DNA of 64,000 bases from Phycisphaeraceae bacterium (GTDB lineage: Bacteria; Planctomycetota; Phycisphaerae; Phycisphaerales; SM1A02). Below the pieces are notes generated by a model that was given only the letters and a program-made list of their open reading frames with translations, was not told the DNA's origin and made no database searches. Positions 1 to 64,000 of this stretch are shown piece by piece; within the stretch, counting starts at the first letter, position 1, and each line of letters starts with the position of its first letter. Where the stretch lies: assembly GCA_019636755.1 (NCBI GenBank), contig JAHBWZ010000003.1:495684-559683 (forward strand). Reading direction: 5' to 3'. Made by a program: the position numbers and the translations under genes.

Positions 1-1
1 G

Positions 2-223
2 TCCGCGCCCAATGGCAACAACCAGCCCGACTGGTCCCTCAAGGGCGCCGGCACGACCGGTGACGTCTGGGAGTTCCGGTTCTCCAACGGCTGGAACAGC
101 GCCAGCGCCGGGACGCTCACCTGGACCGAGGCCATGCTCACGATCCACAAGGTCCCGGCCCCCGGCGCTCTCGCGCTGATCGGCCTCGCCGGCCTTGCCG
201 GTGGTCGCCGTCGCCGCGCGTGA
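2..223 (+). CDS. C-terminal end of a secreted protein with PEP-CTERM-like sorting tail (5' truncated)
   Basis: Only the last 73 residues are in the window; the frame is open from the left edge to the TGA at 221. The tail reads VPAPGALALIGLAGLAGG followed by RRRRA: a short Pro-containing motif, one hydrophobic helix and a basic end. That is the three-part layout of PEP-CTERM sorting signals recognised by exosortases; here the motif is PAPG, not strict PEP. The preceding part (WSLKGAGTTGDVWEFRFSNG region) looks like the end of a beta-rich extracellular domain. The protein is probably exported by Sec and processed at the tail in the inner membrane. An exosortase gene lies near 61 kb in this window, but whether it is the cognate enzyme is unknown. 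A strong terminator follows. Confidence 0.75.
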   Translation, partial: SAPNGNNQPDWSLKGAGTTGDVWEFRFSNGWNSASAGTLTWTEAMLTIHKVPAPGALALIGLAGLAGGRRRRA

Positions 224-253
224 TGCCCGGATGATTCAGTGACTCACACCGAC

Positions 254-290
254 CCGACGCCACGGCCCCGCCGTGGCGTCGGTCTTTCCC
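254..290 (+). terminator. Rho-independent terminator
   Basis: A perfect 12-bp stem (254-265 with 271-282), 5-nt loop ccccg, followed by tctttccc. It lies 31 nt after the stop codon of the sorting-tail protein and ends just before the TPR gene, so it separates the two transcription units. Confidence 0.85.
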
Positions 291-297
291 AGCCGCG

Positions 298-1734
298 GTG
301 CACCGGTATCATCGCATCGTGCCGGCGGCACTTCGCATTCTCCTGGTCAGCATCGCCGCGATCGGCCTGGCCATCTGGGGCGTCAGCACGCTTTCCGGCC
401 CGGACATCCCGAGGCCGCCGGAGATCGACCGGCTCGATCCGATGGTCCGTCAGGCGGTCGACCGGGCCGTCCTTCGCGTCCGGAACGAGCCCCGCTCATC
501 GGCGGCCTGGACCTCGCTCGGGTCGGTCTTCTACGCGAATGAAATGCAGAGCACCGGGGCGGCGTGCTTCGAGCGTGCCCTCGTGCATGACCCGGATGAC
601 TGCGTCGCGCTCTATCTCCTCGGACGACACGAGGTCATGAACGGTGACGGAGCCCGCGCGATCCCGCGTTTCCGCCGGATCCTGGACCTGCGCCCGAACC
701 ACACGATCACTCTCTGGCATCTCACCGAGGCGCTTCTGGACCACGGCAACGCCGCGGAGGCGCACGCGCGACTGCAGAAGGCGTTCGACGCCGATCCCGC
801 GAACACGGCGATCGCCATCGCCCTCGCCCGCGCCGAGACGGCGCTCGGGCGCACGGATGAGGCCATCGCTCTGCTGCGACCGATCGCCGCCTCGCCGGGG
901 ATCGCACGCGGCGTGGCATCCCGCTTCCTCGGACAGGCCTATCGATACGCCGGTGAGGCGGAAGCAGCTCGGTCGGCGGAAGCCTCCGCACTTCCGGAGA
1001 CTCCGTGGCCGGACCCGTGGTACCGCGACATGCAGGCGCACCGGACCGGATTCGCGGCACTGCGGCTCGCCGCGGAACACGCGGTCCGCACGCGTGACTG
1101 GGCCTCGGCGGAACGGGCGCTGGACGTGCTCCTCAGCCGGACGCCCGATGACGCATCGCTCCTGAACATGCGCGGCGTCGCGCACTTCGAACTGGGACAG
1201 GGCGAACAGGCCATCGCGGTCCTTCGCCGCGCCGTCGAACTCGCCCCGGCTCAGAGCGAGACCAGGCTGAATCTCTCCCGCGTCCTGGAACAGCACGACG
1301 GCCGTGATCCGACGCATCTGGCTGAAGCGGAGCGTGTTCTCGCGCCGCTCCTCGTGGACGGCGCGACCCTGCCGGAAGCGCTGTTCCGGCTTGCCTCGGT
1401 CCAGCAGGCGGCCGGGCGCCTCGACGATGCGATCGCGACCACCCGGCGCCTGCACGCACTCGGCGTCAGACCGGTCGACGCGTCTCTCCTGAAGGCCGCC
1501 CTCGAGCACGACGCGGGGCGACCCGGGGACGCCCTTGCCACACTGGTCTCGTTGACGGAAGCCGTTCCGACGGATCCGCGCGGATTCGCCGCGCTCGCGC
1601 TCGCCGCCGCCCGCGCCGGCGATCGCCCGCGGGCACTTGCCTCGGTCGATCGCGCCCAGGCGCTGCACCTTCCGGATGTTGCCGGACTGCGCGCAGAAGT
1701 GCTGTCGCTCCTCGAGAGGTCGCCGCCGCGATGA
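298..1734 (+). CDS. Membrane-anchored tetratricopeptide repeat protein
   Basis: A 478-residue protein with one N-terminal hydrophobic segment (about residues 9-29, PAALRILLVSIAAIGLAIW) followed by tandem helical repeats with TPR spacing, for example AAWTSLGSVFYANEMQSTGA, ALYLLGRHEVMNGDGARAI, SLLNMRGVAHFELGQGEQAI and ALFRLASVQQAAGRLDDAI. TPR arrays are protein-binding scaffolds, so it is probably an inner-membrane or periplasmic adaptor. The start is uncertain: GTG 298 gives the longest product, while GTG 319 sits 7 nt after a TATCAT box and would fit a leaderless message. The stop overlaps the start of the CRTAC1-like gene (ATGA at 1731), so the two are translationally coupled. TPR and CRTAC1/ASPIC genes are frequently paired or fused, which supports a joint role. 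Confidence 0.85.
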   Translation: MHRYHRIVPAALRILLVSIAAIGLAIWGVSTLSGPDIPRPPEIDRLDPMVRQAVDRAVLRVRNEPRSSAAWTSLGSVFYANEMQSTGAACFERALVHDPDDCVALYLLGRHEVMNGDGARAIPRFRRILDLRPNHTITLWHLTEALLDHGNAAEAHARLQKAFDADPANTAIAIALARAETALGRTDEAIALLRPIAASPGIARGVASRFLGQAYRYAGEAEAARSAEASALPETPWPDPWYRDMQAHRTGFAALRLAAEHAVRTRDWASAERALDVLLSRTPDDASLLNMRGVAHFELGQGEQAIAVLRRAVELAPAQSETRLNLSRVLEQHDGRDPTHLAEAERVLAPLLVDGATLPEALFRLASVQQAAGRLDDAIATTRRLHALGVRPVDASLLKAALEHDAGRPGDALATLVSLTEAVPTDPRGFAALALAAARAGDRPRALASVDRAQALHLPDVAGLRAEVLSLLERSPPR

Positions 1735-3452
1735 GTCGATCGACCCACCGGCCCCGGCGCGCTGCGTGGTCGATGTCGCCACTCGTGGCATTGCTGCTGG
1801 CTGCATGCGGGTCATCCGGCAACCCTGATATCCCGGCGACGCCCGGGGCGCCGGCATGGTTCCGGGAGGAGGCCCGGTCGCGCGGCATCGACTGGTCCCA
1901 TGACGCCGGTCGCACCACCGGCTCGCTGCTCTACCCGGAGATCGTCGGGGGCGGCGGAGCGCTCTTCGATCTTGACGGCGACGGTCGGCTTGACCTCTAT
2001 CTCGTGCAGACCGGTCGCGTGACTGCACCGGAGGCCGGTCGACCACCCAACCAGCTCTTCCGGAACGTCGGCGAAGGCCGGTTCGAGAACGTGACGGAAG
2101 GCAGTGGACTCGACCACCGCGGCGTGGGCATGGGTGTCGCCGTCGGCGACGCCGACAACGACGGACGTCCGGACATCTACGTCACGAATCTCGGTCCGGA
2201 TGCGCTGTTCATGAACGAGGGCAGACTTCGCTTCCTGGAAGTCGACTTCACGTCGGACACGCGGAACCGGGACTGGTCGACATCCGCCGCGTTCGCCGAC
2301 CTCGATCAGGACGGCCTGCTCGATCTCTACGTCGTCCGTTACCTCGCGTGGTCACCCGATCGGGAGCGGACCTGCACCTCCGCGTCGGGCGTTCCCGATT
2401 ACTGCCACCCGAGCGCGTACCAGTCCCCCCTGCCTGACGCGATCTACCGCAATCTTGGCGGCGGGCGCTTCGAGGATGTCTCGCAGGCGGCCGGGGTGTC
2501 CGCGAAGCGAGCGCATGGCCTCGGTGTCATCGCACTGGATGCGGACAGTGACGGCCGGGTCGACATCTTCGTCGCCAATGACGGCGACCCAGATCACCTC
2601 TGGCTCAATCGCGGCGGAATGCGTTTCGAGGAAGTCGGACTGGCGCACGGCTGTGCAATCGATCAGGACGGCGTCGCCAAGGCGGGCATGGGCGTCACGT
2701 CGACGGACCTGACCGGCGACGGCTACCCGGAGATCCTGGTGGTGAACCTGGCCGGCGAGGCCGACTCGCTCTTCATCAACGCCGACGGACGCGGGTTCAC
2801 GGACGGGACCGCGCGGTTCGGACTGCGCACGGCATCCAGGCGCCTCACCCGATTCGGCGTCGGCTTCGCGGACTTCGACAATGACGGGCTCGACGACCTC
2901 TACTACGCGGCCGGACGCGTGATGCTGGATCGACCGACGGACGGGGACCCGTACGCGGAGCCGAACCTGCTTCTGCGCGGCGCCCGCGGCGGCCGGTTCG
3001 AGCCCGTGGAACCCGCGGGCGGGACGGATCCGATCCTTGTCGCGACGAGTCGCGCCGCGATCTTCGGTGACATCGACGACGACGGCGGAATCGACGTCGT
3101 CATCGTGAATCGTGGCGCGCCCGTGCACCTGCTCCGGAACGTCGTTGCCGACCGCGGCAACTGGATCCGGCTGCGCGCGCTCGATGTCTCGGGGCGGGAT
3201 GCCTGCAATGCGACCATCGAATGCACGGTCGTGGACGACGGCGCGACCCGGCGTATCACGCGCGAGGTCCGGTCCGCCTGGTCGTACCTCGCCGCGAACG
3301 ATCCGCGCGTTCATCTCGGACTCGGCACCGCCGACGGCGTGCGCGATATCGTCGTCCGCTGGCCCGAGGGCGGCCGCGAGGCATTCGGCGACCTGCCCGC
3401 GGGCCGGACGCATGACCTGCGGCGCGGGCGAGGTCGCCCGCTCGACCCGTGA
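1731..3452 (+). CDS. CRTAC1-family lipoprotein (FG-GAP/VCBS repeats, ASPIC/UnbV C-terminus)
   Basis: 573 residues. The N-terminus has a lipoprotein signal ending in LLAAC (Cys at about residue 26). The body contains repeated calcium-binding loops of the FG-GAP/VCBS type: DLDGDGRLDLYL, DADNDGRPDIYV, DLDQDGLLDLYV, DADSDGRVDIFV, DLTGDGYPEILV, DFDNDGLDDLYY and DIDDDGGIDVVI, as expected for a beta-propeller. The C-terminal part (RDACNATIECTVVDDG, then HLGLGTADGVRDIVVRWPEG) is the ASPIC/UnbV domain found in CRTAC1 proteins. Such proteins are extracytoplasmic; their ligands in bacteria are mostly unknown. The gene overlaps the upstream TPR gene by 4 nt. An ABC exporter follows 58 nt downstream on the same strand, and a 10-C tract lies in that gap. 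Confidence 0.9.
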   Translation: MSRSTHRPRRAAWSMSPLVALLLAACGSSGNPDIPATPGAPAWFREEARSRGIDWSHDAGRTTGSLLYPEIVGGGGALFDLDGDGRLDLYLVQTGRVTAPEAGRPPNQLFRNVGEGRFENVTEGSGLDHRGVGMGVAVGDADNDGRPDIYVTNLGPDALFMNEGRLRFLEVDFTSDTRNRDWSTSAAFADLDQDGLLDLYVVRYLAWSPDRERTCTSASGVPDYCHPSAYQSPLPDAIYRNLGGGRFEDVSQAAGVSAKRAHGLGVIALDADSDGRVDIFVANDGDPDHLWLNRGGMRFEEVGLAHGCAIDQDGVAKAGMGVTSTDLTGDGYPEILVVNLAGEADSLFINADGRGFTDGTARFGLRTASRRLTRFGVGFADFDNDGLDDLYYAAGRVMLDRPTDGDPYAEPNLLLRGARGGRFEPVEPAGGTDPILVATSRAAIFGDIDDDGGIDVVIVNRGAPVHLLRNVVADRGNWIRLRALDVSGRDACNATIECTVVDDGATRRITREVRSAWSYLAANDPRVHLGLGTADGVRDIVVRWPEGGREAFGDLPAGRTHDLRRGRGRPLDP

Positions 3453-3510
3453 GTCCGCCGCGCCGAACCCGGGATCCCCCCCCCCACTCCACCGCCCGCC
3501 AGTCCTCGAC

Positions 3511-4365
3511 ATGCTCCAGATCCACCATCTCCGAAGGCGATTCGGCCCGATGACCGCGGTCGATGATCTCTCGTTCGCGGCCGCGCCAGGCGAGTGTCTC
3601 GGGCTCCTCGGTCCGAACGGCGCCGGCAAGTCGACCACCGTCTCCATCGTGACCGGCCTGCTTCCGGCCGACGGCGGAACCGTCCGGATCGCGGATCGCG
3701 GCGGACCCGGGGACCCGGCGGTGCGCGCCATGACCGGCGTGGCGCCGCAGGCGCTGGCGTTCTACGACGAACTCACGCTGATCGAGAACATCCGCTTCTT
3801 CGGGAGGCTGTACGACCTCGCCGGACCGCGCCTCCGCGCCCGGACCGCAGAAGTGCTCGACCTTGTCGGGCTTTCGGATCGCGCAGGCAGTCGCGCCGGC
3901 ACCTGCTCCGGCGGCATGAAGCGTCGCCTGAATCTCGCCATCGCGCTCGTCCATGGTCCTCGCCTTCTCATCCTCGATGAACCGACGGCGGGCGTGGATC
4001 CGCAGTCGCGGGCCGCCATCATGGACACGCTGGAGCATCTGCGCGCCACCGGGGTCACCATCCTGTACACGACGCACCTCATGGAGGAAGCGGAGCGCCT
4101 GTGCGATCGGATCGTGGTGATCGACCGTGGACGACTGGTCGCGGAAGGCACACCGTCGGACCTGATCAGACGGCACGGCGGCCCGGCCACCATCGTGCTG
4201 CGCCGGGCAGACGGCACCGCGGAGCGCCTGCCGGCCGCCTCCCCGCGCGACACCCTCCTGGCGCTCCTGCAGGATCGCGATGTCATGGAGCTGCATATCG
4301 AACGACCGACCCTTGAGACGGTCTTCCTCAATCTCACGGGACGCGCGCTGCGCGACGAGGCATGA
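3511..4365 (+). CDS. ABC-2 type transporter ATP-binding protein
   Basis: 284 residues with all nucleotide-binding motifs: Walker A GPNGAGKS (residues 34-41), signature CSGGMKRR (from residue 132), Walker B LLILDEP (Asp156, Glu157), D-loop AGVDP and switch His in TTHLMEEAERLCD. The sequence after the core (ATIVLRRADGTAERLP to LETVFLNLTGRALRD) is the usual C-terminal extension of the ABC-2 exporter ATPase family. It hydrolyses ATP on the cytoplasmic face to drive the permease encoded next, whose ATG overlaps its stop (ATGA at 4362). The exported substrate cannot be read from the sequence. ATG 3511 is chosen because the family-typical N-terminus (MLQIHHLRRRFGPMTAVDDL) starts there. Confidence 0.93.
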   Translation: MLQIHHLRRRFGPMTAVDDLSFAAAPGECLGLLGPNGAGKSTTVSIVTGLLPADGGTVRIADRGGPGDPAVRAMTGVAPQALAFYDELTLIENIRFFGRLYDLAGPRLRARTAEVLDLVGLSDRAGSRAGTCSGGMKRRLNLAIALVHGPRLLILDEPTAGVDPQSRAAIMDTLEHLRATGVTILYTTHLMEEAERLCDRIVVIDRGRLVAEGTPSDLIRRHGGPATIVLRRADGTAERLPAASPRDTLLALLQDRDVMELHIERPTLETVFLNLTGRALRDEA

Positions 4366-5666
4366 TGCACGTTCTGACGCTTGCCCTGAAGGACCTCCGG
4401 CTGCTGGCTCGGGATCGCGTCGGCTTCTTCTTCACCTGCGCGTTTCCCCTGCTGTACGCGATCTTCTTCGGTGCGATCTTCTCCGGCTCCGCCGGCGATC
4501 GAGCGGGGATCTCCGTGGTGGTGGCCGACCTGGATCAGACGCCGGAGTCCGCCGCGTTCGTCGAGGAACTGCGCGCCTCGAGCGCCCTGGAGATCACGCT
4601 GGCCGGGTCCGAGGAGGCCGCCCTCGATCACGTGCGCCGGGGGCGACAGACCGGTGCAGTCATTCTCCCGCCGGGCTTCGGGCAGGCGCGGTCGAATCCG
4701 TTCTCAGGCAGCGCGGCCACGCTCCGACTCGCCGTCGACCCGGCGCGCAGCGCCGAGCGCGGCCTGCTGGAAGGCGTCGTCACGGAGCGCCTGTTTGCAT
4801 CGCTTGCGCAACTCTTCGGCGATCCACTGGCCGCCCGTGACCTCGCCCGACGTTCGCAGGCCGGCCTGGCGCACCGCGCTGCCACGGATCCCTTCGTGGG
4901 CGCTGCGGTTCTTCCGTTTCTCCAGTCGCTCGAGTCATTCATGGACCAGGCGGTGCAGCAGGACGGCGCTCCGGACGACGACGCGCACGCCGCTCCGGCG
5001 GGCGGCTTGCGGCCATTCGCCATCGAGCATGTCGACGTTGCCCGCAACCGGAGCGGCGAACCACCGACCGCCTTCGCGGTCTCGTTCCCGCAGGCGATCT
5101 CGTGGGCGCTGATCGGGTGCGCCGCCGCGTTCGGCATCTCGCTCGTGGTGGAACGGACGCGCGGCACGCTTCCCCGCCTCCTCGTCGCCCCGATCCGCGT
5201 GGGCCACCTCCTTGCGGGGAAGGCGCTCGCATGCTTTACGGCGACGGTGGCCGTCTGCGTGTTCCTCCTGCTCGTCGGGTGCACCGTCTTCGGCATCCGA
5301 CCGGTCGCGCCGGCGCTGCTCGCCCTCGCGGTCCCGGTCGCCGCGTCCGCGTTCGTCGGCATCATGATGCTTCTGAGTGTGCTCGGACGGACCGAGGCGG
5401 CCGCGGGGGGCATCGGCTGGTCGATCCTGCTCATCATGGCGATGGTCGGCGGCGGCATGGTCCCGCAGTTCATCATGCCGGCATGGATGCAGCACGTCGG
5501 CGCCGTCAGCCCCGTCTCATGGACGATCCGGCTCCTTGACGGGGCACTCTGGCGCGGCACGACGGCGTCCGACTTCGCCACGCAGAGCGCCGCCCTGCTG
5601 GGCATCGGCCTGGGCGGACTCCTGCTGGGCATCATCGTCTTCCGGCGCCGGATCGCGGCGTCATGA
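4362..5666 (+). CDS. ABC-2 type transporter permease
   Basis: 434 residues. One membrane helix near the N-terminus (FFFTCAFPLLYAIFFGAIF) is followed by a large soluble loop of about 200 residues (GISVVVADLDQTPESAAFVEEL onward). A C-terminal block of about five helices follows: AISWALIGCAAAFGISLVVE, ATVAVCVFLLLVGCTVFGI, LLALAVPVAASAFVGIMML, GWSILLIMAMVGGGMVP and ALLGIGLGGLLLGIIVF. This is the ABC2_membrane_3 / YhgE-like architecture. It pairs with the ATPase encoded immediately upstream. The loop contains the Asp-rich DDDAHAAPAGG stretch. The 3' end overlaps by 6 nt, convergently, the zinc-ribbon gene on the other strand, leaving no room for an ordinary terminator. Confidence 0.9.
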   Translation: MMHVLTLALKDLRLLARDRVGFFFTCAFPLLYAIFFGAIFSGSAGDRAGISVVVADLDQTPESAAFVEELRASSALEITLAGSEEAALDHVRRGRQTGAVILPPGFGQARSNPFSGSAATLRLAVDPARSAERGLLEGVVTERLFASLAQLFGDPLAARDLARRSQAGLAHRAATDPFVGAAVLPFLQSLESFMDQAVQQDGAPDDDAHAAPAGGLRPFAIEHVDVARNRSGEPPTAFAVSFPQAISWALIGCAAAFGISLVVERTRGTLPRLLVAPIRVGHLLAGKALACFTATVAVCVFLLLVGCTVFGIRPVAPALLALAVPVAASAFVGIMMLLSVLGRTEAAAGGIGWSILLIMAMVGGGMVPQFIMPAWMQHVGAVSPVSWTIRLLDGALWRGTTASDFATQSAALLGIGLGGLLLGIIVFRRRIAAS

Positions 5667-6017
5667 ACGACCGCGGATGCGGTGCCCGGAGGTCCCCCGT
5701 GCGAGCGCGGTCGCGGCGATCACGGGGACCAGGGCCGCACAGAGAATGAGCGCCGGCGCAATCCAGATCGCGCGGTCGGGGACGAACAGGATGACCAGGA
5801 CGACCGCGCCGGCGATCAGCCCCCAGCCGACGATGAGCAGGCACGCGGCCCGGCGCGCGGCGGCATGTTCGGCCGCGGCACGCATGGACTCCACGGTGAG
5901 CGAAAGCCCGCACTCCGGGCAGAGCGGCGAACCGGAGGCGGTCAGACGATGGCCGCAGGCCGGACAGGTGTCCGCGACGCGGTCCGGCGCGGGGCCGGTC
6001 TGTCCGGATCCGCTCAC
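5661..6017 (-). CDS. Small zinc-ribbon membrane protein of unknown function
   Basis: 118 residues. Two CxxC knuckles at the N-terminus (DTCPACGHRLTASGSPLCPECGLSL) form a probable zinc ribbon. They are followed by a short helix and two adjacent hydrophobic segments (ACLLIVGWGLIAGAVVLVILF and AIWIAPALILCAALVPVIAATAL). The start ATG overlaps the dnaN stop (ATGA), so it is cotranscribed and probably translationally coupled with dnaN. The family is not recognised beyond the zinc ribbon; small ribbon-plus-two-helix proteins of this kind are common in planctomycetes. The 3' end overlaps the ABC permease gene on the opposite strand by 6 nt. Confidence 0.75.
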   Translation of the reverse strand: MSGSGQTGPAPDRVADTCPACGHRLTASGSPLCPECGLSLTVESMRAAAEHAAARRAACLLIVGWGLIAGAVVLVILFVPDRAIWIAPALILCAALVPVIAATALARGTSGHRIRGRS

Positions 6018-7153
6018 ACCTGCAGCGGCATCACGACGTAGGTGAAGTCCTGACCACAGCGGAAGATACCGGGGCGCTGCGGCGTCTTCAGTTCGATGAT
6101 CACGTCGGATGTCTCCGCGACCTTCAGTACGTCCGTGATGTAGTTCGGCGAGAACCCGACCTCGATCGGATCACCGTCGTACGCGACATCGACATTGATC
6201 TCAGCCTCGCCCATCTCCGGCGAGCGGCTGCGCAGCGTCAGTCGGTTGTCGCCGAAACAGAGCCGGACGCCTCTGGACTCGGCGTTGGTCAGCAGCGCTG
6301 CCCTCCGGATCGCGCTTGAAAGCGCGTCGCGGTTGGACGTGATCTTCTTGTCAAGATCGCGCGGAACGACGTCCTCGTAGGGGGGGAACGTCCCTTCTTC
6401 GAGTTTCGTCCAGAGCATGGCCCCCGGCGACGAGGTACCGGCCCGGTCCCCCTCTCCGATCGCGAAGACGGCGCTGTTCTGACCGATCGAGATCCGGATC
6501 GGCTGATCCGGATCGTCCACCAGGCGGGTGATCAGGTGCAGCGGCTTCTTCGGCAGGATGCACCGGCTCTCGCCCTTCCCGGAGTTCGCCGCCCCGTCCG
6601 CCATCGCCAGGCGCTTCCCGTCGGTGGCGACGAAGCGGACCTTCCGGTCCTTCCGTTCATAGAGCGCGCCGCGGATCGCATAGCGCACGTTGTGATCAGC
6701 GGCCGCGGCGAAGATCGTCCGCTCGATGAGGTGCCGCAGCACGCCACCGGCGATCTCACAGTCGGCTGTCACGCCTTCTGCGGGATCACGATCCGGCCAG
6801 GGATCGACGTCCCCGGACGTATCGATGATGTTCAGCTTGAAGTGCGCGTCTGCACCCCGGATGTTCAGGTGATTGTCGCGGACCTCGAGCGTCAGTGACG
6901 AATCGCTGCACGCCCGGACGATCTCGTCCACCTTGTCGGCCGGGACGATCACCTCGCCGGGCTCGGCGACCTCCACCTGATCAAGGCCGATCCGGAGTCC
7001 GACATCGAGATCCGTCCCGTGAAGCGTGAGCAGCCCCGGGGTGGCCACCATCCGCACGCATTGGAGGATCGGCTTGCTGCTGCGCGGGGGCACAACGCTC
7101 GAGATCAGGCTGACGGCATCCTGCAGGGCCGCGCGGTCACAGACGACCTTCAT
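6014..7153 (-). CDS. dnaN: DNA polymerase III subunit beta (sliding clamp)
   Basis: 379 residues, close to the usual clamp length, with the three-domain DnaN pattern: MKVVCDRAALQDAVSLISSV and LTLHGTDLDVGLRI in domain 1, VRFVATDGKRLAMADG in domain 2, and the C-terminal TYVVMPLQV (family consensus YVVMPMRL). The homodimeric ring encircles DNA and tethers DNA polymerase III and other clamp binders. A Shine-Dalgarno-like GAGAGGA lies about 10-15 nt before ATG 7153. The neighbours are not dnaA, recF or gyrB, so this is not the classical dnaA-dnaN replication cluster, and no DnaA-box cluster was noticed next to it. A small zinc-ribbon gene follows with a 4-nt overlap. Confidence 0.96.
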   Translation of the reverse strand: MKVVCDRAALQDAVSLISSVVPPRSSKPILQCVRMVATPGLLTLHGTDLDVGLRIGLDQVEVAEPGEVIVPADKVDEIVRACSDSSLTLEVRDNHLNIRGADAHFKLNIIDTSGDVDPWPDRDPAEGVTADCEIAGGVLRHLIERTIFAAAADHNVRYAIRGALYERKDRKVRFVATDGKRLAMADGAANSGKGESRCILPKKPLHLITRLVDDPDQPIRISIGQNSAVFAIGEGDRAGTSSPGAMLWTKLEEGTFPPYEDVVPRDLDKKITSNRDALSSAIRRAALLTNAESRGVRLCFGDNRLTLRSRSPEMGEAEINVDVAYDGDPIEVGFSPNYITDVLKVAETSDVIIELKTPQRPGIFRCGQDFTYVVMPLQV

Positions 7154-7655
7154 CGCTCTTCATTCCTCTCAGTCGAAGTTGGCCGCAGTGTACCGGTCGG
7201 CGAGGATCGCGGCACCTTCTGCCCGCGCGCTGCCCCGGGGAACCGGGCTGACGGGGCGCGGCACCCCGGTCACCGCGAGGCTCCGCGCGGCGCCGGGCAG
7301 ACGCCCTCCCGCGATCCAACCCCCGCGGTCACCCCCCCTGGCACCCTCCGGGTTGCCGCGTCGGGATGGCCGTGCGATACTCCCCCGTTCGAGTCTGCAT
7401 GCCGGTCGCGCCCGTGGGGGAACGCGGCGCCTCCGGCGGCCGTCTGTCCATTGTGTTCGTCATCCGGCCCTTGCCCGGCCGCTCAACCGCTCCCGCCCTC
7501 GTCGACCGGACCTCCCCATCCACGGAGTTCCGACGGCGCGTCGAGGGCCAGCCCGAGAGGCCGTCCAGGGAATGACCCGTTCAACCGTCCCAGGCACCCT
7601 CATTACGCCCGCCGCGCCCGGCCCCGGGGTGACGCGGGGAAGGACGATCCCGCCC
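7154..7655. other. Intergenic region between divergent dnaN and transketolase
   Basis: About 500 bp without a convincing gene; short open frames here have no recognisable motif or ribosome site. It must hold the divergent promoters. One sigma70-like candidate facing the transketolase gene is listed separately. I see no RNA gene. Confidence 0.6.
7353..7381 (+). promoter_or_regulatory. Candidate sigma70-type promoter upstream of transketolase
   Basis: TTGCCG (7353-7358), a 17-nt spacer and GATACT (7376-7381) match the -35/-10 layout. It lies about 275 nt before the transketolase ATG, so the leader would be long. Prediction by eye only. Confidence 0.3.
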
Positions 7656-9626
7656 ATGTCGTTTGAAGCCGCCGTCCACGCCAAGGCCCTCCAGCTCAAC
7701 CACGCCTGCCTGGAGATGTGCGCGGCGGCCGGCAGCGGACACCCGACCAGCGCCATGAGCATCAGCCACATCGTGACGGTGCTGATGTATCACACCATGC
7801 GCTGGCTTCCGGATCATCCCAGGTATCCCACCGCGGATCGCCTGGTCCTGTCCGAGGGGCACGCCGTTCCGATCGTCTACGCCGCCTTCGCCGATCTCCG
7901 CGGCGTCTTCGGGCGCGGCCAGGCGATCCGCCCGATGACGAGCGAGGACCTTCGGACGCTCCGGCAGAACGACTCGTTTCTCGACGGTCACCCCAACCCG
8001 ATGGAGGGGTTCCCCTTCTTCGATGCCGCCACCGGCTCCCTGGGCCAGGGACTCTCCATCGCGGCAGGTGTCGCCGCCGCGGCGCGCCGGGATGGACTGC
8101 GCCGGCACGTCTACTGCGTGATCGGTGACGGAGAAGCACGGGAGGGCCAGGTCACCGAGGCGCTCGACTTCATCATCGATCACGGCCTTGCGAACGTGCT
8201 TCCCATCTTCAATTGCAACGGCTACGGCCAGGCGGATGCGGTCAGTGGTCAGCAGTCGCCCGAGGTGCTGGAGCGGAAGCTCGCTGCCGCCGGATACACC
8301 GTCCGCACGATCGACGGACACGACCCGTCGGCGATCAAGGCGACCCTCGACCTCTTCGCGGAGCGCAGCGCCGGCAACCAGCCGATGGCGATCGTGGCGC
8401 GGACGGTGAAGGGCTGGGGGGCACCCTGCATCCAGGGCGGCGGGTGGCACGGCAAGCCGCCGACCGGACGGAAACTGGAACAGGCGCGCGAGGAACTCAA
8501 TGCCACCGGCGTCTCGCTGACATCGGCGCTCTCGCCGAACGAGCAGCTCCGCATCTATCCGCCGGACGAGCACCGCGTGCCCGAGGTCGAGGTCTCGGAG
8601 CCGATCACGCTGGACGAGGCGATGCGTCGCCTGGACATGACCCATGTGCTCCAGGGCGGCAAGTTCGCCACGCGCAAGGCGTACGGCCTCGCGCTGCGGA
8701 TGCTGGGACTTTCGAATCCCGGCGTCTACGTCCTCGATGCCGACGTCCGCAATTCCACGTTCGCGGAAGAGTTCCTGAAGGAGAAGGACCTCACGCCGCG
8801 TTTCCTCGAGTGCCGGATCGCCGAGCAGAACATGATCTCCGTGGGTGTCGGTCTTTCCGCCGCCGGGAAGATCCCCTTCTGCTCATCCTTCGCGAAGTTC
8901 CTGACCCGCGCCTACGACCAGATCGAGATGGCCATCTACTCGGGCGCCAACCTGAAGATCGTCGGAAGCCACAGCGGCATCTCGCTCGCCGCCGACGGCC
9001 CCAGCCAGATGGCCCTGCCCGACGTCGCCTGGTTCCGCGCTTTCACGACGATGCGCGATCACCACGGCGGGCCCGGGTGCTACCTGCTGCAGCCGGCCGA
9101 TGCCTTTGCCGCCTACGGCCTCACGATGGCCATGGCCCGGCATCACGGCGTCTGCTGCATGCGGACCTTCCGGCCGGACGTGGAGTTCATCTACGACAGC
9201 AACCATGTTTTCGAACTCGGTCGCTTCGAGGTCCTGACGGAAGGCCGCGACCTGCTCATCGTCTCCGCGGGCTACATGGTGCATGAGTGCAACAAGGCGC
9301 TCGAGCGGCTTGATCGCGCCGGGATCGACGCGTCACTCGTCGACCTCTACTCCATCCCGTTCGATACCGATGCACTCCTCGACCTGGCGAACCGCAACAA
9401 CGGCAACATCCTGACCGTCGAGGACAACTTCGGCGGCGGCATCGGATCGGCGGTCGCCGACGCGTGCGCCGAGTCGGGCGACGCATTCACGCTGCAGCAG
9501 ATGTGCGTCCGACGGATCCCGAAGTCCGCCATCGACGAGCCTTCGATCCTCCGCCAGTGCGGCCTCGATGCGGAGAGCATCGCCCGGACCGCCGCGAAGA
9601 TGCTCGGCGTCGCGGTCGGCTCCTGA
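7656..9626 (+). CDS. tkt: Transketolase
   Basis: 656 residues, the usual full transketolase length. The N-terminal thiamine diphosphate domain carries AGSGHPTSAMSISH, DGHPNPMEG, TGSLGQGLSIAAGVA and the GDG cofactor motif (GDGEAREGQ, from residue 157) ending in NCNGYGQ. The pyrimidine-binding domain has ECRIAEQNMISVGVGLSAAG with the catalytic Glu, then YDQIEMAIYSGANLKIVGSH. The C-terminal domain follows (VEDNFGGGIGSA). It transfers two-carbon ketol units between sugar phosphates in the pentose phosphate pathway. ATG 7656 is chosen because the conserved family N-terminus (MSFEAAVHAKALQLNHACLE) begins there; the frame is open further upstream but that part is not family-like. The next gene starts 3 nt after the stop. 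Confidence 0.94.
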   Translation: MSFEAAVHAKALQLNHACLEMCAAAGSGHPTSAMSISHIVTVLMYHTMRWLPDHPRYPTADRLVLSEGHAVPIVYAAFADLRGVFGRGQAIRPMTSEDLRTLRQNDSFLDGHPNPMEGFPFFDAATGSLGQGLSIAAGVAAAARRDGLRRHVYCVIGDGEAREGQVTEALDFIIDHGLANVLPIFNCNGYGQADAVSGQQSPEVLERKLAAAGYTVRTIDGHDPSAIKATLDLFAERSAGNQPMAIVARTVKGWGAPCIQGGGWHGKPPTGRKLEQAREELNATGVSLTSALSPNEQLRIYPPDEHRVPEVEVSEPITLDEAMRRLDMTHVLQGGKFATRKAYGLALRMLGLSNPGVYVLDADVRNSTFAEEFLKEKDLTPRFLECRIAEQNMISVGVGLSAAGKIPFCSSFAKFLTRAYDQIEMAIYSGANLKIVGSHSGISLAADGPSQMALPDVAWFRAFTTMRDHHGGPGCYLLQPADAFAAYGLTMAMARHHGVCCMRTFRPDVEFIYDSNHVFELGRFEVLTEGRDLLIVSAGYMVHECNKALERLDRAGIDASLVDLYSIPFDTDALLDLANRNNGNILTVEDNFGGGIGSAVADACAESGDAFTLQQMCVRRIPKSAIDEPSILRQCGLDAESIARTAAKMLGVAVGS

Positions 9627-9629
9627 TCC

Positions 9630-10538
9630 GTGTCGTCGATCCGCATCATCGATCTCCACTACCGCGGCGATGCGGCGTCGATCGCGGCGTTTCTCGTGCA
9701 GGGACCGGCGGGTCCCGTGCTGATCGAGACCGGTCCGGGGAGCACCGTCGGCGCCCTCGAACATGGACTGGCCGGGTGCGGCATGACCCCGCGCGACATC
9801 CCGGCCGTCCTCGTCACGCACATCCACTTCGACCACGCCGGCGCGAGCGGCTGGATGGCCGCGCACGGGGCGACCGTCCATGTGCATGCGTTCGGCGCCC
9901 CGCATCTCGTCGACCCGGCCAGGCTCGTCGCGAGCGCGACGCGCATCTACGGCGATCGCATGCAGGAACTCTGGGGTGAACTCATCCCGATCGATCCCGC
10001 CCGGGTCGTGCCTCTTGCGGACGGCGATCGAATCCGCGCGGGCGGACTCGAGTTCCGCGCCGTCGAGTCACCGGGGCACGCACGCCACCACCACGTCTTC
10101 GCCGTCGAGATCGACGGCGCGAAGGTCGGATTCACCGGCGATGCCGCCGCCTGCTTCATCGCCGACGCGCCGGCGTTCATCTCGCTCCCTACGCCGCCTC
10201 CGGAGTTCGACCGGGATGCGTGGCTCCGGACCATCGACCGGCTCCGGGCGGAGCGATTCGACGTGCTCTGTCCCACGCACTTCGGCCGGGTCGAGGATGT
10301 CGCCGGACATCTCGACAGGGTCGCCGCGGCAATCGAGTCGCACGCCGCCTTCGTCGGCGATCGCCTGGCTGCAGGCATGGATCACGCACGGATCCTGCTC
10401 GAGTACCGCGCGTGGTTCCTTGCGCAGGCCGCCGCCGCCCGCGTACCGGAAGAGCGCCTGGGGTTCTACGTCAAGGATTCGCTGGCCGCGATGAATGTCA
10501 CCGGCCTCATCCGGGCATTCACGAAGCAGATGACGTGA
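9630..10538 (+). CDS. Metallo-beta-lactamase fold hydrolase
   Basis: 302 residues starting at GTG 9630, three nt after the transketolase stop. It shows the metal-binding signature THIHFDHAG (HxHxDH), a second-site His in ESPGHARHHHVF, FTGDAAACF with the bridging Asp, and a late His in CPTHFG. The fold is a dinuclear-zinc hydrolase of the glyoxalase II type, probably cytosolic; the substrate cannot be told from sequence. The tight spacing suggests cotranscription with transketolase. The 3' end overlaps the convergent methyltransferase gene by 20 bp. Confidence 0.88.
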   Translation: MSSIRIIDLHYRGDAASIAAFLVQGPAGPVLIETGPGSTVGALEHGLAGCGMTPRDIPAVLVTHIHFDHAGASGWMAAHGATVHVHAFGAPHLVDPARLVASATRIYGDRMQELWGELIPIDPARVVPLADGDRIRAGGLEFRAVESPGHARHHHVFAVEIDGAKVGFTGDAAACFIADAPAFISLPTPPPEFDRDAWLRTIDRLRAERFDVLCPTHFGRVEDVAGHLDRVAAAIESHAAFVGDRLAAGMDHARILLEYRAWFLAQAAAARVPEERLGFYVKDSLAAMNVTGLIRAFTKQMT

Positions 10539-11439
10539 CGAGCGGACGCATCGCGGCGATGGTCCTCGGAGTCGTCCCGCAGCACCCGCCGACGATCGTC
10601 GCGCCCGCGCCCAGCCATCGTTCCGCATACCCGGCGTAGGTGTCCGGATCAACCGCGTCGGTCTGTCGCCACCGGCCGTCATCACCCAGGGCACCGACGT
10701 TGGCGGACGCGTACACGCGCACATGTCCGGGCAGGAACCGCCTGAGCAGCCCGACCTGCCGCTCGACATGCGGTGCCGCGGTGCAGTTGACTCCCACCGC
10801 GAAGGCGCCTTCAAGAAGCGGCAGCATGTCGACCACGGAGTCGCCTCCCGCCAGGATGCCCGGAGGGCCCGTGGACTTGAAGCAGAACGAGAGCATCCAC
10901 CGCCCCGGTGCGGCTCCTGCCGCCGCCCGTGCGGCGGCGAGCGCCTCGCGCGCCGTGCCCATCGTCTCAATCGCGATCGCATCCGCGCCCGCCTCCAGCA
11001 GCCGGTCGATCATCCACGCCTGCTCGCGCGAACACGTCGCGCCGTCCGGTGTCCGCCCGGGCTCGTAGCAGTCCTCCAGCGGCGCCACACAGCCGAAGAC
11101 GACCGCCTCCGGTGCCAGCGCATCGCGCGCCTGGCGCGCGATCTCCACCGCCCGGCGCGTGAGGGTCGCCGGATCTTCGGCGCGCCCCGCGCGTGCCAGC
11201 GTCCGCGGCTGCGTCCGGAAGGTGTTGGCGACGACCGCCTGCGCCCCGGCGGCAAGGTGATCCCGGTGAATGCCCAGGAGCACGTCCGGCGCATCGATCA
11301 CGCCATGCGCGCTCCAGAGAGGCAGCGAGAGGTCCACGCCGCGCGCGCCCAGTTCCGTCCCCTTCGCGCCGTCCAGCAGCCGCACCGCCCCCGCCGCGAA
11401 TGCGGTCCATCGGTCGGCGGCCGGATCGACGTGCGTCAT
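10519..11439 (-). CDS. Homocysteine S-methyltransferase family protein
   Basis: 306 residues with the homocysteine-binding barrel signatures: LLDGAKGTELGARG at the start, AVVANTFRTQP, AIAIETMG, GVNCTAAP and the C-terminal zinc-cysteine motif VGGCCGTTPRTIAAM. It matches the Hcy domain of BHMT/MetH/MmuM-type enzymes, which move a methyl group to homocysteine to give methionine; the donor is not evident. There is no cobalamin-binding part, so it is a stand-alone Hcy-domain enzyme. ATG 11439 gives the family-typical N-terminus. It lies 135 nt downstream of the metallophosphoesterase gene on the same strand. Confidence 0.88.
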   Translation of the reverse strand: MTHVDPAADRWTAFAAGAVRLLDGAKGTELGARGVDLSLPLWSAHGVIDAPDVLLGIHRDHLAAGAQAVVANTFRTQPRTLARAGRAEDPATLTRRAVEIARQARDALAPEAVVFGCVAPLEDCYEPGRTPDGATCSREQAWMIDRLLEAGADAIAIETMGTAREALAAARAAAGAAPGRWMLSFCFKSTGPPGILAGGDSVVDMLPLLEGAFAVGVNCTAAPHVERQVGLLRRFLPGHVRVYASANVGALGDDGRWRQTDAVDPDTYAGYAERWLGAGATIVGGCCGTTPRTIAAMRPLVTSSAS

Positions 11440-11548
11440 GGGAAGGCGGACCTCGCCTGCTGCGGTGAACCGGTTGTCTGCCCCATCCGAAGGCCCGGAG
11501 CACGCGGCGCCACGTGCCGCGCGTGATTGCCCGGAGGATGCCCCCGAC

Positions 11549-11574
11549 CCGGCGCGACGGCGGCGTCGCGCCGG
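11549..11574 (-). terminator. Hairpin directly after the metallophosphoesterase stop
   Basis: A perfect 10-bp stem (11549-11558 with 11565-11574), 6-nt loop, abutting the stop codon at 11575. No T-run follows on the minus strand, so it may be a weak or Rho-assisted terminator, or only an mRNA 3' stabiliser. Confidence 0.4.
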
Positions 11575-12510
11575 CTATGTGCCTGTCCCGCGTTCCTCAC
11601 GCGCCCCCCCGCTGCTGCGCATCGTGATGATCGCCACCTCCGGCGGGCAATTGACGCGGAGCGGGAACCACGAGCCCACCCCGGTCGTGACGTAGAGCCG
11701 GCTGTGCATCTGCTCGTAGAGTCCGGCGCGATAGCGATGCCCGATCGCCAGGCTCGCCGTGGGGCGTCCCGGCAGCGCGACCTGGCCGCCGTGCGTGTGC
11801 CCCGAGAGCGTCAGCGGGATGCCGTGCTCGATGGCGCGCCGGAACGCCCGGGGATTGTGCGCCAGCAGGAGATCGGCCTCGCGCCCCCCCGCCTGATCGA
11901 CCTTCGTCGCACACTCCGCCACCGTCTTCGCCCAGCCGATGCCCGCGATCCGCAGCGGCGTTCCATGCCGCCGGATCTCCAGTGTCGTGTCATCCAGCAC
12001 CAGCACGCCCGCGTCCGCGGCCATGCGCGCGACGAGCCTCGGATCATCCAGTTCATCGTGGTTGCCGAGTACGAACGCGGCCCCCAGGGGAGAACGGATG
12101 CCCGCCATCGCGCGGAAGATCGGCTCGACCGCGATGGCATGCAGGTCGACGACATCGCCGGTGCAGACGACCAGATCCGGCTGTTCCGCGGCGAGAAGCG
12201 ACACCGCCTCGAGTCCGCGTTCGAGCGGAATCATCGAGCCCACATGGAGATCGCTGAAGTGTCCGATGCGGAGTCCGTCGAACGGCCGCGGCCAGCGCGG
12301 AGAGACGACCTCGATCTCGCGCACCAGGATGCCGTGGCGCAGGTGCGCGCGGGAGAGCATGCCTCGCGTCAGCCGGTCAGGGCCGATCGTGAACACGATG
12401 TTCCGCATCAGCGCGCGGCGCAGCTTGCCCGACGGCGTCGGTGCACGCGGATCCGATCGCTCTCCAGCGGCGGCGTCCTTCCTGGATGTCCTCTTCCTCC
12501 GCATCGGCAT
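11575..12510 (-). CDS. Metallophosphoesterase
   Basis: 311 residues with the calcineurin-like phosphoesterase motif series: GHFSDLHVG (DxH), TGDVVDLHA (GDxxD), LGNHDEL (GNHD), LLAHNPRAF and LSGHTHGGQVALPG (GHxH). This is the YkuE/YaeI-type subgroup, whose members often act on lipid or envelope substrates; the true substrate is unknown. The basic N-terminus (MPMRRKRTSRKD) lacks a clear membrane helix. Start ATG 12510 is 16 nt after the stop of the upstream beta-barrel gene, so the two form an operon; the frame continues upstream into that gene but is not coding there. Confidence 0.9.
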   Translation of the reverse strand: MPMRRKRTSRKDAAAGERSDPRAPTPSGKLRRALMRNIVFTIGPDRLTRGMLSRAHLRHGILVREIEVVSPRWPRPFDGLRIGHFSDLHVGSMIPLERGLEAVSLLAAEQPDLVVCTGDVVDLHAIAVEPIFRAMAGIRSPLGAAFVLGNHDELDDPRLVARMAADAGVLVLDDTTLEIRRHGTPLRIAGIGWAKTVAECATKVDQAGGREADLLLAHNPRAFRRAIEHGIPLTLSGHTHGGQVALPGRPTASLAIGHRYRAGLYEQMHSRLYVTTGVGSWFPLRVNCPPEVAIITMRSSGGAREERGTGT

Positions 12511-12526
12511 CGGCTGTCCCTGCCCC

Positions 12527-13555
12527 TCAGAACCGGATCGTCGCCCCGAGAAACAGGCCCTGCAATCCGACGCGCAGGCGTGCATCGTCGGAGGCGCCCG
12601 TGTCCAGTCGCAGTTCGAACAGCCGGTAGTTGACAAAGAGGTCGAACGAGCGATGGAGCTCCAGCGCGACACCGCCGCGGACCATCCAGACGTACCCGCC
12701 CCGGCCGCCCATCGCGGGCCCCAGCGCCACGGCCCCGTGCAGTCGGATCGCGTGCACGAAGGTCTTTCCTTCAGAGATCTCCCATCGGGCGCGGAATCCC
12801 CCGCCCCAGAGCAGAGCAAGCCACTCGTCCGACACGGACTCCACCGCGCCGCCGGATGCGAGCCGGAACGATGCATCGATCCAGCGCGCGGCGACGATCG
12901 CGTTGAACCGCAGGTCGACGGCACGGCCGGCGGCATCACCCCGGATCGGATGGCCGATCGCGAGCACGCCGTCGACGCCGAGGACATCAAGATCGAAGCG
13001 CGCATCGAACCATGACCCGGCCACCAGCGGCACGGCGCCGAAGGCAAGCCCGGCCGGCGTGCCGGGATCCAGGATGTCCGAATTCGAAGTCGAGAAACTG
13101 AATCCGCTGAGCATCAGGTCCGCTTCGGGATTGACCGGCACACGGATCTCCAGCACCGGCGAGGGCTCGGGGTCGTCCAGGCCCAGCCGCTCCTCCACGC
13201 GGAACCATGACCGCGCGGCCGCCGGCCTGGCGACAGGCCCCTGGAGGCGCGGCACCCACACACCGGCGCTCACGTCGATGGGATCCCGCGATGGTGCCGG
13301 TTCGGCGCCATCACCATCGCCATGGACAGACAGCGCCGGCAGGATCAGGGCGGACGGTCCCGGTCGCGCGGGCGCATCCCCGGTCCCGCCGTTCGACCGC
13401 GCCTGGACAGCCCCCGACATCAGGACGAGCGCGCCGGTGCCCGCCACGACCAGCGAGACTCCCCGACATCCGGCCCGATGACCTCCGTGCGCTCCCGACA
13501 GGCATCTCCGGCGGGCCCGGGACACGGCTGGCAGCGCAGGGGAACGGGCGTGCAT
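12527..13555 (-). CDS. Putative outer-membrane beta-barrel protein
   Basis: 342 residues from ATG 13555. A hydrophobic segment ending in GAVQA (about residues 35-55) looks like a signal peptide. The mature part alternates polar and nonpolar residues in strand-length blocks, and the protein ends LQGLFLGATIRF, with a terminal Phe as in barrel proteins recognised by BamA. No named family was recognised. Longer start codons exist, but they would overlap the divergent ArfB gene at 13591; with ATG 13555 only 35 bp separate the two. It is followed by the metallophosphoesterase gene after 16 nt. Confidence 0.6.
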   Translation of the reverse strand: MHARSPALPAVSRARRRCLSGAHGGHRAGCRGVSLVVAGTGALVLMSGAVQARSNGGTGDAPARPGPSALILPALSVHGDGDGAEPAPSRDPIDVSAGVWVPRLQGPVARPAAARSWFRVEERLGLDDPEPSPVLEIRVPVNPEADLMLSGFSFSTSNSDILDPGTPAGLAFGAVPLVAGSWFDARFDLDVLGVDGVLAIGHPIRGDAAGRAVDLRFNAIVAARWIDASFRLASGGAVESVSDEWLALLWGGGFRARWEISEGKTFVHAIRLHGAVALGPAMGGRGGYVWMVRGGVALELHRSFDLFVNYRLFELRLDTGASDDARLRVGLQGLFLGATIRF

Positions 13556-13590
13556 GCCGGTACGATAGTCCGGCGCCGAAGGCAGCACGC

Positions 13591-14151
13591 ATGTCTCCTG
13601 ATGAATCAGCAGCACCGCACGGATCGAGGGAGCCGGGTCGTGCCGCGGCGCCGCCGGCCGGCGCGGCGGTTCCCCCGGATCCTCGGCGGCCTGTCGATGC
13701 CCCGGCACCGCGCGGCGCCCCGCCGGCCGACGCACTCGTCGCGGCCCCGGGCGTGTGGGTTGCGGCCGACGATCTCGTCCTGTCGTTCGTCCGCGGACGG
13801 GGACCGGGTGGTCAGAATGTCAACAAGGTCAGCAGCGCCGCGGAACTCCGCGTCCCGGTCGGCGCCATCGTCGGGCTCACGGAGCGGGGACGGGCCCGAC
13901 TGGCGCGGCTGGCGGGCTCCCGGCTCACCATCGGCGACGAGATCATCTTCTTCAGCGACGAGCATCGCTCGCAGAAGCGCAATCGCGAGGCGTGCATCGC
14001 GAGGCTGCTGGACCTGCTGCGGACCGCGGCTCACGAGCCCAGGCCCCGGAAGAAGACGAAGCCGTCCCGCGGCGCGGTCGAGCGCCGGCTGACCGAGAAG
14101 AAGCGCCGTGGCGCGCAGAAGCAGCGGCGGCGCGGTCCCGAGGATGCGTAG
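13591..14151 (+). CDS. arfB: ArfB/YaeJ-type peptidyl-tRNA hydrolase (ribosome rescue factor)
   Basis: 186 residues. An N-terminal Pro/Ala-rich linker of about 50 residues is followed by the release-factor catalytic domain with the GGQ motif (GPGGQNVNK, Gly73-Gly74-Gln75), then FFSDEHRSQKRNREACIARL. The tail is basic (RKKTKPSRGAVERRLTEKKR), as in ArfB/ICT1, where it enters the empty mRNA channel of stalled ribosomes. The codon-recognition domains of RF1/RF2 are missing. It should hydrolyse peptidyl-tRNA on non-stop complexes. The long low-complexity N-terminus is unusual; an internal start is possible. It is divergent from the beta-barrel gene. Confidence 0.87.
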   Translation: MSPDESAAPHGSREPGRAAAPPAGAAVPPDPRRPVDAPAPRGAPPADALVAAPGVWVAADDLVLSFVRGRGPGGQNVNKVSSAAELRVPVGAIVGLTERGRARLARLAGSRLTIGDEIIFFSDEHRSQKRNREACIARLLDLLRTAAHEPRPRKKTKPSRGAVERRLTEKKRRGAQKQRRRGPEDA

Positions 14152-14207
14152 CACTCCAGCGGTGAACACGATCAGGTCGCCCGGACGCTTCCCCCACCGA
14201 CGAAGAA

Positions 14208-14246
14208 CCCGCGTACCGGGCCGGCGGCGCCGACCCGGTACGCGGG
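14208..14246 (-). terminator. Strong hairpin terminator of the DUF1579 gene
   Basis: A perfect 13-bp stem (14208-14220 with 14234-14246), 13-nt GC-rich loop, followed on the minus strand by ttcttcg. It lies 40 nt downstream of the DUF1579 stop and between convergent genes, so it may also stop readthrough from the ArfB gene. Confidence 0.75.
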
Positions 14247-14286
14247 CTGCATCATGTCGTTCCAGCCTCGCGTGATCCTGCAGAGA

Positions 14287-14976
14287 TCAGCGGGACATGG
14301 GGCCGGTCGGTGCGGTGGCGCGGGTGGCGCCATCACGCTTCCGCGTCATGTGCGCCTCCATCATCTTGAATTCCTTGCCCGACTTCGGCTCGATGCCGAA
14401 CATCTCCATCCGGCGCGAGTCCGGGCCAGTGTAGTACTCGATCTCGCGGATCGTCGTCGCCTTCTTCGTGACGGGGCAGTTGAACGTGTGCTTCCACGAG
14501 AGCCGGCTGCCGTCCGACGCCAGCTGCCCGGTGCCCTGCATGAGGCCCGTGGAGTGGTTGTCGACCCACGTCGACTGGAACTGCTGGCTCACGTTGTCGA
14601 ATCCGTAGATCCCGAAGCCGTTGAACGGTCCCATGCCAGGCAGGTCGCCGGACATCTCGCAGCGGAGGTAGCGGCCTTCCATCATCATCGTGAAGGTCGC
14701 GATGCCCTCGCCCTGCATCGGTTCCGTATCCGGAGCCATCCACATCTTCGTCTTCATGGTCCACGTGCCGGCGGACGCGGCCAGGTGCGCGTGCATCGGA
14801 CCGGGCGTGCCCGCCTCGATGCATGCCATCATGTCGGCCTCGGTCCATCCCGGCGGGAGCTGGTGGCCGGTGTCCTGCGCCGTGCCGGTGCCCTGCGACT
14901 GCGCGAGTGAGAACGACGCGACGAGCGCCGCAAGCGCACTGACGCCACTGCACACGATGCGTGAAGTCCTGTTCAT
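14287..14976 (-). CDS. Secreted DUF1579 family protein
   Basis: 229 residues from ATG 14976, preceded by AGGAGA at a good distance. The signal peptide (about residues 1-25, ending SFSLAQS) is followed by a beta-rich DUF1579 domain: HAHLAASAGTWTMKTKMWM, GRYLRCEMSGDLPGMGPFNG, IYGFDNVSQQFQSTWVDNHS and TFNCPVTKKATTIREIEYY. Family members are exported or periplasmic proteins of unknown function with a lipocalin-like predicted fold. Met-rich patches (GIATFTMMMEGR, EADMMACIEAG) stand out. A strong terminator follows; purM lies upstream on the same strand. Confidence 0.82.
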   Translation of the reverse strand: MNRTSRIVCSGVSALAALVASFSLAQSQGTGTAQDTGHQLPPGWTEADMMACIEAGTPGPMHAHLAASAGTWTMKTKMWMAPDTEPMQGEGIATFTMMMEGRYLRCEMSGDLPGMGPFNGFGIYGFDNVSQQFQSTWVDNHSTGLMQGTGQLASDGSRLSWKHTFNCPVTKKATTIREIEYYTGPDSRRMEMFGIEPKSGKEFKMMEAHMTRKRDGATRATAPTGPMSR

Positions 14977-15193
14977 GACCGAGTCTCCTGTTCTTCGCTC
15001 GAAGTGTGGGGCGGCGCCGACCGGCGACCGATGCGCGCGGGTGGTCACCGGTACCGGCGACTCGACCCGCCCCGCGGCTCATCCCGTCCATCGCGGACTG
15101 GCGTGGAGTTCCGGCATCCGGATGATGCAGGGCCCGTCACGTACCGCGATCAGAGGAGTCCGAGCGGCCGACAGTGTACCCGGCCCCCCGGAG

Positions 15194-16321
15194 TCAGTCG
15201 ACGAGTCTGACCCGCCTGTTCCCCCGGATGACCTCGCCTGCGACCCAGGCGACCTCGCCGAGCCGACGGAGACGCTCCACGATCGCGTCTGCGAACGTCG
15301 GGCGGACGATCAGGACATACCCCACGCCCATGTTGAACACGTCCCACATCTCCGGTTCCGCCACACCGCCGTGCGCCTGGAGGAACCGGAAGATCGCGGG
15401 CACCTCCCAGGTCGACTTCCGGATCCGCACGTCCAGTTTCTCCGGGAGCGCGCGGCACACGTTCCCCGGGAGTCCACCGCCGGTGATGTGGGCCATCCCC
15501 GTCACGACGCGCTTCTTCGTGTAGGCGCGCAGGACCCGGACGATCGGACGCGCGTAGATCCGCGTGGGCTCCAGCAGGATCCGGCCGAGCGTCCGCGGCG
15601 CACCGGTCGGATCGCGACAGGAATCCAGTTCCGCGGGCGTGCTGTCGAGCCGGAGCCCGGCGTCCCGGATGATGCGGCGCACCAGCGAGTACCCGTTGGA
15701 GTGAACACCGGATGACGCGATCGCGATGACGATGTCACCACGCGACACCATGTCCGGTTCGATGACGCGGCGCAGCTCGACGACGCCGACCGCGAACCCC
15801 GCGATGTCGAAGTCGCCCTCCGCATAGATGTCGGGCATCTCCGCGCACTCGCCCCCGATCAGCGCACATCCCGCGATCTCGCACCCGTGCGCGACGCCGC
15901 GAACGATGTCCGCCGTCTCCTCCGGCACCTGCCGGTGCAGACCCAGGTAATCGAGGAAGAAGAGCGGCTCCGCCCCCTGCACGATCAGGTCATTGACGTT
16001 CATCGCGACACAGTCGATTCCGACCGTATCGCGGACCTGCATCTCCGCCGCGAGCTTCACCTTGGTGCCCACGCCGTCCGTGCACGCCACCAGCACCGGA
16101 TCGCGGTAGTTCCGGCGGAAGAGCTTCTCGTTGTAGTCCAGGCGGAACATGCCCGCGAACCCGCCGTGGCGCCCCATCACCCGGGGCCCGTGCGTCCGCC
16201 GGAGGAGCTGCTCAATGAGTCCAACCGCGCGATCACCCGCCTCGATGTCGACGCCGGCTTCGGCGTAGGTCGCACCGCCGCGCCCCCCCCGCGCCTCCGC
16301 GCCGTTCCTCGTTTCTGCCAT
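15194..16321 (-). CDS. purM: Phosphoribosylformylglycinamidine cyclo-ligase (AIR synthase)
   Basis: 375 residues from ATG 16321. PurM hallmarks are present: TYAEAGVDIEAGDRAV, LVACTDGVGTKVKLA, GIDCVAMNVNDLIVQGAEPL, FLDYLG, ALIGGECAEMPDIY, SSGVHSNGYSLVRR, AHITGGGLPGN and VFNMGVGYVLIV. It closes the imidazole ring of FGAM to AIR with ATP in purine synthesis. There is a short insertion-like stretch TPAELDSCRDPTGAPRTLG before LLEPTRIY. It is a single gene not flanked by other pur genes, divergent from the Tricorn-type protease with a 283-bp gap. Confidence 0.95.
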   Translation of the reverse strand: MAETRNGAEARGGRGGATYAEAGVDIEAGDRAVGLIEQLLRRTHGPRVMGRHGGFAGMFRLDYNEKLFRRNYRDPVLVACTDGVGTKVKLAAEMQVRDTVGIDCVAMNVNDLIVQGAEPLFFLDYLGLHRQVPEETADIVRGVAHGCEIAGCALIGGECAEMPDIYAEGDFDIAGFAVGVVELRRVIEPDMVSRGDIVIAIASSGVHSNGYSLVRRIIRDAGLRLDSTPAELDSCRDPTGAPRTLGRILLEPTRIYARPIVRVLRAYTKKRVVTGMAHITGGGLPGNVCRALPEKLDVRIRKSTWEVPAIFRFLQAHGGVAEPEMWDVFNMGVGYVLIVRPTFADAIVERLRRLGEVAWVAGEVIRGNRRVRLVD

Positions 16322-16547
16322 GAGACGGGCGATTCTACTGACGGGGGCGGCCCGCGATGTCGTCACACCGGACACCGCCGGCGCCGGGCGGGCGCGGCGC
16401 TGCACGCTGGACAGCGCAGGCCGGACGCAGGCTCCACCCAACCCGGACGGCCGGAGAGCCGATCAAGAGCCGGGGGCCCGCGACAATTCCCTGCCCGCGA
16501 GCCCCAACAACCCCCCTCCGCCCCGCCCGCGCGTCGGACGATCGCGG

Positions 16548-16553
16548 TATAAA
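16548..16553 (+). promoter_or_regulatory. Possible -10 box upstream of the Tricorn-type gene
   Basis: TATAAA stands out in an otherwise extremely GC-rich 283-bp divergent intergenic region, 51 nt before ATG 16605. No good -35 hexamer is visible at the usual distance. Weak prediction. Confidence 0.25.
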
Positions 16554-16604
16554 CCATCCTTTCACCGAGAGTTCCGAACGATCCCCCCCCGGAGACCGCC
16601 CGTC

Positions 16605-19600
16605 ATGCCCGTTCCGGCCGCCCCCGCCGCCTCCGCCGCCACGCGCCGCGTCCATCGCTTCTCCGCCATCACGCTGCTCTCCTTCGCCTGCGCGATTCCG
16701 GCCGGGACGCCGGCCGGCGCGAGCGACGCGGCGCCGCCGCGACCGCACGCCGGCATGCTCCGGTACCCCGATGTCAGTCGCGACCAGGTCGTCTTCGTCT
16801 ACGGCGATGACCTCTGGCTGGTCTCGCGCGATGGCGGCGTGGCGACCCCGCTCGCCAGCCCCCCGGGCCCGGAGCGCAACCCGAGGTTCAGCGCGGACGG
16901 GAAGACCATCGCCTTCATGGGCAGCTACGACGGCGGTCGTGATCTCTACACGATTCCCGTCGCCGGCGGCCTGCCGCACCGCGTGACGTATCACCCGGCG
17001 GAGGAGACGCTGTGCGACTGGACGCCGGGCGGCGACCTCATGTTCTTCAGCGCAGGACAGTCGGGGCTCGGCCGCATGCCGAGGCTCTTCACCGTCGCGG
17101 CGGAAGGCGGCCTGCCCCAGGCGCTGCCGCTGCCGTACGGCACGAACGGCTCCCTGCACGGTGACGGCGAGTGGCTGGCGTACACCCCGCACACGCGCGA
17201 CAACCGGACCTGGAAGCGCTACCGCGGCGGCATGGCGACGGACATCTGGCTCTTCAACCTGAAGACGAAGGAGAGCCGCCGCGCCACGGAGTGGGAGGGC
17301 ACGGATACCGCGCCGATGTGGCACGGCGACACGCTCTACTTCCTCTCCGACGAAGGCGAGCCATTCCGTCTCAACATCTGGTCCTACGACCTCCGCACCG
17401 GGAAGCGCGAGCAGGTCACGAAACTGACCGAGTACGACATCAAGTGGCCCTCGATGGGGCCGGGTCCGCGCGGCCGCGGCGAGATCGTCTTCCAGTACGG
17501 CCCGTCCCTCATGCTGCTCGATCTGGCGACGAAGCGCACGCGCGAGGTGAAGGTCACGATCCCGGGCGCGCGACCGCTGCTCAGGGCACAGCGGACCGAC
17601 GTTTCCCAGTTCGTGCAGGCGGCGGCGCTCTCACCCACCGGCAAGCGCGTCGCGGTCGAGGCGCGCGGCGATCTCTGGACGCTTCCGGCCGAGAAGGGAT
17701 CGCCGCGCAACCTCTCCAGGACCAGCGGCGCCGCCGAGCGCAGGCCGGCGTGGAGTCCGGACGGGCGCTGGATCGCGTACTTCTCCGATGAGACCGGCGA
17801 GTATGAACTGTACATCCGCCAGTCCGACGGCCGCGACGAGCCACGGCGGGTCACCGAGGGCAGCACCACGTACTACATGGGCGCGATCTGGTCTCCGGAC
17901 TCGAAGAAGATCCTCTTCATCGACAAGGCGGCACGGATGCTGCTGCACGACCTGGATTCGGGCGAGACACGGGAACTGGATCGCGATCCCATGGGCACGA
18001 TCACGGAGCCGTCGTGGTCGCATGACTCACGCTGGCTGGCCTGGTCGCGCGGCGATGAGCGCAGCACGACGCGGTCGATCTGGCTGTACGACCTCGAGTC
18101 CGACGCGCATCACCGCGTGACCAGCGGCATGTTCAGCGACGCCCCGCCGGTCTTCGACCGGGCCGGGGACTGGCTCTACTTCGCCTCCAGCCGGAACTTC
18201 TCGCCGACCTACTCCTCCATCGACACGACGTTCATCTACAACGACAGCCAGGTCCTCGTCGCCGTCCCGCTGCGCCGGGACGTCAGGCATCCGTGGCTGC
18301 CGACGAGCGATGAGGAGACGTGGAAGGAGGAGGAGAAGCCATCGGAGGCTGAAGACGGCGCATCTCCGGAGGCAACGCCCGCCGATGATGCGGACACGGC
18401 CACCGACGGCGACACGAAGGAAACGGAACCCGCGGCGCCGGCGTCGCCCATCCACGGCCGCTGGGAAGGCACGGTGAGCGGTCTCGCCGCCGCCGGCCTC
18501 CCGCCGGAGATGGACACCATCCCGTTCACGATGACCATCACCGTCGCCGCGGACGGGACGATCACCGGCTCCAGTCAGGCGATGGGCGAGACATCGCCCT
18601 TCGACCGGATCTCGTTCGATGAATCCACGGGCGCCTTCGAAGCGCATTCCTCGCAGCAGGGCATCTCATCGACCATGCGCGGCACGGTGCGCGACGGGAA
18701 GATCGAGGGCACGTGGGAGATCCCGATGCTCGGCGCGAGCGGCACCTGGACGGCGACCCGCGTCGCGGCCGATACGGACGGCGCGGATGCAGCAGCCGCC
18801 GACCCGGCGAAGCCGCGGGAGACGGTGGACATCGACCTGGACGACTTCGAGGCGCGGGCCTTCCGGATCCCCGTGCCCAACGGCGGGTTCGGCCGGCTGG
18901 GTGTGAACGACCGGGGCCAGCTCCTCTATGTCCGCACCGGCTCCGACATGGGCATCCGGCTCTTCGATCTCAAGGATCGTGACGGCGGCGAGAAGGTGGT
19001 CGCCGCCGGTGCCGGTGACTTCCAGGTCTCCGGCGACGGCAAGCAGATCCTCGTCCGCCGGGCCGGCGGCATGAGCATCCAGCCCGCCTCTGCCGGCGCC
19101 TCGGGCAAGCCGGTGGTCATGCAGGGCATGGTGAGCGAGATCGACCCGCGGGCGGAGTGGCGGCAGGTGTTCATCGAAGCGTGGCGCCTGATGCGCGACT
19201 TCTTCTACGTGGACAACCTGCACGGCGTGAACTGGACGGCGATGCGCGATCTTTACCTGCCGATGCTGGAGGACTGCGCAAGCCGCGGCGACGTCGCGTA
19301 CGTGATCGGAGAACTCATCTCGGAACTCAACGTCGGGCATGCCTACGTCTTCGGCTCAGGGCCCGGCGAAGCAGTCCGCTTCGAGAGCGTCGGCCTGCTC
19401 GGCGCGGACCTGGAGCTGCATGACGGCGCGTATCGCGTCAGCGGCCTGATCGGCGGCGGCGCGTTCGATCTGGATGCGCGCGGCCCGCTCTCGATGCAGG
19501 GGCTCGGGGTCGAGGCCGGACAGTACATCCTCGCCGTGGAAGGCGTCCCCGTCGATCCGTCGAAGAGTCCGTTCGCGGCCTTCCTCGGGATGGCGGATCG

Positions 19601-20375
19601 TGACATCACGATCACGGTCAGCACGAAGCCCGTGCTGGACGACGACGCGAAGCAGGTCGTCGTGCGACCGATCTCCAGCGACGCCGGCCTCCGGTATCGA
19701 TCGTGGATCGAGCAGAACCGACGCTACGTCGAGGAGAAGTCGGGTGGACGGGTCGGCTACATCTACGTCCCGAACACCGGCATCGACGGCCAGAACGATC
19801 TCTTCCGCCAGTTCTACGGGCAGGCCGATCGCGATGCCCTCATCATCGACGAGCGATGGAACGGCGGCGGCCAGATCCCGACGCGGTTCATCGAACTCCT
19901 GAACCGCCCGCGCACGAACTACTGGGCGCGCCGCGACGGTCGCGACTGGCCCTGGCCGCCGGACTCGCACCAGGGCCCCAAGTGCATGCTGATCAACGGA
20001 CTCGCCGGCTCCGGCGGGGACATGTTCCCCTGGCTCTTCCGACAGTCCGGACTCGGGAAACTCATCGGCACGCGCACGTGGGGCGGGCTGGTCGGGATCT
20101 CCGGAAACCCCGGCCTGATCGACGGCGGCTACGTCGCCGTGCCCACCTTCGGCTTCTACAAGATCGACGGCACCTGGGGCGTCGAGGGCCACGGCGTCGA
20201 TCCCGACCTCGAGGTCATCGACGATCCCGCGCTCATGTGGGACGGCGGTGATCCGCAGCTCGATGCGGCGATCGCGCACATGCTGGAGGAACTGGAGCGC
20301 ACCCCGTACAGGCGCCCGGAGCGCCCGGCGCCGCCCGACCGCGCCGGCATGGGCATCCCCGAGCGCGATCGCTGA
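16605..20375 (+). CDS. Tricorn-type protease (S41 family) with an inserted beta domain
   Basis: 1256 residues from ATG 16605 (GGAG 11 nt upstream). An N-terminal signal peptide ends near PAGASDA. Then come WD40-like propeller repeats (LVSRDGGVATPLASPPG, RNPRFSADGKTIAFMG, RRPAWSPDGRWIAYFS), a C1-type domain (WRQVFIEAWRLMRDFFYV), a PDZ domain and the S41 core. The likely catalytic residues are His912 in NVGHAYV, Ser1136 in AGSGGDMFPW, and a Glu in the GVEGHGVDPDLEV region. The family makes large periplasmic oligopeptide-processing proteases. Residues about 613-722 (HGRWEGTVSGLAAAG to SGTWTATRVA), flanked by acidic linkers (EEEKPSEAEDGASPEA), are an extra beta-rich module not expected in Tricorn. 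A strong terminator follows. Confidence 0.92.
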   Translation: MPVPAAPAASAATRRVHRFSAITLLSFACAIPAGTPAGASDAAPPRPHAGMLRYPDVSRDQVVFVYGDDLWLVSRDGGVATPLASPPGPERNPRFSADGKTIAFMGSYDGGRDLYTIPVAGGLPHRVTYHPAEETLCDWTPGGDLMFFSAGQSGLGRMPRLFTVAAEGGLPQALPLPYGTNGSLHGDGEWLAYTPHTRDNRTWKRYRGGMATDIWLFNLKTKESRRATEWEGTDTAPMWHGDTLYFLSDEGEPFRLNIWSYDLRTGKREQVTKLTEYDIKWPSMGPGPRGRGEIVFQYGPSLMLLDLATKRTREVKVTIPGARPLLRAQRTDVSQFVQAAALSPTGKRVAVEARGDLWTLPAEKGSPRNLSRTSGAAERRPAWSPDGRWIAYFSDETGEYELYIRQSDGRDEPRRVTEGSTTYYMGAIWSPDSKKILFIDKAARMLLHDLDSGETRELDRDPMGTITEPSWSHDSRWLAWSRGDERSTTRSIWLYDLESDAHHRVTSGMFSDAPPVFDRAGDWLYFASSRNFSPTYSSIDTTFIYNDSQVLVAVPLRRDVRHPWLPTSDEETWKEEEKPSEAEDGASPEATPADDADTATDGDTKETEPAAPASPIHGRWEGTVSGLAAAGLPPEMDTIPFTMTITVAADGTITGSSQAMGETSPFDRISFDESTGAFEAHSSQQGISSTMRGTVRDGKIEGTWEIPMLGASGTWTATRVAADTDGADAAAADPAKPRETVDIDLDDFEARAFRIPVPNGGFGRLGVNDRGQLLYVRTGSDMGIRLFDLKDRDGGEKVVAAGAGDFQVSGDGKQILVRRAGGMSIQPASAGASGKPVVMQGMVSEIDPRAEWRQVFIEAWRLMRDFFYVDNLHGVNWTAMRDLYLPMLEDCASRGDVAYVIGELISELNVGHAYVFGSGPGEAVRFESVGLLGADLELHDGAYRVSGLIGGGAFDLDARGPLSMQGLGVEAGQYILAVEGVPVDPSKSPFAAFLGMADRDITITVSTKPVLDDDAKQVVVRPISSDAGLRYRSWIEQNRRYVEEKSGGRVGYIYVPNTGIDGQNDLFRQFYGQADRDALIIDERWNGGGQIPTRFIELLNRPRTNYWARRDGRDWPWPPDSHQGPKCMLINGLAGSGGDMFPWLFRQSGLGKLIGTRTWGGLVGISGNPGLIDGGYVAVPTFGFYKIDGTWGVEGHGVDPDLEVIDDPALMWDGGDPQLDAAIAHMLEELERTPYRRPERPAPPDRAGMGIPERDR

Positions 20376-20411
20376 CGCGCCCGGATCCCGGGATCCGGCA
20401 GAACGGGTCAC

Positions 20412-20450
20412 GGAACGCCCCGCCGTCATCGGCGGGGCGTTCCCTTTTCC
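20412..20450 (+). terminator. Rho-independent terminator after the Tricorn-type gene
   Basis: A perfect 14-bp stem (20412-20425 with 20430-20443), loop tcat, followed by cttttcc. It ends 22 nt before the next ATG. Confidence 0.88.
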
Positions 20451-20472
20451 ACCACCGGCCTCTTCCGCCACA

Positions 20473-22758
20473 ATGCAGTGGATGCTCCTGCTCCATGCAG
20501 CAACGATCTTCCTCGGCGCCGCCCTGCTCTTCCTGATCCAACCGCTCTTCGGACGACTTGCGCTTCCCCGCTACGGCGGATCACCGGCGGTGTGGAACAC
20601 CTGCATGGTGTTCTTCCAGGCCACGCTGCTGCTGGGATACCTGGTCGTTCATCTCACCGCCCGATGCCGGCCGCGTGTCCAATTCCTGACCGTCGTCGTG
20701 CTCTTCGTGCTCGCTGCCTTCGCGTTGCCTCCGGGCATCAGCGCCGAGCGCGGTGCGATCGGCGAGGGAAGTCCGATCCCGGACCTGCTGCGTGCCCTCG
20801 TGCAGGGGGTCGGCCTGCCGTTCCTGGCCGTCACGCTGCTGTCTCCCCTGCTCCAGCGCTGGTTCTCCCTCGGCCGGCACGGCCTCTCCGGAGATCCGTA
20901 CTTCCTCTATGCCGCCAGCAATGCCGGAAGCATGGTCGGGCTGCTCGCCTACCCCCTTCTCGTCGAGCCATGGCTCCCGGTACAGGGTCAGTCACGACTC
21001 TGGACCTCTGCCTTCGCGCTCCTTCTCGTCGGCGTGGTCGCCTGCATGATCAGCGCCGCGCGCGCCGGCCGTCCCCGCGCCGAACCGGCGCGTTCCGTCC
21101 CGGTCGAGGGACCGGCGGCGCCGTCCACCCGCCGGTTTCTGACGTGGATGGCACTCGCGGCGGCGCCGTCGTCCCTGCTGCTCGGCGTCACCACGTTCAT
21201 CACGACGGACCTGGTCGTCGTGCCCCTGCTGTGGGTGATTCCGCTGGCGCTGTACCTGCTGAGCTTCGTCCTCGTCTTCGCCCGGCACCGGCCGATCCCG
21301 CAGGTCGTCGCCCGGCGCGCGCTTCCCATCGCCGTCATCGTCGGCGCCATCCTCTTTGCCAGCGGGGCCACCGAGCCGATGTGGCTGATCGTCGGCGGGC
21401 ATCTGCTTGTTCTCCTGGTCGTCGCGATCGCGTGTCATGGCGACGCAGCCGAAGATCGCCCGCATCCGTCACATCTCACGCGCTTCTACCTGGCGCTGAG
21501 CATCGGCGGCGTGCTCGGCGGCGCGTTCAACGCGCTTCTCGCCCCGCACCTCTTCACGGCGATCACGGAGTACCCCGTGGCGCTCCTCTGCGCAGCGCTG
21601 ATCGTCGGCGGCGCGGCACGGACAGCGGACGGTCGGACGGCACCCGGGTTCATCGCGGCCGTGGTCCGGGTGCGCACCCTGCTGCCCGTCGCGCTCGTCC
21701 TGGGTCTGGCGGTCGCTCTGCGTCTTGTCGGCGATCACTTCGCGGTACCGGAAGGCCCGCCACGCATGGCAGTCCTCCTGGCCGCGCCGATGCTCGGCGC
21801 GTTCCTGCTCTCGCGGAACCGGCTCCGCTTCGTCGCCGCGGTCGGCGGCTCACTGCTGATCGCCATTCCGGCACTCGCGCCGCCGGGCGTGGTGCTGGAG
21901 CGCTCCCGCACCTTCCACGGCGTTCACCGCGTCCTGCGCACAACCGGCGCAGCGCATCCGGACCGGCCGTCACGGACGCTCCATCGGCTGCACCACGGCA
22001 CGACGGTTCATGGCACACAGCACGTGGATCCGATCACCCATCGCCCCGATCAGCCCGGCACGCCGACAGCCTACTACGCCCGCACCGGACCGGTCGGCGA
22101 CATCTTCAGTGCATGGCGCGATCCCGGACAGCCGCGACGCGTCGGGGCGGTCGGTCTCGGTGCCGGCACCATCGCCGCATATGCGTCGGACGGCGACCAC
22201 TTCACGTTTCACGAGATCGATCCCGAAGTCCGGCGGATTGCCGAGGACGAACGGCTCTTCACGTACCTGGCCGCCGGACGCGCGCGCGGTGCGCGCATCG
22301 ACGTGATACTCGGCGACGCGCGTCTCACGCTCCGCACGGTCGAGCCGGGCCGGTACGACCTGCTGATTCTGGATGCATTCAGCAGCGACTCCATCCCCGT
22401 CCATCTGCTGACACGGGAAGCTCTCGGAACCGCGCTCGCGACGATCGCCGATGACGGACTCATCGCCGTCCACATCTCGAACCGGTATCTCGACCTGGAG
22501 CCGGTCGTGGCGAACCTCGCCGCCGACGCGGGACTGTCGGCACTGATGCGGGATGACATCTTCGCGCCACCCGCGCCGGCGCACGATCCCGAACGGTCAA
22601 GTTCGACCTGGATCGTCCTGGCCCGTGATGAACGTGCACTCCGGACCCTGCACTCGACCGGAGCCGGCTGGCGGGCACCTCGGACGATGGCGCGCGTCGG
22701 CGTCTGGACCGACGACTGGTCGAACATCCTCCGCGTCCTCGGTCCGCCGCCCGGCTGA
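20473..22758 (+). CDS. Polytopic membrane protein with spermidine-synthase-like methyltransferase-fold domain
   Basis: 761 residues. The first ~500 form about a dozen hydrophobic helices (from MLLLHAATIFLGAALLFLIQ onward) in two blocks. The C-terminal ~230 residues are a spermidine/spermine synthase-like Rossmann domain: RVGAVGLGAGTIAAYAS (glycine-rich loop), FTFHEIDPEVRRIAED (acidic residue after strand 2), VILGDARLTLR and LLILDAFSSDSIPVHLLT. Such fused transporter/SpeE-like proteins are widespread and their substrate is not established. The domain may make a polyamine-like compound or methylate a lipid or protein on the cytoplasmic face. ATG 20473 follows the terminator closely, so it has its own promoter or is leaderless. 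Confidence 0.85.
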   Translation: MQWMLLLHAATIFLGAALLFLIQPLFGRLALPRYGGSPAVWNTCMVFFQATLLLGYLVVHLTARCRPRVQFLTVVVLFVLAAFALPPGISAERGAIGEGSPIPDLLRALVQGVGLPFLAVTLLSPLLQRWFSLGRHGLSGDPYFLYAASNAGSMVGLLAYPLLVEPWLPVQGQSRLWTSAFALLLVGVVACMISAARAGRPRAEPARSVPVEGPAAPSTRRFLTWMALAAAPSSLLLGVTTFITTDLVVVPLLWVIPLALYLLSFVLVFARHRPIPQVVARRALPIAVIVGAILFASGATEPMWLIVGGHLLVLLVVAIACHGDAAEDRPHPSHLTRFYLALSIGGVLGGAFNALLAPHLFTAITEYPVALLCAALIVGGAARTADGRTAPGFIAAVVRVRTLLPVALVLGLAVALRLVGDHFAVPEGPPRMAVLLAAPMLGAFLLSRNRLRFVAAVGGSLLIAIPALAPPGVVLERSRTFHGVHRVLRTTGAAHPDRPSRTLHRLHHGTTVHGTQHVDPITHRPDQPGTPTAYYARTGPVGDIFSAWRDPGQPRRVGAVGLGAGTIAAYASDGDHFTFHEIDPEVRRIAEDERLFTYLAAGRARGARIDVILGDARLTLRTVEPGRYDLLILDAFSSDSIPVHLLTREALGTALATIADDGLIAVHISNRYLDLEPVVANLAADAGLSALMRDDIFAPPAPAHDPERSSSTWIVLARDERALRTLHSTGAGWRAPRTMARVGVWTDDWSNILRVLGPPPG

Positions 22759-22772
22759 GCCGGCGCCGGCGG

Positions 22773-23513
22773 TCACGCCAGCACTTCGGCCAGGAAGTCC
22801 GTCGCGATGGCCCGGGCCCGCCGGTCCGCGCTGGCGCTGTAGAGCGTTCCGAAAGCGCGATCATCCGCCAGGGGATTCGTGAACGCGTGCAGCGTGTCTC
22901 CGAACGCGTGAAGCTGCCAGTCCGCCCCGGCCTCGCTCATCTCCCGGGTGAATGCGAGAACGGCATCGGGCGGCGCCATGGGATCGTCCCAGCCGTGCAG
23001 GGCAAGAACCCGGACACTGATCGGCGCGCGCTCGATCGGCGCCGGCATGAACAGCCCGTGAAACGCAACGACGCCGCGGAGTCCCAGCCCCGCCCGCGCC
23101 ATGTCGAGACAGCACAGGCCTCCGAAGCAGAAGCCGATCGCGGCAAGGCGGGAACCGTCCACCTCCGGCAGATCCGCCATCGCGTCGACCGATGTCGCCA
23201 GCCGCTCACGCAGCACCATGCGATCCCTGACCAGCGGAGTCATCAGGGCGGCGGCGCGATCCCGATCGCCCGGCGCGGCGCGCAGCCCCCTTCCGTACAC
23301 GTCCGCGGCGAATCCGACGTACCCAAGCGACGCAAGCCACTTCGCCTGGGCGCGGGCAAAATCGTCCTGTCCTTCCCATGCGTGACAGACCATGACCGCG
23401 GGCCGCCGGCCACCGGGCGCCGCCGATGCCCCGGACGGCAGTGCGACGAATGCCTCGTAGGTGTCCCCGTCGAGCGTGTACTCCACGGTCCGCGATTCCC
23501 TTGACGTGCTCAT
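22773..23513 (-). CDS. Dienelactone hydrolase family protein
   Basis: 246 residues, alpha/beta hydrolase of the DLH type. The nucleophile elbow is GFCFGGLCC with Cys129 as likely nucleophile, followed by an Asp in ALHGWDDPMAP and a His in GDTLHAFTNP, giving the Cys-Asp-His triad. VMVCHAWEGQDDFARAQ carries the conserved oxyanion region. It would hydrolyse lactones or esters in the cytosol; the actual substrate is unknown. ATG 23513 gives a family-length product. It is convergent with the spermidine-synthase-like gene, 14 bp apart. Confidence 0.88.
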   Translation of the reverse strand: MSTSRESRTVEYTLDGDTYEAFVALPSGASAAPGGRRPAVMVCHAWEGQDDFARAQAKWLASLGYVGFAADVYGRGLRAAPGDRDRAAALMTPLVRDRMVLRERLATSVDAMADLPEVDGSRLAAIGFCFGGLCCLDMARAGLGLRGVVAFHGLFMPAPIERAPISVRVLALHGWDDPMAPPDAVLAFTREMSEAGADWQLHAFGDTLHAFTNPLADDRAFGTLYSASADRRARAIATDFLAEVLA

Positions 23514-23579
23514 GGCCGGGAGGGTACCGGATCGCGGGTTGCCGGGCCCGTCGCGTGGTCCCCGGCGTGCCCTCCATGC

Positions 23580-24361
23580 CGGCGCCCCGTCCCCCGCGTC
23601 GTGGCGGACCGGATCCACCGATACATGCTCTCCTCCTGCGTGCAGCTCGGGCCGGGATTCCGGTTCTCGGAGGAGGCGACGCGCGCGGTCGCGGACGCCC
23701 GTGCGTGGAGCAGGCAATTCACGCATGCCGGGCAGTGCGGGCGCGTGATCCTCGGACCGTCGCGTTGATGCTGTCGCGTTCCCGCACGTCTCCGATCTGC
23801 TCGGCGCCATCGAGCCTGCGGCGGAGATCATCCGGCTCGCCCGCAGGGCAGGCGCCCGGACGGTCGTCGACGGCGTGGCCTTCGCGCCGCACCGGGCGAT
23901 GGACATGGAGGCACCGGGCGCCGACTGGTATGTCTGGTCCGCGTACAAGGTCTACGGTCCGCATATGGCCGCGCTCTTCGGCCGGAGAGACGCGATCGAC
24001 GACCTGGAGGGCCCCAACCACTTCTTCATCACGCGGCCGGATGTCCCGGACAGGTTCGAGGCCGGCGCCGTGCTGCACGAGAGCGGCGCCGGACTGCTCG
24101 CGCTGCGTGATCACCTCTGCCTTCTCGCCTCACTGGAAGTCGAGACCGATGTCCCTTCTCCGGCGGGGATCGACCGCCGTACCGTCGAGCGCGCGTTCGC
24201 GGTCATGACCGCGCGCGAGATCGCATCGCACGTCAACCGGCGCGGGATCGGCATCCGGCACGGCCACATGTATGCATGGCGTCTCTGCAGCGCCCTGGGC
24301 ATCCCGCCGGAGGACGGGGTGGTGCCGCGGGCCCGACCGGAACATCCGCAGGGCGTCCCGG
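23580..24361 (+). pseudogene. Decayed class V aminotransferase (cysteine desulfurase-like)
   Basis: Two in-line pieces of one family lie in different frames. The first (23580-23747) reads VADRIHRYMLSSCVQLGPGF, then EEATRAVADARAW and GRVILGPSR, the N-terminal part of a cysteine desulfurase-like protein, and ends at a stop (TGA at 23745). The second (open from 23749) reads VDAVAFPHVSDLLGAI, then TVVDGVAFAPHRAMDMEAPG and YVWSAYKVYGPHMAALFG with the PLP lysine, and continues to HMYAWRLCSALGIPPEDG. The central segment that forms most of the cofactor pocket is missing, and the normal C-terminal strand is lost before the frame meets the end of dus. I infer an internal deletion plus a frame change. 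The part from 23875 could still be translated, but a functional enzyme is unlikely. Confidence 0.75.
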
Positions 24362-25447
24362 TTACCCGGTGTCCGGGTACCACGCCCGGAGCACGGCGTG
24401 CCAGTCGTCGGCCGTTGAACAGGCGATGAAGGCGCGGCGGACATCGTCGGCGCTCGGGTGGTGCTGCGCGAATCGAATGCCGAACTTCCGCATCATCCGG
24501 GACGCCCCGCGCTCCCCGTGAAGTCGAACGGCCAGCGTGAAATGCTCCAGCAGCGCCGCCCGCTGCTCGTCGATCCGGGGCGGAAGCGGAGGCTCGCCGG
24601 CCATGAGGGCCCGAGCCTGCCGGAAGATCCACGGATTGCCGATGCATCCGCGCGCAACGCTCACCGCATGAACACCGGTCAACGCGAGCATCGCGAAGAT
24701 GTCCTCGGCGCACCAGATGTCGCCGGACCCGAAGATCAGCCGGTCGGGATACCGGCGGGTCAGGTCCGCAAGGAACGGCCACCGCGCCGGACCCTCGTAG
24801 CGCTGCTCGACCGTCCGGCAGTGCACCGTCGCCCACGCATACCCGAGTTCATGGACCGCGTCGAAGATCGTCTCGAACCGGCGCGCCATCTCCTCCGTGT
24901 CATCCCACGCCCGGCGCAGCTTGACCGTACACGGAATGGACGGGGGGACCGCGGCCCGGACCGCCCGGAGGACGTCGATGGCGTCGGCGGGCGCGGTCAG
25001 GAAGTGACCGCCGCGATTCCGGCGCCGGATCTTCTTGACCGGGCATGCGAGGTTGACATCGATGGTCTCGTACCCGAAGGCCACCAGGATGGCCGCGCCC
25101 TCGGCCATCTCGTCGGGAAGCGTCCCCATGATCTGGCCGGCGATCGGGTGATCCTCCAGCCCCGCCGCACGATTCTCCAGGGGATCCCCGGTGCCGCACT
25201 CCTCCGCGAGGAGATCCGGATCCTCCCGGGTCCGTCCTTTCCCGCCGTTGATCAGCGTCCGATCCAGCAGCGCCTCCGTCACACAGAAGGGGCAGCCCTG
25301 CCGGCGCGCCACCAGGCGCATCGGTGCATCCGAGTACCCGGCCAGTCCCGCCTGGAAGAACGGCGCATCGAACCCGGGCACGAGTCCGGGTATGCGCGGA
25401 TCAAGTCGATGCGATCGCGCGGCATCCGCGATCGATGCGGACGACAT
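24362..25447 (-). CDS. dus: tRNA-dihydrouridine synthase
   Basis: 361 residues from ATG 25447. It has Dus family motifs: FFQAGLAGYSDAPMRLVARR (flavin-binding start), GQIMGTLPDEMAEGA, TIDVNLACPVKKIRRRNRGG with catalytic Cys135, TVKLRRAWDD, WATVHCRTVEQRYEGPARW, IFGSGDIWCAEDIFAML and VSVARGCIGNPWIFRQ. It reduces uridines in the tRNA D-loop using FMN and NADPH. The conserved NxGCP is NLACP here, a mild change. Codons upstream of 25447 are in frame but not family-like and run into the divergent region. The stop touches the end of the decayed aminotransferase. Confidence 0.92.
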   Translation of the reverse strand: MSSASIADAARSHRLDPRIPGLVPGFDAPFFQAGLAGYSDAPMRLVARRQGCPFCVTEALLDRTLINGGKGRTREDPDLLAEECGTGDPLENRAAGLEDHPIAGQIMGTLPDEMAEGAAILVAFGYETIDVNLACPVKKIRRRNRGGHFLTAPADAIDVLRAVRAAVPPSIPCTVKLRRAWDDTEEMARRFETIFDAVHELGYAWATVHCRTVEQRYEGPARWPFLADLTRRYPDRLIFGSGDIWCAEDIFAMLALTGVHAVSVARGCIGNPWIFRQARALMAGEPPLPPRIDEQRAALLEHFTLAVRLHGERGASRMMRKFGIRFAQHHPSADDVRRAFIACSTADDWHAVLRAWYPDTG

Positions 25448-25610
25448 GCGGGGTGGAGGCTGGCGAGGCGCGACGTCGACGGACACGGGAGGGCGATCGT
25501 ACCCGGGCGGGGACGATCCCCGGGGTCCCTCCGGGTCACTGCTCTCCGGCGCACCTCCGCAGGGGATCCGCACGGTCCGCGGCGCGCGGTTGCGATACCA
25601 TGTCCCTCCC

Positions 25611-26075
25611 GTGGACAGTGCCGGTCGATTCCCATCGCCGTCGAGACGCGGCCCGGCCCTCGCGGCCGCCGTGGTCGTGCTGACGGCACTCTCTGCCTGC
25701 CGTGCCCCGCTGAACGCGGCCGAGGCGACGCGCGCCTATCCGCTCGCGCTGCGGCGAGCCGAATCGATCGACATCCAGGTCTTCCGCGAGGGGACCGCCG
25801 TCGTACTCGTCAATGCAACGACGCGCTCCTTCCATGACTTCGATCTCTGGCTGAACGAGCGCTTCGTACGGTCCATCGGGCAGCTGGAAGCCGGCGAGAC
25901 GATCCGCGTTCCGCTGGCCGGCTTCCATGACGAGTCGGGCGAACGATTCGAACCTGGCGGGTTCTTCAGCGTGGTCCCGGCGACGCCCCTCTGGAAAGCG
26001 GAGCTGGAACTGGCACCGGACCAGGGACTCGTCGGGCTCGTCACGGTCGCCCGGTCACAGGAGCGCCGCCGCTGA
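25611..26075 (+). CDS. Small putative lipoprotein, first gene of the ligase operon
   Basis: 154 residues from GTG 25611. The signal peptide ends in LTALSAC (Cys at about residue 29), so it is a probable lipoprotein. The mature part (SIDIQVFREGTAVVLVNATT, FHDFDLWLNERFVRSIGQLE, GETIRVPLAGFHDESGERF) has the alternating pattern of an immunoglobulin-like beta sandwich; the family is not recognised. It is divergent from dus by 163 bp and 40 nt upstream of the C39-like peptidase gene, so probably cotranscribed with it. A GATACC box lies only a few nt before the GTG, so a leaderless transcript is possible. Confidence 0.65.
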   Translation: MDSAGRFPSPSRRGPALAAAVVVLTALSACRAPLNAAEATRAYPLALRRAESIDIQVFREGTAVVLVNATTRSFHDFDLWLNERFVRSIGQLEAGETIRVPLAGFHDESGERFEPGGFFSVVPATPLWKAELELAPDQGLVGLVTVARSQERRR

Positions 26076-26115
26076 GCCCGTCCCGGCGCATCGCCCCGCC
26101 CGGTGCGGGTCTGCC

Positions 26116-26841
26116 ATGAAACCGACCCCGCTGAAGCTCGAGATCCTCGCCCAACCGACCGACACGACCTGCGGCCCCACCTGTCTGCACGCGGTCTACC
26201 GCTACTACGGCGACGACATCGCACTCAGTCGCGTGATCGAGGAGACGCACATCCTCGAGGGCGGAGGAACGCTCGCCGTCTTTCTCGCCTGCCATGCGCT
26301 CCGACGCGGCTACCGCGCGCGCATCTACACCTACAACCTGCGCGTCTTCGACCCATCGTGGTTCGACCCTGACAGGACGGTTGATCTCGCGGAGCGTCTC
26401 CGCGCCCAGATGCGGTCGAAGAGCAAGGCGAAGCTGCACCTGGCGTCACATGCATACCTGGATTTCCTGTCGCTCGGCGGCGAAGTCCGCTTCCGGGACC
26501 TCTCAGCCGACCTGCTGCGGAAGTACCTGCGTCGGGGCGCCCCGATCCTGACCGGCCTCAGCGCCACCTACCTCTACCACTGCCCGCGGGAAACCGACGA
26601 ACCGCTGCGCTACGACGACCTGCACGGCCTGCCGCAGGGACACTTCGTCGTTCTCGGCGGGTATGACCGCACAACGCGGTGTGTGCAGGTGGCCGATCCC
26701 CTGCGGGACAATCCCCCTTTCCGGTCGCATCACTACGACGTCAGCTTCGACCGCCTGGTCGGCGCGATCATGCTGGGCGTCCTGACCTACGATGCGAACC
26801 TGCTCATCGTCGAACCCGATCCGGACAAGCACCATGCCTGA
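26116..26841 (+). CDS. C39-like papain-fold peptidase
   Basis: 241 residues without a signal peptide or membrane helix, so cytoplasmic. The N-terminal motif LAQPTDTTCGPTCLHAVYRY supplies Gln13 (oxyanion) and nucleophile Cys19. GHFVVLGGYD supplies His176 and VQVADPL supplies Asp194. This is the bacteriocin-processing-type C39 fold, but it is stand-alone and not fused to an ABC transporter. The likely role is trimming a peptide or removing a tag made by the neighbouring ligases. The stop overlaps the start of the ATP-grasp gene by 8 nt, which argues for coupled translation. The substrate is unknown; an amidase or transglutaminase-like activity cannot be excluded. Confidence 0.82.
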   Translation: MKPTPLKLEILAQPTDTTCGPTCLHAVYRYYGDDIALSRVIEETHILEGGGTLAVFLACHALRRGYRARIYTYNLRVFDPSWFDPDRTVDLAERLRAQMRSKSKAKLHLASHAYLDFLSLGGEVRFRDLSADLLRKYLRRGAPILTGLSATYLYHCPRETDEPLRYDDLHGLPQGHFVVLGGYDRTTRCVQVADPLRDNPPFRSHHYDVSFDRLVGAIMLGVLTYDANLLIVEPDPDKHHA

Positions 26842-28459
26842 CGCCCATGACGTCGTCGACGCACCCGAAGAGCCGGCGGATGAGCCTCCTTCTTCCTCGT
26901 CCGCGCCGTCGCCCGCGCCGGACGGTGGCCGGACGGAATCCGCATCTCGGCGGCGGGACGCCCGGGGCGCCACGGATCACCGGGACGCGCACGATCGGAA
27001 CGGTCGGAGCATCCTGATCGTCGTCGACAATCCGAAGCGATGGCCGCTGCACATCCCGGGGATCGAGGTCGTCGCCGCGCGGGAGTATCTCACGGACTCG
27101 AAGTACGCAGCGCGCTCGGGCGTCCACGTCTTCAATCTCTGCCGGTCACACAGGTACCAGACGACGGGATACTACGTGTCGCTGCTCGCGACCGCGCGCG
27201 AGCACCGGCCGCTCCCCACGATCTCGACACTCCAGGACCTCCGACTGGCACCCGTTCTCCGTGTCGCGTCCAACGAGCTCGACGAACTGATCCAGTCATC
27301 GCTGCGATCACTCCGGAGCGACAGCTTCCAGTTGAGCGTCTACTTCGGCCGCAACGTCTCCCCCCGCTACCTGCGCCTTTCCCTGGCGCTCTTCAACCAG
27401 TTCCCGGCTCCGCTGCTTCGAGCAAGCTTCGTCCGGCACCAGGGCGCATGGGAACTCGAGGGTGTCCGGATCATCGGCACAAGTGAGATTCCGGACGAGC
27501 ACCGCCCCTTCGTCGTCGAACAGGCGGAGGCGTACTTCCGGCGCCCGATCCGGAAGCGCAAGCCGCGTGCTCACCCACGATTCGACATGGCGATCCTCCG
27601 CGACGAGCACGAGTCCATGCCTCCCTCCGATCCCGAGGCAATCGAGAAGTTCGTCGACGCGGCCGAGTCGCTGGGCTTCCGGACCGAACTCATCACCCGC
27701 GATGACTACGGCCGTCTGGCGGAGTTCGACTCGCTCCTCATCCGCGAGACGACGCGTGTGAATCACCACACGTTCCGCTTCGCGCGGCGGGCCACGGCAG
27801 AGGGCCTCGTTGTCGTCGACGATCCGGACTCGATCCTCCGCTGCACGAACAAAGTCTTTCTCACGGAACTCATGACGCGGCACGAGATCCCGATCCCGCG
27901 CTCCGTGATCGTCTCACGCGATACCGCGGACCTGGTCGGGCAATCGATCGGCTTCCCCTGCGTGATCAAGCAGCCGGACTCCTCGTTCTCGCTCGGCGTC
28001 GAGAAGATCGACTCGGCGGAGACGTTCGAACGGGACCTCCCCCGCCTCTTCGAGCAGACCGAACTGCTGCTTGCCCAGGAGTTCGTCCCGACCGACTTCG
28101 ACTGGCGCATCGGTGTCCTCGCCGGCGAGCCGCTCTTCGCATGTCGATACTACATGGCCCGTAAGCACTGGCAGATCTACCGGCACGAGGGCGGCCGATC
28201 GGAGTCAGGCACGGCGGACACCATCCCGGTGGAAGACGCTCCTCCGCGCGTCGTCTCGCTTGCCGTCCGCGCCGCCCGCCTCATCGGAACCGGCCTGTAC
28301 GGTGTCGACATCAAGGTCATCCGGAACCGGCCGGTCATCATCGAGATCAATGACAACCCGAGCATCGACGCCGACGTCGAGGATCGTGTGCTCGGCGACG
28401 AGCTCTACCGCAGGATCATCGAGTACTTCGTCGATCGCCTCGAAGCACGCCGCCGCTGA
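26834..28459 (+). CDS. RimK-like ATP-grasp ligase with RLAN domain
   Basis: 541 residues. The first ~60 are a disordered acidic/Pro/Ser-rich leader. Residues ~60-230 form the RLAN domain (RSILIVVDNPKRWPLHIPGI, VHVFNLCRSHRYQTTGYYVS). Residues ~260-541 are an ATP-grasp of the RimK type: LIRETTRVNHHTFRFARRA, NKVFLTELMTRHEIPIPRS, FPCVIKQPDSSFSLGVEKI, LLAQEFVPTDFDWRIGVLAG and YGVDIKVIRNRPVIIEINDN with the metal-binding E-x-N. Enzymes of this class form amide bonds through acyl-phosphates, often adding Glu to peptides or amino acids. It overlaps the peptidase gene by 8 nt and lies 22 nt before the GCS2 gene. The amino-acid acceptor is unknown. Confidence 0.88.
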   Translation: MPDAHDVVDAPEEPADEPPSSSSAPSPAPDGGRTESASRRRDARGATDHRDAHDRNGRSILIVVDNPKRWPLHIPGIEVVAAREYLTDSKYAARSGVHVFNLCRSHRYQTTGYYVSLLATAREHRPLPTISTLQDLRLAPVLRVASNELDELIQSSLRSLRSDSFQLSVYFGRNVSPRYLRLSLALFNQFPAPLLRASFVRHQGAWELEGVRIIGTSEIPDEHRPFVVEQAEAYFRRPIRKRKPRAHPRFDMAILRDEHESMPPSDPEAIEKFVDAAESLGFRTELITRDDYGRLAEFDSLLIRETTRVNHHTFRFARRATAEGLVVVDDPDSILRCTNKVFLTELMTRHEIPIPRSVIVSRDTADLVGQSIGFPCVIKQPDSSFSLGVEKIDSAETFERDLPRLFEQTELLLAQEFVPTDFDWRIGVLAGEPLFACRYYMARKHWQIYRHEGGRSESGTADTIPVEDAPPRVVSLAVRAARLIGTGLYGVDIKVIRNRPVIIEINDNPSIDADVEDRVLGDELYRRIIEYFVDRLEARRR

Positions 28460-28481
28460 CAGGAAGCAGGATCCACCCGCC

Positions 28482-29744
28482 ATGGAAGGCACGACCGCCG
28501 CATACCGCTACGACATAGGACTCTTCGGCGCCTACGGCGTCGAACTCGAGTACATGATCGTCGATGCCCGGACGCTCGATGTCATGCCGATCGCCGATCG
28601 GCTGCTGGCCCGCGAGGGCGGGCCCGGCGCATCAGATGCCTCGCCACCGTCACTGCACGGCGCCATCGACTGGTCCAACGAACTCACCGCGCACGTCATC
28701 GAGTTCAAGACGGCGACTCCGGCGCCGTCGCTGACCGGACTCGCTGATCGCTTCCTCTCGAGCGTCCGGCTTGCGAACGATCACCTCCGGGAGGAGGGCG
28801 CCATGCTCCTGCCGACGGCGATGCATCCCTGGATGGATCCCGAGCGGGAGATGCGGCTGTGGCCGCACGAATACGGTGAGGTCTATGCACTGCTGGACCG
28901 GATCTTCTCCTGCCGGGGACATGGGTGGGCGAACCTTCAGAGCGCGCACCTCAATCTTCCCTTCGCGGACGACGAGGAATTCGGTCGGCTGCACGCGGCG
29001 ATCCGCTGCATACTCCCGCTGATCCCGGCACTCGCCGCATCGTCCCCGATCGTCGAAGGACGCGTGACCGGCCTGCGCGACACCCGGCTGGAGACCTACA
29101 GGACCAACAGCCAGCGGATTCCCTCGTGCGCGGCACGCGTGATCCCGGAGCCCGTGTTCACCCGGGAAGCGTACGGCGCGGAGATCTTCCGAGCCATCGA
29201 TGCCGATCTCGCGCCGTTCGATCCGGCGAGGATCCTTCACCACGAGTGGATGAACGCACGGGGCTGCATTGCGCGGTTCATGCGCGGCGCAATCGAGATC
29301 CGCCTCGTGGACGTGCAGGAGAGTCCAGGGGCAGACTGCGCGATCCTGCGCCTGATCTGCGCGGTTCTCGAGGCACTGACACGGGAGATCCTTTCTCCCC
29401 TTGCCGCGCAGCAGGCGATCGCGGTCGAGCCGCTCCACGCGGCGCTCCTTGCCGGTATCCGCGATGCTGAGGAAGCCGTGATCGACGATCGCAGCATACT
29501 CTCCGCACTCGGGCTTCCCGCACTGGCCTGTCGAGCCGGCGATGCATGGCGCATGCTGCGAGAACGGACGCTGACCACGGCGGGGCCATGGGACACGGCG
29601 CTCGACATCATCGAGCGCCGCGGCACACTCGCCACGCGGATCCTGCATGCTGCCGGCGATGCGCCGTCACGGGACCGGCTTCGCAGCATCTATCTTGAGC
29701 TTGCCGGGTGTCTGCAGCATGGTCACCTCTTCGATCCGACATGA
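28482..29744 (+). CDS. GCS2-type glutamate-cysteine ligase-like enzyme
   Basis: 420 residues. FGAYGVELEYMIVDARTLDV holds the GxExE motif of the carboxylate-amine ligase fold; IDWSNELTAHVIEFKTATP, WANLQSAHLNLPFADDEEF, SSPIVEGRVTGLRDTRLETY and GAIEIRLVDVQESPGADC match the GCS2 subgroup. This group shares its fold with glutamine synthetase and links the gamma-carboxylate of Glu (or a related acid) to an amine using ATP. In this operon it is more likely one of two amidoligases building a small peptide than a glutathione enzyme, since no gshB is present. It starts 22 nt after the ATP-grasp stop; its stop overlaps the next ATG (ATGA). Confidence 0.87.
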   Translation: MEGTTAAYRYDIGLFGAYGVELEYMIVDARTLDVMPIADRLLAREGGPGASDASPPSLHGAIDWSNELTAHVIEFKTATPAPSLTGLADRFLSSVRLANDHLREEGAMLLPTAMHPWMDPEREMRLWPHEYGEVYALLDRIFSCRGHGWANLQSAHLNLPFADDEEFGRLHAAIRCILPLIPALAASSPIVEGRVTGLRDTRLETYRTNSQRIPSCAARVIPEPVFTREAYGAEIFRAIDADLAPFDPARILHHEWMNARGCIARFMRGAIEIRLVDVQESPGADCAILRLICAVLEALTREILSPLAAQQAIAVEPLHAALLAGIRDAEEAVIDDRSILSALGLPALACRAGDAWRMLRERTLTTAGPWDTALDIIERRGTLATRILHAAGDAPSRDRLRSIYLELAGCLQHGHLFDPT

Positions 29745-30505
29745 CCCGCGGACGCTCGGTCACCCCCCGGTCGAATCAGCTGCTCATCACCTGTGAGCAC
29801 GGTGGCCATGCCGTCCCGACCGATCTTCGCCCGATCTTCCTCGGCGCGGGCGAGATCCTGCGTTCACACCGCGGCTGGGATCCGGGCGCCCTGGCGGTCG
29901 CGGTCGAACTTGCTGCCGGAACCTCGGCGCCGCTGCTGGCCACAACGATCTCACGACTTGTTGTCGAGTGCAATCGTTCCGTCGGTCACCCGAGGCTCTT
30001 CTCGGAGTTCACCCGCCACCTGGATCCATCGCAGCGGAAGTCGCTGCTCGATCGCTGCTACTTTCCGCACCGTCACGCGGTTGAATCGATCCTGGAGGCG
30101 CTCACACGCGTGTCGCCGACGGTGCATCTGGGGATTCACTCCTTCACGCCGGTGCTCGACGGGTACATTCGTCGAGTGGACATCGGCATACTCTTCGACC
30201 CGGCGCGCCCGTTCGAGCGGAGCGTCGCCGGCCGACTGCGCCGCCGGATCCTGCATGCGGCTCCCGGCCTGCGCGTCCGATTCAATGCGCCGTACCGCGG
30301 AACCAGCGACGGCCTGACGACGGCACTTCGCGGGCGGTTCTCCGTTGCGCGATACGCGGGCATCGAGATCGAGATCAACCAGAATCTCGTCAGGTCGCGG
30401 GCGCGGCAGCGCGCAATCGCGGGCCTGCTGATTGATGCTGCGGTCGGGCGCGATGATGTCCCGGCCGTCACCTCCGGCCGCGGTGATCACTCGCCCGCGG
30501 CGTGA
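29741..30505 (+). CDS. N-formylglutamate amidohydrolase family protein
   Basis: 254 residues with family motifs LLITCEHGGHAVP (metal-binding Glu-His), SHRGWDPGALAVAVELA, TTISRLVVECNRSVGHPRLF, VHLGIHSFTPVLDG and GIEIEINQNLV. The family comprises zinc-dependent amidases related to carboxypeptidases that release acyl groups or amino acids from N-acyl-glutamate-like compounds. Its start overlaps the GCS2 stop, closing a four-gene set (peptidase, ATP-grasp, GCS2, amidohydrolase). It probably removes a Glu-linked group in the same pathway rather than degrading histidine; no hut genes are nearby. No clear terminator follows; a repeat-rich gene-poor region begins. Confidence 0.88.
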   Translation: MTRGRSVTPRSNQLLITCEHGGHAVPTDLRPIFLGAGEILRSHRGWDPGALAVAVELAAGTSAPLLATTISRLVVECNRSVGHPRLFSEFTRHLDPSQRKSLLDRCYFPHRHAVESILEALTRVSPTVHLGIHSFTPVLDGYIRRVDIGILFDPARPFERSVAGRLRRRILHAAPGLRVRFNAPYRGTSDGLTTALRGRFSVARYAGIEIEINQNLVRSRARQRAIAGLLIDAAVGRDDVPAVTSGRGDHSPAA

Positions 30506-31414
30506 GCGACATCGACGATGGTGCCGGCCGACAGCGCCGGATGTGCGAGGCGCTGCGGCGTGCGTGGACGGCGCGATGCGGCGGTCCGGTGGCCTGACCC
30601 GGCTGCTGAGTGTGGATGGGTCGGACAGAATCGGTCCTGGACCCCGACAGCGCCGTCCGGCGCGGGGGCCTCGGTGGCTTGCGCGGCGGCGTGCAGACCC
30701 GACCCGCGATCAGGCACGGATCGCGTCCGCCCAGGGCCGGATCGTGACGGTGCCGGTGCAGCAACGCCTTTGACGACAGGTGAAGCGGCGCCCGCCGTGC
30801 CCGGCTGTCGAGTCGCCCATGCGTCGGGGCGCGCCGGCTCTTCCTGCGATGGATGTCCGTGGCATGCCGGACACATGCTCTGACGAGCGGCAGTCGTGTG
30901 ATAAGGGCGATCTGCCATCGCCGTTCCGCAGGGAGCGTGGGGCGCTCCCGACCGGACACCGTCAGCGCCTGCCGCAACCGCGCGCCGCGGCGCTCCACAG
31001 GGACGGCGAGCCCCCGACCGCCTCGATCGTCCGGTGGCGTGCCATGCACCCGCGGCTGCGGGATCGGCGTGCCTGTCACGGCGAGATCCGTGTGGGCGTG
31101 CCATGCACCCGCGGCTGCAGGATCGGCGTGCCTGTCACGGCGAGGTCCGGCACGGGCGTGCCTGTCTTCCCCGCGTCCCGTCGCTCCGCCCGCGATCGCA
31201 GACTTCCCGAAGCATTTTCATCAGACCTGGTCGACCACGTCCCCCCGCCCCGTACCTTCAATCCTGCAGTGCCGCCGTCACCGGTCGGGGTGCTCCCGTC
31301 GTGGGGCGCCGGGCGGCGGACACTGTCGCAGAGGCGGCCCGGCGTGTGATTGACCGGCGCCTCCGGCACCGCACGCCGTGCCGCCGCTGCGCACACTCCG
31401 GGGAGCCATGCTCG
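30506..31414. other. Gene-poor region with 30-bp repeat array ahead of the RAYT-like gene
   Basis: About 900 bp with no supported gene on either strand; open frames here lack motifs and ribosome sites. It contains the tandem repeat array at 31039-31187. Downstream of it, the segment 31196-31245 (cgatcgcagacttcccgaag, later cctggtcgaccac) resembles 35464-35537, next to the second array. No tRNA or other RNA gene was recognised. Confidence 0.65.
31039..31187 (+). repeat. Tandem ~30-bp repeat array A (five units), REP-like
   Basis: Units start at 31039, 31069, 31098, 31128 and 31158 (spacing 29-30). Each begins gtgcc, alternating gtgccatgcacccgcggctg and gtgcctgtcacggcgag, so a ~59-bp double unit is repeated. 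There are no unique spacers, so it is not CRISPR. It shares its core with array B and lies 228 bp before the RAYT-like gene, the usual setting of REP sequences. Confidence 0.75.
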
Positions 31415-32464
31415 ATGCGCCTACGTCGTGACACAATCGACCCGAACGTCCGCGGCACCTATCTCTGCACTTCCATCTGCGTCCGCGGCGCCGGCCTGCT
31501 CGCCGGGGATCACGATGGCGCCCGGGTGGATCGCCGCGGATGGCTCGAGAAGCGACTCGCTGTCCTCGCCGGCATCTTCGCGGTCGACATCAACACCTTC
31601 ACGATCGAAGAGACCGCGATGCATCTGGTCGTGTCCAACCGACCGGACATCACCGCCACCTGGACGCCCGAGGAGGTCGCCCGACGGTGGCTCCGCTACC
31701 TCCCGCCCACCATCGGCAGGACCGGCCGCAAGCGCGAGGTGACCGACGCGGACATCCGGGCACTCGTCGAGGATGACACGGCGCTCGAAGCATGCCGCAA
31801 GCGACTCTCCTCCATCAGCGAACTGCACAAGGCGCTCAAGGAGCCGCTGGCGAAGCTGGTGAACAGGCTGGAACGGACCCGGGGTCACTTCTGGGGCCAG
31901 CGGTTCCGGTGTCTTCCGGCGCTGGACGAGTGTGCCCGGTTGATGGCGATGGTCGCCACCGATCTCCGCCCGGTCCGCTCGGGCGCCGCAGATCGACCGG
32001 AACGATGCCGGCACGCCGCGATCCGCCACCGGATCGACGCGCGGCGCACCGCGGTCGCGCGCCTGTCACGCGCTGCCGGCGCCCGCCGGTGGATCCGCAG
32101 CGGCCCGCTGACCGACGGGTTCCGATTCCCGCAGGAGCCCACGCCGTCGTTCCTGGCGCCGATCGAGCGCACGCCCGACGGCCGCGGCCTGCTGGCGCAC
32201 CACACGCTGGATGCGTACCTGGCCATCGTCGACGCGGCGAGTCGACTTCACCGGGGTCCCGGCGCCGCGAGCGCCTCCATCCCGGCCACCCTGGATCCCA
32301 TCCTGCAGAGATCCGGCATGGACTGCGCCCTGCTGACGATGCTGCTGAGTCCCGCGCAGAAGTGGATCGGCTCCGTGCTCGGCGGCCGCGATGCCTGCAC
32401 CCGGGAAGCGACGCGGCTGGGGTGTCGCGAAGTGAAGTCCGCGCTGAAGTTCGAGCCGCCGTGA
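31415..32464 (+). CDS. RAYT-like (REP-associated, Y1/IS200-related) transposase with degenerate active site
   Basis: 349 residues from ATG 31415. The layout matches planctomycete REP-associated transposases: GTYLCTSICVRGAGLLAGD at the start (usual form YHxxxRCVRRAFL), WLEKRLAVLAGIFAVDINTF, EEVARRWLRYLP, SELHKALKEPLAKLVNRLE, GHFWGQRFRCLPALDECA, DLRPVRSG (usual DLNPVRAG) and a C-terminal LDAYLAIVDAASRLHRG / IPATLDPILQRSGMD block. The HUH metal motif, normally NHxH, is TAMH here: the first His is Ala68 and only His70 remains. The aromatic residue usually two before DLNP is replaced (ATDLRP). It is full length and in frame, so either a domesticated DNA-binding protein or an early pseudogene. Confidence 0.72.
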   Translation: MRLRRDTIDPNVRGTYLCTSICVRGAGLLAGDHDGARVDRRGWLEKRLAVLAGIFAVDINTFTIEETAMHLVVSNRPDITATWTPEEVARRWLRYLPPTIGRTGRKREVTDADIRALVEDDTALEACRKRLSSISELHKALKEPLAKLVNRLERTRGHFWGQRFRCLPALDECARLMAMVATDLRPVRSGAADRPERCRHAAIRHRIDARRTAVARLSRAAGARRWIRSGPLTDGFRFPQEPTPSFLAPIERTPDGRGLLAHHTLDAYLAIVDAASRLHRGPGAASASIPATLDPILQRSGMDCALLTMLLSPAQKWIGSVLGGRDACTREATRLGCREVKSALKFEPP

Positions 32465-32680
32465 TGGCCGTGGCGCCACGTCACGACCCGGCGCGCCGAT
32501 ACTGTCCACGCGCTCACAGCATCGACGCAGCGTGCGGACGCGCCCGCCGGCTGCCCGGACGCCGACAGTGTTCCACCGCGCGATCGCCGGCGCGCAGGGA
32601 CACTGCCTCGCGGGCTCGGTACAGTCGCACACTTGCACGATCCGCCGCTCTCCCGATCAGCCGGAATACACGCGACCGGC

Positions 32681-33205
32681 TCACCCGGAACTCGGATCCG
32701 GCCTCCGCACGTAGCGCCTGAACGTGAACGAGTGTGCATGCGTCGCATCCGCCGGGTGCCGTTCCTCCTCGACCATCGTCCACTCTGACCGCGGCCACTC
32801 CGGAAACCGGGCATCACCCTCGAATGCGTCATCGATCCCGGTCAGGTCCAGTTCGTCCGCCATCGGCAGCGCGGCACGATACACCGCCTCGCCCCCGATG
32901 ATGAAGACCGTGTCACCTCCGGGTGCTTCGCGCGCATGGGCGATCGCGTCCTGAATCGACCTGGCCACGACTGCACCCGGCGTATCCGGGGGGAGCGAAC
33001 CCGAAAGCACGATGTTGGTCCGCCCGCGCAGCGGCGCCTTGAGCGACTCCCATGTCCGCCGGCCCATGACGACCGGGTGATGACGGGTCCGGGCCATGAA
33101 CCGGCGCATGTCATCCGGCAGATGCCAGGGAAGGCCGCCCTCACGACCGATGACGCCGTTCGCAGCCACCGCGGCGATGAGGATGATCCTGCAGTTGGTG
33201 TTCAC
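32681..33205 (-). CDS. folA: Dihydrofolate reductase
   Basis: 174 residues, normal DHFR length. It shows IILIAAVAANGVIGREGGLPWHLPDDMRRF, with the Trp-containing substrate loop and the acidic Asp26-type residue (PDDM), HHPVVMGRRTWESL, NIVLSGS, FIIGGEAVYRAALPMADELD and a C-terminal FTFRRYVRR strand. It reduces dihydrofolate with NADPH. The start is GTG 33205, giving the family N-terminus; an in-frame ATG at 33232 would add nine residues but would overlap the divergent DJ-1 gene start. thyA is not in the window. Confidence 0.93.
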   Translation of the reverse strand: MNTNCRIILIAAVAANGVIGREGGLPWHLPDDMRRFMARTRHHPVVMGRRTWESLKAPLRGRTNIVLSGSLPPDTPGAVVARSIQDAIAHAREAPGGDTVFIIGGEAVYRAALPMADELDLTGIDDAFEGDARFPEWPRSEWTMVEEERHPADATHAHSFTFRRYVRRPDPSSG

Positions 33206-33230
33206 CTGTACCACGATACACTCAGCGCCC

Positions 33231-33881
33231 ATGCATGCATCCCGCCCTCCGGAAGTGGTAGCGATTCTGCTCTTCAACGATGTGGAGGTGCTGGACTTCG
33301 CCGGGCCGCTGGAGGTCTTCGGCGTCACGGCGGAACACGAATCGCCCTCCCCCTTCCGCGTACTCACGGCAACGCCCGACGGCCGCGGCATCGTGGCCCG
33401 CACCGGCCTGCGCGTCCTGCCGGACACCTCGTGGGCGGCGCTGGCCGAGGCGTCCATCCTGGTCATCCCCGGCGGCCAGGGATCGCGCGCCGTCGTCGCG
33501 GATCCCGACCAGATGACACAGGTTCACCGGCTTGCCGGGAGCGCCGAGGTCACGCTCTCGGTCTGCACCGGCGCTCGCATCCTGGCCTGCGCCGGAATGC
33601 TGGACGGGCTCACGATCACGACGCATCATGTCGCCATCGCGGAATTGCGGGAGCGCGTCCCGTCGGCGACCGTCAGGACCGGCGTCCGATTCTGCGATAA
33701 CGGACGGATCGTGACCGCGGCGGGCGTCTCCGCGGGGATGGATGCTGCGCTGCACGTGGTCGGACGGCGCCTGGGCATACACGTCGCGGCACGGACTGCG
33801 CGACTCATGGAGTACCTGCCTCCGCGTTCGAGTGGTTCATGCGATGCGGAGCCCGCGGACGCTGGCCGACCGATGCACTGA
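33231..33881 (+). CDS. DJ-1/PfpI family protein
   Basis: 216 residues. VVAILLFNDVEVLDFAGPLEVF is the conserved start (with the Glu that pairs with the nucleophile), ILVIPGGQGSRAV is followed by LSVCTGARILACAGMLDG with the nucleophilic Cys, then TTHHVAIAEL with His and TAAGVSAGMDAALHVVGRRL. This subgroup (class I glutamine amidotransferase-like, often the N-terminal half of GlxA-type regulators) includes isonitrile hydratases and transcription factors, but no DNA-binding domain is present here, so an enzyme is likelier. It is divergent from folA with almost no spacer; GATACA at 33216 could be its -10 box. A terminator follows at 33990. Confidence 0.88.
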   Translation: MHASRPPEVVAILLFNDVEVLDFAGPLEVFGVTAEHESPSPFRVLTATPDGRGIVARTGLRVLPDTSWAALAEASILVIPGGQGSRAVVADPDQMTQVHRLAGSAEVTLSVCTGARILACAGMLDGLTITTHHVAIAELRERVPSATVRTGVRFCDNGRIVTAAGVSAGMDAALHVVGRRLGIHVAARTARLMEYLPPRSSGSCDAEPADAGRPMH

Positions 33882-33989
33882 CCCGACATCCGGGAGTGCA
33901 GCCCCGTGCGTGATCCGGCGGCATCTCGAGCAAGTCGAAGAGGCCGCTCCCGGAGGCCCGGTCGTCCGAAGCGAGTCGAAAGACAGCAA

Positions 33990-34026
33990 CCGCCCCCGGG
34001 GAGCATGCCTCCGGGGGCGGTTCTGC
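33990..34026. terminator. Bidirectional terminator between convergent genes
   Basis: A 10-bp stem (33990-33999 with 34011-34020) and 11-nt loop; ttctgc follows on the plus strand and ttgctgtctttcg on the minus strand. It lies between the DJ-1/PfpI stop (33881) and the dockerin gene stop (34116). Confidence 0.7.
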
Positions 34027-34115
34027 ATCGACGAGATGGCTGTGCATCGAAACGATCGGATCTCAGCGCCGAGCGGCGCTCAGGGGCGCCGATCCACTCG
34101 AGCTGGCGGTGTCCA

Positions 34116-34646
34116 TCATGCGGTCCACCAGACGAGGATGACGAGCAGATCCAGGAATCCCACCAGGCCATCATCGTTGAAGTCGCACTCGAGGAACTCC
34201 CGACCGCTCAGGAGCGGGTCGTGCCTCTGGTCATAGCACGCGAGCACGAGGAGGAGATCCGCGAACCCGATCCGGGCATCCTGGTTCACATCCGGATTCC
34301 GTCGGACCACGAGCGGACTGCCGCTGCCGGTGTCCGGAGGCGCCGGCGGATCGAGCACGGGCTTGCCGAGTCCGCGACCGATCCCGACACCGAGATCGAA
34401 CGCCCCCGCCTGCTTCCGGGACACATCGGCGTCGTCGTCGTCCCACGGATTCGGTCGCGGCGTGACCTCGTATGCTGACGTCGAGAGGAGCGAAGGATCG
34501 GCAACCGCGCTGTGCTTCATCTTCAGGCGCTCGATGGATGCTGCATCACCATCCGTCTCGAAGGCCGGAGCAGCGAGCGCGATGCCGGCTGACCAGTACA
34601 TGGCGGCGAGGCTGAGGTACGACGCTGAGAGGATTGCGTTCATCAT
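34116..34646 (-). CDS. Small secreted protein with dockerin-type tail
   Basis: 176 residues from ATG 34646, with AAGGAG 8 nt upstream. The signal peptide (about residues 1-25, LAAMYWSAGIALAAP) is followed by a linker rich in Asp (NPWDDDDADVSRK) and a C-terminal pair of calcium-loop repeats, NPDVNQDARIGFADLLLVLA and CDFNDDGLVGFLDLLVILVW. The repeat pair is the dockerin-like module attached to many Phycisphaerae secreted proteins; its binding partner is not established. There is no enzymatic domain between signal and tail, which is odd; it may be a carrier, or a shortened relative of the larger dockerin proteins. Confidence 0.75.
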   Translation of the reverse strand: MMNAILSASYLSLAAMYWSAGIALAAPAFETDGDAASIERLKMKHSAVADPSLLSTSAYEVTPRPNPWDDDDADVSRKQAGAFDLGVGIGRGLGKPVLDPPAPPDTGSGSPLVVRRNPDVNQDARIGFADLLLVLACYDQRHDPLLSGREFLECDFNDDGLVGFLDLLVILVWWTA

Positions 34647-35839
34647 CGTGCTCCTTGTCCCGGATGGGCCGGGTCGTGAGAATGAACCCCGGACGCACGA
34701 TCAAGGCACTCGATGACCACGACGGCGCGCGGTTGTCCAGTCGTTCTCCTGCGGCGCTTCCGTCCTGGACAGTGCGACACAGGCCGAAGAAGCGCGAGGC
34801 TCCGACCGAACCGGACTCCATGTGGCGACAGTCATGCATCCCGGCGTCACGCCGAGGCCGGGACTCGGCCTCCGAAATGCGCCTGGTGCCCGCGGCCTCA
34901 CGACATCGGCCGGCCGGGGGAACCAATCTGGCGAACGTGCCCGATCCACGGATGGCCGCACCCGCGCGTGCTGTCGGCGCGACCTGGCGCTCCGAGCGAG
35001 CGACCTCGTGCAGCCACCATGGCTGCCGCCCCGCGACGCGGGGTGGACTGGCGATGGCTGTGGGAGATCCGGGTCTGCACGACCCCACCCCGTGGCGGGC
35101 GCGCGGCGTGCGCCAGCGTCGTTGCCGATCGGTGGGGGCGACCCCTGGCCGCGTGCGCCTCAGCCCTGATCCTCTCTCCGGGTCCTGCGCCGACGGCACG
35201 CCGGCGGTCGCCCCCGGGCCACCGACGTGCGCTGTCTCGATGGACCGCACGCGGGGGTGAACGAGTCTCCCCGGACCCGGGTCGGCGCGCCACTCACCCC
35301 GGTGGCCGCACCGGAGTGCCACGCACCCCCCGGTCCCACGGCGGCGTGCCTGCCACCCCCCGGGACCAACGGAGGCGTGCCTGTCACACCCCGGGACCAA
35401 CGGAGGCGTGCCTGTCACACCCCGGGACCAACCCGGCGCCGAGGCCCCTCCCGGACCAGTCCCGTCGATCGCAAACCCTCGAAGCGACGGCTGAAACCTC
35501 TTCGTACTATCCTTCACGAACTGGTGGTCGACCAGGCCCTCCGGCGCCACACAAGACCGGGTTCGCGTTCCCGTCTCCCAGGGCTCGGAGCGACCGGACC
35601 CGCTCCTTTAGAATGCGGTGGAGGGGTGTCGCCCTCGCCGCGGAGGCCCGTGCCGATCGGGCGCCGGGCCAGCCGTCCGCACGTCGCCCGGCCAGGAGGC
35701 CATCCGGAGCGTCGGACCCCGGGCGCCGCGTCGAGGGTCCGGGCACGTGTCCGGTGTCCGACACGCGGCGACTCCGGCCGGCAGTCCCGCGGGCGTGCCG
35801 GCGCCGGCCATGCCCCGCATCTGCTTCAAGGAACCAGCC
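34647..35839. other. Gene-poor region with repeat array B
   Basis: About 1.2 kb without a supported gene on either strand. It holds tandem repeats at 35316-35438 and, just after them, sequence resembling that beside array A (cgatcgcaaaccctcgaagc at 35464, gtggtcgaccag near 35524). TAGAAT at 35609-35614 is a possible -10 box for the acyl-CoA dehydrogenase operon, without a clear -35. I recognise no pseudogene, although the length suggests lost genes. Confidence 0.6.
35316..35438 (+). repeat. Tandem 30/31-bp repeat array B (four units), REP-like
   Basis: Units start at 35316, 35346, 35377 and 35408. The last two are identical over their first 24 bases (gtgcctgtcacaccccggga and on) and the first two are diverged (gtgccacgcacc, gtgcctgccacc). 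There are no unique spacers. The gtgcctgtcac core is the same as in array A, 4.2 kb away, but no transposase gene is adjacent. Confidence 0.75.
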
Positions 35840-37783
35840 ATGTCCAACCCGGATCTCGTCAAGAGCCTGAAGAACGTTTCAGAAAAGGACCGGAAGCAGA
35901 TCGAGCAGGCCCAGGAGATGCTCGGTCCGGATCCGCGGACCATGGGCTTCATCAAGAACCTCTTCTGGGGTTCGTTCCGCGCAGACCTGGTCTTTCCGCA
36001 CCCGCAGATCGCATCGGAGGAGTCCGCGCGGTGCGATCAGCTGCTTGCGGGTCTGGACGACTATCTCCGTACCGAGCACCCCACCATCGAGATCGATCAG
36101 TCGCAGCAGATCCCGGACTGGGTCGTGCGCCGACTGTTCGAACTCGGCGCCATGGGCATGATCATTCCGCGCGAATACGGCGGCGGCGGTTTCTCGATCA
36201 CCAGTTACAACCGCGTCCTCAAGCGGATCGGCGAGACCTGCGGATCGACGGCCGTCATGGTCTCCGCCCACCAGTCGATCGGGTGCGGCGCACTGGTGCT
36301 CTTCGGAAACGAGGAACAGAAGAAGAAGTGGCTGCCGAAGATGGCGCGGGAGACGCTCAGCGCGTTCTGCCTGAGCGAACCGAACGTCGGCTGCGACGCC
36401 GGCGGCCAGGAGACGTACTGCTCGAAGAGCGAGGATGGGTCACACTACATCCTCAACGGCGAGAAAAAGTGGGCGACGTCGGCGGCGCTTGCCGGCCTGT
36501 TCACGGTGATGGCGAAGCAGAAGATCCGCGATCCGAAGACGGGCCGGGAGGCGGAGCGGGTCACGGCCCTGATCTGCACCCCGGATATGCCGGGCATCGA
36601 CATCTTCTCCCGGAACCGGTCCAAGGTCTGCATCCGCGGAACGTGGCAGGCACGCATCCGGTTCACCGATGTCAGGGTGCCGGCGGAGAACCTGCTTCAC
36701 AAGGAGGGCAAGGGGCTCAATGTCGCCCTGACGTGCCTCAATTACGGACGCTGCACGCTCTCGGCGGGCATGGTCGGCGCTGCCCAGGCGGCGTTCGAGC
36801 AGGCGACGAAATGGGCCCGGTACCGATACCAGTTCGAACGACCGATCGGCGAATTCGATCTTGTCCAGGACCATCTTGCGCGGATCCACGCATACACCTA
36901 CGCGACGGAGGCCATGCTCTACATGACCACCGGGATGGTCGATCGCGGCGACGAGGACATCATGCTGGAGACCGCGATCTGCAAGGTCTTCTGCTCCGAG
37001 ATGGGCTTCCTCGCCACGAATCACGCCATGCAGATCATGGGCGGCGAGGGCTTCATGACGGAGAACCAGCTCGAGCGTCTCTGGCGCGACAGCCGGATCA
37101 ACACCGTCGTCGAGGGCGCCAACGAGGTCATGCACTCATTCGTCTTCGCCTATGGCTCCAAGCAGCTGGGCGAGTGGATGCTCGGCATCAAGGCAGCGCC
37201 CATGAAGAAGCCGATGACGGCCCTCCGCATCGCGGCCCAGCTCTTCCTGGGCCTTCGACCTGCCGCACCCCGGATCACCGGCCTGAGTCCGCAGCTTGCC
37301 CACCTGGCCCGCAATGTCGAACAGCAGATCCGGGAGTTCGCCCACCAGATCCGGATGATGTTCAAGGTGCACGAGGAGAAACTGATCACGGACCAGATGA
37401 TCCAGCGCCGGCTCAGCGAGATCGTCATCTGGATTCACGCGCAGGTCTGCTGCCTCGCCCGCATCGACCGGAGTATCCGCGCGGGCGAGAGCGGACCGGA
37501 CCTGGCCGGCGAATTCAGGACGGTGGAGTTCGTCGCCGCCCTCGCGGCCGAGTCGATCGAAGCAAATCTGCGCGGGCTCTACCGGAACGTCGACCCGACG
37601 ATGCGCGCCGCGGCCCGCGTCGCCCTGGATCTTGCCGACGAGTACCCGAACAGCACGACTGCGATACCGGAGCGGACGATGGACCTCGCCGCGCGGGGAA
37701 CGGGCCGCGAGACCGACCAGACGCACATCCAGCAGTTCGGATCGGGCACGCTCTTCGATCCTCAGAGCGCCTCAACGCAGTGA
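35840..37783 (+). CDS. Acyl-CoA dehydrogenase (VLCAD/ACAD9-like, long form)
   Basis: 647 residues, longer than the ~380 of short-chain enzymes, with the extra C-terminal helical domain of the VLCAD/ACAD9 group. Flavin and substrate motifs are present: MGMIIPREYGGGGFSITSYN, MVSAHQSIGCGALVLFGNEE, SAFCLSEPNVGCDAGGQET, NGEKKWATSAALAGLFTVM, ARYRYQFERPIGEFDLVQDH, QIMGGEGFMTENQLERLWRD and VVEGANEVM with the likely catalytic base Glu425. It oxidises an acyl-CoA to the enoyl-CoA with FAD and passes electrons to ETF. Its place before leucine dehydrogenase and the 2-oxoacid dehydrogenase genes suggests a branched-chain acyl-CoA substrate. An in-frame ATG at 35810 would add ten residues. Confidence 0.92.
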   Translation: MSNPDLVKSLKNVSEKDRKQIEQAQEMLGPDPRTMGFIKNLFWGSFRADLVFPHPQIASEESARCDQLLAGLDDYLRTEHPTIEIDQSQQIPDWVVRRLFELGAMGMIIPREYGGGGFSITSYNRVLKRIGETCGSTAVMVSAHQSIGCGALVLFGNEEQKKKWLPKMARETLSAFCLSEPNVGCDAGGQETYCSKSEDGSHYILNGEKKWATSAALAGLFTVMAKQKIRDPKTGREAERVTALICTPDMPGIDIFSRNRSKVCIRGTWQARIRFTDVRVPAENLLHKEGKGLNVALTCLNYGRCTLSAGMVGAAQAAFEQATKWARYRYQFERPIGEFDLVQDHLARIHAYTYATEAMLYMTTGMVDRGDEDIMLETAICKVFCSEMGFLATNHAMQIMGGEGFMTENQLERLWRDSRINTVVEGANEVMHSFVFAYGSKQLGEWMLGIKAAPMKKPMTALRIAAQLFLGLRPAAPRITGLSPQLAHLARNVEQQIREFAHQIRMMFKVHEEKLITDQMIQRRLSEIVIWIHAQVCCLARIDRSIRAGESGPDLAGEFRTVEFVAALAAESIEANLRGLYRNVDPTMRAAARVALDLADEYPNSTTAIPERTMDLAARGTGRETDQTHIQQFGSGTLFDPQSASTQ

Positions 37784-37916
37784 CGGCGCCCGCTGGCGCC
37801 GAGTCCCGTTTCAGTACACACCCGAGCCGTCCCTGCACGCACGCCGGAACCACCCGCCACCCGCGGTACAGATACGCATCGGACCCCGCACAGCCAGAGC
37901 CCCCAGAGCCCAGACG

Positions 37917-38972
37917 ATGAACACTCTTGAACTCATGAAGGAGCACGGACACGAGCTCGTCTCCTTCCACCATGATCGCGAGACCGGACTCCGCGCGATC
38001 ATCGCGGTACACGACACGACACTCGGCCCGGGCTTCGGCGGAACGCGCCGCTGGCACTATGCGACGGAGGCCGAGGCGCTGCACGACGTTCTCCGTCTCT
38101 CCGAAGGGATGACGTGGAAGTCCGCGGCCGCCGGCATCCCGGTGGGCGGCGGGAAGTCGGTGATCCTGACGCCACGTCACAACCACCCGGCGACCGAGGC
38201 GGAAGGCCGCGCCATGGGGCGCTTCGTGAACACGTTCAACGGGTATTACGTGGGCGCCGAGGATGTCGGAGTCTCTCCGCAGTTCGTCGACTGGATGGCT
38301 CTGGAGACGCGGTTCGTCGCGGGCACCCACTCTTTCGGCGGCGATCCGTCCCCGTTCACCGCGCAGGGCGTGGTCAACGCGATGAAGGCAGCACTCGCCC
38401 ACATCGGGCGACCCGTCGATTTCGCCGGGATCACGGTCGCCATCCAGGGATGCGGGAATGTCGGCACGAACATCGCCCGGATCCTTCACGGCCTGGGAGC
38501 GAAACTGATCGTCGCCGACATCCGGTCCGAGTCGGTCCGGAACGCCGTCGACCTCTACGGTGCGACGGCCGTGGCCGCCGACGCCATTCTCACCACGCGC
38601 TGCGACATACTCTGCCCATGCGCGCTCGGCGGTGTCCTCGACGGCAACGTGATCCCGAAACTGCGATGCTCGATCGTCTGCGGCGGCGCGAACAACGTTC
38701 TCGAGGACTACGACGAGGACGGCGCGCTTCTCAAGGCGAGGGAGATCGCATACGTACCGGACTTCATCGCGAATGCCGGCGGCGTCATCGAACTCGCGGG
38801 CCTCTACCTGGACATGCCCGAGGAGGCGCGGGCGCGCCGCATCACCGATATCGAGACGACCAGCCTCCAGATTCTGCGCGACGCGGAGCACATGCCGTCG
38901 GGGCATGCCGCCGCCGTCGCGTTTGCCCGGCGGCGGATCGCGGAGGCGAAGGAGCAGGTCCATGCCCGTTGA
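37917..38972 (+). CDS. Leucine dehydrogenase (Glu/Leu/Phe/Val dehydrogenase family)
   Basis: 351 residues, the length of leucine dehydrogenases and shorter than glutamate dehydrogenases. It has HDTTLGPGFGGTRRWHYATE, GMTWKSAAAGIPVGGGKSVI with catalytic Lys68, YVGAEDVGVSP with the catalytic Asp, HSFGGDPSPFTAQGV, the NAD-binding loop VAIQGCGNVGTNIA followed by the acidic DIRSESV, and VCGGANNVLED, FIANAGGVIELAG. It deaminates Leu, Val and Ile to 2-oxo acids, feeding the E1/E2 complex encoded directly downstream. Its stop overlaps the E1 alpha ATG by 11 nt. Confidence 0.92.
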   Translation: MNTLELMKEHGHELVSFHHDRETGLRAIIAVHDTTLGPGFGGTRRWHYATEAEALHDVLRLSEGMTWKSAAAGIPVGGGKSVILTPRHNHPATEAEGRAMGRFVNTFNGYYVGAEDVGVSPQFVDWMALETRFVAGTHSFGGDPSPFTAQGVVNAMKAALAHIGRPVDFAGITVAIQGCGNVGTNIARILHGLGAKLIVADIRSESVRNAVDLYGATAVAADAILTTRCDILCPCALGGVLDGNVIPKLRCSIVCGGANNVLEDYDEDGALLKAREIAYVPDFIANAGGVIELAGLYLDMPEEARARRITDIETTSLQILRDAEHMPSGHAAAVAFARRRIAEAKEQVHAR

Positions 38973-40098
38973 ACCTGTCTACAGGGCCGAGATCAGTCGC
39001 GTCAGCATCCTCGATGAGCATGGGCGATTCGACGGGGCGCTCGGCGCCGACCTCATTCCGGACGCGGACGTCGTTGCGCTCTATGAGCACATGCTCCTCT
39101 GCCGCACCCTCGATGAGATCGCATTCAAACTGCAGCGCTCCGGCCGGATGGGGACCTATCCGCAGAACATGGGCCAGGAGGCGGCGAGCCTGGGTGCAGC
39201 GTATGCGCTGGACCGCCGAGACTGGATGGTCACCTGCTACCGTGAGAATGCGGGGCTCTTCTGGCACGGTGTGCCGCCTGAGCTGATCCTGCTGCACTGG
39301 ATGGGAGACGAGCGCGGCAATCACATTCCCGCGGATGTGCAGGCGACGCCGATCTCCATCCCGATCGGCACGCAGATGCTGCACGCCGCCGGCCTGGCCT
39401 GGGCGGAGAAGCTGCGGAAGACCGGCGCCATCGCCTGCACGTTCTTCGGCGACGGGGCGACCAGTGAAGGCGATTTCCACGAGGCTGCCAACTTCGCCGC
39501 GAACCTGGATCTGCCCGTCATCTTCGTCTGTCAGAACAACGGCTGGGCGATCTCCGTGCCCAGTCGTATCCAGAGCAGCGCGCCCACGTTCGCGCAGCGC
39601 GGCCTCGCGTACGGCATGGAGTCCATCCAGGTCGACGGGAACGATCTCTTCGCGGTCGTGTACGTGATGCGGGATGCGATCCGCCGGGCCCGGGAGCAGA
39701 GCCGGCCCACGTTCATCGAAGCGGTGACATACCGGCTCCGTGATCACACCACCGCGGACGATGCCCGTCGGTATCGCGATGCGGAGGAACTGGCGGCCTG
39801 GGAGAAGCGCGACCCGCTCGTGCGCCTCCGCGGATGGCTGGAATCACGCCGGCTCTGGAGTCCCGACCAGGAAGCGGCGGCGAAGGAGCGATCGCAGTCG
39901 GAGGTCAACGCGATCGTCGCCCGCGCCGAGGGGATCGCCGCACCCGCAGCCGGCGACTTCTTCAATCACATGTATGCGGAGCTTCCGGACGAACTCCGGC
40001 GACAGCGGGACACGATGCGAACAAGCAGCCTTGGACAGGACCCGTCCGAGTGCAGCCGCGAACCGTCACCCCCGCCGTCGCCGGCACACGCACACTGA
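38962..40098 (+). CDS. 2-oxoacid (probably branched-chain) dehydrogenase E1 component, alpha subunit
   Basis: 378 residues. It has LLCRTLDEIAFKLQRSGRMG, QNMGQEAASLGAAYALD, VTCYRENAGLFWHGV, the thiamine diphosphate motif FFGDGATSEGDFHEAANFAA ending in CQNNGWAISVP, and the phosphorylation-loop-like region TYRLRDHTTADDARRYRDAEE with the YRxxDHTTxDD signature of E1 alpha proteins. Together with the beta subunit it decarboxylates 2-oxo acids. Its position after leucine dehydrogenase points to branched-chain 2-oxo acids instead of pyruvate. The C-terminal ~30 residues are a Pro/Ser/His-rich tail without family match. ATG 38962 lies inside the end of the preceding gene. Confidence 0.9.
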   Translation: MPVEPVYRAEISRVSILDEHGRFDGALGADLIPDADVVALYEHMLLCRTLDEIAFKLQRSGRMGTYPQNMGQEAASLGAAYALDRRDWMVTCYRENAGLFWHGVPPELILLHWMGDERGNHIPADVQATPISIPIGTQMLHAAGLAWAEKLRKTGAIACTFFGDGATSEGDFHEAANFAANLDLPVIFVCQNNGWAISVPSRIQSSAPTFAQRGLAYGMESIQVDGNDLFAVVYVMRDAIRRAREQSRPTFIEAVTYRLRDHTTADDARRYRDAEELAAWEKRDPLVRLRGWLESRRLWSPDQEAAAKERSQSEVNAIVARAEGIAAPAAGDFFNHMYAELPDELRRQRDTMRTSSLGQDPSECSREPSPPPSPAHAH

Positions 40099-40154
40099 CC
40101 CGCTGCGTCGATCTTCGCGCCCCCTCGGGCACCCGAGTCACCGGAACAACGATC

Positions 40155-41123
40155 ATGGCGAATCTCACGCTGGTCCAGGCCATCAACCTCGCACTCATCC
40201 AGGAAATGGAACTCGACGATCGCGTCGTCCTCCTGGGCGAGGACATCGGTCGCAACGGCGGCGTCTTCCGCGTCACCGAGGGGCTCTGGCAGCGCTTCGG
40301 GGCGGAGCGCGTCGTCGATACGCCGCTCGCGGAATCCGGCATCATCGGGACCTCGATCGGTCTTGCCATGGGCGGCATGCGCCCCGTCCCCGAGATCCAG
40401 TTCGAAGGATTCCTCGGCCCGGCGTACGACCAGCTCTGCTCGCATGCCGCCCGTTTCCGGACACGGACACGCGGTCGCTTCCCGATGCCGATCACCGTCC
40501 GCGTCCCGGTCGGTGGCGGCATTCACGCGCCCGAACTGCACTCGGACAGCCCGGAGTCGATCTACGTGCACACGCCCGGCATCAAGGTGGTGATGCCCGC
40601 GTCGCCGTACGATGCCAAGGGCCTGCTGATCTCGGCAATCCGCGATCCGGATCCCGTCATATTCTTCGAGCCCAAACGGATCTACCGGGCATTCCGCGAG
40701 GATGTTCCCGAGGATGAATACACGGTGCCGATCGGAAAGGCGCGCGTGGTCACCGAGGGCGACGACCTCACGATCGTCTCCTGGGGCGCTCCGGTCGTCG
40801 ACTGCATGAACGCGATCGAGGCAGGCGGACGCAGCGCAGAGCTCATCGATCTCCGCACCCTCTATCCGTTCGACATGGAGACGATCGCCGCATCCGTCCG
40901 CCGGACCGGCCGTGTCGTCATCGTGCACGAAGCCCCCAGGACATGCGGACTCGGCGCGGAGATCGCGACGCGCATCATGGAGGAGTGCTTCCTGTCGCTC
41001 GAGGCGCCGATCCAGCGAGTGACGGGCTTCGACACGATCATGCCGTACTACAAGCTGGAACTCGACTACCTGCCCGGCGCCGATCGCGTCGGCCGTGCCA
41101 TCGAGGAAGTCCTCGCCTACTGA
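40155..41123 (+). CDS. 2-oxoacid dehydrogenase E1 component, beta subunit
   Basis: 322 residues, standard length. It has TLVQAINLALIQEMELDDRV, LLGEDIGRNGGVFRVTEGL, RVVDTPLAESGIIGTSIGLA (with the ThDP-activating Glu), MRPVPEIQFEGFLGPAYDQL, VPVGGGIHAPELHSDSPESI, FFEPKRIYRA and the C-terminal VIVHEAPRTCGLGAEIATRI. The FEPKRIYR motif is typical of branched-chain E1 beta. It forms the alpha2beta2 heterotetramer with the product of the gene 56 nt upstream. Confidence 0.93.
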   Translation: MANLTLVQAINLALIQEMELDDRVVLLGEDIGRNGGVFRVTEGLWQRFGAERVVDTPLAESGIIGTSIGLAMGGMRPVPEIQFEGFLGPAYDQLCSHAARFRTRTRGRFPMPITVRVPVGGGIHAPELHSDSPESIYVHTPGIKVVMPASPYDAKGLLISAIRDPDPVIFFEPKRIYRAFREDVPEDEYTVPIGKARVVTEGDDLTIVSWGAPVVDCMNAIEAGGRSAELIDLRTLYPFDMETIAASVRRTGRVVIVHEAPRTCGLGAEIATRIMEECFLSLEAPIQRVTGFDTIMPYYKLELDYLPGADRVGRAIEEVLAY

Positions 41124-41203
41124 CCGGCACACCCCTGCACGCCGGGGATCGACCTCCTGCGGCGCCCTCCGCCCTGCCCCGCCACGAACGCGGATCCGAG
41201 CCC

Positions 41204-42583
41204 ATGGCCATCAAGCAGCCCTCCGACAAGTCGCACTTCATCCTTCCCGATCTCGGCGAAGGCCTCGAGGAGGCGGAACTCATCAAGTGGCGTGTGAAGC
41301 CCGGCGAGAAGGTCGCCGAGCACCAGACCCTCGCCGAGATGGAGACCGACAAGGCCCTGGTCGAAGTGCCGAGTCCCTGGGCCGGCGTGATCCGCGAACT
41401 GCATGGTGCCGAGGGCGACACGATCAAGGTCGGCGCCGTGCTGGTCTCGTACGAGGCAGGCAGCGGTGCGCGGGCAACCGCGGCCGGTGCCGCCGGCACC
41501 GGCGCATCGAAGGCATCCGCCGCCGGAGACCGTCCCGCGACGGGCTCGCGCGTCGCCGTTGCTGAACCGGATGAGAGCGTTCGCGAGGACGCGGGCACCG
41601 TGGTCGGTTCCGTCGGGGGAACGATGCGGATCTCCACCGCACTCACGCGCCGCCGGGAGGACAGCGCCGCATCGGCGCCCGCCGGGCGCGCCCTCGCCAC
41701 GCCCGCCGTCCGACGCATCGCACGCGACGCCGGGGTCGACATCAACCGCGTCCCCGGTTCCGGCCGGGGCGGCCGGGTCACCGCCGGAGACGTGCAGTCG
41801 TTCATCGGCCGGGACACCACGGATCGTGCCGGCGCGACCCCGTCGCGCGGCGGTGCCGCCGCGGCCGATGCAGCGCCGGTCCTGATCTCCACCGATGACG
41901 TCAGTGAGCGCATTCCGTTCCGCGGTGTCCGGCGGAAGATCGCCGCGTCGCTCACGCGCGCGGTGCAGACCGCGGTGCACTTCACGTGTACGGAGGAAGC
42001 GGACGTCACACAACTCGACGTGAAGCGACGGGAGTACGCGCGCGTACTCGGGACGAAGCTGTCGTTCCTGCCGTTCGTCGTCCTCGCGGTCTGCCGGAGC
42101 CTGCGCTCGCATCCCTCGCTGAATGCGAACGTCGACGACGCCAGCGGCGAGATCCTCCGGAAGAGCGTCGTGAATCTGGGGGTCGCCGTGGACACCGACC
42201 ACGGTCTCATGGTGCCGGTCATTCATGACTGTGCCCGGCTGAGCCTCGTCGCGGTCGCAGAGGTCGTGGGCACCCTCGCGGCCGGCTGTCGCGATCGGTC
42301 GATCGCCCGGGAGAAACTCATCGGCGGCACCTTCACGATCTCGAACGTCGGTTCCTATGGCGGCCTCTTCGCCACGCCCATCATCAACTACCCGGAGGTC
42401 GGCATCCTCGCCCTCGGCCGCGTCTACGAGAAGGTCCTCGTCCGCGGCGGCGCGTTCTATGCCGGGCGGGTGATGCCGCTCTCGATCTCGTGCGACCACC
42501 GCGTGGTCGACGGCGCCGAGGCAGCACGATTCCTCGGAACGCTCCGGACGCTCCTGGAGTCGCCGGACCAGCTGCTCGGCTGA
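41204..42583 (+). CDS. 2-oxoacid dehydrogenase E2 component (dihydrolipoamide acyltransferase)
   Basis: 459 residues in three parts. First comes one lipoyl domain (FILPDLGEGLEEAELIKWRV, METDKALVEVPSP with lipoylated Lys50). An Ala/Gly-rich linker leads to the peripheral subunit-binding domain (ATPAVRRIARDAGVDINRVP, GSGRGGRVTAGDV). Last is the catalytic domain from about residue 225 (IPFRGVRRKIAASLTRAVQT, VHFTCTEEADVTQL, GTFTISNVGSYGGLFATPII), ending with SCDHRVVDGAEAARFL (His432, Asp436 of HxxxDG). It transfers the acyl group to CoA and is the core of the complex. The E3 gene is not in the window, so dihydrolipoamide dehydrogenase must be encoded elsewhere. Confidence 0.94.
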   Translation: MAIKQPSDKSHFILPDLGEGLEEAELIKWRVKPGEKVAEHQTLAEMETDKALVEVPSPWAGVIRELHGAEGDTIKVGAVLVSYEAGSGARATAAGAAGTGASKASAAGDRPATGSRVAVAEPDESVREDAGTVVGSVGGTMRISTALTRRREDSAASAPAGRALATPAVRRIARDAGVDINRVPGSGRGGRVTAGDVQSFIGRDTTDRAGATPSRGGAAAADAAPVLISTDDVSERIPFRGVRRKIAASLTRAVQTAVHFTCTEEADVTQLDVKRREYARVLGTKLSFLPFVVLAVCRSLRSHPSLNANVDDASGEILRKSVVNLGVAVDTDHGLMVPVIHDCARLSLVAVAEVVGTLAAGCRDRSIAREKLIGGTFTISNVGSYGGLFATPIINYPEVGILALGRVYEKVLVRGGAFYAGRVMPLSISCDHRVVDGAEAARFLGTLRTLLESPDQLLG

Positions 42584-42739
42584 GAGTCGCCCACGCGGCA
42601 CGATCCAGGCGATGCGGCCCCCGCCGGGCCACCGGGGGTGTCATAATGACGGCGTGCCGTGCCCGGATCCCGCAACGGCCACCGCTGCCGCCACTGCCTG
42701 CGTCCGTCCGGATCCGGCGTACTGCCGGGAGCCCGTTCC

Positions 42740-43705
42740 ATGAAGAAGATCCTGCTCATCATCGGTGTCCTGATCGCCCTTGCCATCGCCGCGATCATCG
42801 CGCTCTTCATCATCGCGGTGGCATCAATCAACACGATCGCGAAGACCGTCATCGAACAGGGCGGAACGTACGCCCTGGGCGTTCCGACGTCGGTGAACAG
42901 CGTCGACGTCAGCCTGCGCCGCGGCACCTTCGCGATGGAGGGCTTCACGGTCGCCAATCCCGGCGGCTTCGAGACTCCGTCGTTCCTCTCCCTGGGCGAG
43001 ACCGGGCTCTCGGTATCGACGGGCTCGATCGGCGGAGACGTCATCGAGGTTCCCAGCCTGACGCTTCGCAACATCGACATCGCACTGGAGAAGCGCGACG
43101 GCCGCGCGAACTACCAGACGATCCTGGACAACCTGAAGCGGCTTGAACGCGGAGATGCGACGAAGCCGGCGGATCCCGATGCCGCGGAGGGACCGAAGTT
43201 CGTCATACGCGAGGTTCTGATCGAGGACATCAGCGTCACGGTGGACCTGCTCCCGATCGGCGGCTCGCTCACCAGGACGAACCTGAACGTCGATCGCCTG
43301 CGACTGGAGAATGTCGGCTCGGCCGGTGATCCGCTTCCGTTCGCGGACCTGGTCGGCGTTCTCGTGAAGGCGGTGCTCGCCGCGATCGTCGAGAAGGGCG
43401 GCAGCATCATTCCTGCGGACATGCTGGGCGAACTGCAGAACGGTCTCGCGCAGCTCGAGTCGCTCGGGGCGAAGGGCATCGAACTCCTCGGCGGCGCCGG
43501 CGAACACCTGGGCGGCGTCCTCGGGCAGGTCACCGGTCAGCTCGACGACGCGGCCCGAGGCATCGGCGGCGCGGCATCCGGTGCCGTCGAGGACGCAGGA
43601 CGCAAGGCGGGCGATGCGCTGGAAGGCGCCGCGCGCGGACTCGGCGGCCTGCTGGGCGGCGGCCGGGACCGCCCGAAGCCTGAAGAGACCAGCCCGCCGG
43701 AGTGA
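42740..43705 (+). CDS. AsmA/DUF748-like membrane-anchored protein
   Basis: 321 residues. An N-terminal membrane helix (LLIIGVLIALAIAAIIALFI) is followed by a periplasmic beta-rich part with AsmA-like features: VNSVDVSLRRGTFAMEGFTV, ANPGGFETPSFLSLGE, VIEVPSLTLRNIDIALEKRD, YQTILDNLKRLE and KFVIREVLIEDISVTVDLLP. The second half is Gly/Ala-rich with amphipathic helix patterns (LGGVLGQVTGQLDDAARGIG). AsmA-type proteins are linked to lipid transfer between membranes in Gram-negative bacteria; a role here is inference. Start ATG 42740; CATAAT lies about 90 nt upstream. The nucleotide-sugar dehydrogenase gene begins 99 nt later. Confidence 0.72.
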   Translation: MKKILLIIGVLIALAIAAIIALFIIAVASINTIAKTVIEQGGTYALGVPTSVNSVDVSLRRGTFAMEGFTVANPGGFETPSFLSLGETGLSVSTGSIGGDVIEVPSLTLRNIDIALEKRDGRANYQTILDNLKRLERGDATKPADPDAAEGPKFVIREVLIEDISVTVDLLPIGGSLTRTNLNVDRLRLENVGSAGDPLPFADLVGVLVKAVLAAIVEKGGSIIPADMLGELQNGLAQLESLGAKGIELLGGAGEHLGGVLGQVTGQLDDAARGIGGAASGAVEDAGRKAGDALEGAARGLGGLLGGGRDRPKPEETSPPE

Positions 43706-43804
43706 TCGCCCGGGCGTCCTTCCCGCCGCCGCTCCCATGATCGCCCCCGGGCGGCCGCCTCGGCCTCCGGTTCCGTCCCTGTTCGCCAGCCCCCGGAGGT
43801 CCAC

Positions 43805-45160
43805 GTGACCATTGTTCGAGAGTCCGCCACCGTGACGAATACACCAGCGCAGCTCCTGCACGACCGGATCGCCGCGCGCACCGCCGTCATCGGCATCGTC
43901 GGACTCGGCTACGTCGGGCTTCCGCTGGCAAAGGCGGTTCATGACGCGGGCTTCGGGGTCATCGGGTTCGACGTCGACGACACCAAGATCGCGGCGCTCG
44001 CGCGCGGGGAGAGCTACCTGCGACACCTCGGCGGAGACCTGGTCGGGACGCTCTCCGGATCCGACCGCTTCCGCGCCACCAGCGACGCCGCGGACCTGCA
44101 CGAAGCGGACATCCTGATCCTCTGCGTGCCGACGCCGCTCGGGACGCATCGGGAACCTGACCTCTCCTACGTGCTGGACTCCACGCGCATGGTCGCGGGC
44201 ATTCTCCGCCTCGGGCAGCTCGTCATCCTGGAGTCGACGACGTATCCGGGCACGACGCGCGACGACATGCTCCCCATCCTCGCCGAGACCGGCCTGACCT
44301 GCGGCGAGGAATATTTCCTTGCCTACAGCCCGGAGCGCGAGGATCCCGGGCGCGCAGGGACGACGACGGCGTCGATTCCCAAGCTCGTCGGCGGCGTCGA
44401 TCCGCGCAGCGGCGACCTTGCCGAGCAGTTCTATCGCACCTGCATCCGACAGGTGCACCGCGTCTCGACCGCGGAGGTCGCGGAGGCGGCGAAGCTGCTG
44501 GAGAACATCTACCGCGCGGTCAACATCGCGCTGGTCAATGAACTCAAGACGGTCCTCGCGGACATGGGCATCGACATCTGGGAGGTGATCGCCGCGGCGG
44601 CCACGAAGCCGTTCGGCTTCCAGGCGTTCTATCCCGGTCCGGGACTGGGCGGCCACTGCATCCCGATCGACCCGTTCTACCTGACGTGGAAGGCGAAGGA
44701 ACTGGGGAGGCCCACCAAGTTCATCGAGCTGGCCGGCGAGATCAACGCGCACATGCCGATGTACGTGATCTCCCGCATCATCGGCACGCTCAACGAGGAA
44801 GGCCGGGCGCTCCGCGGTTCGAAGATCCTCGTGATCGGCCTGGCCTACAAGCCGGACGTGGATGACACGCGAGAAACCCCCGCGGCGGAGATCATCGACC
44901 TGCTGGAGGCGGGCGGCGCGGACGTGGCGTACCACGATCCGCATGTCCCGGTCTTCCCGCGGATGCGGCACTATCGCAAGGACCTGCAGTCCCAGCCGCT
45001 GAGCGACGCGTTCGTCGCCGCGCATGATCTCGTGGTGATCGTCACCGATCACCGGGCGATCGACTGGACCCTGCTCGGCCGCCACGCGCGGATCATCGTC
45101 GACACCCGCAACGCGATGGCGCGGGCGACCGATCCGACGGCGCGCATCGTGAAGGCATAG
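43805..45160 (+). CDS. Nucleotide-sugar dehydrogenase (UDP-GlcNAc 6-dehydrogenase type)
   Basis: 451 residues from GTG 43805. Rossmann motif GIVGLGYVGLPLAKAVHDAG, DADILILCVPTPLGTHREPD-type motif (EADILILCVPTP), ESTTYPGTTRDDMLPIL, YSPEREDPGR, KLLENIYRAVNIALVNEL, catalytic Cys285 in GPGLGGHCIPIDPFYLTWKA, and the C-terminal domain LVIGLAYKPDVDDTRETPA. The SPEREDPG and GGHCIPIDP forms are typical of the WbpA/WecC group that oxidises UDP-N-acetylhexosamines to uronic acids with NAD for surface polysaccharides. A shorter start at the GTG 27 nt downstream (MTNTPAQLL) is possible. A DegT-type sugar aminotransferase is encoded at 53-54 kb, possibly in the same general pathway. Confidence 0.9.
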   Translation: MTIVRESATVTNTPAQLLHDRIAARTAVIGIVGLGYVGLPLAKAVHDAGFGVIGFDVDDTKIAALARGESYLRHLGGDLVGTLSGSDRFRATSDAADLHEADILILCVPTPLGTHREPDLSYVLDSTRMVAGILRLGQLVILESTTYPGTTRDDMLPILAETGLTCGEEYFLAYSPEREDPGRAGTTTASIPKLVGGVDPRSGDLAEQFYRTCIRQVHRVSTAEVAEAAKLLENIYRAVNIALVNELKTVLADMGIDIWEVIAAAATKPFGFQAFYPGPGLGGHCIPIDPFYLTWKAKELGRPTKFIELAGEINAHMPMYVISRIIGTLNEEGRALRGSKILVIGLAYKPDVDDTRETPAAEIIDLLEAGGADVAYHDPHVPVFPRMRHYRKDLQSQPLSDAFVAAHDLVVIVTDHRAIDWTLLGRHARIIVDTRNAMARATDPTARIVKA

Positions 45161-45199
45161 GCATCCACGGACGCCGGCCTGTCGACGCTTCGCGCACGT

Positions 45200-46837
45200 T
45201 CACGCCGACCACAGCGCCAGCAGTTCCAGCAGGTCACCGAACTCCACCACGCCGGTGCCGTTGAGATCGGCGTCGCACGGCGTTGGTGGATCGGCGCACG
45301 GTCCCCAGGCGGCGAGCAGCAGGAGAAGGTCGGCGAAGCCGACCAGTCCGTCACCATCCAGGTCACCCGGCACGGAGACATCCGGCAGTCCGAGCGAACC
45401 GTCCGCGTTGACACGCTGCGCCACCACCTCCCCGGCAATGGGTGACGGATTGCCGGGCTCTCTGCGCAGCCAGGCGATCACCTGTGCCGCCGGCGCGGGC
45501 GAGTCGTCCGTCGCGGCGACGTCCATCACGATGGCCGCCGCGGCGTCGGCGACTGGCCACACCTCGCCCGACACCGTCCCGTCGGCGGGCACCTGCCGGA
45601 GTTCGATGCCAGGTCCGTCCGGCGCAACCGGAGAATCCGCCACGAGCACACGGAGCATGTTCTCGCCGGGCCAGGCGCTGAAGCGCGCCGTGCTGAAGCC
45701 CGTGCTGAGCGGTCGGACCTCCACGCCCGCCGGCGCCCAGAGGCGCGCGCCGGCAATGGACATCCGCTGTGCACGGAGCGTTCTGGGCGCGTAGGCGCCG
45801 TCCCGCCAGAGCACGAACAGTTCACCGGATCCCGGCTCGACGGCGATCCTCGCACCATGCTGACTGGTCAGGACAGACGAGACCGCCATCCCGGTCACAG
45901 GATCGAAGTCCAGGGATCCGTCGGTGCGCAGCCGCTGGATGACGACCGGCGCCCCGGAGTCGAACTGCTGGCCGCCGCGCGTGTACGCGATCCACACGCC
46001 GCCCGATCCGTCCGGGGTGAATGCGGGCGGCGTGTGTCGGGATGCGAACGGACTGACCGGCGTGATGTCACGCCACTCACCCTTCCACGCAGCCGTGCCG
46101 TCACCGTGCAGGCGCGTCACGCGCAGGCGACGGAAGTAGCCGCCGGCGGCGTGATCCCAGAAGATGAACACGCCACCCTGTCCATCCGGCACGATGCCGG
46201 GCACCCGCGCGGCGGCGGTTGCTTCGATCGACGTGTCCCAGAGCGAGCGCCCCGACGCGTCCACGCGGTGGCACCAGAAGGCACCGGACACGCGACGGAC
46301 GATGAGCACGTCACCACCGTCCAGCGCGAACAGTCCGAGCAGTCGCCCACCGCCGCCGACCGTGAGCGCGATGCCACCGTCCCAGGCCAGGCGCCCGTCC
46401 GGCGCCACGCGGTGCACCGGCGGGTCGGTCATCGCCTCGTCCATGATCGCCGTCACGACGGAACCGTCCGCGCACGGCGCCAGCAGCACCTCGGTCGCGT
46501 GGCACCCGGGAAACGTCTGCAGCGAGAGCGCGTCCGCGCCCAGGAGCGTGCCGTCTGCGGCGACGCGCTGGAGTCGAAGCACACCGTCGCACTGGTGGTT
46601 CACCCATGCGAACCATGCGGCACCATCGGGGGCCACGACCACCGAGGGCGGTGCGGACTCGCTGTAGCTGGTCGTGCCGAGCACACGTGGATCACCCGGT
46701 ACCGTCGGCCACGCCGCCCGGAGTTCCGCCCCCCCGACCAGCACAACGACCGCGAGTGCGCCCATGACGATCGACCTTTCCGGTTCGGAGCGATGCGGTT
46801 CGGAGAGATGGAGGCCGAGTGCGGTCTGCGGGTTCAT
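45200..46837 (-). CDS. Large secreted dockerin-tailed protein with repetitive beta structure
   Basis: 545 residues from ATG 46837. The hydrophobic segment MGALAVVVLVGGAELRAA is about 24 residues in, so an alternative start at that Met would give a shorter signal peptide. The body repeats a strand-turn pattern with W-x-G and GG-x-W elements (VVVAPDGAAWFAWVN, VPDGQGGVFIFWDHAAGGYF, FTPDGSGGVWIAYTRGGQQF), suggesting a propeller-like surface protein. The C-terminus has two dockerin-type loops, GDLDGDGLVGFADLLLLLAA and DADLNGTGVVEFGDLLELLA, ending LWSA. No catalytic motif was recognised. It is convergent with the nucleotide-sugar dehydrogenase gene. Confidence 0.8.
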   Translation of the reverse strand: MNPQTALGLHLSEPHRSEPERSIVMGALAVVVLVGGAELRAAWPTVPGDPRVLGTTSYSESAPPSVVVAPDGAAWFAWVNHQCDGVLRLQRVAADGTLLGADALSLQTFPGCHATEVLLAPCADGSVVTAIMDEAMTDPPVHRVAPDGRLAWDGGIALTVGGGGRLLGLFALDGGDVLIVRRVSGAFWCHRVDASGRSLWDTSIEATAAARVPGIVPDGQGGVFIFWDHAAGGYFRRLRVTRLHGDGTAAWKGEWRDITPVSPFASRHTPPAFTPDGSGGVWIAYTRGGQQFDSGAPVVIQRLRTDGSLDFDPVTGMAVSSVLTSQHGARIAVEPGSGELFVLWRDGAYAPRTLRAQRMSIAGARLWAPAGVEVRPLSTGFSTARFSAWPGENMLRVLVADSPVAPDGPGIELRQVPADGTVSGEVWPVADAAAAIVMDVAATDDSPAPAAQVIAWLRREPGNPSPIAGEVVAQRVNADGSLGLPDVSVPGDLDGDGLVGFADLLLLLAAWGPCADPPTPCDADLNGTGVVEFGDLLELLALWSA

Positions 46838-47052
46838 GGCTGTCTTCCCATGGGTGGCCGGCGCGGCCACCTGTCCGAATGTACCGAGGACGGACGTCCA
46901 TTGCAGCCGGCAAAGGCCCTGGGCAGGAGGCCACGCCGGCATCCGACAGACGCGAGGGCAAGAGGGTTGCCCCCGTTGGACCGACCGGTTATCGTCGGAG
47001 TCGCCTTCGGGGAATGGCTCGGGGCTGGATCCGCCGTCAGGAGAACGTTCAC

Positions 47053-47387
47053 ATGCCAACGGACAGGTGCACTCGCTCCGCCGCGTCTGCTCTCGCCATG
47101 GGCTCGTCGATGCTCCTCGCAATGACGACGAGCCTCTTTGCCCCCCCCCCCCGGAGGGCGCTGAACTCTGGCACGTCTGCGTCGAGCTGAAAGAGTGCAT
47201 GGGTATCGCCGCGAAGGGGAAGTGCGTGGCCGGATTGGCCATGTGTACTCCCGACCCTGCTGCCGTCTGGCCCTGCGGTGAGGTTTCGGACGACGGGTGC
47301 TCGTGGCGTGTCACCGTCACCTGTGTTCAGACGTTGCTCCCGATCTGGTGTCATCGACCGGGCGTCCTCGTGGAGGCCTGGAGGTGA
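47053..47387 (+). pseudogene. Small secreted Cys-rich protein split by a poly-C frameshift
   Basis: ATG 47053 opens a signal peptide (AASALAMGSSMLLAMTTSLF) that runs into a tract of 12 C at 47141-47152. As written, the frame then gives RRALNSGTSASS and stops. With one more C, or two fewer, the frame continues PEGAELWHVCVELKECMGIA and KCVAGLAMCTPDP, then WPCGEVSDDGCSWRVTVTCV to the stop at 47385, giving about 111 residues with around eight cysteines. The Cys spacing suggests a disulfide-rich extracellular protein. It could be a phase-variable gene, a sequencing error in the homopolymer or a true pseudogene; these cannot be told apart here. Family not recognised. Confidence 0.65.
47141..47152 (+). 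repeat. 12-nt poly-C tract inside the Cys-rich gene
   Basis: The longest mononucleotide run I noticed in the window; others are 8-10 C (for example 3476-3485) and mostly lie outside coding parts. Being just after a signal peptide, slippage would switch the mature protein on or off. Confidence 0.85.
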
Positions 47388-47471
47388 AGTTCATTCCGGC
47401 TTGCGAATCCGGCTCGATGGGGCCCGAGTGACGTCGTCGCGCCCCGCGATCCCGCAGAGGAGTCCCATCAG

Positions 47472-48671
47472 ATGACCCAGGGAATCACATCTCGAACATT
47501 GGCCGCGGTGTGGCTGGCCTCAGCCGTCGCCACGCACGCAACGTCGACCGCCGCTCCAGCGCAGGGAAGCCCGATCGATCCAGGACTGCTCGCACAGCGC
47601 CTGCTTGACCGCGCGGCTCACCTGGACCAGGGGACCCTGCGTGGCCGCATGGTCACGATGCGACTGCCAGCCGATGACATGGACCAACTTGCCGCACTGT
47701 TCACGCTGGATGACTCGCCGGAGTCGATCCGGGAGGACCTGTGGCAGTGGTGCGCGACGCGACCGGAAGATCGTCTGCACGACGCGTCCGAGTTCGTCCT
47801 GTCGTGGAACGGCCAGGAGGGCCGCTCGCGGCTCCGTCGACATCGTGTCTCCGGACTGAGTACACGCGTCGGTGCATTCATCGACGCGGCGGCCGCGGCC
47901 GGGGCCACGGCGTCCGTCCAGTCCGCAGAGGTCGTCGAGATACGCGACGGCGGCGCCGTCATCGTGCATGATTTCGACTCCCACGTGACGACGGTTCACC
48001 TGGGGCGGGCGTACCAGTCCCCGCTCGATGAACTCACCATCGATCGCGCCACCGGCTTTCTGCCGATGCTGCTCACCGCGGAGAATGGCGGCACCGGGAT
48101 CGCTATTACGGGTACGCCTGAGCGCATCGGGCTGACGCAGATCATCGACCAGAGTGATGTGATTGCGGCGTGCACGATCGAGCCGGGCCTGGGCTGGGCA
48201 GTGACCGAGTGCGGCATGAAGGTGATGTCGACCGGCGTGGATCTCTCCCGCCACCTCACGGTTCATGGCACCCTGACCGCAGGCGGCATCTCACTGCCGG
48301 CGGCCATCCTCAATGCCCAGTGGATCCCGGGATCAACGGACTACGACGTCCGGGTCCTGCTCGCCGACGCATGGATGGATGCGCCTGCCGAACCCGCGTT
48401 ACGCCTCCCGGCCATCCGCCTGGAGGTCGTCGTCACGTCGCCGATGGCGGCGCCCGATGTCCGCATGATCGTCCCGGCGCACCTGGAAGGTCTCTCCCCC
48501 GGTGACCTGCTGCTCCAGGCCGCATCCGGCATCGCCGGCATGCTCGGTTCGGATGATCCCGACCACGACCTTGACGCGGACGGCGTGGTCACGCTGTCCG
48601 ACCTGGTGCGACTGTACGAGATCATGGAGCCGCGGACGCACATGACCCGGCTGGCATTGCCCGGTGAATGA
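47472..48671 (+). CDS. Secreted protein of unknown function with single dockerin-like loop
   Basis: 399 residues from ATG 47472. The signal peptide (about residues 1-28, AVWLASAVATHATSTAAPA) is followed by a mixed domain with no recognised family (LAALFTLDDSPESIREDLWQ, DRLHDASEFVLSWNGQEGRS, LDELTIDRATGFLPMLLTAE). Near the end DHDLDADGVVTLSDLVRLYE is one calcium-loop/helix unit of dockerin type; the second unit of the usual pair is missing. It lies 84 nt after the Cys-rich gene and ahead of a lipoprotein and a pseudopilin-like gene on the same strand. Confidence 0.7.
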   Translation: MTQGITSRTLAAVWLASAVATHATSTAAPAQGSPIDPGLLAQRLLDRAAHLDQGTLRGRMVTMRLPADDMDQLAALFTLDDSPESIREDLWQWCATRPEDRLHDASEFVLSWNGQEGRSRLRRHRVSGLSTRVGAFIDAAAAAGATASVQSAEVVEIRDGGAVIVHDFDSHVTTVHLGRAYQSPLDELTIDRATGFLPMLLTAENGGTGIAITGTPERIGLTQIIDQSDVIAACTIEPGLGWAVTECGMKVMSTGVDLSRHLTVHGTLTAGGISLPAAILNAQWIPGSTDYDVRVLLADAWMDAPAEPALRLPAIRLEVVVTSPMAAPDVRMIVPAHLEGLSPGDLLLQAASGIAGMLGSDDPDHDLDADGVVTLSDLVRLYEIMEPRTHMTRLALPGE

Positions 48672-48726
48672 AAACGGCCGCTCGCCCCGTCCCACCTCCC
48701 ATCCCCTCCCTTCCAAGGGGTCCGTC

Positions 48727-49308
48727 ATGATCTTCCGGACACGCACGGCCGCCGCGCTCATGGTCACCGCCCTCGTCTCCTGCGGACCGGCCCAGCCGGG
48801 CAGGCACGCACACGACGACGGCCCGCGGGACGCGGGACGCGACTCGCTGGTTGTCCTGGGCGGACCACTCCCGGGCGGTGAGCGGCGACTCGAGATCATT
48901 CCCGCACGCGACACGCCGCCTCCGCGCTCGCAGATGTCCATTCGCGTCGGCGCCGAGCCGCTGCTCACGCTCGCGGACGTCCAATCGGTCCGGCACATGA
49001 CCGTGCAGATCGACGACCCGCCGGACGGCGGACCGGTCACACGGGACGTCATCATGCTGATGCTCCGACCGGAAGCGAGGGAGCGCCTCGCGACGGTGGC
49101 GGCGCCGCTCGACCAGGCACCGACACCGCTCCTCGTCCTGTGGAACGGGCGCCTGATCTCGTGCTACTCCGTCTCGCGCGGCTTCGGTCTCCACCGTCGG
49201 GAAGAGATCCCGGTGGGCCTGACGGAAGGCGATGATCCGCAGGACCTCCTGCGGGAACTGCGGACGGCCATCGGCGGCCTGGCCGCCGCGGGTGCGGCGG
49301 ATCGCTGA
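48727..49308 (+). CDS. Putative lipoprotein of unknown function
   Basis: 193 residues from ATG 48727. The N-terminus RTRTAAALMVTALVSCGPAQ gives a lipobox-like ALVSC with Cys at about residue 19. Recognisable elements are LETLADVQS-like beta strands (PLLTLADVQSVRHMTVQIDD, DVIMLMLRPEARERLATVAA) and PLLVLWNGRLISCYSVSRGF; the pattern resembles the periplasmic SecD head-like fold (residue-rich DDPP, then LRPEARERLA), but this is only a suggestion. It is part of a run of exported proteins on the + strand. Confidence 0.62.
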   Translation: MIFRTRTAAALMVTALVSCGPAQPGRHAHDDGPRDAGRDSLVVLGGPLPGGERRLEIIPARDTPPPRSQMSIRVGAEPLLTLADVQSVRHMTVQIDDPPDGGPVTRDVIMLMLRPEARERLATVAAPLDQAPTPLLVLWNGRLISCYSVSRGFGLHRREEIPVGLTEGDDPQDLLRELRTAIGGLAAAGAADR

Positions 49309-49503
49309 ACGCCCGCGCCGGTGAGCGCACCGGACCGCGACCCCCTGGTCCTCTCGCCATCCGGCGACCGGGCCGGTATGCTGGAAGACACATCTCGACC
49401 GCGGGGCCCGGCGGGCGGCATTCAGCACATCCCACTCCGGCCGCAGCGCATCGTCGTCCAGGCTCCGCATCCAGCCGCCGGATCCGACCGGCAGGAGTAC
49501 CGC

Positions 49504-50682
49504 ATGAGCACATCGCCCGATTGTGCGCTGCGCCTGAGTACCCGCGTCCATCGCGAACGCGGTGCATTCGCGCGCGCCGACCTTCTCGCCCTGACCGCGG
49601 CCGGATGCACGCTCACCGCGATCTCGCTTCCGATCCTGGCGCGCGGAAGCGAGCAGGCCGGCGTGGCGGTGTCTCTCTGGAACCTCCAGAACCACGCGGC
49701 CGCGCTGGCGATGTACGCGCTGGACTGGAACGATCGGCAGCCATCCTGGATCGCCGAGGACATCGCGGCCTACGGAACAACGCCCGCCGCGGCGCTGCCG
49801 GCGTGGATCGCCGCGAACGGACCGCATCCGAACGTGGTGCTCGGATGGGGGCCGAGCCACGGCAATCCCGGGTCCTTCGGTCTCTGGCAGTACCCGATCA
49901 CACCCGGCCTGTACCTGCAGAATCTCACGCTCTGTCAGCCGATCGTCTTCCAGGGATCGCACGGTGTCCCGTACTTCGGGGCATTCCGCGTGAACCAGGC
50001 GCGACCGCTGCATGACTACCTGGACGGGCGGTTCTACGACCCGGTGTACTTCGCCCCGAATGACACATGGACGTGGAATCGCGCGGCACCGTACATGAGC
50101 CTGCCATACGAGTTCATCGAGCCACCCTCGCTTCCCGGAATCGGCACCGTCCCGGTCTGGAGTTCCTACTGCCTCTCACCGGCGGCGATGCTGCACCCGG
50201 CGTGCCTCGCCACGGGTCCCGACGGATACGAGGTCTTCCAGAGTCCGTGGTCCTTCGCAGACGGCTTCCGTGCCCCGACCGTCGGACAGGCACGCTTCCC
50301 ATCCCTCAAGACCCGCCTGATGGAGCACCAGTGGAACCAGGGTGCCCCGCGCGGACACCGATGCAATCCGGCCATGCAGGGACCGACGCCGGACCCGCAC
50401 CTCTGCGAGCCGTACTACTTCAACCACGCCTATGCGTCCGAGCCGGCGACGCTGTTCTTCGACGGCAGCACGCGCCTGCTGCCCACCGCGGAAGTGGTCG
50501 CCTCGGACCAGCAACTGCTCGCGCAGACCGGACGCGGCGTCTGGCACCGCTCCACGCCGTTCGGCACGAACGGGTATTTCAACGACCGCGCCGCGGAGTC
50601 GTTCGACTTCGTCAGCCACCATGTCCTGACGATCGACGGCATCCTCGGCCGGGACACCATCGGCGTGAAGGTGCTGCCATGA
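49504..50682 (+). CDS. Pseudopilin-like secreted protein with eroded prepilin motif
   Basis: 392 residues from ATG 49504. The N-terminal region RGAFARADLLALTAAGCTLT, then ISLPILARGSEQAGVAVSLW and NLQNHAAALAMYALDWNDRQ, parallels the type II secretion-like pseudopilins of planctomycetes (GFTLIELLVVIAIIALLIAI, LPALxxAR, NLRQLGLAxxMYANDWND). The conserved Glu at +5 of the cleavage motif is not there (GAFARAD). The body has aromatic/Pro-rich segments and NHAYASEPATLFFDGSTRLL near the end, the usual DUF1559-like closing part with a displayed FDG. I infer a homologue that may no longer be processed by prepilin peptidase. Its stop overlaps the next gene's ATG. Confidence 0.68.
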   Translation: MSTSPDCALRLSTRVHRERGAFARADLLALTAAGCTLTAISLPILARGSEQAGVAVSLWNLQNHAAALAMYALDWNDRQPSWIAEDIAAYGTTPAAALPAWIAANGPHPNVVLGWGPSHGNPGSFGLWQYPITPGLYLQNLTLCQPIVFQGSHGVPYFGAFRVNQARPLHDYLDGRFYDPVYFAPNDTWTWNRAAPYMSLPYEFIEPPSLPGIGTVPVWSSYCLSPAAMLHPACLATGPDGYEVFQSPWSFADGFRAPTVGQARFPSLKTRLMEHQWNQGAPRGHRCNPAMQGPTPDPHLCEPYYFNHAYASEPATLFFDGSTRLLPTAEVVASDQQLLAQTGRGVWHRSTPFGTNGYFNDRAAESFDFVSHHVLTIDGILGRDTIGVKVLP

Positions 50683-52271
50683 GGGACGCGTTCATCAATC
50701 ATCACCCGGCACGAATGGACCCGCGATCGACCAGGCGGCCGCGCGGCGCGGCTGCCGTGCGGACAGGGACATCGATCCTGGCCTGGACCGTCGCAGCGCT
50801 CCTGGCGCCGCCGGACATCGCAACCGGCGCGGAGGTCATCCGCTTCACCGCCTCGCCGCAGGGCTCATGGACGAACGAAGGGAGTTGGAACGATGGCGCC
50901 GGTCCGGTCCCCGGCGCGGATGACACCGCGCTCTTCGACCACGCGGAGGACGAGGCGAGAACGGTGACCTGGCTCCTCCTGAGTCCGGGCGTGCACATCG
51001 ACCGCTGGATGCTCCGCCGGGGCGAGACGCGATTCCGGATCTTCAGCGCCAACCAGAGCGCGCCGCTCATCACGATGCTGTCCGAACCCTCGCTTGCGCC
51101 CGGCCTGCTCATTGCCGACGAGCCGGGTGCTGTCGCCTCGCTCGTGTTCGAGGACGCCATCGCGTCGACCTCGATCCGCCGGTTCTCCGCGGAACACGGC
51201 GCCCTGGGATGGATGGCCGGCAGTCACGGGCGGCTCGCGATCCACCGCCACGCGATCCACTTCTCCTTCGGCGGACGACTGGACGTCGGACGCGGCGGTC
51301 TCGGCGAGGTCGAGATCACGAACGACTCCTCGATCGACGCGGCCCGGCTGGAACTCGGCGCCGCCGCAGGCGCATCCGGCACCGTCTCCCTGTCGGGCGG
51401 CGGGCGCATCGATGTCGTCGAGACATGCCACGTCGGCGGACTCGGGCATGGCGCCATCGTGATGGACGGCGTCACCCACCTCGCCTGCGGTGACCTCGTG
51501 GTCGGCCGAACCGGGAGCGCGAACGGTTCACTGGCGCTCGACGGCACGGGCGCCTCCATCCTGGTCGTCGACACCGCCGACATCGGGTTCCTCGGCGCCG
51601 GCGCGATGACGCTCCGGAATGGCGCCGGCGCCTACGTCGGTGGATTCCTCTCCGTCGGCATGGCGGCGCCGGGCATGGTCACCGTCGACGACCCGGGATC
51701 GCTCGCGTGGATCGGAGGGGACGTCTTCCTCGGCACCGGCCCGAGCCCGGAGATCCGGGTCGGCAACGGCGGGCGGCTGCGCGTCGACGGGCGCCTGCAG
51801 CGCCTGACCGGCGCCGGGACGTTCACCGGGCGACTTGCCATCCACGTCCCGTCGCCACTCACCTATGCATGGGAGCCCGCAGTGCGCGCGAACGGCGGAT
51901 CCAACGCCGTCCCGATCCACGTCACGCTGGATCCGCTGTTCACGCCGGTGATCGGGCTGACCGTGGAACTGGTGCACAGCGCGCCCGACGCGGCGATCTC
52001 CACGCCCGCGCTCGCGCTGCCCACCCTGGCGCCGCACCTCGCGTGGTCGGTCGTGCAGTCGCCGGGCAGACTGGCGATCCGCGTCGTCTCCGCCGCGGAC
52101 TTCGACGGCGACGGGGAGGTGGGATACCGCGATCTCCTGCACCTGCTCGGCGCCTTCGGCGCCTGCGATCGTCCGGACGCATGCCCGGAGGACCTCACCG
52201 GTGACGGCGTCATTGACACCGCCGACCTGCTGCACCTGCTCGCCGCCTGGGGCGCGCCGGGCGCCGGATGA
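50679..52271 (+). CDS. Secreted repeat protein with passenger-like beta-helix and dockerin tail
   Basis: 530 residues from ATG 50679 (ATGA overlap with the pseudopilin-like gene). A signal peptide ends near PPDIATGAEV. The body is built of short Gly-rich repeats (GRLDVGRGGLGEVEITNDSS, SGTVSLSGGGRIDVVETCHV, GAGAMTLRNGAGAYVGGFLS) like the autotransporter-type beta-helix repeats of PEP-CTERM and dockerin proteins. The C-terminus has two calcium loops, DFDGDGEVGYRDLLHLLGAF and DLTGDGVIDTADLLHLLAAW. It is probably exposed on or released from the cell surface. Translational coupling to the pseudopilin-like gene is unusual and may mean a shared export or assembly role. Confidence 0.8.
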   Translation: MRDAFINHHPARMDPRSTRRPRGAAAVRTGTSILAWTVAALLAPPDIATGAEVIRFTASPQGSWTNEGSWNDGAGPVPGADDTALFDHAEDEARTVTWLLLSPGVHIDRWMLRRGETRFRIFSANQSAPLITMLSEPSLAPGLLIADEPGAVASLVFEDAIASTSIRRFSAEHGALGWMAGSHGRLAIHRHAIHFSFGGRLDVGRGGLGEVEITNDSSIDAARLELGAAAGASGTVSLSGGGRIDVVETCHVGGLGHGAIVMDGVTHLACGDLVVGRTGSANGSLALDGTGASILVVDTADIGFLGAGAMTLRNGAGAYVGGFLSVGMAAPGMVTVDDPGSLAWIGGDVFLGTGPSPEIRVGNGGRLRVDGRLQRLTGAGTFTGRLAIHVPSPLTYAWEPAVRANGGSNAVPIHVTLDPLFTPVIGLTVELVHSAPDAAISTPALALPTLAPHLAWSVVQSPGRLAIRVVSAADFDGDGEVGYRDLLHLLGAFGACDRPDACPEDLTGDGVIDTADLLHLLAAWGAPGAG

Positions 52272-52394
52272 TCCGAGGCGCGGGCGCAGACCGCACGGGG
52301 CCGTCGCCGGACCAGGTGCCCGGGCTCGCGGCGATCGGTGTCCATCGCGTCCGGACCGACCTGCCGGCACCTCCGCGCGCTTCAGCCGGACATC

Positions 52395-53273
52395 TCAGCC
52401 GGAGCCTCGGTCGGAGCCTCGGTCGGAGCCTCGGTCGGGGATAGTGTCGGCCGTCAGATGGAACCGATCCGGCGCCGCCGGATCGCGCGCCACGCGCACC
52501 ACCGGGTCGCCGGGCTCGTGGTCCAGCACCAGGCGCCAGCCGTCGTCCGTGGCGCGCGCCAGCAGCGCGAGCTTGGTCTGCATCGCGGTGTACGGCTCGA
52601 TGTCGTACCCCATGCTGAAGGCGGCGCCGACGTGGTTCACCGTCGGCATGACGTCACCCGGGAAACAGACCGGCCCGGTGCCATCGCGGAACCGGACGAT
52701 CTGCTGGCCCCAGGTGTGGCCGGGCGCCGGCTCAACGACGATCCCGGGGAGGACCTCGGCCGTGCCGGCATACGTCTCGATCTGCGCGGCCACCGGATCC
52801 AGGTGGGATCGCAGGTAGGTGCGCGTCATGACCGCGCGGTTCGCGCAGGCGTCGTCCCACTCGCGCCCCTGCACGTGGATGCGGGCGCGGGGAAACGCTG
52901 TCGCCGGTTGGCCCTGCGCGGAGAGGTGCGTCAGCCCGCCCGCATGATCGAAGTGCAGGTGCGTGACGACGACGTGATCGATCGTCTCCGGTGCGACGTC
53001 GATCCCGGCCAGCGCATCCAGGACCGTGCGGCGCTCCAGGTCGTAGAACCCGCGTTCCTTGTCCGACCACTTGCCGCCGAACCCGGTCTCCACCAGGACG
53101 CGCTGGCCCTCGCGCTCCAGCAGCAGGCAGTTCGTCGACAGCGCGATGCGGTTGTCATCGTCCGGCGGCGCCATGCGCGACCAGATCGTCTTCGGCACCA
53201 CGCCGAACATGCCGCCGCCGTCCAGGCGCAATCGACCGGCGCGAAGGAGGCGCCATGACCAGGTGACCGTCAT
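52395..53273 (-). CDS. Metallo-beta-lactamase fold hydrolase with repeated C-terminal tail
   Basis: 292 residues from ATG 53273. HxHxDH motif VVVTHLHFDHAGGLT, further metal ligands in EPAPGHTWGQQIVRF and VCFPGDVMPTVNH, and a late His in LVLDHEPGDPVV. The sequence resembles quorum-quenching lactonase/YtnP-type hydrolases, but the substrate is not shown. The protein ends in DRGSDRGSDRGSG, encoded by three 12-bp repeats (52402-52437). It lies 14 nt downstream of the DegT-type aminotransferase gene, so the two form an operon. Confidence 0.86.
   Translation of the reverse strand: MTVTWSWRLLRAGRLRLDGGGMFGVVPKTIWSRMAPPDDDNRIALSTNCLLLEREGQRVLVETGFGGKWSDKERGFYDLERRTVLDALAGIDVAPETIDHVVVTHLHFDHAGGLTHLSAQGQPATAFPRARIHVQGREWDDACANRAVMTRTYLRSHLDPVAAQIETYAGTAEVLPGIVVEPAPGHTWGQQIVRFRDGTGPVCFPGDVMPTVNHVGAAFSMGYDIEPYTAMQTKLALLARATDDGWRLVLDHEPGDPVVRVARDPAAPDRFHLTADTIPDRGSDRGSDRGSG
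52402..52437. repeat. Three perfect 12-bp tandem repeats in the hydrolase 3' end
   Basis: gagcctcggtcg occurs three times without interruption at 52402, 52414 and 52426, in frame with the gene (four residues per unit), so copy-number change would lengthen or shorten the tail without a frameshift. Confidence 0.9.
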
Positions 53274-53287
53274 GCCTCTGAGCCGTG

Positions 53288-54490
53288 TCAGCGCGCCGCG
53301 GCGAGCGTACCGGCATGCCGCCGGCAGAACTCGATCACGGTGTGCGCCACGTGGGTCTTCTGCGCGTCGGTCAATTCCGTGAAGATCGGCAGCGCCAGGC
53401 TCTCGTGCGCGGCGGCCTCCGTCTCCGGCAGTGACCCGGGCCGGTAGCCCAGGTCGGCGAAGCACTCCTGCAGGTGGAGCGGCACCGGGTAGTAGATCTC
53501 GGTGCCGATCTTCCGATCGGTCAGTTCCTGCCGCAGGGCATCGCGGATCTCCGCCGGGACGCGGATGCAGTACTGGTTCCAGACGTGCCTGGCGCCCGGC
53601 GCCGCCGGCGCCGGGAAGCGCAGCGGGAGTTCCCCTTCGCTCCACGGTGTCCCGGTCGGGAGCGCGCCGGCGCGCCGGAAGGCGTCGCTGTAGAACGACG
53701 CGTTCCGCTGTCGTCCGGCCGTCCACCCGTCCAGGGAACGCAACTTGATCCGGATGACGGCGGCCTGCAGCGCATCCAGCCGCGAGTTGACGCCGACGAA
53801 GCGGTGGTAGTACTTCGGCTTGCCGCCGTGGACCCGCGCGATGTCCAGATAGTCCGCGACGCGGTCATCGCTCGTGGTGCAGATGCCGCCGTCCCCGAAA
53901 CCGCCCAGGTTCTTGCTGGGGAAGAACGAGAAGCACCCGACCAGGCCGAGCGATCCGGCGCGGATGCCGTTGGGATCCTCCGCCCCGATCGCCTGCGCGG
54001 CGTCCTCGATGATCGGCACACCGAGCGCCTTGCCGAGCGCGTCGTACGCCTTCATGTCGACCGACTGCCCGAACAGGTGGACGGGCATGATGGCGCGAAG
54101 CCGCGTGCACCGCTTCGCCGCCTCGCGCACTGCCGCCGGATCCATGTTGTACGTCACCGGGTCGATGTCCACGAAAACCGGGCGGCAGCCGAGCCGGCTG
54201 ATGGAGCCGCCGGTGGCGAAGAACGTGTACGACGGACAGATGATCTCGTCGCCGGGCCGGACGCCGATCGCCATGAGCGCGAGCAGGAGTGCATCGGTGC
54301 CCGAGGCGCAGCCGATGGCGCGCTTCGCGCGGCAGTAGGTGGCGATCTCCTCCTCAAGGCCCTTGACCTCCGGTCCCATGATGAACCACTGGTCATCGGC
54401 CACCTTCGCCATGGCGGCGAGGATCTCCGCGCGCATCGGCGCGAACTGGGCCTTGAGATCGAGGAGCGGGACGGTGATCGGTTCGGACAT
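53288..54490 (-). CDS. DegT/DnrJ/EryC1/StrS family aminotransferase
   Basis: 400 residues from ATG 54490. VPLLDLKAQFAPMRAEILAA is the usual start, then CASGTDALLLALMAIGVRPG, PVFVDIDPVTYNMDP, MPVHLFGQSVDM, IIEDAAQAIGAED and the PLP lysine Lys193 in CFSFFPSKNLGGFGDGGICT, followed by the signature GVNSRLDALQAAVIRIKL. It transfers an amino group to a keto-sugar nucleotide, typically for surface polysaccharide or lipopolysaccharide sugars. The nucleotide-sugar dehydrogenase at 43.8-45.2 kb could act in a related pathway, but the genes are not linked in one operon. Confidence 0.92.
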   Translation of the reverse strand: MSEPITVPLLDLKAQFAPMRAEILAAMAKVADDQWFIMGPEVKGLEEEIATYCRAKRAIGCASGTDALLLALMAIGVRPGDEIICPSYTFFATGGSISRLGCRPVFVDIDPVTYNMDPAAVREAAKRCTRLRAIMPVHLFGQSVDMKAYDALGKALGVPIIEDAAQAIGAEDPNGIRAGSLGLVGCFSFFPSKNLGGFGDGGICTTSDDRVADYLDIARVHGGKPKYYHRFVGVNSRLDALQAAVIRIKLRSLDGWTAGRQRNASFYSDAFRRAGALPTGTPWSEGELPLRFPAPAAPGARHVWNQYCIRVPAEIRDALRQELTDRKIGTEIYYPVPLHLQECFADLGYRPGSLPETEAAAHESLALPIFTELTDAQKTHVAHTVIEFCRRHAGTLAAAR

Positions 54491-54743
54491 GACGCTGGTC
54501 TCGTGTCGGTGGCGGGCATCCTCGGCCGGCGGGGTCCCGAGGTCGAAACGGGCAGGATACCCGCGTCCGGGCCATGCCGGACACTCCCGAGCCGCCCCGC
54601 CGCGCGCGCAGCGGCCCCGCGGGCGCACGGGTCGGGGATCGACTCGCTCGGCGTGCCGGGCGCGGGTCGACCGGCGAGGTCCGCCCTCGGCGGCCCGTGG
54701 CCCGATCCGGTCCGTCGGGAGCCGGCCTTCCGCGGGCGGGCCC

Positions 54744-55529
54744 TCAGCGCGACGCCGGCTCCGCGGTCGCCAGCGGCACCGCCTCCCGCCATCGCGCCTG
54801 TGCCACGTGCAGGGATGCGACGGCCTCGTCGAGTGCATGGTCGGCGGCCGCGGACCACGCGCGGTTGAGCATGCGCTCGCCGGCGGCAAACGCGTCCATG
54901 AGTCGCGCGTACCCCGCCAGGCCGAGCCGCCCGACCAGTTCCTCGCGGCCCTCGATGAACGCGTCGATCTCGCGCCGCGTGATGCCGTCCGCGCGGTGCA
55001 GGATGGTCTCCAGCCGCTCCTCGTCACTGCGAAGGCCCGGCAGGAGCGCGACGAGGCGGTCCAGTTCCTCGGCCGCGCCGCGCATCGCCATCTCCGGCGG
55101 CATGCGGTCCCGCGCCGCGCCGCTCGAGCGATCGGCGAGCGCGCGCAGCCTGGCGCGCGTGCCGATGCGGACCAGGAACGCGCCGCTGCACAGCCCGATG
55201 ACGGAGAGCAGAAAGTACCAGCGGCCGTCCCAGAGATCGAAGCGGAACTCCGCGACGGGGACGCGGCGCACGGTCGGAGTCACGCCGTCGGGCTCCATCT
55301 GCGCCGCCAGCGCGGTGATCATCTCCTGGCTGAGGCGGCGGGGTTCGGTGGCGGGGCCTTTCGTGAAGAGCGGCCGGGTCGGGTCCTCGGCGCTGCGCCC
55401 TGCCGGGCCGGCAAGCGTCAGTTCCATCGTCGCATCGATGCGGGAGAGGCGCGGGTGATACGCGTTCGTCGACGCGATGACGCCGAGGGTCAGTGAGAGA
55501 CTGATGAGCAGTCCGGCAAGCAGCTTCAT
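54744..55529 (-). CDS. Membrane protein of unknown function cotranscribed with an OPT transporter
   Basis: 261 residues from ATG 55529. It has an N-terminal hydrophobic segment (LLAGLLISLSLTLGVIAST), a periplasmic stretch, a second membrane helix (GRWYFLLSVIGLCSGAFLV) and a long, mainly helical cytoplasmic C-terminus (RADGITRREIDAFIEGREEL, AADHALDEAVASLHVAQARW). Family not recognised. It starts 18 nt after the stop of the OPT transporter gene, so an accessory role in that transporter is plausible but inferred from position only. Confidence 0.7.
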   Translation of the reverse strand: MKLLAGLLISLSLTLGVIASTNAYHPRLSRIDATMELTLAGPAGRSAEDPTRPLFTKGPATEPRRLSQEMITALAAQMEPDGVTPTVRRVPVAEFRFDLWDGRWYFLLSVIGLCSGAFLVRIGTRARLRALADRSSGAARDRMPPEMAMRGAAEELDRLVALLPGLRSDEERLETILHRADGITRREIDAFIEGREELVGRLGLAGYARLMDAFAAGERMLNRAWSAAADHALDEAVASLHVAQARWREAVPLATAEPASR

Positions 55530-55547
55530 GGCAACGACGACTCCACG

Positions 55548-58199
55548 TCAGGAGAGCAGCACGATGCAGTTGATGCCGAGAGAGAGCATGGACTCTCCGA
55601 CGACCAGCCCCGCCGCGAAGGGCACCCCCCACTCCTCTGCCCACGTCCGGCCCTTCATCTTCGCGACGACCATGTTGATGACGCAGCCGATGCCGTAGGT
55701 CGAGATGTACATGAACGGCAGATACATCGAGAGACCGACCAGGACACCCAGGCCGGCGAACGCGCCCAGCCCCAGCAGACCGCCGAGCATCGCGCCGAGC
55801 CCGTACAGCGCGTACGGCATCTGGCCGCCCTGGACGCCCGTGATCACCGCCTGGAGCGCCTGCGCCTGCGGTGCCGTCGTCTCCGTCCCCGGCCCGATGG
55901 GGATGCCGACTTCACGCTGGTTCACCGCGACGATGAGCATCAGCGTGAACATGCAGACGACCGGCCCGATCCACACCGTCGCGAGTTCGACCAATTGCTG
56001 CCGCTTCGGGATCGATCCGACGATGTACCCCGTCTTGAGATCGCCCATCATGTCCGATGCAAGCGTGATCGCCACGCAGAGCGCCGCGCCGATCATGACC
56101 GCGCCGATCACGCTCCCGGTCCCGGCAAGCAGGAGGATGAGGATCACCGTGAGCAGCGCGATTCCGGAGATCGGCGACCAGTCGGTCATGCCCGCGCACT
56201 GCGCGATGATGATCCCGGCGAACCAGATCCAGACCGCGCCGACGACGGCGATGATCGCGGCGCGCACGTGGGCCGGCAGTCCCGCCAGGAGTCCGCGCCG
56301 ACCGCCGATGCTGCGCAGCCAGGAGTCGCGCGCGTCATCCGTCCAGCCCTCCCATGCCGTGCGCGACTCCGCGGAACTGAAGCCGACCTGGTAGCCCTGC
56401 CACTCGGCGGTGGGCACGTCGTCCGCGACCACCTGCTGCGTCACGGGGCACTTCGGATTCATCGCCTGCCCGCCGATGAAGTCCGCGGCCAGGAACAGGA
56501 AGACGAGGCCCAGGACGACCGCGATGGCGATCGTCCGGAAGCCGAGTTCGTCGCTGCCCTTCTTCGTCGCGGCGGCGGCGAAGATGGACCGTACCGCCTC
56601 CCGGATCGCCGGCAGCGATGCGAGCACGCCCATGAGCGCGCCGCCCAGCAGGAGCCCGATGCCGAGCGGGCGGTTGTACTGGCTGAACGCGTAATCGGGC
56701 GCGGTCTGCGCCGTTTCGGTCGCGGGCATCCAGCCCATCGAGAAGGTGAGCGGATTGATCACGAAGAAGGCGAGGATGCCGCCGGCAAGGACGAAGAGCC
56801 CGGCACGACCGGTGAGATAGCCGGCACCCAGCGCGAACGGCGCGATCGCGAAGATGAGCCGGACCTGGTCCGGCAGGCCGATGGACCGCCCCACGTCGAC
56901 GGTCGAGTCGGTCAGGACCTGGTCGACCCGGCCGTCGCGATCCCGGTCCACGCGGATGGTCAGGAGCAGCGCATCCAGCGCCCGTTCGATCCGCTGCGCC
57001 TGCCGGTCCGCCGGGACGGTGTCGAAGTCGTCGTTCAGAATCGCCGCGAGCCGCGCCGTGTTGACGGACGGATCGGTGATGGCGCGCATGCGCCCGGCAA
57101 GCTGCACCGGCGATGCACGCTCCCAGTCCGCGCCGAGCAGCGTCTGCGCCCGCGCCTCGTCGTACTCCGAAGGAAGCGTCCAGCCGAGCCTCCCATAGCC
57201 CGGAAGCCGCTGGCTGACCCATCCGAGTCCCCGGTCGCGCAGGTCCTCCCACGGCCGTTCACCGCGCGCGGCGCGCGCCACGGCGACCGCGAGCGATTCG
57301 TTGAAGAGTGCGATGGCGGGGTCCTGCTCGCGCAGCGCATCGACCGCGGCGACGATCTCCGCCCGCCGTTCCTCCAGGTCCTCGACCGTGACGCCGGCAC
57401 GGCGCCGCTTCGGGATCTCCACGTCCAGCGCCCGGCGATCGATGATCGCGTTGCCCCATCGCACCAGCGCCTCGGGCGCCGCCTGCGACTCGATCATCGC
57501 GGCGATCCGCCGCGTTCGATCGGCGTCGGCCCGCGAGATCCCGCCCGACTCGACCAGTTCTTCCAGCGCCCCGACATCGACCGTCCGCTGGATGCCGGGG
57601 AGTCCGGCCGGCAGGTAGATGAGCGCGCCCAGGATCATGCCCGCCACCAGGACGACGGCCTTCTTCGCGCCGGCGCCGGGCGATTTCAGGATGAGGGCGA
57701 CACCCGTCGGGCTCGGAAACCTGAGCCGCTCGATGTCGATCATCTGCTTCCTGAGCGGAATGATGAACGCCGTGCCGAGGAACGCCCCGGCGATGCACGC
57801 CAGCAGGATGAGCCAGAACTCCGCGTCGCGCGGCGTCAGCGCGAACCCCAGGAGCAGCAGCACCGGCACGGTGAAGATCACGCCCGAGTTGGACGTGTTC
57901 ACCGTGGACGCGATGGTCTGCGCGATGTTCGTCTCGAGGATGGACCCGCGGCGGAGCAGGCCTCGGAGGACGCCGAACCCGAGCACGGCCGCGATCGCGG
58001 AGCCGCCGATCGTGAAGCCGATCTTGAGGCCCGCGTACGTGATCGCCGCGTTCATGACGACGCCGATCACGATGGCGAAGACGACGGCGGCGATCGTCAC
58101 TTCGCGATACCCGTTCGAGCCGGGTGGTGCGGCCGGTGCCGACGGTGGGCCGGTGGGCGAACCGTGATCGGGACCGGGTGGTGGCGAGTGTTCCGTCAT
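55548..58199 (-). CDS. OPT family oligopeptide transporter with large hydrophilic insertion
   Basis: 883 residues from ATG 58199. OPT signatures are present: VVMNAAITYAGLKIGFTIGG, SAIAAVLGFGVLRG, NIAQTIASTVNTSNSGVIFT and RFPSPTGVALILKSPGAGAK, and many transmembrane helices such as LLALAGTG-type segments (TVILILLLAGTGSVIGAVMI) and PYALYGLGAMLGGLLGLGAF near the end. The family imports oligopeptides or metal-chelator peptides. Residues about 205-440 are a charged soluble insertion (ISRADADRTRRIAAMIESQA, TVEDLEERRAEIVAAVDALR) that contains a calcium-loop-like motif VDRDRDGRVDQVL; bacterial OPT proteins are usually shorter here. The frame is open far upstream of 58199, but that sequence is shadowed by the divergent gene. 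Confidence 0.88.
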   Translation of the reverse strand: MTEHSPPPGPDHGSPTGPPSAPAAPPGSNGYREVTIAAVVFAIVIGVVMNAAITYAGLKIGFTIGGSAIAAVLGFGVLRGLLRRGSILETNIAQTIASTVNTSNSGVIFTVPVLLLLGFALTPRDAEFWLILLACIAGAFLGTAFIIPLRKQMIDIERLRFPSPTGVALILKSPGAGAKKAVVLVAGMILGALIYLPAGLPGIQRTVDVGALEELVESGGISRADADRTRRIAAMIESQAAPEALVRWGNAIIDRRALDVEIPKRRRAGVTVEDLEERRAEIVAAVDALREQDPAIALFNESLAVAVARAARGERPWEDLRDRGLGWVSQRLPGYGRLGWTLPSEYDEARAQTLLGADWERASPVQLAGRMRAITDPSVNTARLAAILNDDFDTVPADRQAQRIERALDALLLTIRVDRDRDGRVDQVLTDSTVDVGRSIGLPDQVRLIFAIAPFALGAGYLTGRAGLFVLAGGILAFFVINPLTFSMGWMPATETAQTAPDYAFSQYNRPLGIGLLLGGALMGVLASLPAIREAVRSIFAAAATKKGSDELGFRTIAIAVVLGLVFLFLAADFIGGQAMNPKCPVTQQVVADDVPTAEWQGYQVGFSSAESRTAWEGWTDDARDSWLRSIGGRRGLLAGLPAHVRAAIIAVVGAVWIWFAGIIIAQCAGMTDWSPISGIALLTVILILLLAGTGSVIGAVMIGAALCVAITLASDMMGDLKTGYIVGSIPKRQQLVELATVWIGPVVCMFTLMLIVAVNQREVGIPIGPGTETTAPQAQALQAVITGVQGGQMPYALYGLGAMLGGLLGLGAFAGLGVLVGLSMYLPFMYISTYGIGCVINMVVAKMKGRTWAEEWGVPFAAGLVVGESMLSLGINCIVLLS

Positions 58200-58371
58200 G
58201 GGTCGTCCGCTCCGGGCGTGCGCCGCGGCCGGTCCGTCCGGCCATCGGAAGGGTGCCATGGTGACCGCGGGACGGATCGACCGCAACCACCGCCCGGATC
58301 CATCCCGGACCCGAGCGGGGGGACGGAGTCCGTCACCGGTACCATCCTCGATTCGACCGGGATCGCCTCCG

Positions 58372-60171
58372 ATGCCACGCGCCGATCCAATGCCGCACCA
58401 CCTGACCCGACACCGCGGACCATGGGCGAGCACCGGCGCGGCGGTCGCCGGGCTCCGGCGGTCCCGCACGGGCGCGGGATGCGCCCTGGCGATGGCGATT
58501 GCACTCGCGTCGGTCGCGGCGGCCGGATCCGTCCGCATCCTTGCCACGGATCCGCCCGCGCCGCGCGGCGGCATCCTCATGGTGCCGATCGCTCCCATGC
58601 CCGCGCCGGCCCGTGCTGGTGCCGGCATGGAGCGCGAGGCGACGCCGCGCGTCGTCGATGCCACCGGACGCGCGCTTCCCGCGCAGATGGTGGCCGTGGG
58701 ATCGCGCGAGGACGCGTGGCGAACCCAGACCTCCTGGACGCGCGATCCCGCCGGACCCGCTGTCCGGCACGCGTCGCGCGAGGCTCCGGTCGACGGATCA
58801 GCAGCAGGCGGATCCGCGGCCGACGCATGGGCGTGGTTCCTTCTCATCGACCTCGACGGCGCCGCCGAGGGCGCCCTGCGGGTGGACGATGTCCCGCTCC
58901 CGGTGTGGTGGCTCGATGCGCCATCGCCCAGCGTGCCCGACCCGTTCGGTCTCCCGCCGACCGGCGTGCTCGAGATCGCGCAGGACGCCGCCCGACCCGA
59001 CCCGTCGTCCCCGTTCGAACACTGGCGATGGATCCTGCTGGCCGAAGAGTCCGGCCGCGAGCCACCGCCCGCCGACCGGTTCGTCGATCCGGCAGAGCGT
59101 CTCATGGCGCGGGCGATGGCGGATCAGTGGCGCATGGCGCTCGGTCGCGTGGCCTCGGTGGATGCCTCGGCGGCGCGGGCCTGTCGGCACCAGCTCACGC
59201 GGCTCGCCCGCGACGGCGATCGCGAGATCGCGGCCTGGATCACGGACCCGGACCAGCTGACGGCCCTGCTGACACGGCTCATGGATCGGGGCCGCACGGG
59301 GCGCCGGCTCGCGGAGGATGCGCTGGCATGGTCGGAGTCGATGCCGCCGTTCCTGGCGTGGACGGTCGCGGAGACGCCGGAGGCCACGGCATTCATCGTG
59401 CTGAACCGCTCCATCCGCGACCTCGCGCTCGAAGTCCGGCGCGATGAACGCGGCGCGACGCCCCATCCGCTCCAGGTGGCGCCCGGGCGACTGGTGCGCG
59501 CCGCGCTTCCGCGGACACCCGACGATCCGGCCGACGTTCTCCTTGCCGCGCGCCGGCCCACCAGCCGAGAACCCCGGCACTCGACGATGTCCCTGACCGG
59601 CCACGGACACACGCTGCGACTGCCGACCACGGACGGCGTCCTCCGCATCGTCCCGCCGCACGGCCGGTTCCCGGTGGCGCTCCCGCCGCTGACGCTCACC
59701 GAGGCCGAGCAGGGTGCCCGCCGCGCGACCGACGCGCGGCGCCGCACCGATGTCCACCTGCGCCGGCGCGAGGAACGCTGGGAACTCTTCGTGACCTGCG
59801 CCAGGCCGGCGCTGGGCGCTGCCGACGAGGCGCCTCCGGACGAGCGCATCGTGGTCACGTTCGGCCCGCCGGACGCGCCGATCGCGCGCCTCCATGTCCC
59901 GGAGCAGGGCTGGCCCGTCGTTCAGCCCGGCACGAATGACGGCACGCTCCAGGTCCATCGCCGGTCCCATGGCGACCTCTGGGTGGCGCGCATCGTGATC
60001 CCCGCCGCGTGGATCGCCATCCACGATCAGGCGCCCTGGCCCGCGCTCGCCGTGACGCGGCACCACGGCGACGGCGACCAGGTGGAGCACACGCCGGGCG
60101 CCTGGCTGCCGTGGGAATCGCCGTCCGCCGCGCTCTTCGTGGACCTGGTGGAGTGGGATGAACTGCCGTAG
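58372..60171 (+). CDS. Large putative exported protein of unknown function
   Basis: 599 residues from ATG 58372 (an in-frame ATG at 58390 is as likely). The N-terminal hydrophobic region GCALAMAIALASVAAAGSVR suggests a signal peptide or anchor about 40 residues in. The rest is soluble: DGAAEGALRVDDVPLPVWWL, ARAMADQWRMALGRVASVDA, DRGRTGRRLAEDALAWSESM, TEAEQGARRATDARRRTDVH and a C-terminal beta-rich part (DLWVARIVIPAAWIAIHDQA, FVDLVEWDEL) that vaguely resembles the sugar-binding-like domain of family 9 carbohydrate-binding modules (rxHGDxWxARIxIP pattern). No enzyme motif seen. It is divergent from the OPT gene. Confidence 0.6.
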   Translation: MPRADPMPHHLTRHRGPWASTGAAVAGLRRSRTGAGCALAMAIALASVAAAGSVRILATDPPAPRGGILMVPIAPMPAPARAGAGMEREATPRVVDATGRALPAQMVAVGSREDAWRTQTSWTRDPAGPAVRHASREAPVDGSAAGGSAADAWAWFLLIDLDGAAEGALRVDDVPLPVWWLDAPSPSVPDPFGLPPTGVLEIAQDAARPDPSSPFEHWRWILLAEESGREPPPADRFVDPAERLMARAMADQWRMALGRVASVDASAARACRHQLTRLARDGDREIAAWITDPDQLTALLTRLMDRGRTGRRLAEDALAWSESMPPFLAWTVAETPEATAFIVLNRSIRDLALEVRRDERGATPHPLQVAPGRLVRAALPRTPDDPADVLLAARRPTSREPRHSTMSLTGHGHTLRLPTTDGVLRIVPPHGRFPVALPPLTLTEAEQGARRATDARRRTDVHLRRREERWELFVTCARPALGAADEAPPDERIVVTFGPPDAPIARLHVPEQGWPVVQPGTNDGTLQVHRRSHGDLWVARIVIPAAWIAIHDQAPWPALAVTRHHGDGDQVEHTPGAWLPWESPSAALFVDLVEWDELP

Positions 60172-60244
60172 CCGGCGGTCGTGGGGCACCACCGGATGGG
60201 CCCCGCACGACCCGGACCCGCCGGGACACCGTCGGCGGTGCGCA

Positions 60245-60889
60245 TCACCGTCCTGCGCCCACGATCTTTCGTGACGATCCGGCAGGGTGCGCAGGACCGC
60301 GGCGGCCCGGGTCCTGTCCCGGCGAATGCAGGAACGGACGACCGGCAACCAGCGCCCAGATGAGCAGCGGGACGGCGGGCGCCAGCGCCGGTGACGACAC
60401 CGTGTGACGCACCACCACCTCCAGGACAGTCCGCACCGCCGCCGGCACGGCAAAGGCGCGCAGCGGGTCGTCGCGGCTGAACGAGAGCACCACGGTCAGG
60501 ATGAGCGTGGCCCCGAGCCACGCGTGCAGCACGATCATGCCGAGCCCGAGGGCGCGCAGGCGCCGCCTCCACTCGATCGGCGTGGCGATGATCGCCGCGA
60601 GGAGCAGCGTCGCCGGCATGTAGCCGGAGAACCGGCTGCTGATGTGCCGGACGCGCATGGCATTCGAGTCCAGGTTCCGCATGCGCATCTCCACGTCGCG
60701 GCCGTTGACCGGCACGATGGGCGCGATGAGGACCTCGCTCCGTCCACCCACCGAGAGCAGCAGCGACTGCGCGGCCGTGGCATACGCGGTGCGGTAGGCG
60801 CCGGCGACGAGCGGCCATGCCGCGACCATCACCAGGAAGAGCGCCGTCGCCCGTGCGAAGCAGCGGAGGATGCGCGTGCGATCAGCCAT
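60245..60889 (-). CDS. Exosortase H-associated membrane protein (putative)
   Basis: 214 residues from ATG 60889, overlapping the end of the exosortase gene by 8 nt. Membrane helices: TALFLVMVAAWPLVAGAYRT, MPATLLLAAIIATPIEW, LGLGMIVLHAWLGATLILTV and LAPAVPLLIWALVAGRPF. A periplasmic loop between helices 1 and 2 carries EVLIAPIVPVNGRDVEMRMR. Its size, topology and strict coupling to the exosortase match the small partner membrane protein often encoded beside XrtH; I base this on context rather than on motif recognition. The C-terminus is basic. Confidence 0.6.
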   Translation of the reverse strand: MADRTRILRCFARATALFLVMVAAWPLVAGAYRTAYATAAQSLLLSVGGRSEVLIAPIVPVNGRDVEMRMRNLDSNAMRVRHISSRFSGYMPATLLLAAIIATPIEWRRRLRALGLGMIVLHAWLGATLILTVVLSFSRDDPLRAFAVPAAVRTVLEVVVRHTVSSPALAPAVPLLIWALVAGRPFLHSPGQDPGRRGPAHPAGSSRKIVGAGR

Positions 60890-61481
60890 GACGCGGCCCG
60901 GGCGGGCCCGGCGCAGCGCGGCGCGTGGCCCACGCCGCCCAGAGGATCCAGCCGCCGAATGTCAGCAGGATGAACAGCGGCTGCCAGACGTCGACGTGGA
61001 CCGTCTCGAAGGCGCCCGGCCAGTGCACTCCGATGTAGTAGAGCGACACGATGCGCCCCTGGTTGAGGAGGACGAGCGCGACGAGTCCGACGCCCAGTCC
61101 GATCCAGCGCCGGCGCAGGGCGACGGGCAGTGCCAGCACCGCCGCCACGTAGAGCACGGACGGCTCGACGGCATCGCAGCCGCGCATGATGGCGATCGAC
61201 ATGCGGTCGGAGGCAACCGTCGTGCCGCGGGCACCCGCGTCTTCGCCCAGCGCGCGGAGGACGGCGGCCGTGACCGTCGCCGTTCCCTCCATGTACCCGG
61301 GCAGCACACGCTCTGCCGTCCACCTGGCCGACGTGACGGCGAGCAGCGCGACCAGCAGCATCGTGAAGTGCAGCGCGAATCGGAGCGCGGGGCGGCCCGG
61401 GCGGCGAGGCGCGGCCCCGGAAGCCCGCGTCACTGACCGCCGGGCCGCGCCCGGAAGAGGATGTCGTCCAGTCTGCTGCAT
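60882..61481 (-). CDS. xrtH: Exosortase H-like transpeptidase
   Basis: 199 residues from ATG 61481 (the first ~30 are basic and may be untranslated; an internal start is possible). Several membrane helices. The exosortase catalytic triad is visible: Cys102 in AIMRGCDAVEPSVLYVAAVL, Arg143 in LLNQGRIVSLYYIGVHWP and His162 in ETVHVDVWQPLFILLTFGGW. The short form and the RIVSLYYIG / VWQPLFIL pattern match the XrtH group, which usually recognises IPTLxxWG-CTERM tails. Exosortases cut the C-terminal sorting signal in the inner membrane and hand the protein on for surface attachment. Operon with the next membrane protein gene. No IPTL-type substrate was seen in this window; the PAPG-type tail at the left edge is a candidate only. 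Confidence 0.82.
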   Translation of the reverse strand: MQQTGRHPLPGAARRSVTRASGAAPRRPGRPALRFALHFTMLLVALLAVTSARWTAERVLPGYMEGTATVTAAVLRALGEDAGARGTTVASDRMSIAIMRGCDAVEPSVLYVAAVLALPVALRRRWIGLGVGLVALVLLNQGRIVSLYYIGVHWPGAFETVHVDVWQPLFILLTFGGWILWAAWATRRAAPGPPGPRHG

Positions 61482-61678
61482 CCGCCCCGTCCCGCGCTGT
61501 CCCGCGTGTTCACGCCAGCCGGATGCCGCCCAGGCGCGGCGGTTCCTCTCCGGAGAGGCGGCAGGATGGTCGGAAGCGCACGCGGATCTCGCTGACGAAC
61601 GCGACGATCACCTGAGCGCCGTCGACACCTGGTCGAGGGCAAGCACCCGGCTCGCCGACCGACACCGGCCCTTGCAGG

Positions 61679-62002
61679 TCATTCCTCGCGCCGCGCCGGC
61701 TGGATGAACCGTGCCACCGCACCAAGCACCGTCGCCATGGGCAGGACCTCCGTCCCGGGAATCGCGCAGTATGCGCCCGCGAGAACGGCGGCGATCCACC
61801 GCCGACGTCCGCGCAGGCCGAAGACCGGCGCCAGCCACCAGCCCACGACCGCGCCGAGCGCCAGCCCCGCCGTCAGCCCGAGCGGTCCCATCGTGATCAG
61901 GTCCACGGCGTCCAGGACCATGCCCGCGCCGATCGGCATGAGCGCGCTCACGACGCGCCACCAGGCGGGCACGACGGGTGACGGCGTCTCGTCCTGGGGC
62001 AT
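61679..62002 (-). CDS. Small membrane protein of unknown function
   Basis: 107 residues from ATG 62002; an upstream in-frame ATG at 62050 is possible. Helices: VSALMPIGAGMVLDAVDLIT, LGLTAGLALGAVVGWWLAPV and WIAAVLAGAYCAIPGTEVLP. The pattern resembles small DUF4870/DUF-type planctomycete membrane proteins, but no family is named with confidence. It lies upstream of the exosortase gene (197-nt gap) on the same strand. Confidence 0.62.
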   Translation of the reverse strand: MPQDETPSPVVPAWWRVVSALMPIGAGMVLDAVDLITMGPLGLTAGLALGAVVGWWLAPVFGLRGRRRWIAAVLAGAYCAIPGTEVLPMATVLGAVARFIQPARREE

Positions 62003-62112
62003 GGCGACCGGAAGCGTACACGCACCCGGCAGGCGGGTGAACGACGCCACCCGCGATCGGCAGCACCGGTCACAATGCGCGGACCGCGCCGGTCCGATCG
62101 CGGCAGCCCCCC

Positions 62113-63216
62113 ATGGCCATCCTCTGCGCCCCCGCCACCTTCAAGGAAACCTGCACGGCCCCGCGCGCCGCGCGCGCCCTTGCCCGGGGGGCCATGGGCA
62201 TCGCCATGCCCGTCGCCGACGGTGGTGACGACACGCTGGACGTGCTGGCCGGCCGGATGGACCTCGAGATCCGGCGGACGACCGTGCCGGGACCCGACGG
62301 GCGCGCCGTCGTCGCCCGCTGGGGCCGGTCGCGCGACGGCGCTGTCGCGGTCATCGAGACCGCGGAAGCCATCGGGCTGCGCCTGGTCCCGCCGGCCGCG
62401 CGCTCGCCGCTCGCGCTCACGAGCGCCGGCGCCGGCGCGCTCATCCGCGCTGCACTCGCTGCGGGCGCCAGGCACCTGCTGATCGGACTGGGCGGATCGG
62501 CAACGTGCGACGGCGGACTCGGGGCGCTCATCGCGCTCGGCGCGACGGGACACATGACCGACGGCACCGCCCTGCCGGACCGTGCCGCGGGCGCCGACAT
62601 GGCGCGACTCGCGTCCCTGTCGCACCTGCCGCGCTTCGCGCCCGGCGTCACCGTCGAACTCCTCGGCGACGTCACGAATCCGCTGCTGGGAGCGGACGGC
62701 GCCGCGCCGGTGTTCGCACCGCAGAAGGGCGCCGATGGCGCCGCGGTGCGCCTGCTGGAGGCCGGGCTGTCGACGCTGGCGCGACACCTTCCCGGCGATC
62801 CCACCGCGCCCGGCAGCGGTGCCGCCGGCGGCCTGGGATTCGCGCTGGGCGCGCTGGGCGCCCGGCTGACCGCGGGTGCCGAGCGCGTCCTGGATCTCCT
62901 CGATGCCGACGCCGCGATCCGCGCGTCCAGCCTGGTGGTCACCGGTGAGGGACGACTGGATGCGACCACGCGCGCCGGCAAGGCGCCCTGGGCCGTCGTG
63001 CGCCGGGCGCAGCGGTTCGGCGTCCCGGTGGCGCTTGTCGTCGGCAGCGTGGCCGACGACGGCGACGCGCAGGCGGATCCGCGCCATGGCGACGGCATGG
63101 ACGGCGGCGGCATACGGCACCTGATCGATCTCTCGAGGACATTCGGAACGCGCCGCGCCCGCGAACGCGTCACCGCCTGCCTGCGCCTGGCCGGCCGCGC
63201 GCTGCGGCACGCCTGA
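62113..63216 (+). CDS. Glycerate kinase (type I)
   Basis: 367 residues, the usual GarK/GlxK length. It has the family start APATFKETCTAPRAARALAR, MPVADGGDDTLDVLAG with the catalytic acidic patch, IETAEAIGLRLV, LLIGLGGSATCDGGLGALIA, VELLGDVTNPLLGADGAAPV and FAPQKGA, GSGAAGGLGFALGALGARL and VVTGEGRLDATTRAGKAPWA. It phosphorylates D-glycerate with ATP, giving 2- or 3-phosphoglycerate. Typical family residues DGGEGT are DGGDDT here, a mild change at the acidic site. The reading frame ends 7 nt before the group II intron fragment on the other strand, so the intron event stopped just short of this gene. Confidence 0.9.
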   Translation: MAILCAPATFKETCTAPRAARALARGAMGIAMPVADGGDDTLDVLAGRMDLEIRRTTVPGPDGRAVVARWGRSRDGAVAVIETAEAIGLRLVPPAARSPLALTSAGAGALIRAALAAGARHLLIGLGGSATCDGGLGALIALGATGHMTDGTALPDRAAGADMARLASLSHLPRFAPGVTVELLGDVTNPLLGADGAAPVFAPQKGADGAAVRLLEAGLSTLARHLPGDPTAPGSGAAGGLGFALGALGARLTAGAERVLDLLDADAAIRASSLVVTGEGRLDATTRAGKAPWAVVRRAQRFGVPVALVVGSVADDGDAQADPRHGDGMDGGGIRHLIDLSRTFGTRRARERVTACLRLAGRALRHA

Positions 63217-63222
63217 CGGAAC

Positions 63223-63365
63223 GTGTACCTCAGGTCGCGACTGTCGTTCCACGCTTCCTTCAGACCCCGCCTCGCGGCGACGCCCTTGCGCTTCACCAGC
63301 ACTTCACCTCCATCAGGTTGTGCGGGGGACCTGCACCCCCAGGTTGGTGAACATGCCCGGCACAC
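63223..63365 (-). ncRNA. Group II intron 5' fragment (domain I start)
   Basis: Read on the minus strand from 63365, the sequence begins gtgtgccgggcatgttcacc, has a gggggtgcaggtccccc hairpin, then gcaagggcgtcgccgcgagg and gtctgaaggaagcgtggaac, and reaches cgacctgag. This is the order of conserved blocks at the 5' end of bacterial group II introns (GTGYGCC start, GGGTGAAAGTCCC-like hairpin, CAAGGGTGTC, GTGAGGyGGAATCTGAAGGAAGC, CGACCTGA). The remainder (rest of domain I, reverse transcriptase, domains V and VI) is absent. It lies downstream of the dockerin-tailed gene at 63514. A relic, not a working intron. Confidence 0.72.
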
Positions 63366-63421
63366 CTGCCGACCTCGGCTCCTTCGGAGCCAGATGCGCG
63401 CATAGGCCCCGAGGCGCCCGG

Positions 63422-63460
63422 GATGTCCCGGCGGCGGATGGCGCCATCCACCGGGACATC
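63422..63460. repeat. Inverted repeat downstream of the dockerin-tailed gene
   Basis: 10-bp arms (63422-63431 and 63451-63460) enclose a 14-nt palindrome ggatggcgccatcc, so a long hairpin can form about 50 nt past the stop at 63514. No T-run follows. It may act in termination or mark the intron target region. Confidence 0.55.
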
Positions 63461-63513
63461 GCCAGGCCATGGGTCGATGACATCATGCAGCGCTCGCCGC
63501 GGCGGCGTGCGGG

Positions 63514-64000
63514 CTATGGCGTGGCGTTGATGATCATCGCTTCGATGCAGGCTGCCAGCGCGGCCGGGTTCGTGTACCCCAGGCGATCGATGCACTCTGC
63601 GACCGAGCCCTGCGTCACCTGCGCGCCGGGACAGTCGCCCCAGTTCGCGAGCACGATCAGGACGTCCGCGAAGTCCACCTCGTCGTTGCCGCTCAGGTCC
63701 TCCGGACAGCCCTCGCACGGCCCCCACGCCGCCAGCACCGCCAGCAGGTCATTGAAGTCGACCGCCCAGTCGCCGTTGAGGTCGCCCGTGGGCGGATCAC
63801 CGGTCAGGATGAACTCGTACGCACCCATGTCGGCACACCGCATTCGCCGGACGCCCAGGTCGCGGTCCGGGGCATACTCACCCTGGTCCTCGTTCCGGTT
63901 GATGTCGAAGTGATCGAACACCAGGTGACTGATCCCTCCCGCGTCGATGCACGGTGATTCCTCCGTCAGCCGGAGATCGCCCGCCTCCCGGTCCACGAAG
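63514..64000 (-). CDS. C-terminal part of a choice-of-anchor Q / dockerin-tailed surface protein (5' end off the window)
   Basis: About 160 residues are visible, open to the right edge. LTEESPCIDAGGISHLVFDH and the later DRDLGVRRMRCADMGAYEFI are the closing motif of the polymorphic-repeat/choice-of-anchor Q domain (PCIDAG, then DxGAYE). Two dockerin-type loops follow: GDLNGDWAVDFNDLLAVLAA and DLSGNDEVDFADVLIVLANW. After the second loop there is an unusual extension VTQGSVAECIDRLGYTNPAA ending IINATP. Probably a parallel beta-helix protein exposed on the surface. Its dockerin loops lack some canonical Gly residues (GNDE in place of GDGE). Confidence 0.8.
   Translation of the reverse strand, partial: FVDREAGDLRLTEESPCIDAGGISHLVFDHFDINRNEDQGEYAPDRDLGVRRMRCADMGAYEFILTGDPPTGDLNGDWAVDFNDLLAVLAAWGPCEGCPEDLSGNDEVDFADVLIVLANWGDCPGAQVTQGSVAECIDRLGYTNPAALAACIEAMIINATP

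Follow-up and report, generated by a model that had tools for sequence, protein, structure and literature searches.

A four-gene set of two predicted amide ligases and two predicted amide hydrolases is conserved in order across unrelated phyla

Introduction

Several described systems resemble the locus reported here. The glutathione enzyme GshF carries its domains in an order opposite to that of the ATP-grasp-first fusions presented below, and the gene set for N-acetylglutaminylglutamine amide (NAGGN) comprises an asnO-type amidotransferase and a GNAT-ATP-grasp synthetase. The gene neighborhood that is the subject of this study was reportedly noted already in the amidoligase survey of Iyer et al. 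2009. In the RimABK system, RimB strips glutamates from polyglutamylated RpsF, and hybrids of RimB and RimK are known (PMC11957791). Here we describe a locus from a Phycisphaeraceae bacterium that combines a RimK-like ligase with a GCS2-family ligase and two predicted hydrolases. It lies in a 64,000-nt stretch of DNA that was analyzed as a whole, hereafter called the window.

Results

Four enzyme genes form the operon

A sequence-only reading of the window had joined five genes into one operon (Table 1). The spacings on which this reading relied were all reproduced from the window sequence. They comprise a 40-nt gap between the lipoprotein-like ORF and the C39 gene, an RLAN gene that starts 8 nt inside the C39 gene, a 22-nt gap between the RLAN gene and GCS2, and a 4-nt ATGA overlap between GCS2 and the amidohydrolase gene. 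Its pairing of two ligase families (PF14401/PF08443 and PF04107) with two amide-cleaving families (PF13529 and PF05013) is likewise borne out, as all five Pfam domains of the four enzymes score above their cut-offs. None of the four proteins reaches the cut-off of any listed NCBIfam model. The operon itself is shorter than proposed: it consists of four genes (C39, RLAN/ATP-grasp, GCS2, and amidohydrolase, positions 26116-30505) with conserved order and linkage, and the lipoprotein is a separate gene.

Table 1. Features of the operon and its upstream neighbor, in window coordinates.
Feature	Position	Strand	Evidence
Lipoprotein-like ORF	25611-26075	+	GTG start; LSAC candidate lipobox
C39-like papain-fold cysteine peptidase, 241 aa	26116-26841	+	PF13529 36.3 bits (cut-off 24); predicted active
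RLAN/RimK-like ATP-grasp amide ligase, 541 aa	26834-28459	+	PF14401 151.4 bits, PF08443 28.9 bits
RLAN domain, residues 82-229 of the ATP-grasp ligase	27077-27520	+	PF14401
RimK-like ATP-grasp domain, residues 339-530 of the RLAN ligase	27848-28423	+	PF08443
GCS2-family carboxylate-amine ligase, 420 aa	28482-29744	+	PF04107 over cut-off
N-formylglutamate-amidohydrolase-like enzyme, 254 aa, predicted zinc amidohydrolase	29741-30505	+	PF05013 84.6 bits

The lipoprotein had also been put forward as a sensor or target of the system. When its linkage was checked across genomes, a single-sequence search found 0 matches in 121 fetched loci (L021 to L142 without L124). Within the order, 118 of 121 genomes have its family, whereas RLAN is present in 20 of the 61 genomes of a sample of relatives, the window's own genome counted. 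In none of the 16 other relatives that carry both genes is the lipoprotein near the ATP-grasp gene; the two lie on separate contigs in 15 genomes and 333 kb apart in one (G042). In the genomes checked, the window is the sole place where this order-wide family adjoins the operon. A role for the lipoprotein as sensor or target is therefore not supported, and we rejected it as a fifth member.

The gene order is retained in unrelated phyla

The order C39-ATP-grasp-GCS2-amidohydrolase, whose conservation the earlier reading had proposed to check, is not scattered. In the titled loci, defined as the 80 best rows among the matches listed in the scan, C39-RLAN-GCS2 is found in 63 and all four genes in 40, always in order and on one strand. 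All four genes are also present in 13 of 19 relatives. Based on predicted starts, the three successive operon junctions have median spacings of −4 nt (81 loci), −4 nt (85 loci), and −1 nt (52 loci). The carriers bear 16 phylum labels and, by title among the matches listed, include Nitrosomonas, Thiobacillus, Marivirga, and Blastopirellula. This is a conserved gene set, with a fixed order on one strand, that occurs in unrelated phyla.

Within a phylum sample of 246 genomes, RLAN and strong GCS2 matches co-occur in 47, compared with 12.9 expected if the two were independent (uncorrected for kinship), and each of these 47 genomes has them linked. C39 lies upstream of RLAN in 43 of 44 genomes. Strong amidohydrolase matches (E <2e-50) are seen only alongside GCS2 (37 of 37 genomes) and are linked in 32 of these. 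This tie varies with the score cut, because at E 0.001 the amidohydrolase is found in 47 genomes, 38 of which have strong GCS2, the other nine holding weaker matches (E 3e-33 to 3e-4). Left out of the counts in this sample were weak matches to GCS2 (5 genomes, E 2e-5 to 8e-4), C39 (6 genomes, E 4e-8 to 6e-4), the amidohydrolase (10 genomes including G222, E 3e-33 to 3e-4), and DUF3335 (3 genomes, E 1e-5 to 1e-3). Because the profile missed the amidohydrolase copy at L092, which Pfam recovered, the counts given for this enzyme are minimum values.

The amidohydrolase is dispensable to the set, and a PF05013 match is absent in 17 of 23 genomes picked for having no linked copy seen. Nor is the four-gene set obligatory. 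Strong GCS2 is absent in 18 of the 65 RLAN genomes of the sample, 14 of which also have no strong DUF3335 match, at least one of them (G304) being cut by a contig end. One genome (G081) carries GCS2 and the amidohydrolase without RLAN or C39, and a profile search found none of the other three genes at loci L023, L039, L058, L113, and L114.

The 15 largest clusters listed from pairwise BLAST of ATG-started ORFs near the operon, a search that a divergent precursor could escape, include no convincing conserved small ORF. All but one of these clusters are confined to close relatives, and the exception comprises three loci (L036, L064, and L110) with inconsistent places and strands. The 40 largest neighbor clusters listed revealed no further gene family, transporter, or regulator in a constant position; the frequent non-core clusters that were inspected proved to be out-of-frame ORFs overlapping core genes or ORFs of close relatives. 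PF14395 (COOH-NH2_lig) had no match in the window's genome, and the control also matched nowhere.

Examined catalytic residues are invariant and predicted folds fit the family assignments

Residues were compared in near-complete loci (80 of 83 for C39, 101 of 103 for RLAN, 80 of 87 for GCS2, and 51 of 54 for the amidohydrolase), with incomplete rows left out. Loci L027 and L030, which share contigs with L059 and L060, were left out of the residue, short-ORF, tree, and spacing and fusion-residue counts. The C39 residues Gln13, Cys19, His176, and Asp194, which had been proposed as the active site, show no variation in any of the 79 near-complete rows. Equally invariant are K340, K379, D492, E504, and N508 of the RLAN ligase (100 of 100 rows), which we take to be ATP and Mg residues, and E19, H20, R72, N78, H133, and R144 of the amidohydrolase (50 of 50 rows), in which zinc is presumed from family knowledge. 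R175 and R265 of GCS2 are invariant in 79 unfused rows. The catalytic residues examined, whose loss would have counted against the earlier reading, are in place.

The ATP-grasp ligase is, as judged from its sequence, an RLAN domain placed N-terminal to a RimK-like ATP-grasp domain with conserved putative ATP and Mg residues. Its AlphaFold model (pLDDT 84.9) has RimK, ArgX, LysX, and Ddl as nearest folds, including 5zk6 (RimK with RpsF), 3vpb (ArgX with LysW), and 5k2m (TMt 0.83). Nothing evident in the matched RimK chains, about 290 residues long, corresponds to the RLAN part. By profile, predicted fold, and conserved residues, the GCS2 protein is a PF04107 carboxylate-amine ligase; its model matches YbdK and plant GCL, and a sequence search of the PDB with the protein and its profile gave no match at E 0.001. 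The C39 family profile reaches C39 peptidases of ABC transporters in the PDB (bacteriocin and ComA transporter peptidase domains), and that of the amidohydrolase matches Atu2144 (2odf, E 7e-39). PHROGs yielded just a weak RimK-like match.

The acidic disordered leader of about 60 residues ascribed to the RLAN protein is indeed predicted to be disordered (residues 1-55 with pLDDT <50), but it is just mildly acidic: the 58 residues counted include 13 D or E, 8 R, and 3 H. Of the 16 other aligned rows, 13 lack the leader or have a much shorter one, one is intermediate, and two are long.

Some RLAN ligases are fused to GCS2 and others are paired with a GNAT-C39 protein

In five genomes of the 246-genome sample, RLAN, ATP-grasp, and GCS2 occupy one open frame, an arrangement checked with Pfam on three. 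PF14401 and PF04107 occur together in 120 of 120 matches listed to one such fusion (the best 120 of 466, itself included). The names of the matches listed include Planctomycetes, Gemmatimonadota, and Myxococcota, and fused members among them are named just 'glutamate-cysteine ligase family protein' or similar. The five fusions retain all nine tested ATP-grasp positions and 20 of the 22 tested in GCS2. Their GCS2 part carries R175 to A and R265 to K replacements, and their RLAN part carries Y85 to F and F171 to L or M. Fused RLANs form one clade with 98% SH-aLRT in a tree from which the incomplete L036 and L118 were left out, along with L027 and L030.

A different arrangement is seen in all four sample genomes in which DUF3335 is matched strongly: a GNAT-DUF3335(C39) protein lies directly upstream of RLAN, and GCS2, free C39, and the amidohydrolase are all missing. 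DUF3335 or PF11814 is named in PMC10318531. These pairs retain the same RLAN-ATP-grasp ligase, and their C39 domain is related to that of the operon (hhalign probability 91%), but GNAT replaces GCS2 and the amidohydrolase is absent in all four genomes. Pfam detects the GNAT-DUF3335 domains at L041, L043, L133, L137, and L140. A five-locus neighbor cluster contains L041 and L043, with GNAT-DUF3335 by Pfam, and members in L042, L085, and L108 that are placed elsewhere. In the tree, the GNAT-C39 loci do not form a single clade; L133 branches on its own, and the other four of the five rows fall together with L040 and L134. L134 has a GNAT without C39. A DUF2817 protein beside GNAT-C39 at L133 was considered as an amidohydrolase counterpart and rejected (hhalign probability 0.3%). 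Because RLAN is fused to GCS2 in some genomes and GNAT-C39 takes the place of GCS2 in others, the findings suggest that the RLAN ligase and GCS2 share a substrate.

The set differs from the closest described systems

The fusions reverse the domain order of GshF, with ATP-grasp first, and the RLAN domain and two attached hydrolases are features of the set that set it apart from GshA, GshB, and GshF. Both ligases score under the curated glutathione-synthesis cut-offs, with 28.8 bits against 249 for gshA_cyano and 10.4 bits against 272 for the glutathione synthase model PRK05246; the ATP-grasp is RimK/LysX-like, and GCS2 is under every listed cut-off. The RimK-like ATP-grasp fold is shared with RimABK, in which a ligase is likewise paired with a protease, one that removes glutamate (PMC11957791). 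The set differs from RimABK in its RLAN N-terminal domain, its GCS2 partner, and its use of a cysteine peptidase where RimABK has the retropepsin-like RimB, and the ligase scores under the cut-off for RimK S6 glutamylation (PRK10446, 33 bits against 331). The best NCBIfam score of the ATP-grasp is to LysX_arch, in keeping with the 5k2m fold match, but its 77.3 bits are far under the cut-off of 275.6. In contrast to LysX/ArgX-LysW, neither a LysW-like carrier nor a recurrent small ORF was seen beside the ATP-grasp in the general neighbor and short-ORF clusters listed, which are not LysW-specific. GCS2 scores 40.7 bits against 176.4 for the YbdK model TIGR02050 and 16 bits against 370.8 for EgtA. 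Going by such profile scores, it is a separate subfamily tied to RLAN, apart from YbdK and EgtA. The amidohydrolase scores under the cut-off for the N-formylglutamate deformylase HutG (TIGR02017, 14 bits against 278.75) and falls within the broader PF05013.

Discussion

The set is distinguished by its order, close packing, and co-occurrence, by RLAN-GCS2 fusions, and by invariant residues and predicted folds. We tentatively favor, as a possibility approaching an even chance, a GshF-like two-ligase pathway that would make a small cytosolic gamma-glutamyl-type peptide, with the two hydrolases trimming or recycling it. GCS2 would couple glutamate, through its gamma-carboxyl, to an amine. The RLAN/RimK-like ATP-grasp would lengthen the GCS2 product at a carboxyl, and trimming or recycling of the finished peptide would fall to the C39 peptidase and the amidohydrolase. 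The fusions and the linkage fit such serial action of two ligases on one molecule. By family chemistry, both ligases are expected to form amides through acyl-phosphates, and both C39 and the amidohydrolase to hydrolyze amides. Less weight attaches to glutamate as the amino acid used, and to the idea that the product is a soluble metabolite and not a modification of a protein. The same holds for action of the amidohydrolase on the GCS2 product, which is proposed because all 37 genomes with a strong amidohydrolase also have GCS2. The sequence-only reading had likewise proposed that a gamma-glutamyl-type peptide is built and trimmed. This part remains the best interpretation and is strengthened by the RLAN-GCS2 fusions, but the part given to the lipoprotein does not stand.

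Protein tagging, which the sequence-only reading had also raised, is rather unlikely, yet it is the rival that fares best. The RLAN ligase and GCS2 would then add glutamate or a similar residue to a protein end or side chain, and C39 and the amidohydrolase would remove it, much as RimK and RimB act on ribosomal protein S6. The RimK-RpsF and ArgX-LysW structures among the nearest ATP-grasp folds, the papain-fold peptidase tied to the set, and the protein substrates used elsewhere by C39 peptidases and RimK are all consistent with this possibility. So are the stripping of glutamates from RpsF by RimB and the RimB-RimK hybrids (PMC11957791). However, the 15 largest short-ORF clusters listed hold no convincing candidate for a conserved small protein or carrier next to the operon, the ligase-GCS2 fusion resembles sequential metabolite ligases such as GshF, and the RLAN part is without evident counterpart in the matched RimK chains of about 290 residues.

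The favored pathway to a soluble peptide can be extended to a new glutathione-like cofactor system, a bolder proposal that we hold to be quite unlikely. A dedicated pair of ligases would make a gamma-glutamyl-X-amino-acid tripeptide across the 16 phylum labels, fused in a GshF-like manner in some Planctomycetota, Gemmatimonadota, and Myxococcota. Turnover would be handled by a C39 peptidase and an N-acyl-glutamate amidohydrolase belonging to the system, and in other RLAN loci the same core would instead receive a GNAT-acyl cap.

Alternatively, the product might be a capped dipeptide osmolyte analogous to N-acetylglutaminylglutamine amide, with a GCS2 gamma-Glu cap where other lineages use GNAT acetylation. 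Such a compatible solute, which we consider improbable, is consistent with the replacement of GCS2 and free C39 by GNAT-C39 in other RLAN loci, as both the GNAT and GCS2 families are able to acylate an amine. Some carriers by title, moreover, belong to the marine genera Marivirga and Blastopirellula. Against it, Nitrosomonas and Thiobacillus, which are not known as halophiles, are also carriers, the 40 largest clusters listed include no transporter or regulator family at a fixed place, and the NAGGN gene set differs from the C39-RLAN-GCS2-amidohydrolase set. A graspetide-kind antimicrobial or signaling peptide with an unrecognized precursor is highly improbable: the C39-like profile does match peptidase domains of bacteriocin and ComA transporters, but there is no convincing precursor-like conserved small ORF (15 largest clusters of ATG-started ORFs listed, pairwise BLAST) and no ABC transporter at a fixed place (40 largest clusters listed), and a fixed four-gene order in many phyla is not known to be typical of such clusters.

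If the favored reading of one soluble peptide is true, then many bacterial phyla share a metabolite that has escaped notice, and the natural fusions of RLAN with GCS2 would allow it to be sought in vitro with a single protein. Should protein modification prove true, the set would constitute a second glutamylation writer-eraser system beside RimABK. Either outcome would provide a function for the RLAN domain and for a large GCS2 subfamily.

Gene content and layout of the window

The window, part of contig C14 in a 4.1-Mb assembly, contains four adjacent genes on the same strand whose products are all recognized by Pfam profiles. The spacings between these genes reported in the sequence-only reading were recovered with the same values. 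Several of the nearest named relatives of the ligase are Phycisphaerales proteins. A dihydrouridine synthase gene is divergent and lies on the far side of the lipoprotein-like ORF. Downstream, the longest frames of two ORFs on opposite strands overlap, and two short tandem arrays, built of roughly 30-base units, have a common stretch (GGCGTGCCTGTCAC); the arrays are possibly one dispersed repeat.

Features of the window and the profile matches of the four-gene set
Feature	Position	Strand	Remarks
Lipoprotein-like ORF	25611-26075		ends 40 nt upstream of C39 gene
C39-like peptidase	26116-26841	+	PF13529 above Pfam cut-off
RLAN/ATP-grasp ligase	26834-28459	+	PF14401 and PF08443 above Pfam cut-offs
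GCS2 ligase	28482-29744	+	PF04107 above Pfam cut-off
FGase-family amidohydrolase	29741-30505	+	PF05013 above Pfam cut-off
Tandem array	31036-31166
Dihydrofolate reductase ORF	32681-33463
DJ-1/PfpI ORF	33096-33878
Tandem array	35327-35432

The gene order is conserved

Among 19 fetched relatives, C39-RLAN-GCS2 is present in 15 and all four genes stand in order in 13. An RLAN-alignment scan of genome contigs was then evaluated for the best 80 of at least 583 relatives, a sample that consequently leans to near relatives of the query and in which several loci are truncated at contig ends. These 80 loci include C39 in 67, GCS2 in 71 and amidohydrolase in 41 (42 with locus L092). The three-gene series occurs in 63 and the complete set in 40, with the same order and strand in every one. 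Across loci the genes overlap or touch, and spacings computed with predicted starts are 30 nt or less at 76/81 C39/RLAN, 71/85 RLAN/GCS2 and 47/52 GCS2/amidohydrolase junctions. Rows with linked GCS2, mostly metagenome assemblies, carry 16 phylum labels in their record titles; Acidobacteriota is not counted, since the contig with that label (L059) is also assigned to a relative in the same order. Isolates with all four genes include Thiobacillus thioparus, Pontibacter species and Marivirga sericea, and those with three include Nitrosomonas communis and Blastopirellula marina.

The upstream lipoprotein is not part of the set

The lipoprotein had been proposed as a fifth member, and this proposal does not hold. 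Its 19 matches in the protein collection comprise its own near-copy plus relatives with 40-50% identity, and a search with their alignment detected the family in 118 of 121 genomes from this order, versus RLAN in 20 of 61 genomes of the relatives sample (the window's own included). Both searches covered 16 other RLAN-bearing genomes; in 15 of these the lipoprotein and RLAN genes occupy different contigs, and in one they are separated by 333 kb. None of 121 fetched loci gave a lipoprotein match in a single-sequence search. Operon membership is rejected, and the lipoprotein is likeliest a local neighbor. The family has a conserved FDLW motif, and the ORF has no match in Pfam.

The two ligases co-occur and are fused in some genomes

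In 246 genomes of the phylum, we found RLAN in 65 (E 0.001), strong GCS2 in 49 (E 1e-80 or better), strong C39 in 45 (E 1e-50 or better) and strong amidohydrolase in 37 (E <2e-50). Forty-seven genomes hold both RLAN and GCS2, linked in every case, versus 12.9 expected under independence with genomes treated as unrelated. Of the 44 genomes with C39 and RLAN, 43 have C39 linked on the upstream side. Amidohydrolase scores separate into two groups on either side of a gap from 2e-50 to 3e-33; at E 0.001 the profile matches 47 genomes, 38 of them with strong GCS2. Every genome with a strong amidohydrolase match also has GCS2 (37/37, linked in 32), which suggests that the amidohydrolase may act on a GCS2 product.

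RLAN lacks a strong GCS2 partner in 18 of 65 genomes, a count that includes at least one genome cut by a contig end (G304); 14 of the 18 also lack strong DUF3335. In genome G081, GCS2 and amidohydrolase are adjacent (L132, 6124-8237), and a profile search found neither RLAN nor C39 in the 14 kb around them or elsewhere in the genome. This pair may represent a reduced form of the set.

Five of the 246 genomes encode RLAN, ATP-grasp and GCS2 in a single open frame of 990-1028 codons (three of them checked with Pfam). In a sixth case (L130), cut by a contig end, the ATP-grasp end is joined to GCS2. A C39 gene precedes the fusion in L128 and L129, and an amidohydrolase follows in L129. Used as a query against proteins, the L128 fusion gave 466 matches, and all 120 listed, its own protein included, carry PF14401 and PF04107; names among these 120 include Planctomycetes, Gemmatimonadota (including Longimicrobium) and Myxococcota. 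A quick tree places the five fused RLANs in a single clade (98% SH-aLRT). The fusions retain 9/9 tested ATP-grasp positions, replace Y85 by F and F171 by L or M in RLAN, and replace R175 by A and R265 by K in GCS2, where the other 20 positions are kept. The existence of a natural fusion argues that both ligases would act on one substrate chain.

RLAN may be a stand-alone subunit in the Planctomycetota family f17, where a divergent RLAN ORF (~295 codons) and an ATP-grasp ORF (~350 codons) are separate neighbors (L136, 5404-7844; L139, 4306-6205).

A GNAT-DUF3335 gene can take the place of GCS2

The gene immediately upstream of RLAN in Azospirillum, Tistrella and a few Planctomycetota encodes a GNAT-DUF3335 protein, and RLAN is not followed by GCS2. 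The C39-like domain of this protein is related to the window's C39 peptidase. In all four strong-DUF3335 genomes of the phylum sample this gene precedes RLAN by 0.7-0.8 kb, and GCS2, a free C39 and the amidohydrolase are all absent. In the tree, four of five GNAT-DUF3335 rows group with L040 and L134 in one clade, and the fifth, L133, sits on a separate branch. On one reading, GNAT and GCS2 would both acylate the amine of a common precursor. GNAT fusions of DUF3335 are noted in PMC10318531, which cites the 2009 amidoligase survey at that point.

A DUF2817 gene overlaps the start of the GNAT-DUF3335 gene preceding RLAN in L133 (7165-8430); comparison gave no support for kinship with the amidohydrolase.

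A possible two-step ligase pathway

The 2009 amidoligase survey is reportedly the source of both the RLAN name and this gene neighborhood, to which the window adds a member. Among the matches listed from the titles and abstracts searched, none was seen to describe the gene set. What this analysis contributes is the RLAN-GCS2 fusion, the GNAT swap and the exclusion of the lipoprotein from the set; earlier reports of these may exist.

We favor a two-step ligase pathway with two hydrolases, giving it slightly less than an even chance; the main rival account of the set, which we consider less likely, is protein modification as by RimK and RimB (PMC11957791). The ligase pathway builds on the gene set, its packing, the fusion, residue conservation and predicted folds, and is weighed down by the RLAN genomes without strong GCS2 and by the G081 pair without RLAN. 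The likeness to GshF lies in the two-step ligase logic; all of the chemistry, the use of glutamate, the sequence of the two ligations and a small, soluble product are inferred. In the proposed pathway, GCS2 would activate a carboxyl group (by homology the gamma-carboxyl of glutamate) for coupling to an amine, and the ATP-grasp enzyme would then attach another residue at a carboxyl. Amide cleavage for trimming or recycling would fall to the C39 enzyme and the amidohydrolase, and the last step would be optional, since 17 of 23 genomes picked for absence of a linked amidohydrolase have none. The product of such a pathway would be small and soluble.
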